Under the pieces are notes generated by a model. That model made no database searches. It saw only the letters and a list, made by a program, of their open reading frames with translations, and was not told the DNA's origin. Positions 1 through 22,119 of a DNA stretch of 22,119 nt are shown here, in pieces. A program made the translations under genes and the position numbers. This DNA comes from Granulicella sp. (GTDB taxonomy: Bacteria; Acidobacteriota; Terriglobia; Terriglobales; Acidobacteriaceae). The stretch's first letter is position 1; each line of letters begins with the position of its first letter. The stretch is from assembly GCA_003133205.1 (NCBI GenBank), contig PKWK01000298.1:1-22119 (forward strand). Direction: 5' to 3'.

Positions 1-522
1 CTGGAAGGCGCGGAGAAGGCGTCGGTCGGTGACAGCAAGAAGGTAGTTGAGATCTGCACAAAGTACGCGCAGAAGGGTATGTTCAACATCTTTCTCGCCG
101 TCTTCTTCGCCACGCTTGCGTTCGCATTCATGGAGCCGTTCTTGTTTATCGGCTATCTGTTCTCCATTGCGATCTTCGGCCTGTACGAGGCCATCTTCAT
201 GGCAAATGCTGGCGCCGCATGGGACAACGCAAAGAAGATCGTAGAGGTCGACATGAAACAGAAAGGAACGCCCCTGCACGACGCAACCGTGATCGGAGAC
301 ACCGTCGGCGATCCCTTCAAAGACACCTCGTCGGTGGCAATGAACCCGATCATCAAGTTCACCACCTTGTTCGGATTGCTTGCGGTCGAACTCGCCGTGA
401 CGCTCCATTCGACCAACGCGCTGCTCACCCATGTGCTGGCGGTCGTTTTCTTCCTGGTGTCGATGTTCTTCGTGCATAGATCGTTCTATGGAATGAGGAT
501 TGACTCCAGGGAAAGCGCCTGA
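1..522 (+). CDS. hppA: Membrane-bound proton-translocating pyrophosphatase, C-terminal part
   Basis: The frame is open from base 1, so this is the 3' end of a longer gene; the first ATG in frame (79) is internal. About 173 residues are visible. The family hydrolyses pyrophosphate and pumps H+ or Na+ across the membrane. Diagnostic C-terminal motifs are present: AAWDNAKK followed by GDTVGDPFKDT and NPIIKF, the last cytoplasmic pyrophosphate/Mg-binding segment of the family. Hydrophobic stretches before AAWDNAKK and after NPIIKF fit the final membrane helices. The usual NTGGAWDNAKK is here NAGAAWDNAKK, a small deviation. The K+-dependence determinants lie upstream of the window, so the subtype cannot be told. 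The gene converges on the permease gene at 892-2247. Confidence 0.93.
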   Translation: MEGAEKASVGDSKKVVEICTKYAQKGMFNIFLAVFFATLAFAFMEPFLFIGYLFSIAIFGLYEAIFMANAGAAWDNAKKIVEVDMKQKGTPLHDATVIGDTVGDPFKDTSSVAMNPIIKFTTLFGLLAVELAVTLHSTNALLTHVLAVVFFLVSMFFVHRSFYGMRIDSRESA

Positions 523-542
523 TTCCTGTCTTGTAAACCGTG

Positions 543-574
543 GAAGACGTCGCCTGGAAGTTGGCGGCGTCTTC
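543..574 (+). terminator. Hairpin 20 bp after the hppA stop, possible terminator
   Basis: Arms GAAGACGTCGCC (543-554) and GGCGGCGTCTTC (563-574) pair over 12 bp with one G-T wobble and an 8-nt loop. No U-run follows, so if it ends hppA transcription it is not a canonical intrinsic terminator. Confidence 0.45.
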
Positions 575-698
575 TACGCACAATATGGTGGCACCGGCTC
601 ATCAAGCTGCCCTGCACCGTCACCTTCGTGATGGCGCCGCTGTTCCTCTAACCGAACGACCTTGGTCATCTCCGGTCTGGCGGGGATGGCCGGGACGA

Positions 699-740
699 CA
701 CCTCCAGGGAACCGGGTATAGTCCCGGACCCCTGGAGGTG
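699..740. terminator. Long inverted repeat, candidate terminator
   Basis: Outer arms CACCTCCAGGG (699-709) and CCCTGGAGGTG (730-740) pair perfectly over 11 bp. A two-base mismatch follows, then inner arms CCGGG (712-716) and CCCGG (723-727) around a TATAGT loop. An A/T-rich stretch, AATTATTTAA, follows on the plus side. It could stop transcription from either converging gene. It may equally be an intergenic repeat copy. Confidence 0.5.
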
Positions 741-813
741 AATTATTTAACCGCAAGGCCCAGCCGCGCCTGGCTGCTCCAACAACGACAGAGACAGGCT
801 ACAGCTTTGATAG

Positions 814-887
814 GGACGGGCTTTAGCCCGTCCATCAGTGCCGGTAAATAAATAGGGCTTTAGCCCCTGAGGGACTCTCCGGCGCCC
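814..887. repeat. REP-like two-palindrome element, copy 1
   Basis: The first palindrome is GGACGGGCT-TT-AGCCCGTCC (814-833) and the second is GGGCTTTAGCCC (855-866). Their centres lie 37 nt apart, and CGGCGCCC follows at 880-887. The same order, nearly the same spacing and the same trailing CGGCGCCC recur at 13166-13241. The element sits just past the stop of the minus-strand permease gene, between converging genes. Such sites are typical for REP-like repeats that also act as transcript ends. Confidence 0.75.
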
Positions 888-891
888 TTCC

Positions 892-2247
892 CTAGTGGCA
901 GTCGTGCTTCGCCGCCGGCTCCGGTTCGGCATGGCAGCAATCATGTGCCGCCGCAGTCGCAGGCTCTTCATGGCAACAGTCGTGGACGACCGCAGGCGCG
1001 GGTGCAGGATGGCAGCAATCATGCACCACAGCCACCGGCTCAGGATGGCAGCAGTCATGCGCTACAACCGCCACCGGCTCCTCATGGCAGCAACTGTGCG
1101 CCTCGGTCAAAGGATCGGCCGGAGCATTGCCCATCTCGCGCAACATCGCAGGCCCGCCGGTCTTCAGGAATCGCACCAACAGCAGCGCACTCACAATAAT
1201 GAAGAAGACATTCAGGACGCTGGTGTAGTTCCAGCGCACGGATTCCTGCATGACATCGAGCTGCCGATGCGCCGGGATCAGGTGTAGCGCGGAGAACAAT
1301 CCCTCCACCACCAGAGCCGCTCCAGCCATCGCGACATAAAACACGCCCGCGAGGATCGCCGCGACCTTCAGCCCGTAGTACTTCCGATAGATATTCAGAA
1401 TCGGCAGGATCAGCAGGTCCGCAAACAGAAACGCAATCACGCCGCCAAAGCTGATGCCGCCGTTCCACAGCACCGCGGCCAGCGGCACGTTGCCCACCGA
1501 GCAGACAAACGACAACACCGCCACCAGCGGGCCGATCAAAGGACCCCACACCCGCGCCAGCACCGGATGCCCCGACAGGAAGAACGCCTGCCAGAAACTC
1601 GTCGGCACAAACGCCGCCAGAATCCCCGAGATCACCAGCCCCAGCGCAATGTCCGGCACCAACGAGTACCAGTCCATCCAGTAGTAGTGGCTGGTGGCCG
1701 TCATGCCCCGGCGCGACGTGACCTTCTGCCAGAACGTCCCCTCGTGCAGGCTCATATCCATCGCCGCGTGCCCTTCCATCCTTCCCGTCAGCCCCAGCGC
1801 AGCATGCGCGCGCGCGGCCTCGATCACGCGCGGCCGCAGAGTCGCCCGCAGCAGTATTACCAGCAGCGCGATCATGATCGGCCCGCCCACAAACTCGGCC
1901 GCCATAAACTGCCATCCCAGCATCACGCACAGCAGCACGCTCAGCTCCACCACCAGGTTGGTCGACGCGAACTGGAACGCAATCGCCGCGATAAAATCCG
2001 CGCCCTTGCGAAACAGAGTCCTCGCCAGCGCCGTCGCCGCGTACGAGCACGACGAAGATGCCGCGCCCAGCGCCGCCGCCTTCACAATCGTCTTCGCCGA
2101 CGAGTCCGGCAGCAGCTTGCTCATCTGCGCCTTCGACACCACCGCCTCGACCACTGACGACAGCAGGAACCCCAGGCACAGCGCCCACAGAATCTCCCAG
2201 GCCATAATGCCGGCCATCTCCAGCGCTTTCAGCGAAGTGTGCAGCAT
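892..2247 (-). CDS. Permease (PF03773 type) with Cys/His metal-binding tail
   Basis: A 451-residue polytopic membrane protein of the DUF318/ArsP-like permease superfamily. The start at 2247 (MLHTSLKALEMAG) is chosen over an upstream in-frame start at 2325 because AGGAGA lies just before it and family members begin there. Recognisable blocks are SSSCSYAATALARTLFRKGA, ASTNLVVELS, EGHAAMDMS and CSVGNVPLAAVLWNGGISFG. These are the paired Cys-Ser half-repeats of the family. After the last helix a hydrophilic tail of about 70 residues carries one SCCH, four DCCH and a final DCH motif, spaced 12-13 residues apart by Pro/Ala/Val/Glu linkers. The family is thought to export metals or metalloids. The tail suggests binding of a soft or borderline metal (Cu, Zn, Hg, As), but the substrate is inference. 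No metal regulator gene is adjacent. Confidence 0.85.
   Translation of the reverse strand: MLHTSLKALEMAGIMAWEILWALCLGFLLSSVVEAVVSKAQMSKLLPDSSAKTIVKAAALGAASSSCSYAATALARTLFRKGADFIAAIAFQFASTNLVVELSVLLCVMLGWQFMAAEFVGGPIMIALLVILLRATLRPRVIEAARAHAALGLTGRMEGHAAMDMSLHEGTFWQKVTSRRGMTATSHYYWMDWYSLVPDIALGLVISGILAAFVPTSFWQAFFLSGHPVLARVWGPLIGPLVAVLSFVCSVGNVPLAAVLWNGGISFGGVIAFLFADLLILPILNIYRKYYGLKVAAILAGVFYVAMAGAALVVEGLFSALHLIPAHRQLDVMQESVRWNYTSVLNVFFIIVSALLLVRFLKTGGPAMLREMGNAPADPLTEAHSCCHEEPVAVVAHDCCHPEPVAVVHDCCHPAPAPAVVHDCCHEEPATAAAHDCCHAEPEPAAKHDCH
895..1098 (-). repeat. In-gene tandem repeat encoding the H-D-C-C-H motifs
   Basis: On the plus strand, close copies of ATGGCAGCAATCATG (antisense of His-Asp-Cys-Cys-His) start at 931, 970, 1009, 1045 and 1084, that is, 39, 39, 36 and 39 bp apart. 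A shorter His-Asp-Cys-His copy lies at 895-906. The period is 12-13 codons, with less conserved linkers between units. This looks like expansion of a coding minisatellite. Confidence 0.85.
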
Positions 2248-2491
2248 AGGTCTCCTGTCAGGAAATCGTCTCTGTGGATTGGATGTTCGCCCTGAGCTGA
2301 AGTTTCCAGCCCAGCATCTTCGCACGGACCGCCGCAGCGTCAGCGGGCATATCTCGAGTATAGACGGCAGGAATTTACCCTATCCGCCGCGGCTCGTCGA
2401 AGGTCGTGGGAACACACCATCCTGAACGAATCTTAAGGATGAGTGCATAGTGCTTCTAATCTAGAGAGAGTCTCGTAATTAGGAGGACCGC

Positions 2492-2920
2492 ATGGCAGGG
2501 ATCAAGGCTCACACGGAGTACATGACGCTGACCACAAAGAAGCGCTACGAAATGGTGCACCTGACACCGCAAGTCGAGGCAATCGTGCAGCGCAGCGGCG
2601 TTGTCGATGGACTCTGCTTCGTCTCTCCGATGCATATAACCGCCGCGATCTATGTGAACGACAACGAGGATGGCCTCATCGAGGACATCTCCACCTGGCT
2701 CGAGAAGCTCGCACCGTCATGGCCGGGATACAAGCATCACCGAACCGGCGAGGACAACGCCGATGCGCATCTCAAATCCCTGCTCCTGCACCACGAATCG
2801 ACGCTTCCCGTGACCAACGGAAGGCTCGACCTTGGGACCTGGCAGCGGATCTTCTACGCCGAATTCGACGGACAACGGGCGAAGCGAATCATTGTGAAAG
2901 TGTTAGGCGTAGGCGACTAG
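2492..2920 (+). CDS. yjbQ: YjbQ/UPF0047 family protein
   Basis: A 142-residue protein matching the single-domain UPF0047 (YjbQ) family. Visible family motifs are SPMHITAAIYVNDNEDGL, the segment around ENADAHLKS (here EDNADAHLKS) and the C-terminal GRLDLGTWQRIFYAEFDG. The conserved His, Asn/Asp and Glu positions of the presumed active site are present. E. coli YjbQ has weak thiamine-phosphate synthase activity, but the true role of the family is unsettled. The start at 2492 is well supported: AGGAGG at 2481-2486 lies five bases before the ATG. The gene stands alone, divergent from the permease gene and 160 bp before sucA. Confidence 0.92.
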   Translation: MAGIKAHTEYMTLTTKKRYEMVHLTPQVEAIVQRSGVVDGLCFVSPMHITAAIYVNDNEDGLIEDISTWLEKLAPSWPGYKHHRTGEDNADAHLKSLLLHHESTLPVTNGRLDLGTWQRIFYAEFDGQRAKRIIVKVLGVGD

Positions 2921-3080
2921 CACCAAGCGAATTCCTGTACGGAGGCGTTAGCATTGTAGGTAGCGAAGAAATCAGCAGCGTGGAAGGAATGCAGCCCCGC
3001 CGCTCAGGGTGTATCTCACTCGCGCCGCGCAGGCAGCCTGATTGCAACCCCACGCAACGCGCGTAATAGAGGGAATGGGA

Positions 3081-5573
3081 ATGGCCACCAGAACACAGCA
3101 ATTCACACCCGACGCAAGCGCCGATCCGGACCAGCGCGAGGCCGTCTTCGACATCTTCCGGCGCTGGGGCTACCTGCAGGCCACGCTCGACCCGCTCGGC
3201 CAGTACCTCGCACCCGAGCCATTTCCCACGTCCGCGCCCGAGGGCGACCACGCCACCGAGGCACGCACGTTCTACTGCGGCAGCATCGGCCTCGAGTTCA
3301 TGCACATCGCCAACACCGAGCAGCGCCAGTGGCTGCAGCAGCAAATAGAGCAGACTCCGCAAACACCCGACCAGGCGCACATCCTCTCCAGCCTCATCCG
3401 CGCCGACATCTTCGAGCAGGTCATCCAGTCGCGCTACCTCGGCACCAAACGCTTCTCGCTCGAAGGCCTCACTGTGCTGATTCCCTTCCTCGACACGGTG
3501 CTCGCATCCAGCGCGACGCTTGGCGTCAACACGGCAGTCCTCGGGATGAGCCATCGCGGCCGCCTCAACGTCATGACCAACACCATCGGCCGTTCACCCG
3601 CCGAAATCTTCGCCCGCTTCGAGGACGTCAACCCGCGCAGCGTGCTCGGCGGCGGCGACGTGAAGTACCACATGGGCGCAACCGGCGAATTCCGCGCTCC
3701 AGACGGCAACGCTATCGCCCTGCACCTGGTGTCGAACCCCAGCCATCTTGAAGCCGTCGACCCCGTCGCCCTGGGCCGTTCCCGCGCCAAGCAAACCCGC
3801 ATCAGCGTCAATAGCAGCGACCAGAACGGCCGCGACCAGGTCCTCCCGATCTGCATGCACGGCGACGCAGCCTTCGCCGGCCAGGGAATTCTCGCCGAAT
3901 GCCTGGTGCTGGGCGCGCTGCACGGCTATGAAGTTGGCGGCACCATCCAGGTCATCGTGAATAACTTGCTCGGCTTCACCGCCGCGCCCGAAGAATCGAA
4001 CGCCTCACGCTTCGCCTCGGACATCGCCAAGCGCCTCCCGGTCCCCATCTTCCACGTCAACGCCGAGGACGCCGACGCCGTAGTCCGAGTCGCAGCCGTC
4101 ACCGCGGAATACCGCCGCCGCTACCACTCCGATGTCGTGGTCGATCTCGTGGGCTACCGTCGCCACGGCCACAGCGAGGTCGACGACCCCACCGTCACCC
4201 AGCCGCGACGCTACGCCGCCATCAAGGATCACCCGCCGCTCTACAAGCTCTACGCGCAACGCATTGGCGTAGATCCTAGCGCCGAGGTTCAGCGCGTGCA
4301 GGAGGAGTTTCTCGAAGGTCAGAAACAAGCCAGCCGCGCCCGCCAGAAGGCGAAGCTGGCCCAGTTGCCCGAATACTGGAGCCACTACCACGGCGGCCCA
4401 TTGCTCCCCGAAGACGAGATCACCACCGGCTTGCCCGTCGAGCGCGTAGCCGAGTTGGCGCGGCTTACAACGGCGGTTCCGCCGGGTTTCCACATCCATC
4501 CCAAGGTGAAGAAGCTCTTCGAGCAGCGGCTGGAGATGGCCGCCGGCACGCGCGCCTTCGACTACGGAATGGCCGAACTCACCGCCTTTGCCTCACTCGT
4601 CGCGACCGGCACGCCAGTGCGTCTCAGCGGCCAGGACTCGCAGCGCGGCACCTTCAACCAGCGCCACTCCATCCTCGTCGACATCGAGACCGAGGCGAAG
4701 TACGTCCCGCTCGCCCACGTCAGCGAGACGCAGGGCCGCTTCGAGGTCTACAACTCCATGCTCTCGGAGGCCGCGGTGATGGGCTTCGAGTACGGCTACT
4801 CGCGCGATTACCCGGAGACGCTCGTCCTCTGGGAGGCGCAGTTCGGCGACTTCGCCAACGGCGCGCAAATCATCATCGACCAGTTCGTCGCGGCGGGCGA
4901 GGCCAAGTGGGGCCTGCTCTCCGGCCTCGTGCTGCTGCTGCCGCACGGATACGAAGGCCAGGGGCCGGAGCACTCCAGCGCGCGCATCGAACGCTACCTC
5001 CATCTCGCCGCCGGCGACAACATCCAGATCTGCCAGCCGTCCACCGCCGCGCAATACTTCCATCTGCTGCGCCGCCAGGCCCTGCGCGCATGGCGCAAGC
5101 CGCTCATCGTCTTCACGCCCAAGAGCATGCTGCGGCACGCCGACGCTTCCTCGCAACTTGCCGACTTAGCCGCCCCGCGCTACCTCAACGTCATTCCCGA
5201 CAACTCCGTGAAGGCTCCGCGCCGCCTACTCGTCTGCACGGGCAAGATCGGCCACAACCTGCGCGTCGAGCGAGAGAAGCGCAAGGACACCTCAGTTGCC
5301 ATCATCTTCCTCGATCAGATGTACCCATGGCCCGAAGTGGAAATGCAAGCCGCGCTCGACCAGCATCCCGAAGCCACAGAGATCGTCTGGGTGCAGGAGG
5401 AGCCGGCGAACATGGGCGCGCTCACCTACGTCCTACCGCACCTGCGCCGCATGGCTGCGGACCGCGCCGTCCTTAGCGTGAAGCGCAGCGCCAGCGCAAG
5501 CCCCGCAACCGGCTCCGCCAAGGCCCACGAACTCGAAGAGAAGACCCTGATCGATCTCGCGTTCGGCACTTAG
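3081..5573 (+). CDS. sucA: 2-oxoglutarate dehydrogenase E1 component (compact form)
   Basis: A thiamine-diphosphate-dependent decarboxylase subunit that converts 2-oxoglutarate and passes the succinyl group to E2 in the TCA cycle. ATG 3081 is chosen because GAGGG lies seven bases upstream; ATG 3075 and a TTG at 3042 are alternatives. Family blocks in order: GMSHRGRLNV (about 155), YHMGATGEF, NPSHLEAVDPV, HGDAAFAGQG (about 259, cofactor site), VVDLVGYRRHGHSE, GQDSQRGTFNQRH (about 517), LWEAQFGDFANGAQ, PHGYEGQGPEHSSAR and QEEPANMGAL. At 830 residues it is about 100 shorter than E. coli SucA. The shortening is at the N-terminus, where only a brief DPLGQYLAPEP segment precedes the core. The usual NNQIGFTT is here NNLLGFTA. 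No E2 or E3 gene is adjacent. Confidence 0.95.
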   Translation: MATRTQQFTPDASADPDQREAVFDIFRRWGYLQATLDPLGQYLAPEPFPTSAPEGDHATEARTFYCGSIGLEFMHIANTEQRQWLQQQIEQTPQTPDQAHILSSLIRADIFEQVIQSRYLGTKRFSLEGLTVLIPFLDTVLASSATLGVNTAVLGMSHRGRLNVMTNTIGRSPAEIFARFEDVNPRSVLGGGDVKYHMGATGEFRAPDGNAIALHLVSNPSHLEAVDPVALGRSRAKQTRISVNSSDQNGRDQVLPICMHGDAAFAGQGILAECLVLGALHGYEVGGTIQVIVNNLLGFTAAPEESNASRFASDIAKRLPVPIFHVNAEDADAVVRVAAVTAEYRRRYHSDVVVDLVGYRRHGHSEVDDPTVTQPRRYAAIKDHPPLYKLYAQRIGVDPSAEVQRVQEEFLEGQKQASRARQKAKLAQLPEYWSHYHGGPLLPEDEITTGLPVERVAELARLTTAVPPGFHIHPKVKKLFEQRLEMAAGTRAFDYGMAELTAFASLVATGTPVRLSGQDSQRGTFNQRHSILVDIETEAKYVPLAHVSETQGRFEVYNSMLSEAAVMGFEYGYSRDYPETLVLWEAQFGDFANGAQIIIDQFVAAGEAKWGLLSGLVLLLPHGYEGQGPEHSSARIERYLHLAAGDNIQICQPSTAAQYFHLLRRQALRAWRKPLIVFTPKSMLRHADASSQLADLAAPRYLNVIPDNSVKAPRRLLVCTGKIGHNLRVEREKRKDTSVAIIFLDQMYPWPEVEMQAALDQHPEATEIVWVQEEPANMGALTYVLPHLRRMAADRAVLSVKRSASASPATGSAKAHELEEKTLIDLAFGT

Positions 5574-5640
5574 CAGCGGAGCAACAAAATACTTGAACCG
5601 GTGGCCCTCACCCGGCATACTCTTCCCTCGGGGCTACTCG

Positions 5641-6219
5641 ATGAATGCAAATACCATCTGCGGATTCCTCTGGGTTGCCTGGTGGCTCGTCTGGATCGCC
5701 TGCGCCTTCCAATCCAAGAAAACAGAACAGCGCGAGGGCATCGCCTCACGTCTCACCTACACATTCGTCGCGTGGCTGGCGATGTACATGCTGATCTCGG
5801 CCCGAGGCCTTGGCTCCTGGCTACGCACTGACGTTCTGCCTTATCAGGCGTGGATGGGCTGGCTGGGCATCGCGATCACCGCCCTCGGATTCGCCCTCAC
5901 GCTCTGGGCGCGCTACATCCTCGGCGACAACTGGAGCGGAACCGTCACCATCAAGGTCGAGCACGAACTCGTCCGCACCGGCCCCTACCGCTATGTCCGG
6001 CATCCCATCTACACCGGAATCATCGTAGCTCTGGTAGGGACCGCCCTCGCGCGTGACCAGTGGCGTGGCGTCGTCGCCGTCATCCTGCTCTGGGTCTCGT
6101 TCACCATCAAGCGCCTGAAAGAGGAGCAGTTCATGCGCCAGACCTTCGGCACGCAATACATCGAGTACAGCCAGACCACCGGCGCGATCTTCCCCCATCC
6201 CCTGCGCCGCAATTCCTAA
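5641..6219 (+). CDS. Isoprenylcysteine carboxyl methyltransferase-like membrane protein
   Basis: A 192-residue integral membrane protein with about five hydrophobic segments. It ends in the signature RTGPYRYVRHPIYTG (around residues 111-125) and a downstream Glu-Glu pair (KEEQFMRQTFG). This is the S-adenosylmethionine-binding C-terminal half of the ICMT/PEMT superfamily (PF04140/PF04191). The bacterial substrate is unknown; prenylated-protein methylation should not be assumed. ATG 5641 is preferred over a TTG at 5593 because the first membrane helix starts soon after it, though the ribosome site is weak. It follows sucA by 67 bp on the same strand. It converges on the next gene, with only five bases between stop codons. 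Confidence 0.85.
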   Translation: MNANTICGFLWVAWWLVWIACAFQSKKTEQREGIASRLTYTFVAWLAMYMLISARGLGSWLRTDVLPYQAWMGWLGIAITALGFALTLWARYILGDNWSGTVTIKVEHELVRTGPYRYVRHPIYTGIIVALVGTALARDQWRGVVAVILLWVSFTIKRLKEEQFMRQTFGTQYIEYSQTTGAIFPHPLRRNS

Positions 6220-6224
6220 CTACG

Positions 6225-6887
6225 TCAAGTGGCCAATGCGAACCTTGCCAGCCTTCGCTTGTGGGCGCGGCGGAAGAAGAAGAAGATCGCCACGCTGACC
6301 GCGGCGGCATAGGCGCACCACACCGAGGTAAACGCGTACCGCTTCACCATCATCACCACCAGCAGGCCCACCAGGTTGTACCATCCCAGCGCAATCAGGG
6401 CGGGGAACCCTGAGAAGAACAGCGACCCGCAGGTCGCGACTACATAGAGCACCGCAACCAGCGTCGTCGTCGTGATGACATTGAAGTAAAGAATGCTGTT
6501 GGCCTGCGCGGAGATTTCAAGCGGATACGCAATCAGCCCCCAAAGCAGGTACAGCGCCAGCACGCCGCCCAGGATGACAAAGCCGAGCATTCGCCTCCGT
6601 TGACGCTTGGTCGGTTCAATCAAAAAGACGCTGAACGGCAACAGAAACGGCAGCAGGCCCTGCGCGTACAGGACATACGCCGCTCCCGCGTTATGCGCCA
6701 CCTGCAGCGAGAGCGTGCCGTTGAGCCCCAACCACACAAATCCTTCGATGAACTCGTGAATCGCGAAGAGGCACGGCACCGCCGCCAGCAGCAGCTCTCG
6801 CCGCTCCTTCACCTGGATCAGCGTGGCCACGCCGATAGCCCCTAGAACCGCACCTCCAGCGAAATCGGCGGTAGCTGAAAAACACAT
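6225..6887 (-). CDS. DUF6629-like seven-helix membrane protein
   Basis: A 220-residue protein, almost all hydrophobic, with about seven predicted helices and a basic C-terminus (FRRAHKRRLARF). It opens with MCFSATADFAGGA and has HEFIEGFVWLGL in the second helix region. Both resemble the DUF6629 family, whose members begin MCFSATASF and carry a similar Ile-Glu-Gly-Trp segment. The function is unknown. ATG 6887 is chosen over an in-frame start at 6914 because GGGAGG lies five to six bases upstream and because family proteins begin MCFSA. A TATGAT box at 6912-6917 (minus) could be a -10 element, without a clear -35. Confidence 0.8.
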   Translation of the reverse strand: MCFSATADFAGGAVLGAIGVATLIQVKERRELLLAAVPCLFAIHEFIEGFVWLGLNGTLSLQVAHNAGAAYVLYAQGLLPFLLPFSVFLIEPTKRQRRRMLGFVILGGVLALYLLWGLIAYPLEISAQANSILYFNVITTTTLVAVLYVVATCGSLFFSGFPALIALGWYNLVGLLVVMMVKRYAFTSVWCAYAAAVSVAIFFFFRRAHKRRLARFALAT

Positions 6888-6972
6888 GGAACCCTCCCTG
6901 CGCGCAAACGGCAATCATACGTGAGAGGATCGCAGTCATTTGTTCGAGATAAAACCAATGCAATCCTAAGGT

Positions 6973-7917
6973 CTACTGGGCGTCCTTCACCTGCTGCGTC
7001 ACCCAGTCCGTCCAGATTGCCTCATCAATAGGACACGCTACAGGAGCACCATCCAGCACCGCGCTGACGAAGTTTTCCACCGCCGGATAATGCACATTCG
7101 CATGCGCAGGCAGTTGCTCCTCGGTCAGCTTCCCATCGCTGCCCAGCAATCGCAGCACCGGCCCGTTCAGCGGATCCAGGCTGATCTCTCCCTCGACACC
7201 GACAACCCGAAACTGGTCGCGCTGAATACGCGAGTTCCAGCGCACATCGACCACCGCGTGAACGCCGCCCGCATACTCAATCAGCGTCGTCGCCGAGTCC
7301 TCCACCGCCAGCGCATGCAGCGCGTTCGAGAGCAGCCCGGTCGCCCGCAGCGGCTTGCCAAACAGAAAATTGCACGCATCGATGCGGTGCGACCCAACAT
7401 CATAGAGCGGTCCCCCACCCGCCAGCGCCGGATCCTTCAGCCAACCTCGTTCCGGGCTTTCAAGCCAGCCATGGTAGTTCGCCTCCACCAGCACCGGCTG
7501 GCCGATCGCGCCCTCCGCGATAAGCTGCCGCGCACGCATCAGCTTCGGATAGAGCCGCCGGTAATACGCAATCCCCAGCAGCCGTCCCGACTCCCGCGCC
7601 ACCGCCGCCATCGATTCCGCCTGCGCAAAATCCAGCGCAACCGGCTTCTCACACAGCACATGCTTGCCCGCGCGCAGACTCGCAATCGTCTGTTTCGCGT
7701 GCATGGCCACCGGCGATGCCACATACACCGCGTCAATTGCCGGATCGCGCAGCGCCTCCCCAAGGTCGGTGAACGCAACGGCGCCGGGATAGGCCTCCGC
7801 CTTGCGCGGGTCGCGGGTCAGCAGCGCATAGAGACGACTACGCGGCTCCGCAAGAATCGCCGGCAGCACACGCTTACGAGTGATGTCTCCAATTCCAACA
7901 ACCAGCCAGTTGAGCAT
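6973..7917 (-). CDS. Gfo/Idh/MocA family NAD(P)-dependent oxidoreductase
   Basis: A 314-residue two-domain protein. The N-terminal Rossmann fold starts VVGIGDITRKRVLP, and the family motif GKHVLCEKPVA is present (around 95); its Glu-Lys-Pro lies at the nicotinamide site. The C-terminal domain shows GGGPLYDVGSHRIDACNFLFG, whose Asp and His belong to the usual catalytic set. Members oxidise or reduce sugars, inositols and related alcohols; the substrate cannot be read from sequence. The gene lies 54 bp downstream of the MFS gene on the same strand, so co-transcription is plausible. No strong ribosome site is seen before the ATG. Confidence 0.9.
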   Translation of the reverse strand: MLNWLVVGIGDITRKRVLPAILAEPRSRLYALLTRDPRKAEAYPGAVAFTDLGEALRDPAIDAVYVASPVAMHAKQTIASLRAGKHVLCEKPVALDFAQAESMAAVARESGRLLGIAYYRRLYPKLMRARQLIAEGAIGQPVLVEANYHGWLESPERGWLKDPALAGGGPLYDVGSHRIDACNFLFGKPLRATGLLSNALHALAVEDSATTLIEYAGGVHAVVDVRWNSRIQRDQFRVVGVEGEISLDPLNGPVLRLLGSDGKLTEEQLPAHANVHYPAVENFVSAVLDGAPVACPIDEAIWTDWVTQQVKDAQ

Positions 7918-7940
7918 CTCAGAAGTAAATCATATTGAGA

Positions 7941-7978
7941 CTCTTAGCTGCTAGTTCTCAGCTCCTGACTACTAAGAG
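7941..7978. repeat. Short inverted repeat spanning the MFS stop codon
   Basis: CTCTTAG (7941-7947) and CTAAGAG (7972-7978) are perfect inverted arms around 24 nt of CTAG/CAGCT-type sequence. It lies between two co-oriented genes. It may be a weak attenuator or a remnant of a simple intergenic repeat. Confidence 0.35.
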
Positions 7979-9669
7979 TTGGTCGTAGGTGGCGTCGGGT
8001 TGGCGATCTCGCGCGCGTAGATCTGGTAGGTGGTCCTGGGCGGCTCGTCATCCTGATGCAGCTCCCACACCTGCCTGCGAATGCGATCATCGGCAGCCGT
8101 GACCCGCTCGCGCGACCGCAGAAAGTCCAGCCACGACTCCATAATGAAAGTCTCGTTCAGGTGCTCGGGGTAGACGGCGTCGCGGTAAATGCCCCAGCGC
8201 AGCGCGCCGCCGCGCAGGCGCACGCGGCGAAGTTGGTGCGCCAGCCGCGTGAACTCGGCGTAATTCTCCGTCGGAATCCGGTAGACGATAGAGATGCGCA
8301 CCGGCCCAGCTTGCGCGGGATCACTGGCCTCCGGATCATCCCCCGGAAACGGCGCAAGTTCCGGCGCGGCGCGCCTGTACTGGTGCGGAGTGGTGTCCGG
8401 AATGCCGCCCTGCAGAATACGGAACCGCCGAACAAACGGAAACGTACCCGCCAGGCCACCCGCCGCGCATAGCAGCGCGACTGGCGTACTCCAGCGCTCC
8501 GCAATCGATCCCCACAGCACTGAACCCAGCGCCAGGCCACCCTGGAACGTCATAATGTAGGTGCCCAGCGCTCGCGCCTGCACCCATGCCGGCACCGACA
8601 CCTGCACCGACGTATTCAGCGATGCCATCGTGCTGGTCCAGCAGAAGCCCGCGCCGATCAGAGTGACGATGATGATCGACGGCCGATGGATGCGCCCAAG
8701 AACGACCAGCGTGAATACGCTGTAGAACGTCGTCGCAGCGATGATGCGGTCCGTCGAGAAGTACCGCCGCACGTGGGCCAATGTGAACGCGGCCGTCACC
8801 GCACCGAGTCCCAGCGAGCCGTTCAGGATGCCGTAACCCAGCGCGCCCTGGTGAAGATCGTTCCGCGCAACCACCGCCAGCAACGCCCACACCGCAGAGA
8901 AGAAAAACGTGAACGTAAACGCGCGTAGCAGCGACGCCTGTAAATTCGGCGCGTAACGCACATAGCGCAGTCCCGAACGAATCGACGCAGCCATCCGCTC
9001 CGACGGCAGCGCCGACTTGAACAGCGGAATACGCTTCCAGTTCACCAGCACCCAGATCACGCCGGCAAATGAAACCGAGTTCAGCAGGAAGACATACGCG
9101 GCGCCGGTATCATTCCGCTTGAATGCAGCAACCATCAGCCCGCCCAGCGCCGGACCGACGGCACGCGCGATGTTATTCGAAGCAGCGTTCAGCGACACGC
9201 TATCCGGGATCAGCTTCCGCGGCACAAGCTCCGGCACAATTGCCTGCCACGCCGGGTTGTTCATCGCCGAGCCGATGTTCAGCAGAAACGTAAACGCCAG
9301 CAGCGACCACGGTGAAATATGCCCGAGAAACGTCAGCACCGCGAGCACTGCAACCGAGCCCAGCATCCAGCTCTGCCAGAAGATCAGCAGCCGCCGCCGG
9401 TCGAACAGATCGGCTGTCGCTCCCGCCAGCAGTCCCAGCGCAAGCACAGGCAGGCTGGCCGCCGTCTGCATCAACGCGATCAGCAGCGGCGACGCCGTCA
9501 GCGTCGTCATCAGCCACGTGCCCGCGGTGTCCTGCATCCACGTGCCCACGCTGGACACAGTCGAAGCAATCCAGCGATCGCGGAACAGCGGAATCCGCAG
9601 CGGGGCGAAACCGCTCAGAGCCTTCTGAGGAGCCGTGTCCTGGGCCGCATATGGAGTTTCAAGAGGCAC
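7972..9669 (-). CDS. MFS exporter (MFS_3/EntS type) with C-terminal ferredoxin-like domain
   Basis: A 565-residue protein with about twelve hydrophobic helices in residues 25-420. It has the loop motif GATADLFDRRRLL and SLNAASNNIARAVGPALGG, typical of PF05977 (enterobactin-exporter-like) transporters. Residues about 455-545 form a soluble tail (VRISIVYRIP, RLRGGALRWGIYRD, ETFIMESWLDFLRSRERVT) that recurs in this subfamily and resembles an antibiotic-biosynthesis-monooxygenase fold. The substrate is unknown. The start is GTG 9669; a TACAAT box lies only seven bases upstream on the coding strand, so either the transcript is nearly leaderless or the box is not a promoter. The stop codon lies inside a small inverted repeat (7941-7978). 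Confidence 0.9.
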   Translation of the reverse strand: MPLETPYAAQDTAPQKALSGFAPLRIPLFRDRWIASTVSSVGTWMQDTAGTWLMTTLTASPLLIALMQTAASLPVLALGLLAGATADLFDRRRLLIFWQSWMLGSVAVLAVLTFLGHISPWSLLAFTFLLNIGSAMNNPAWQAIVPELVPRKLIPDSVSLNAASNNIARAVGPALGGLMVAAFKRNDTGAAYVFLLNSVSFAGVIWVLVNWKRIPLFKSALPSERMAASIRSGLRYVRYAPNLQASLLRAFTFTFFFSAVWALLAVVARNDLHQGALGYGILNGSLGLGAVTAAFTLAHVRRYFSTDRIIAATTFYSVFTLVVLGRIHRPSIIIVTLIGAGFCWTSTMASLNTSVQVSVPAWVQARALGTYIMTFQGGLALGSVLWGSIAERWSTPVALLCAAGGLAGTFPFVRRFRILQGGIPDTTPHQYRRAAPELAPFPGDDPEASDPAQAGPVRISIVYRIPTENYAEFTRLAHQLRRVRLRGGALRWGIYRDAVYPEHLNETFIMESWLDFLRSRERVTAADDRIRRQVWELHQDDEPPRTTYQIYAREIANPTPPTTNS

Positions 9670-9837
9670 TGTCTCTATTGTATGGATGCAGAAGCTACCC
9701 CAGCGTCAGCCAATCCGTCTATGAGATTCGGTGTAGCATGTCGGCATGTCCACGCGTTCGAATTTCGCCGACGAACACTTCCTGCCCAGCATCTGAAACC
9801 GGCGTGCCTCAATCCAATTCAACGAGGTGAACTGAAG
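9670..9837. other. Intergenic region, no gene seen
   Basis: The gap between the divergent MFS gene and the small zinc-motif reading frame. Only weak promoter-like A/T steps are visible. Plus-strand ORFs that cross it are antisense shadows of the MFS gene. Confidence 0.6.
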
Positions 9838-10103
9838 GTGGCGAAACCATTTCCCTGCCCGCATTGTCAGCGGCTTGTTCAAACATCCATTTCATTCCGC
9901 ACTCTTTTGTTCCTGTCGTGTTACGGAATACCGGCGATCCTCGTTTATCGCTTCCACACGCGAGTGTGGATCGATCTGGCAATTTGGTAATTCTGTCCTT
10001 CGTCTCCGCAATGTTCTTCAGCGTGATTGCCACCGCTACCCACCCCGCCCCACTGATATTGCCTCGTCCGAAAAGAGAAGACTTCCAATCCATGGGCCTC
10101 TGA
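9838..10103 (+). pseudogene. Small CPHC zinc-motif membrane protein, probably frameshifted
   Basis: A GTG at 9838, with GAGG at 9824-9827, opens a 50-codon frame starting VAKPFPCPHCQRLVQTS. A hydrophobic helix follows (LLFLSCYGIPAILVY) and the frame stops at 9988. The frame one base back continues without a break as GNLVILSFVSAMFFSVIATA, a second helix, to a stop at 10101-10103. Joining the two near 9975 gives one sensible product of roughly 90 residues: a zinc-ribbon-like start plus two membrane helices. Each half alone looks incomplete. A real frameshift (decay), a sequencing error or programmed slippage would all fit. No slippery heptamer is obvious at the junction. The function is unknown. 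Confidence 0.45.
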
Positions 10104-10132
10104 AGTCCATACTGAGAAGTCTCCGTTCAGAC

Positions 10133-11200
10133 TCACCCCGCCACACCAACCACGCCCATCATCCTTCCCGCGAATCCGCTCTCACCGCGATGCGAAAAGT
10201 ACTTCAGCCGCCCTCCCACGCGAGCGCACGCCGAGCACTCTCCCACCACCGTAATCCGCTTCGCCTTCAATCCCGCATCGAGCAACTGCCGCCGGTTCGC
10301 CTCCCACAAATCCAGATGGATCTGCGGCCCGATGTTCGAATGACCAGGCGCCCGCGCAGTCAGAAAGAGCAGCGGATACTTATCCCGCACCGGGTCCGAG
10401 TCGTACACCTCCGAAAACAACTTCGGCGCATACGCAAACTGCGACTCAAACTCGAACCGCACCTCCTCGCCCACCGAGTAGCAGCACGCCCCGATCGAAG
10501 GCCCGACCACCGCAATCAAATCCTCTGGCCGCGACCCATACCGTAGCCGCATCGTCCCAATCCCCCGCTCCACAATCCGCGCCAGCGTCCCCCGCCAGCC
10601 CGCGTGGAACACCGCCACCGCCTTCCGCCGCACGTCCACCACCAGCACCGGCACGCAGTCCGCGACCTGCACGCCGAGCATCACCCCCGGCACATTCGTC
10701 ATCACGCCGTCGCCGCGCAGCACCGCACGCCCGTCCGGCGTCTCCAGCCGGCCCTCCAGCGCCCCATCCCCCGCCTCCACCACCCGGATCAGCCCCGAAT
10801 GGAACTGTCGCAACGTCACCAACTTCGCCGACTTGCTCCCCATTACTTCGCGAAGAAACCGTCGCCGATTCTCCGCCACATTCTTTGCCTCATCCTCCTT
10901 CGTCCAACCAAGGTTTAGAGACCCTTTGCCGCTTCCCTGATCGTAGATCGGCGACACCCCGCCGGCCCGCGTGCTAAGCCCATGCCGCAGCCATTTGTGC
11001 TTCTCCCACCCCGTCGCCCGGATCGCCTTAGCCTTCCCCGCCGCCACAGGTTTCGTCGCCGTATCCCCCTTCGGGCGTCCCTTTCGCTCGCCGCCCTCCC
11101 AAGTCCCGCCCAACGTCTTCCGCCGCCCATGACCCAGCCCCACTGACGCCAGCAGCTCGTCCACCTCCCCAATTGCTTCCGCGCTCTCTATCCAGTCCAT
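10133..11200 (-). CDS. pgeF: Peptidoglycan editing factor PgeF / laccase-domain protein
   Basis: A 355-residue protein of the PF02578 family (YfiH, formerly 'multicopper polyphenol oxidase'). Members are now linked to purine-nucleoside cleavage and to removal of misincorporated residues from peptidoglycan precursors. The metal-site residues are present: His in VTLRQFHSG (around 133), Cys in VQVADCVPV (around 180) and His in AVFHAGWRGT (around 198). The C-terminus ends in the family's Arg-rich block (SHRGESGFAGRMMG). The protein carries about 75 extra N-terminal residues, rich in Gly, Lys and Arg, before the core starts near HGLSTRAGG; these look disordered. A start inside this region is possible but no better ribosome site is seen. 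It is divergent from aroDE across 222 bp. Confidence 0.9.
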   Translation of the reverse strand: MDWIESAEAIGEVDELLASVGLGHGRRKTLGGTWEGGERKGRPKGDTATKPVAAGKAKAIRATGWEKHKWLRHGLSTRAGGVSPIYDQGSGKGSLNLGWTKEDEAKNVAENRRRFLREVMGSKSAKLVTLRQFHSGLIRVVEAGDGALEGRLETPDGRAVLRGDGVMTNVPGVMLGVQVADCVPVLVVDVRRKAVAVFHAGWRGTLARIVERGIGTMRLRYGSRPEDLIAVVGPSIGACCYSVGEEVRFEFESQFAYAPKLFSEVYDSDPVRDKYPLLFLTARAPGHSNIGPQIHLDLWEANRRQLLDAGLKAKRITVVGECSACARVGGRLKYFSHRGESGFAGRMMGVVGVAG

Positions 11201-11379
11201 AACTCACTCATTCTAAAATATCTTACACCCAGCTTCATTCCGTGATACACTCCTGCGCGGATGACCTTTTCCTCATTCTCGTACCTCCAAGTTGCTGAAT
11301 TGACAAGTCCTGGACCCCTCGCCAAGCCCGGATCGAATCCGAGCTAAACCAGCAAGAACCCGGATTTCCCCAAAGAAAT

Positions 11380-11408
11380 TTGCATCCAGGGCGACTGCTC
11401 TGTAAGAT
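11380..11408 (+). promoter_or_regulatory. Candidate promoter of aroDE
   Basis: TTGCAT (11380-11385) and TAAGAT (11403-11408) are separated by 17 bp, each matching four of six consensus bases. Transcription would begin about ten bases before ATG 11423, giving an almost leaderless mRNA, which agrees with the lack of a ribosome site there. Confidence 0.3.
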
Positions 11409-11422
11409 ACGCGATTGCGCCC

Positions 11423-13141
11423 ATGAGATCGAATGTACCCACCGCAGCGTTCCAGATTCTCCGCTCCCGCATCAGTAAGGTGTGCGTCGCCATCATCGGA
11501 TCCACGCCCGCTGAGATGCTCGAAAAGGCCACCTCCGTGGTCAAGGAGTCGCCTTTTCTCGAGTTCCGCCTCGACTACCTGGAGAAGCCCCTCCTCGCCC
11601 TGCCCAAACTAAAGCACTTCTTCGCTGACAACACCGCCGCAACTGCCATCGCCACCTGTCGGCGCTCGGCGAATGGCGGCAAGTTCTCTGGCAACCTCGC
11701 CGCCGAACTCGAAATCCTCACCAAGGCAGCCGCCGCCGGCTTCCACCTTGTAGACCTCGAACTCGAGTCCGCCGAGTCTCTCAAGAAGGCCGACCTGCAG
11801 CACCTCCGCGACACCGGCGTCGGCCTCATCATCAGTCATCACGACTTCACCGCCACCAAGGACCTCGACAACATCTTCGCGCGCATCGAGCGCTTCGCAC
11901 CAGACTTCATCAAGATCGTCCCCACCGCAAAGTCCCTGTTCGACAACGTCACCCTCATCCGCTTCCTCGAGCGCATGAACGACCACACCAACATCATCGG
12001 TATCTGCATGGGCGAAGCGGGCGTCATCTCCCGCGTGCTCGGCGTCCGCGCAGGCAGCGCCTTTACCTTCGCCGCCGCCACTCCCGGAGAAGAGACCGGC
12101 CCCGGCCAGATCGCCGCCCGTACCCTGCTCGAAACCTACCGCATCGACCACGTCGACGCCGCCACCAAGGTTTACGGCGTCGCCGGCAACCCCATCCGCT
12201 CGTCGCTCTCGCCCATCATGATGAACACGGCCTTCCGTCGCGAGACCGTCAACGCCGTCTACCTTGCACTGCAGACCACCCGGCTCTCCGACCTGCTCAA
12301 ACTCGTCCACGAGATTCCCGTCCAGGGCGTCTCCATCACCATGCCGCTCAAGGAGGAAATCCTCCCTCACCTCGAACAGACCGACCCGCTCTCGGCCAAG
12401 ATTGGCGCAGTCAACACGATTCGGCTGCTGGACGGCAAGTTGTACGGCTTCAACACCGACGTGGCAGGCATCGTCGGTCCGCTCGAAAAGCGCCTCTCCC
12501 TCCGCGGCGCCAAGGTCCTCGTCTTGGGAGCCGGCGGTGCCGCACGCGCCGCGGTCTTTGGCGTCCGCGACAAGGGCGCAGAAGTCTTCATCCTCAACCG
12601 CACACCCGAGACCGCCCAGAAGCTCGCCCGCCAGTCCGGATCCAAAACCATCAAGAAGGATGCCCTCGCCAAGACCACCTTCGACGTCATCATCAACGCG
12701 ACGCCCGTGGGCATGGCCGGCAACAAAGCCGCGCCCATCCTCGAAGCCAAGGACCTCAACACCAGGCTCGTCTTCGACCTTGTCTACAATCCGCTGGAGA
12801 CGCCGCTCATCCGCATGGCGCGTCAGCAGTCCATCCCCATCATTACCGGCATCGAGATGTTCGTCCACCAGGGCGCGCGCCAGTTCGAAATCTTCACCGG
12901 CAAACCCGCCCCCGAAGAGGAGATGTTCCGCGTCGTCCTGCATGCGCTCCGCCAGCAAAACGAAGCCGCTGCAGCCGAAGCCACCGAGCCCGCACCCAAG
13001 TCCGCAAAAACCTCGGCCGCCAAACCCGCCGCCGCGAAGCACGCCGCTGCCAAGCCCGCCGCGAAGCCGGCAGCCAAGTCCTCTCCAGCAAAGAAAGCCG
13101 CCAAGCCTCCCGCCGGCAAGAGTAAGAAGAAAGCCTCCTGA
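11423..13141 (+). CDS. aroDE: Fused 3-dehydroquinate dehydratase (type I) / shikimate dehydrogenase with H1-like tail
   Basis: A bifunctional shikimate-pathway enzyme of 572 residues. Residues about 15-240 are a type I dehydroquinase: substrate Arg in EFRLDYL, catalytic His140 in ISHHDF and Schiff-base Lys164 in FIKIVPTAKS. Residues about 249-505 are an AroE-type dehydrogenase: VYGVAGNPIRSSLSP, catalytic Lys310 in ITMPLKEE, Asp346 in NTDVAG, the NADP-binding GAGGAARA followed by NRT, INATPVGM and FDLVYNPLETPL. The last 60 residues contain 24 Ala and 14 Lys in AAKP-like units and resemble a histone H1 tail; this is not part of either enzyme. Plants and several bacteria also fuse these domains. 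The usual HSLSP is SSLSP here. The gene converges on the TPR gene at 13262, with a REP-like element in the gap. Confidence 0.96.
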   Translation: MRSNVPTAAFQILRSRISKVCVAIIGSTPAEMLEKATSVVKESPFLEFRLDYLEKPLLALPKLKHFFADNTAATAIATCRRSANGGKFSGNLAAELEILTKAAAAGFHLVDLELESAESLKKADLQHLRDTGVGLIISHHDFTATKDLDNIFARIERFAPDFIKIVPTAKSLFDNVTLIRFLERMNDHTNIIGICMGEAGVISRVLGVRAGSAFTFAAATPGEETGPGQIAARTLLETYRIDHVDAATKVYGVAGNPIRSSLSPIMMNTAFRRETVNAVYLALQTTRLSDLLKLVHEIPVQGVSITMPLKEEILPHLEQTDPLSAKIGAVNTIRLLDGKLYGFNTDVAGIVGPLEKRLSLRGAKVLVLGAGGAARAAVFGVRDKGAEVFILNRTPETAQKLARQSGSKTIKKDALAKTTFDVIINATPVGMAGNKAAPILEAKDLNTRLVFDLVYNPLETPLIRMARQQSIPIITGIEMFVHQGARQFEIFTGKPAPEEEMFRVVLHALRQQNEAAAAEATEPAPKSAKTSAAKPAAAKHAAAKPAAKPAAKSSPAKKAAKPPAGKSKKKAS

Positions 13142-13165
13142 TCCGCAGTTTGTTTTTGGGATTAG

Positions 13166-13241
13166 CGTGGGGCTTCAGCCCCACGAAAGGCAGCCGATAA
13201 AACCAAGGCTTTAGCCCCGGGCTTCTTTCTTTGCGGCGCCC
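13166..13241. repeat. REP-like two-palindrome element, copy 2
   Basis: The first palindrome is CGTGGGGCT-TC-AGCCCCACG (13166-13185); the second has the core GGCTTTAGCC (13207-13216). Centres are 36 nt apart and CGGCGCCC follows at 13234-13241, matching the layout of copy 1 at 814-887. The spacers also agree in part (GCCGGTAAAT against AGCCGATAAA). It fills the gap between converging aroDE and the TPR gene and probably also serves as transcript end. Confidence 0.75.
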
Positions 13242-13261
13242 CATCAGCCTTTCAGAATCCC

Positions 13262-14008
13262 CTACGCTGGAACCCGCTTCAACAATCTATTCGCGCTCCG
13301 AAACCACGGCCGCTCTCGCCGCCGCAGATACCCCGGCATATTCGGCTTCTTATCCAGAACCTTCTGCGCCCACTCCCGCGCCTCGGCGTTCTTTCCCTCC
13401 GACACCAGCAGATCCGCAAAATTCAAGTACGTCTCCGACGCCACCGATCTCGCCGTCACCTGGCGAAAAAGTGCCTCGGCTCTCTCCTTCTGTCCCGTCT
13501 GCGCATACGCATGCGCCAGTAGTCCAGCAGCGCGATAAAAATCGTACCCCGGTTCTTTATCCACTACCCGCTCAAGATCGGGCAGCGCTGCCGCCGCATC
13601 GCCCAACTGCAGCGCGCAAGCCCCTCGCCGATAGAACGCATCGAGCGTGTCCGACCGCGCAGCAATCGCCTTATCGAACGCAGCTCGCGCCAGAACGACT
13701 CGGCCATCCTCCATATAAAGATCGCCAAGCTCCTCATAATTCCCCGCCGAGGGATTGTCGTGTACCAATGCTTCCAGTTGCCGAATCCGCTTGCGCCGCG
13801 GAAACATCTTCATCGATCCGCGAAGCAAACCAAGATCCGGCAGCGCTTCCGCAAAGATGTACACCAGCGCCCCAATCGGCCCCAGGAACAGAATCACCCA
13901 AATCCAATACGTGTCAGGACGCCGCCGAATGAAGTGGACGATCGCCAGTCCCTGGAGCAGATAGCCCCACGGATAAAAATACCCATTCAGAAGTCCCATG
14001 AATCCCAT
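13262..14008 (-). CDS. Tetratricopeptide-repeat protein with N-terminal membrane hairpin
   Basis: A 248-residue protein. Residues about 10-55 hold two hydrophobic helices (GYLLQGLAIVHFIRR and YWIWVILFLGPIGALVYIF), resembling the phospholipase-D-nuclease N-terminal membrane module. Residues about 75-225 are TPR units with the Gly/Ala/Pro spacing of the family (NYEELGDLYMEDG, AFYRRGACALQLGD, GLLAHAYAQTGQKERAEALF, TYLNFADLLVSEGKNAEA). It is probably a membrane-anchored scaffold facing the cytoplasm; partners are unknown. ATG 14008 is used, with ATG 13999 as an alternative; neither has a strong ribosome site. It lies about 90 bp downstream of the sigma-factor operon on the same strand and may be read with it. 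Confidence 0.85.
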   Translation of the reverse strand: MGFMGLLNGYFYPWGYLLQGLAIVHFIRRRPDTYWIWVILFLGPIGALVYIFAEALPDLGLLRGSMKMFPRRKRIRQLEALVHDNPSAGNYEELGDLYMEDGRVVLARAAFDKAIAARSDTLDAFYRRGACALQLGDAAAALPDLERVVDKEPGYDFYRAAGLLAHAYAQTGQKERAEALFRQVTARSVASETYLNFADLLVSEGKNAEAREWAQKVLDKKPNMPGYLRRRERPWFRSANRLLKRVPA

Positions 14009-14097
14009 GCGGCGAGTGTCCGTCCCTGCGCCAGATTACACGCACGAAGCCCACTGGCAAACCAGAAACTTCAGCCATCCGCACCCGTAGCCCGGCT

Positions 14098-14268
14098 CTA
14101 CCCCTCGACAGGCGCGTTCTTTACCCTTCCCTCTCCAACCAGCACGTAGTACAGCAGCGACTCAAGCGACATCTGGGCAAGCTCCTCTAAATCGACCATC
14201 CTCTGGGACTCCTTCTCAGGCCGCACATCTTCAGGCACGCCCGGCTCCGTCATCAGCGTTGTCTCCAT
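14098..14268 (-). CDS. Small 56-residue protein at the end of the sigma operon
   Basis: Not recognised. The reading frame starts at ATG 14268, seven bases after GAGGG, and 11 bp downstream of the preceding gene's stop, so it fits a third cistron. The product begins METTLMTEPGVPEDVRP and continues with an acidic amphipathic stretch (MVDLEELAQMSLESLLYYVL), ending in a short basic then polar tail. No signal peptide or membrane helix is seen, apart from a short hydrophobic LLYYVLV patch. The helix could be a protein-protein interaction segment, but that is inference. Confidence 0.6.
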   Translation of the reverse strand: METTLMTEPGVPEDVRPEKESQRMVDLEELAQMSLESLLYYVLVGEGRVKNAPVEG

Positions 14269-14279
14269 CTCGTGGCCCT

Positions 14280-14642
14280 CTAAACCGCGGGCTTCTGCTC
14301 CGGTGTCGGCTCGTTCTCCGGATCAAACCCGCAGCCCCATCGCCCGCGCATCCCTGCGCGAAACCGCTCGCGCTCCTCCGGGCTCATCTGCGCCCACCGC
14401 TCCTCCATGTGTCGCCGCCAGCCGCGGCCGCGGCATCCGCCGCCGTGCCGATGGAATCCGCCAAATAGAATCTTGCCCAGCACCAGCAGCCCCAGCGCCT
14501 GCAGAAATGTGACGGGCTTCAGCCCAAAGATCGCAGGCATCAGCCAGTTCCACAGGGACATGACCACGTAGCCGAATACATTGATGGCCACGGTGACGAT
14601 CACCGCAATCTTCAAAATTCTCAAAAACCGATTGCTCTTCAT
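14280..14642 (-). CDS. Small membrane protein co-transcribed with ECF sigma factor
   Basis: A 120-residue protein. Residues about 9-62 are strongly hydrophobic and hold VVMSLWNWLMPAIFGLKPVT and QALGLLVLGKILFGGF. I recall this pattern in small proteins encoded next to ECF sigma factors in several phyla. The C-terminal half is hydrophilic, rich in Gly, Arg, His and Trp (HRHGGGCRGRGWRRH), with MSPEERERFRAGMRGRWG. A ribosome site (AAGGAG) precedes ATG 14642, which is 13 bp after the sigma-factor stop. A role as anti-sigma factor or membrane partner is suggested by context only; no zinc-binding anti-sigma motif is present. Confidence 0.8.
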   Translation of the reverse strand: MKSNRFLRILKIAVIVTVAINVFGYVVMSLWNWLMPAIFGLKPVTFLQALGLLVLGKILFGGFHRHGGGCRGRGWRRHMEERWAQMSPEERERFRAGMRGRWGCGFDPENEPTPEQKPAV

Positions 14643-14655
14643 CTCGCTCTCCTTA

Positions 14656-15225
14656 CTACTTCATTCCGAAATCTTCCTTCAACTCCTGCAGTCGCTCACG
14701 CAAATGCAGCACCGCATATCTCTTCCGCGACAGCAGCGTATTCACGCTCGTCCCCGTCTCGTCCGAAATCTCCTTGAAGCTGCGCCCCATCAACTCATGC
14801 GCTACGAACACCTCGCGCTGCTCCTCCGGAAGCTCATTCAGCGCCTCATCCAAAGCCTCCAGCAGCACGCCGCGCGCATACATCGCATCCGGCCCCGCAT
14901 CCGGCGAGGGAAGCAAATCCTCCAGCTCCCGAGCCCCGTCCTCGTCATCCACCGGATCGTTCAGCGACACCGCCTTCTTCCGCCGAAACAGATCCGTAAT
15001 CCGATTCCGCGCAACGCGATACAGCCACGCCGTCACCTGCTCCGCCGGCTTCATCATCCGATACGCAGCAGTCAGCTCGTAGAACACATCCTGCAGCACA
15101 TCCTCCGCATCGCCGATATCGAGCACGCGCTTGCGAATGAAGCTGCGCAGCCGCGACTCATCGCGCTGCACCACCTCGGCAATCAACTGGTCCTGCTCGT
15201 CGATCGTCCAATCCCGGCTGGCCAT
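14656..15225 (-). CDS. ECF-type RNA polymerase sigma factor
   Basis: A 189-residue sigma-70 family protein with regions 2 and 4 only. Region 2 (about 22-85) shows FIRKRVLDIGDAEDVLQDVF and AWLYRVARNRITDLFRRKK. Region 4 (about 125-180) shows LNELPEEQREVFVAHELMG and the helix-turn-helix FKEISDETGTSVNTLLSRKR. An acidic linker (DDEDGARELEDLLPSPD) joins them. The start at 15225 is preceded by GAGGAG five bases upstream. It is the first gene of a three-gene operon with a small membrane protein and a 56-residue ORF. The signal it responds to is unknown. Confidence 0.93.
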   Translation of the reverse strand: MASRDWTIDEQDQLIAEVVQRDESRLRSFIRKRVLDIGDAEDVLQDVFYELTAAYRMMKPAEQVTAWLYRVARNRITDLFRRKKAVSLNDPVDDEDGARELEDLLPSPDAGPDAMYARGVLLEALDEALNELPEEQREVFVAHELMGRSFKEISDETGTSVNTLLSRKRYAVLHLRERLQELKEDFGMK

Positions 15226-15338
15226 CCGGCTCCTCTGCTCTCAATCACTGCGCTCGGTTAGCGCCTACAAGTGTTAACGGATGAACACGCGAAATATTGT
15301 ACGCAGCGGCATCCAGCCTCCCGCCGACTGCCACCCGC

Positions 15339-15372
15339 GCTCATAGCTGATGGCTCATAGCTGATAGCTGAG
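15339..15372. repeat. Short tandem repeat of GCTCATAGCTGAT
   Basis: Two 14-nt units, GCTCATAGCTGATG (15339-15352) and GCTCATAGCTGATA (15353-15366), are followed by a partial GCTGAG. It lies in the roughly 200-bp gap between the sigma-factor gene and the end of the membrane/spermidine-synthase-like gene. No coding role is likely. Confidence 0.7.
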
Positions 15373-15424
15373 TCACGAAAACGCAGTTATCCACTCCGCG
15401 CGACCCCATTCCAACGCTCCGCAC

Positions 15425-17671
15425 TCACCACCCCAACCGCAACACAGGCAGCAGGCTCGAATAATCATCCGTCCACAATCGCAAGCCCGCCTGCCTTTGG
15501 ATCGGCGTCGCCGCAGCCGCCACGCCCGGCTTGTCAAAGTACCCCGCGTCCGCACTCACCAGCACCCACGTCGCGCGATACGCCCCTTCAGCCGGCACAT
15601 TCATACTCTCCACCACGCGCGCCTGCATCCCCTCCGCATCTGCCAGCCGCCCAATCTCCGGCGCGAGATTCAGGTACGAGTTCGACACGTGGAACGCCAC
15701 TACCCCACCCGGCGCAAGCTGCCTCCGATACACGTCCATCGCCTCGCGCGTCAGCAGATGCAGCGGAATCGCGTCGCCGGAAAACGCATCCACCACCAGC
15801 ACATCAAAACCCTGCGGAGCCTCGCGGCGCAACGCCGCACGCCCATCGCCATCCACAACAGTGATCGCCGCCGGCGAGTCATGCAGATACGTAAACAAAT
15901 TCCGCGCAATCGGCTCAACCAGCGGATTAATCTCGTAAAAGCGAAAGCGATCTCCCTCCCGTCCATACGCAGCCAGCGTTCCAGCGCCTAGCCCGATGAC
16001 GCCCACATTCCTCGCACGTCCCTCGCAGCAGTTCCGCAGCGCAACGCCAGCGCCCGAATCTCGCCCGTAGTACGTAGTCGGAACGCGCCTGCGCCCAGCG
16101 TCCGTCATCTGCATGCCATGCCGGATGCGCCCATTCATCAGCACGCGCACCGGCCCCGTCCCGGTCGAAGCGCTTCCATCCGCGTTCTTGCCTGCCACAG
16201 CGCCGCCCTGGTCATCGAAGTCCGCCGCCGTCACGCGCAGCGAGCCATAAAAATTCCTCGCCGTCATCAACGCATGCCGTTGAACCTCGACATGCAGCAG
16301 CACGGCAAGCCCCAGCAGCAGCACGCTGCCCGTACACCACAGCGTCCGCTGCGCCCAGCCATCGTCCCACGTCACAATTGCCGCCAGCACCGCCGTCACC
16401 GCGAACGCAATCGCCAGATCGTAATTCGCGCGGAAGATCATCGGACTCGCGATGCCCACAAAGAACGTCCCCGCCACGCCGCCCGCCGCAACCAGCAGAT
16501 AGAAGACCGTGCTCCGCTCGGTGCTCGCAGGCCTCAGCCGATAGACCTCCGCGTGGCAGAACCAGCACGCGACAAACACCTCCACAAGATAAAAAAGAAC
16601 GCCCAGCCCGACCGGCAAACTCGTATCCATCTTCGACAACGCATACCCCAGGCTCGCCAGCATCACCGCCATAAACCGCGCCACCACCCATCGCCGATAC
16701 AGCCCAGGCATCTCAAACGCCAGGATGAACGTCACCAGGTACGTCGCCAGTGGCAAAATCCAAAGCAGCGGAATCGCCGCAATGTCCTGGCTAAGATGGC
16801 TGGTTACCGCGCTCAACTGCATCGCCGCACCCATCGGCAGCAGAAACCACATCCACCTCTGCCCCGCCCCCACGCCGCCGACACTGTCATCCTGCCCCCC
16901 TCCTGGCTTGTCATTCTGAGCGGAGCGAAGAACCCCCGTATTTGGTGACGCCACAAATTCAGGTGCCCCATTCATGACGGCTTCATCGTCATGTGTGGGA
17001 TATTCGGTGGGTGCCCCATGTCTCGCTTCTGAGACATGGGTTCCACTGCCACCCCGCTCCTCACGCCGGCTCCGAACCCCCAGCCACCCACACATCACCG
17101 CGAACACCACGAACCCCACCGTCCACCACTCCCGCTGCATCGCCAGCGTCATGTGCGGCTCAACCACCAGCGGATACGCCGCCAGCGCCAGCAGCGACCC
17201 CGCATTCGACAGCGCAAACAACCGGTACGGCACCCCACCACCCTCGCGCCTTGCCCACCACACCTGCAGCAGCGGGCTGGTCGAACTCAGCATCAGGAAT
17301 GGCAGCCCAATCGTCACGCCCAGCATGCCAAAGATCGTCGACACCGGATCGTCCGACACCGAGGAACTGAACTCAACATCGATCCCCATTGACCTGACCA
17401 TGATCGAAAACGCCCACTGCATCACAAGCGCCGTCACAGCCGCCCCCAGCAGCAGCAGATGCACCCGCATCCTTCCCCGCCGCACCATCCAGTGCGCGTA
17501 CAGATACCCCAGCAGCAGCACCGCCTGAAAGAACACCAGGCACGTCACCCACACCGCGGACGATCCACCCAGCACCGGCAGCAATCGCTTCGCCGCCATC
17601 GGCTCCACCAGAAACAGCAGAAACGCCGAAAGAAACACTACTCCGCCATACACCACGCGCGAACGAGCCAT
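15425..17671 (-). CDS. Fused membrane / spermidine-synthase-like protein
   Basis: A 748-residue protein. The N-terminal part has about ten membrane helices, beginning FLSAFLLFLVEPMAAKRLLP and GGSSAVWVTCLVFFQ, the usual opening of 'fused MFS/spermidine synthase' proteins. The C-terminal 200 residues form an aminopropyltransferase/methyltransferase fold: VIGLGAGTLAAYG (about 557), acidic FYEINPLV, VVDGDGRAAL and VVDAFSGDAIPLHLL. Polyamine synthesis is not proven for such fusions. ATG 17671 is preferred because the family starts there; GTG 17728 would add an extra hydrophobic segment. Residues about 200-265, between two membrane helices, are low-complexity and encoded by palindromic repeats (16910-17040). 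The gene is divergent from the PL4 lyase gene. Confidence 0.88.
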   Translation of the reverse strand: MARSRVVYGGVVFLSAFLLFLVEPMAAKRLLPVLGGSSAVWVTCLVFFQAVLLLGYLYAHWMVRRGRMRVHLLLLGAAVTALVMQWAFSIMVRSMGIDVEFSSSVSDDPVSTIFGMLGVTIGLPFLMLSSTSPLLQVWWARREGGGVPYRLFALSNAGSLLALAAYPLVVEPHMTLAMQREWWTVGFVVFAVMCGWLGVRSRREERGGSGTHVSEARHGAPTEYPTHDDEAVMNGAPEFVASPNTGVLRSAQNDKPGGGQDDSVGGVGAGQRWMWFLLPMGAAMQLSAVTSHLSQDIAAIPLLWILPLATYLVTFILAFEMPGLYRRWVVARFMAVMLASLGYALSKMDTSLPVGLGVLFYLVEVFVACWFCHAEVYRLRPASTERSTVFYLLVAAGGVAGTFFVGIASPMIFRANYDLAIAFAVTAVLAAIVTWDDGWAQRTLWCTGSVLLLGLAVLLHVEVQRHALMTARNFYGSLRVTAADFDDQGGAVAGKNADGSASTGTGPVRVLMNGRIRHGMQMTDAGRRRVPTTYYGRDSGAGVALRNCCEGRARNVGVIGLGAGTLAAYGREGDRFRFYEINPLVEPIARNLFTYLHDSPAAITVVDGDGRAALRREAPQGFDVLVVDAFSGDAIPLHLLTREAMDVYRRQLAPGGVVAFHVSNSYLNLAPEIGRLADAEGMQARVVESMNVPAEGAYRATWVLVSADAGYFDKPGVAAAATPIQRQAGLRLWTDDYSSLLPVLRLGW
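16910..16933. repeat. TCATTCTGAGCGGAGCGAAGAA-type repeat inside a gene
   Basis: The minus-strand reading gives the peptide VLRSAQNDK. From memory this is a frequent translation of a dispersed repeat found between genes in Acidobacteriota; I could not verify copy number here. It lies in the linker of the membrane/spermidine-synthase-like protein, beside two further palindromes. Confidence 0.55.
16962..16999. repeat. GGTGCCCCATTCATG palindrome, copy A (in gene)
   Basis: Arms CCCATTCATGACG (16967-16979) and CGTCATGTGTGGG (16987-16999) pair over 13 bp with two mismatches. Its lead GGTGCCCCATTCATG-A-CGG recurs with one change at 19104-19122 in the PL4 gene. Here it is antisense to the coding strand. 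Confidence 0.8.
17009..17040. repeat. GGGTGCCCCATGTCTC palindrome, copy B (in gene)
   Basis: Arms CCCATGTCTC (17015-17024) and GAGACATGGG (17031-17040) pair perfectly over 10 bp around a 6-nt loop. It shares the GGTGCCCCAT lead with copies A and C and lies 10 bp after copy A in the same orientation. Confidence 0.8.
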
Positions 17672-17737
17672 AACAAGTGCAACCAGAATAGCCTCACCCA
17701 CCAACCTGAAGACCAGAGGAATCACCACTTCACCCCG

Positions 17738-17755
17738 ATTGGAAATAATTCCAAT
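17738..17755. promoter_or_regulatory. 18-bp palindrome, candidate operator between divergent genes
   Basis: ATTGGAA-ATAA-TTCCAAT is a perfect inverted repeat with 7-bp arms. It lies in the 151-bp gap between the divergent membrane/spermidine-synthase-like gene and the PL4 lyase gene, in otherwise GC-rich DNA. Size and symmetry suit a dimeric repressor or activator such as a LacI- or GntR-like protein. No regulator gene is adjacent, so the binding protein is unknown. Confidence 0.45.
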
Positions 17756-17822
17756 ACAAATCCCGCCCCCGCGTCTTTCCCTCGCGCCTCCGCGTCACCC
17801 ATACACACACTCTGGAGACACA

Positions 17823-20144
17823 ATGCCCGTCACCCCCCGCACCACCGCCCTGCTCGCAGCCGCCCTGCTCCTAACCTCCGCAATCACTCTCCCCGCACTT
17901 GCCGCTCCCGCACCCACCGCCGCCCCGCCCGTCACCGTCACCGACGACGGTCCGACCTACACCATGTTCAACGGCTACCTCACCGTCAAAGTGGACAAGA
18001 AGACCGGCGACCTCACCTCTGTCAAAACGCCCCACACCGTCACGCCCAACATCGAACTCATGGGCTATCTCTCCGGCCACCACGCCGGCTACTGGGAGCA
18101 GTCCCCCTCCCTCGCGCCCCGCCGCGAAGCCAAAATCACCATCGATCCCGCCACCGACAACGGAGCCCGCGCCGAAGTCTCCGTCAAGGGCTACTCCGAC
18201 GGCATCTCCATCCTCGGCCCGCACCCAACGGCTGCCGGCCAGGAAGGCGGCCTCATCGCCGACCTCGAAATCCGCTACACCCTCGAGCGAGGAGCCCACG
18301 GCCTCTACACCTACGCCATCTACACCCACCAGAACACCTACCCCGCAGGCTCGGTCGGCGAGTCGCGCTTCGGCTTCAAGCTCTCCGGCACCGTCTTCGA
18401 CTGGCTCTCCATCGACGACCAGCGCAACGCCCTCATGCCCACCGGCAAAGACTGGGACGCCGGCACTGACCTCAACATGAAGGAGTCCCGCCGCCTCACC
18501 ACCGGCATCTACAAAGGCCGCGCCGAGCACAAGTACGACTACTCCGCCGACCAGTCCAAAATCCCCGCCTTCGGATGGTCCTCCACCACTCAACACGTCG
18601 GCCTCTACCTCATCAACCCCTCCTTCGAGTACCTCTCCAGCGGCCCGCTCCACTTCGAACTCACCGGCCACATCGACGACGGCGATGGCGGCGACCCCAC
18701 CCTGCTCGACTACTGGCGCGGCACCCACTACGGCGGCTCCGTCCTCAACTTCGCCGCCAACGAGCCCTGGACCAAGGTCGTCGGCCCCATCTTCATCTAC
18801 GTCCCCACCGGAGCCGACCCCAAAACCCTCTTCACCGACGCAAAGAAGAAAGTAACGGTTGAACAATCGCGCTGGCCCTACACATTCTTAAAGGGCGATG
18901 GCGTCGACTACCCGCAAGCCTCCGAACGCACCACCATTAAAGGCCACATCAAACTCATCGACCCGCAAGCCCCCACCACAAAGTTCTCCAACCTCCTCGT
19001 AGGCCTCTCCTACCCCGACCAACCCGCAGCCGTCCTGCCCCGGCCCGTCATGCCCGTAGCCCCAAAACCCGGACCACCCACCTCCAACCTGGCCCCAACC
19101 CCGGGTGCCCCATTCATGCCGGAGTCTCATCCCGGCATGGGTGGGGTCGCGCCATCCTCCCGGCCAACCCTCGTCCTCACTTCCTACCAGCCTCCCGCCT
19201 CCACACCGTCCACCTCAACTCCGCCCGCAACCCCGCCCGACAACGGCGCCACCACCGACCACTCTCTCCGCCCCAACGGCCAGCGCCGCAACCGCGGCAC
19301 CTACGTCGCACCCCGCCCCACCGGAGCCGCCGCAGGAACCCGCCCCCCAGGTTTCGTCTTCCAACCCCAGCCCATCACCTGGCAGAACGATGCCAAGCAC
19401 TACGAATTCTGGACACACGGAGCCGCTGACGGCACCTTCACCATCCCCAACGTCCGCCCCGGCGTCTACCAACTCCACGCCATCGCCGACGGAGTCCTCG
19501 GCGCCTACGACGCCACCGCCAACGTCACCATCGCCCCCGGCCAGAAGACCCTCGACCTCGGCACCATCGAGTGGCATCCCACCCACTTCGGCCAGCAGAT
19601 CTTCCAGATCGGAACCCCGAACCGCTCCGCCAAAGAGTTCTACAAAGGCGACGATCACTGGCACTGGGGAATGTATATTGAATACGCGAAGTACTTCCCC
19701 AATGATGTTGATTTCACAGTAGGTAAATCCGATCCATCCAAGGACTGGTACATCTACCAGGTCCCCCACGACACCGACTTCAAACCAGACGGCCGCGACC
19801 AGGGACGCGCCACTCCCTGGACGATCCACTTCACCATGCCGCCCAACGCGCCTACCTCCGGCAAGGCCACCCTGCGCTTCGCCATCTCCGGCTCCGGAAC
19901 CCGCCAGCTAGGCATCGCCGTCAACGGCAAGGACGTAGGCCCCGACACCGACATCGGCGGCGGCGGCGCGTCCATGATCCGCGACGGCATCGAAGGCACC
20001 TGGGTCGAGCGCGACTTCAACTTCGACGCCACCCTCCTCCACACCGGAGCCAACATCATCGTCCTCACCGTCCCCGCCGGCGGCGTCGCCAACGGCATCT
20101 GCTACGACGTAGTCCGTCTGGAGGTCGCCCCGCCCACGCCATAA
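17823..20144 (+). CDS. Secreted rhamnogalacturonan lyase, PL4 family
   Basis: A 773-residue exported enzyme of polysaccharide lyase family 4, which cleaves the pectin backbone rhamnogalacturonan I by beta-elimination. A signal peptide (residues 1-30, ending LPALAAPAP) follows ATG 17823, with GGAG seven bases upstream. Residues about 40-350 form the catalytic beta-sandwich, with EHKYDYS (Lys237, candidate catalytic lysine by family position) and YWRGTHYGG. Residues about 365-580 are the fibronectin-like domain (RTTIKGHIKL ... FTIPNVRPGVYQLHAIADG), interrupted by a Pro/Thr/Ser-rich linker at about 410-510. Residues about 590-773 are the carbohydrate-binding-like domain (GQQIFQIGTPNRSAKEF). The linker includes a palindromic DNA repeat (copy C). 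Confidence 0.93.
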   Translation: MPVTPRTTALLAAALLLTSAITLPALAAPAPTAAPPVTVTDDGPTYTMFNGYLTVKVDKKTGDLTSVKTPHTVTPNIELMGYLSGHHAGYWEQSPSLAPRREAKITIDPATDNGARAEVSVKGYSDGISILGPHPTAAGQEGGLIADLEIRYTLERGAHGLYTYAIYTHQNTYPAGSVGESRFGFKLSGTVFDWLSIDDQRNALMPTGKDWDAGTDLNMKESRRLTTGIYKGRAEHKYDYSADQSKIPAFGWSSTTQHVGLYLINPSFEYLSSGPLHFELTGHIDDGDGGDPTLLDYWRGTHYGGSVLNFAANEPWTKVVGPIFIYVPTGADPKTLFTDAKKKVTVEQSRWPYTFLKGDGVDYPQASERTTIKGHIKLIDPQAPTTKFSNLLVGLSYPDQPAAVLPRPVMPVAPKPGPPTSNLAPTPGAPFMPESHPGMGGVAPSSRPTLVLTSYQPPASTPSTSTPPATPPDNGATTDHSLRPNGQRRNRGTYVAPRPTGAAAGTRPPGFVFQPQPITWQNDAKHYEFWTHGAADGTFTIPNVRPGVYQLHAIADGVLGAYDATANVTIAPGQKTLDLGTIEWHPTHFGQQIFQIGTPNRSAKEFYKGDDHWHWGMYIEYAKYFPNDVDFTVGKSDPSKDWYIYQVPHDTDFKPDGRDQGRATPWTIHFTMPPNAPTSGKATLRFAISGSGTRQLGIAVNGKDVGPDTDIGGGGASMIRDGIEGTWVERDFNFDATLLHTGANIIVLTVPAGGVANGICYDVVRLEVAPPTP
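19104..19145. repeat. GGTGCCCCATTCATG palindrome, copy C (in gene)
   Basis: Arms CCCATTCATGCCGG (19109-19122) and CCGGCATGGGTGGG (19132-19145) pair over 14 bp with two mismatches. The lead matches copy A at 16962, but here the gene is read on the same strand as the element, giving GAPFMPESHPGMGGVAP. It lies in the Pro-rich linker of the lyase. Confidence 0.8.
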
Positions 20145-20149
20145 ACTTT

Positions 20150-20179
20150 TGACAAGCCATCGGCAAACCTGTGACAAGC
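20150..20179 (+). promoter_or_regulatory. Direct repeat TGACAAGC upstream of the dioxygenase gene
   Basis: TGACAAGC occurs at 20150-20157 and 20172-20179, exactly 22 bp (two helical turns) apart, in the 68-bp gap after the lyase gene. The first copy overlaps TTGACA (20149-20154), a perfect -35 box, though no good -10 follows at 17 bp. It could be a regulator site or chance. Confidence 0.3.
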
Positions 20180-20212
20180 TGCGCCGTCCATTCTGGTAGA
20201 AATCTTTGCCAG

Positions 20213-21229
20213 ATGGCTTTCTTGAACGTACAGGCGATCGACACAGCCACCGGCGTGAAGCCGTTTCGGGAGCTGCGCGCGACCGAGCTTGACTCACGCA
20301 TCCTCGGCGAGCAGATCGGCGTCCACGGCTACGTGCTCATCCGCAACCTCCTGTTCCCAAAGGATCTCAACCGCCTGCTTACCGAGATCACGCAGATTGT
20401 CTCTACTGCCGGATGGCTCCAGCCCGACCGCGATCCCCTCGACCGAATCGCAAACGCCAGCGCAGCCTGCAACGATACCGACCCGACCTTCAAGCGCGTC
20501 AGCGATCAGGTCTTCAATCTCGAATCCTTCCACGCATTCCCGCACCATCCCGCTCTGTGCCAAACGATGGAACTCCTCGTAGGCCCCCACCTTCTGGTCC
20601 ACCCCAAGCCCATCCCTCGCCTCGTCTTTCCCAACGCCGAGCACTTCAGCCCCATAACGCATCAGGACCACCACGCCATCGCCGGAGATATCCAGACCTT
20701 CACCGCCTGGATGCCGCTTCACGACTGCACGACTAAACTTGGACCGCTGCAGATCCTCGCGGGCTCTCACCGCTACGGATTACAGAAGACACCGCCCGGC
20801 ACCGGCGTCATCCCCAGGAAAACGGCACGCGGAGACGCCTGGGTCGGCGGGCGAATCAACGCCGGCGACGTCCTCATCTTTCACAGCCTCACCGTGCATG
20901 CAGCCTCGCCGAACACCTCCACTCAGCTACGCGTCTCCCTGGATTGCAGATTCCAAAGCTACGACCGCCCAATCAACCCCGCAAACCTCGTGTTCCCTGG
21001 CTCCAGCACAAAGTCCTGGAAGTCCATCTACACCAATTGGCGCTACAATAAGTTAAAGTATTACTGGAAGGAACTTCCGCTTCAGTTCAAACCCTCCACG
21101 GCCGAGCTGGCCCACCTTGCCCAAACCGCGGAGTCCCCGGACATGCGTGCCCGATACGCCCGAATCCTCGCCCAGCTTGAGGCCCAGATGCCCGTGAATC
21201 CCGCACAACTCAACGGCACCTTCCAGTAG
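20213..21229 (+). CDS. Phytanoyl-CoA dioxygenase (PhyH) family protein
   Basis: A 338-residue Fe(II)/2-oxoglutarate-dependent oxygenase. The metal triad is visible: His150 and Asp152 in ITHQDHHA and His229 in SLTVHAASPN. Arg240 in TQLRVSLDCR is placed to bind 2-oxoglutarate. Other family blocks are VHGYVLIRNLL near the N-terminus and FTAWMPLHDCTTKLGPLQILAGSHR in the core. Substrates vary widely (lipids, natural products, small amines), so none is assigned. ATG 20213 (MAFLNVQ) is used; a GTG at 20171 in frame would add 14 residues of unlikely sequence. It follows the lyase gene by 68 bp on the same strand. Confidence 0.88.
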   Translation: MAFLNVQAIDTATGVKPFRELRATELDSRILGEQIGVHGYVLIRNLLFPKDLNRLLTEITQIVSTAGWLQPDRDPLDRIANASAACNDTDPTFKRVSDQVFNLESFHAFPHHPALCQTMELLVGPHLLVHPKPIPRLVFPNAEHFSPITHQDHHAIAGDIQTFTAWMPLHDCTTKLGPLQILAGSHRYGLQKTPPGTGVIPRKTARGDAWVGGRINAGDVLIFHSLTVHAASPNTSTQLRVSLDCRFQSYDRPINPANLVFPGSSTKSWKSIYTNWRYNKLKYYWKELPLQFKPSTAELAHLAQTAESPDMRARYARILAQLEAQMPVNPAQLNGTFQ

Positions 21230-21239
21230 CATCGTCTTC

Positions 21240-21686
21240 ATGTGCGCTCCCGAACGTGCACTCTGTTCGCTGCTCCTGTTCGCCGCCTGCGGCCTCAGCC
21301 TGGTTCGGCCCGCCTCCGCCCAGAACCCCACCCCCGAGGTCTGCCGCAACTGCGATAATCCCGTCTTCGCCTCCCGCAAAAGCCACTGGATCGACCTCAA
21401 GCCCGTGCAGTCCGCCCACTTCATCGTCTAGCGCACCGTGCTCGACACGCGCTATCAGGGACTGTGCTGGATCATCGGCGGCCTCGACCTCATGCAGTCC
21501 GGCCGCCCCATCTATCTCCCCTTCGAAGCCGCAAGCTGCGCCCTGGTCAACGTCTCCGCCTGGCGCGACGGCCCCTTCGACGCCGACCCCCTCAACATCG
21601 GATACAACAACGGTCCGCAGCCTCAACCCGCAACCACCCCCGCGAATCCAGATTCAGTTCCCTGGCAATCACTCCGGGTGAAGTGA
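21240..21686 (+). pseudogene. Secreted small protein interrupted by an in-frame TAG
   Basis: Not recognised. ATG 21240 opens a signal peptide (ALCSLLLFAACGLSLVRPASAQ) and a short mature part with VCRNCDNPVF (a CxxC pair) and SHWIDLKPVQSAHFIV. Codon 64 is TAG (21429-21431). The same frame continues at once for 83 codons after a spacer codon pair, with coding-like sequence (TRYQGLCWIIGGLDLMQSGR, SCALVNVSAWRDGPFDADP) to a TGA at 21684. The uninterrupted length would be 148 residues. A single C-to-T change (CAG to TAG) or a sequencing error explains it. Alternatively GTG 21438 could start a separate gene, but it has no ribosome site. Confidence 0.5.
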
Positions 21687-21782
21687 TTAGCCCGCAGCAA
21701 TCCGGTCCGTATCGCCCCTCACCTTGACACCCACCACACCTCTACCCGAAAGTGGTCAGCACATCTCTCGAGGCACTCTTCC

Positions 21783-22119
21783 ATGACCCGAATCGGCACG
21801 GCGCTCCTCGCCCTCCTCATCCTCTCCGCAGCAACCTCGCGCGCCCAGACCACGCCCGCCCCCAATCCCCATCCCTACACCCAGCTCTACGTCTTCGGCG
21901 ACAGCTACTCCGACTCCGGCTCCGGCTATCTCGACACCAACGGCCCCACCGCCGTCGCCTACCTCGCCCAGCGCCTCGGCATTCCCTTCACCTACTATGG
22001 CGACCCCACCTCCAAGGGCAAAGGCCTCAACTTCGCCATCAGCGGAGCCGGTTCCGGAGCGGGCGCAGGCCGCCGTTATCCCACCGGCGAGATGCTCAGC
22101 ATCGGCATGAAGAACCAGG
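21783..22119 (+). CDS. GDSL/SGNH-type secreted lipase-esterase, 5' part
   Basis: The gene runs off the window; 112 codons are visible. A signal peptide (MTRIGTALLALLILSAATSRAQ) is followed by the block I motif VFGDSYSDSG. Its Ser41 is the expected nucleophile, in the GDSxSDxG form of PF00657 enzymes. A block resembling the family's second segment follows (LNFAISGAGSGAG, with Gly and Asn positions). Members hydrolyse esters such as lipids or acetylated plant polysaccharides, which would suit the nearby pectin lyase, but the substrate is unproven. Blocks with the catalytic Asp and His are outside the window. The ribosome site is weak (GAGG, about 10 bases upstream). Confidence 0.85.
   Translation, partial: MTRIGTALLALLILSAATSRAQTTPAPNPHPYTQLYVFGDSYSDSGSGYLDTNGPTAVAYLAQRLGIPFTYYGDPTSKGKGLNFAISGAGSGAGAGRRYPTGEMLSIGMKNQ

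What the first reader, a model, noticed from the sequence alone, without database searches (positions are those of the whole stretch)
16962..19145. Same palindrome family inside two different genes, in opposite reading sense
Copy A (16962-16999) and copy C (19104-19145) share GGTGCCCCATTCATG plus CGG and both fold into 13-14 bp hairpins; copy B (17009-17040) shares the lead. A and B lie antisense within the membrane/spermidine-synthase-like gene, C lies sense in the PL4 lyase gene. The encoded peptides are unrelated, so shared protein function cannot explain it; this is DNA-level spread. Each copy sits in a linker between folded parts and keeps the frame open, so the repeat may be a mobile unit tolerated only in linkers.
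Basis: partly seen in the sequence, partly recalled or inferred. Interest (0 to 1): 0.72.

Follow-up and report, generated by a model that had tools for sequence, protein, structure and literature searches.

The report
Transposase-linked palindromes inside bacterial genes
Short hairpin DNA repeats that a small transposase probably spreads through soil acidobacteria have landed in floppy linkers of two unrelated genes without breaking either; it is a new family of a known kind of bacterial repeat.

Summary
The three copies are real. In the window alone a shared 15-mer is near chance, but GGTGCCCCATTCATG occurs in 44 of 150 genomes of the order, up to 44 copies each; the reversed control occurs in none. 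Copies form one hairpin family: conserved GGTGCCCCA head and TGGG foot, with inner stems that change on both arms together. The repeats flank one clade of REP-associated tyrosine transposases (RAYTs): 13 of 16 clade members have a head in their flanks, against 0 of 25 other Y1 transposases. In the clearest case one copy lies about 75 nt upstream and an inverted copy at the stop codon. RAYT lineages carry different stems.

So A, B and C are RAYT-type REPs with a non-GTAG foot. 'Only in linkers' needs correcting: most copies are intergenic (8 of 124 called intragenic, 4 credible). A, B and an unrelated third repeat share one disordered loop; C lies in the longest low-confidence stretch of the lyase model. 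Intragenic REPs are already published (PMC3733652). The window's own genome is not held, so its RAYT is untested, and movement itself is inferred.

The parts
16962..16999 (+). Copy A: REP hairpin of the ATTCATG cassette; antisense to the host gene, encodes residues 225-237 (PTHDDEAVMNGAP)
17010..17040 (+). Copy B: REP hairpin of the ATGTCTC cassette (perfect stem); antisense to the host gene, residues 211-221 (THVSEARHGAP region)
   Evidence: same head in 49 of 150 genomes
16912..16932 (+). Third interspersed repeat, CATTCTGAGCGGAGCGAAGAA, unrelated in sequence to A-C; read antisense as LRSAQND
   Evidence: pattern CATTCTGAGCGNAGCGAAGAA in 57 of 150 genomes, reversed control 0
19104..19145 (+). 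Copy C: REP hairpin of the ATTCATG cassette with a 14-position stem; sense, residues 428-441 (GAPFMPESHPGMGG)
15425..17671 (-). Host gene of A and B: fused MFS/spermidine synthase (P0001, 748 aa)
   Evidence: NF037959, 51.6 bits, cut-off 40; no Pfam family
16868..17047 (-). Loop between predicted helices 176-208 and 269-297 (residues 209-268) that holds A, B and the third repeat
   Evidence: AlphaFold2 model, mostly pLDDT below 50; length and content vary between orthologues
17823..20144 (+). Host gene of C: polysaccharide lyase family 4, rhamnogalacturonan lyase type (P0002, 773 aa)
   Evidence: PF06045, PF14686, PF14683

Best explanation
Copies A, B and C are RAYT-type REP elements: short, single-palindrome, non-autonomous units spread by a clade of REP-associated tyrosine transposases in Acidobacteriaceae and relatives. 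Shown here: a dispersed family; a hairpin kept by paired changes; association with one RAYT clade, in part as inverted copies around the gene; different inner stems beside different RAYT lineages; gain or loss of whole units between orthologous linkers. Inferred: the RAYT recognises the folded single strand by its foot (GTGC just 5' of the CCCA stem base) and stem, cuts it and re-inserts it; insertions in genes survive when the length is a multiple of three, an open frame is used and the site is a disordered loop. The hairpins need have no role for the two host genes.
For: 15-mer in 11 of 20 and 44 of 150 genomes, reversed control 0. Hairpin in 199 of 250 head sites; 169 of 214 have at least 5 Watson-Crick inner pairs with their own arm, about 55 of 214 when arms are swapped between copies. 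RAYT clade 13 of 16 with a head in the flanks, 6 of 16 on both sides, other Y1 proteins 0 of 25. Gene anatomy in L094, L095, L106. 20 of 27 newly fetched RAYTs have a head by a loose pattern, with lineage-specific stems. All 7 genomes with a RAYT at least 67% identical to that of L094 hold the 15-mer. NF047646 REP-associated tyrosine transposase, 105 bits, cut-off 80; only PDB match 4ER8, TnpA-REP. Units present or absent in close orthologues.
Against: 37 of the 44 genomes with the 15-mer show no RAYT of at least 67% identity in the listed rows (the list is cut at its weak end); G018 has 16 copies and no clade member over the cut-offs; G001, G002 and G003 have copies and no PF01797 match. No Y1 gene in the window and its genome is not held. 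Flanking copies are not always inverted (L218, L223). 3 of 16 clade members have no head, and 2 of the 13 hits (L087, L109) are marginal. ATTCATG stems also flank three less similar RAYTs (L220, L223, L232). Movement was not observed, and no DNA-level empty site was found.
Confidence: 0.87

Rival explanations
1. The repeats in the MFS/spermidine-synthase loop descend from an old insertion that is kept because the encoded peptide became useful; present mobility has little to do with it.
For: A-type peptides in 26 of 119 orthologues, all in one sense, none in the sense frame.
Against: Units differ by whole modules among relatives of 80-88% identity: A and B in P0001 and P0003, A without B in P0004, B without A in P0006, neither in P0005 and P0007 (identities). 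Unrelated repeat families occupy the same loop. The loop is predicted disordered. The same family is dispersed elsewhere.
Confidence: 0.08
2. The hairpins are kept for a regulatory job such as transcription termination or mRNA stability, and only by accident resemble mobile repeats.
For: Most copies are intergenic and fold well.
Against: No Rfam match in the window; copies occur in both orientations and inside genes; the flanking of one transposase clade is not explained. Placement relative to gene ends was not measured.
Confidence: 0.04
3. The likeness of A, B and C is chance in GC-rich DNA.
For: In the window, 5 repeated 15-mers are not unusual: 6 of 40 shuffles reach that.
Against: Reversed-pattern control 0 in 150 genomes against up to 44 copies; compensatory stems.
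Confidence: 0.01

Closest known systems
REP elements with their RAYT / TnpA-REP (REPtrons), e.g. Escherichia coli and Stenotrophomonas maltophilia (PMC6006769, PMC8266576)
   Same: Short palindrome in many dispersed copies; HUH-Y1 transposase gene flanked by the same palindrome; a specific REP family for each RAYT; imperfect pairs inside the stem
   Different: Foot is GTGC (GGTG-CCCC), not GT[AG]G; residues aligned with H101 and R104 of TnpA-REP are not kept (numbering set by me from W94-Q95); many stem cassettes
Intragenic GTAG and CGTC REPs (PMC3733652)
   Same: REPs inside ORFs in frame, and the proposal that they sit in flexible linkers or loops; different REPs near one site of recB in two Xanthomonas species
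   Different: Different tag, phylum and host genes; here three repeat families share one loop
Rickettsia palindromic elements (RPE; named in PMC3733652)
   Same: Palindromes inserted in frame in unrelated protein genes
   Different: The paper places some with CGTC repeats, for which it found no transposase; here one is associated. Sequence kinship was not tested
TIRYT/TIRtron transposases of Acidobacteria (PMC3733652, section 16)
   Same: Y1 transposases of the same phylum flanked by inverted repeats
   Different: Described with a GGGGWSAS motif, which GGGGCACC does not fit; their sequence figure is not held, so identity could not be checked
REPINs (PMC3116915, listing only; definition recalled)
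   Same: RAYT-dependent dispersed repeats
   Different: REPINs are inverted REP pairs; here 50 of 54 neighbouring heads within 200 nt are direct

Membership tests
RAYT (REP-associated tyrosine transposase) | Match to the curated family model | tested here: met
   NF047646: 105.2, 102.4 and 100.0 bits for L094, L110 and L106, cut-off 80; a RAYT of another clade (L098, 106.5) also matches, so the model does not separate clades
RAYT (REP-associated tyrosine transposase) | HUH motif and catalytic tyrosine | tested here: met
   HVH and the Y of YIHRNPV align with 4ER8
REPtron / REP of a RAYT | Transposase gene flanked by its palindrome | tested here: met
   13 of 16 clade members against 0 of 25 others; both sides in 6 of 16
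REP of a RAYT | Short palindrome in many dispersed copies | tested here: met
   Up to 44 exact A-type heads, 171 B-type heads in G012; hairpin in 199 of 250 sites
GTAG REP superfamily | GT[AG]G directly 5' of the stem | tested here: not met
   GTGC precedes the CCCA stem base in all 124 A-type copies, by the pattern searched, and in B
CGTC REP superfamily | CGTC at one end | tested here: not met
   Not seen at the ends of the unit in the copies listed (read by eye)
REPIN | Inverted pairs as the unit | tested here: not met
   50 of 54 neighbouring heads within 200 nt are direct
TIRtron of Acidobacteria | Flanking inverted repeats with GGGGWSAS | tested here: inconclusive
   Motif does not fit, but the published sequences are in a figure that is not held
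REP of a RAYT | Cleavage of the single-stranded hairpin by the RAYT | not testable with these tools
   Needs purified protein

The most novel reading that the evidence does not exclude
A RAYT lineage reads a non-GTAG foot, and its repeats have split into many stem cassettes, each spread by its own RAYT branch. Because units lie head to tail (heads 48 nt apart in this gene) and stay open in some frames, recombination between heads adds or removes 16-residue steps, turning one membrane-protein loop into a module-swapping site that feeds protein linkers.
Probability: 0.3. Interest if true: 0.62.

Novelty: new member of a known kind. Interest (0 to 1): 0.45.

Why it matters
It gives acidobacteria, abundant in soils, a REP/RAYT family with many natural stem types beside their own transposases: a ready set for asking how a RAYT reads its hairpin when the usual GTAG tag is absent. 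It also shows how mobile DNA can become protein linker without breaking genes.

Tried and rejected
Chance was kept open until the genome counts, because the window alone does not exclude it. A functional RNA was looked for and not found. An inverted-pair REPIN was rejected on orientation counts. Four of the eight classifier hits (L115, L131, L139, L152) were dropped by eye as antisense or spurious frames. P0001 was searched in 397 genomes of the order: at E 1e-200 nothing, at E 1e-100 109 genomes; in the 30 loci read, no gene had a head in the loop, and 6 had loose matches elsewhere. PHROGs gave one family of unknown function and one transposase family. A loose set of linker patterns (51 of 119 with any repeat-type peptide) was replaced by a stricter one (37 of 119). 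In one search, 45 of the 53 loci were scanned; 8, partial or from other phyla, were left out. Papers: PMC3733652, passages and sections 15 and 16; PMC6006769, passages and sections 12 and 13; PMC8266576, passages; all other papers were seen in search listings only. Paper searches listed none that I recognised as describing this family; only three papers were opened and subscription journals are mostly not held.

Full report
What is in the window. Copy A (16962-16999), copy B (17010-17040) and copy C (19104-19145) are as described. A and B lie antisense in a fused MFS/spermidine synthase (15425-17671, minus; NF037959), C sense in a family 4 polysaccharide lyase (17823-20144; Pfam). From the window alone a shared 15-mer is not remarkable: the window has 5 repeated 15-mers, shuffles average 2.3, and 6 of 40 shuffles reach 5 or more.

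Spread. The window's own genome is not held, so other genomes were used. GGTGCCCCATTCATG is in 11 of 20 genomes reached through orthologue loci (124 copies, 44 of them in G009) and in 44 of 150 genomes of the order; the same pattern read backwards occurs in none of them. The two sets overlap. The B-type head GGTGCCCCATGTCTC is in 49 of 150 genomes, with 171 copies in G012 and one control match in all. The 124 A-type copies were fetched with flanks and listed. A common form is GGTGCCCCATTCATG, a loop, then CATGRGTGGG, often followed by a second small hairpin (CATTCGAGCGAAGCTCGAACCGC).

Hairpin under selection. Of 250 GGTGCCCCA sites in held loci and the window, 199 form the hairpin (at least 5 standard pairs in the inner seven). 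Of 214 with a TGGG foot in range, 169 have at least 5 Watson-Crick inner pairs with their own arm; swapping arms between copies gives about 55. Inner stems come as cassettes (ATTCATG, ATATCTGG, AGGTCTCG, ATCCTTCG and others) changed on both arms; pair 5 is T.G in 164 of 199. Many of these loci were fetched because they hold A-type copies, so cassette frequencies are biased, and the 5' arm of A-type copies is fixed by the search pattern.

The transposase. PF01797 matches occur in 14 of 18 genomes. In L094 (G009) a copy begins about 75 nt before the start codon and an inverted copy overlaps the end of the gene, its head 2 nt after the stop; the last residues are encoded by the repeat. L095 and L106 are similar. 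Of 41 Y1 proteins of 130 residues or more, the group with the motif W-[QHR]-x-[RH]-[YF]-[YF]-D-[FH] has the head in its flanks in 13 of 16, the rest in 0 of 25 (Fisher p 3e-8). Two of the 13 (L087, L109) are marginal, and 6 of 16 have heads on both sides. In the tree 16 of the 17 members of the supported branch have the motif. Other Y1 clades in the same genomes sit beside other palindromes such as GGGGCTTTAGCCCC. In the 150 genomes, relatives of the L094 RAYT at E 1e-15 are in 104. Of 30 loci fetched, 27 were new; 20 of these have a head by a loose pattern, and of the 7 without, at least L221, L225 and L235 show a TGTGCCCC variant. Lineages carry different stems. Those at least 67% identical to L094 carry ATTCATG, but so do L220, L223 and L232 at 52-58%; in L218 and L223 the downstream copy is not inverted. 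B-type heads also flank RAYTs: on both sides, inverted, at G131:C108 (30034-30552), and 36 nt upstream at G121:C98.

RAYT and copy number. All 7 genomes with a RAYT at least 67% identical to L094's, intact or in pieces (G007, G009, G030, G047, G067, G092, G118), have the 15-mer; 37 of the 44 carriers show none in the listed rows. So copies either outlast their transposase or use others. The L094 RAYT scores 105 bits against NF047646, cut-off 80, but an unrelated clade (L098) does as well. Its only PDB match is 4ER8, TnpA-REP, with HUH and tyrosine kept; the residues in line with H101 and R104, which PMC6006769 (section 12) ties to reading GTAG, are Phe, in line with a non-GTAG foot.

Inside genes. 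A codon-based classifier called 8 of 124 copies intragenic, against 435 of 904 random positions in the fetched loci, and called both window copies given to it (A and C). By eye four of the eight are credible: RecQ (repeat before HRDC), an acyl-CoA carboxyltransferase (edge of the Pfam domain), a glycosyltransferase and a membrane protein with two GAPFM peptides (the last has no Pfam match). A and B occupy residues 225-237 and 211-221 of the spermidine-synthase protein and a third repeat residues 244-256, all in the loop between helices 176-208 and 269-297, mostly pLDDT below 50. C, residues 428-441, lies in the stretch 399-526 with pLDDT near 30, between lyase domains I and II; that model is modest overall (mean 56).

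Orthologues. In 119 complete linkers of the spermidine-synthase family, strict patterns find A-type peptides in 26, B-type in 7, the LRSAQND type in 28, any of them in 37, and no sense-frame version. Close relatives differ by whole modules: A and B in P0001 and P0003, A without B in P0004, B without A in P0006 and P0016, neither in P0005 and P0007. P0006 lacks exactly 16 residues, the 48 nt between the heads of B and A, so loss by recombination between heads is possible (inference). None of 45 orthologue genes scanned among the 53 loci has the head or the third repeat's core. In the lyase, 3 of 121 proteins, the window's included, have GAPFM; P0126 and P0131 lack the insert.

Reading. These are REP elements of a RAYT clade with a foot other than GTAG. 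Already known: REPs inside genes and the linker proposal (PMC3733652, section 15 and discussion passages), in-frame REPs in RAYT genes (PMC6006769, section 13), RAYT classes without GTAG (PMC6006769, section 12). Not met in the paper searches made: this acidobacterial family, its stem-by-lineage pairing, and the repeat-collecting loop. Transposition is inferred from anatomy and published RAYT chemistry (PMC8266576 passages), not shown.

Noticed in passing
window 818-829, 855-866, 13171-13180, 13207-13216: Palindromes GGGCTTTAGCCC and GGCTTCAGCC/GGCTTTAGCC, of the type beside other RAYT clades (L098, L107, L108): a second REP-like family in the window.
   Followed up: partly
window 16912-16932: Interspersed repeat CATTCTGAGCGNAGCGAAGAA in 57 of 150 genomes, up to 74 copies (G050), no reversed control; its mover is unknown.
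   Followed up: partly
window 899-1107: Five copies of a 56-nt repeat at 36-39 nt spacing, encoding His-Cys-rich HDCCH units at the end of ORF 892-2325(-).
   Followed up: no
G012: 171 exact copies of the B-type head in one genome, far more than elsewhere in the 150.
   Followed up: no
L094-L206: 50 of 54 neighbouring heads within 200 nt are in direct order, unlike inverted REP pairs.
   Followed up: partly
linkers of P0005, P0014, P0017, P0049 and of P0050, P0094: Further recurring peptides in the same loop (DEMRGSLHSxTHDETVS, FDKLRAGYGAP) suggest more repeat families landing there.
   Followed up: no
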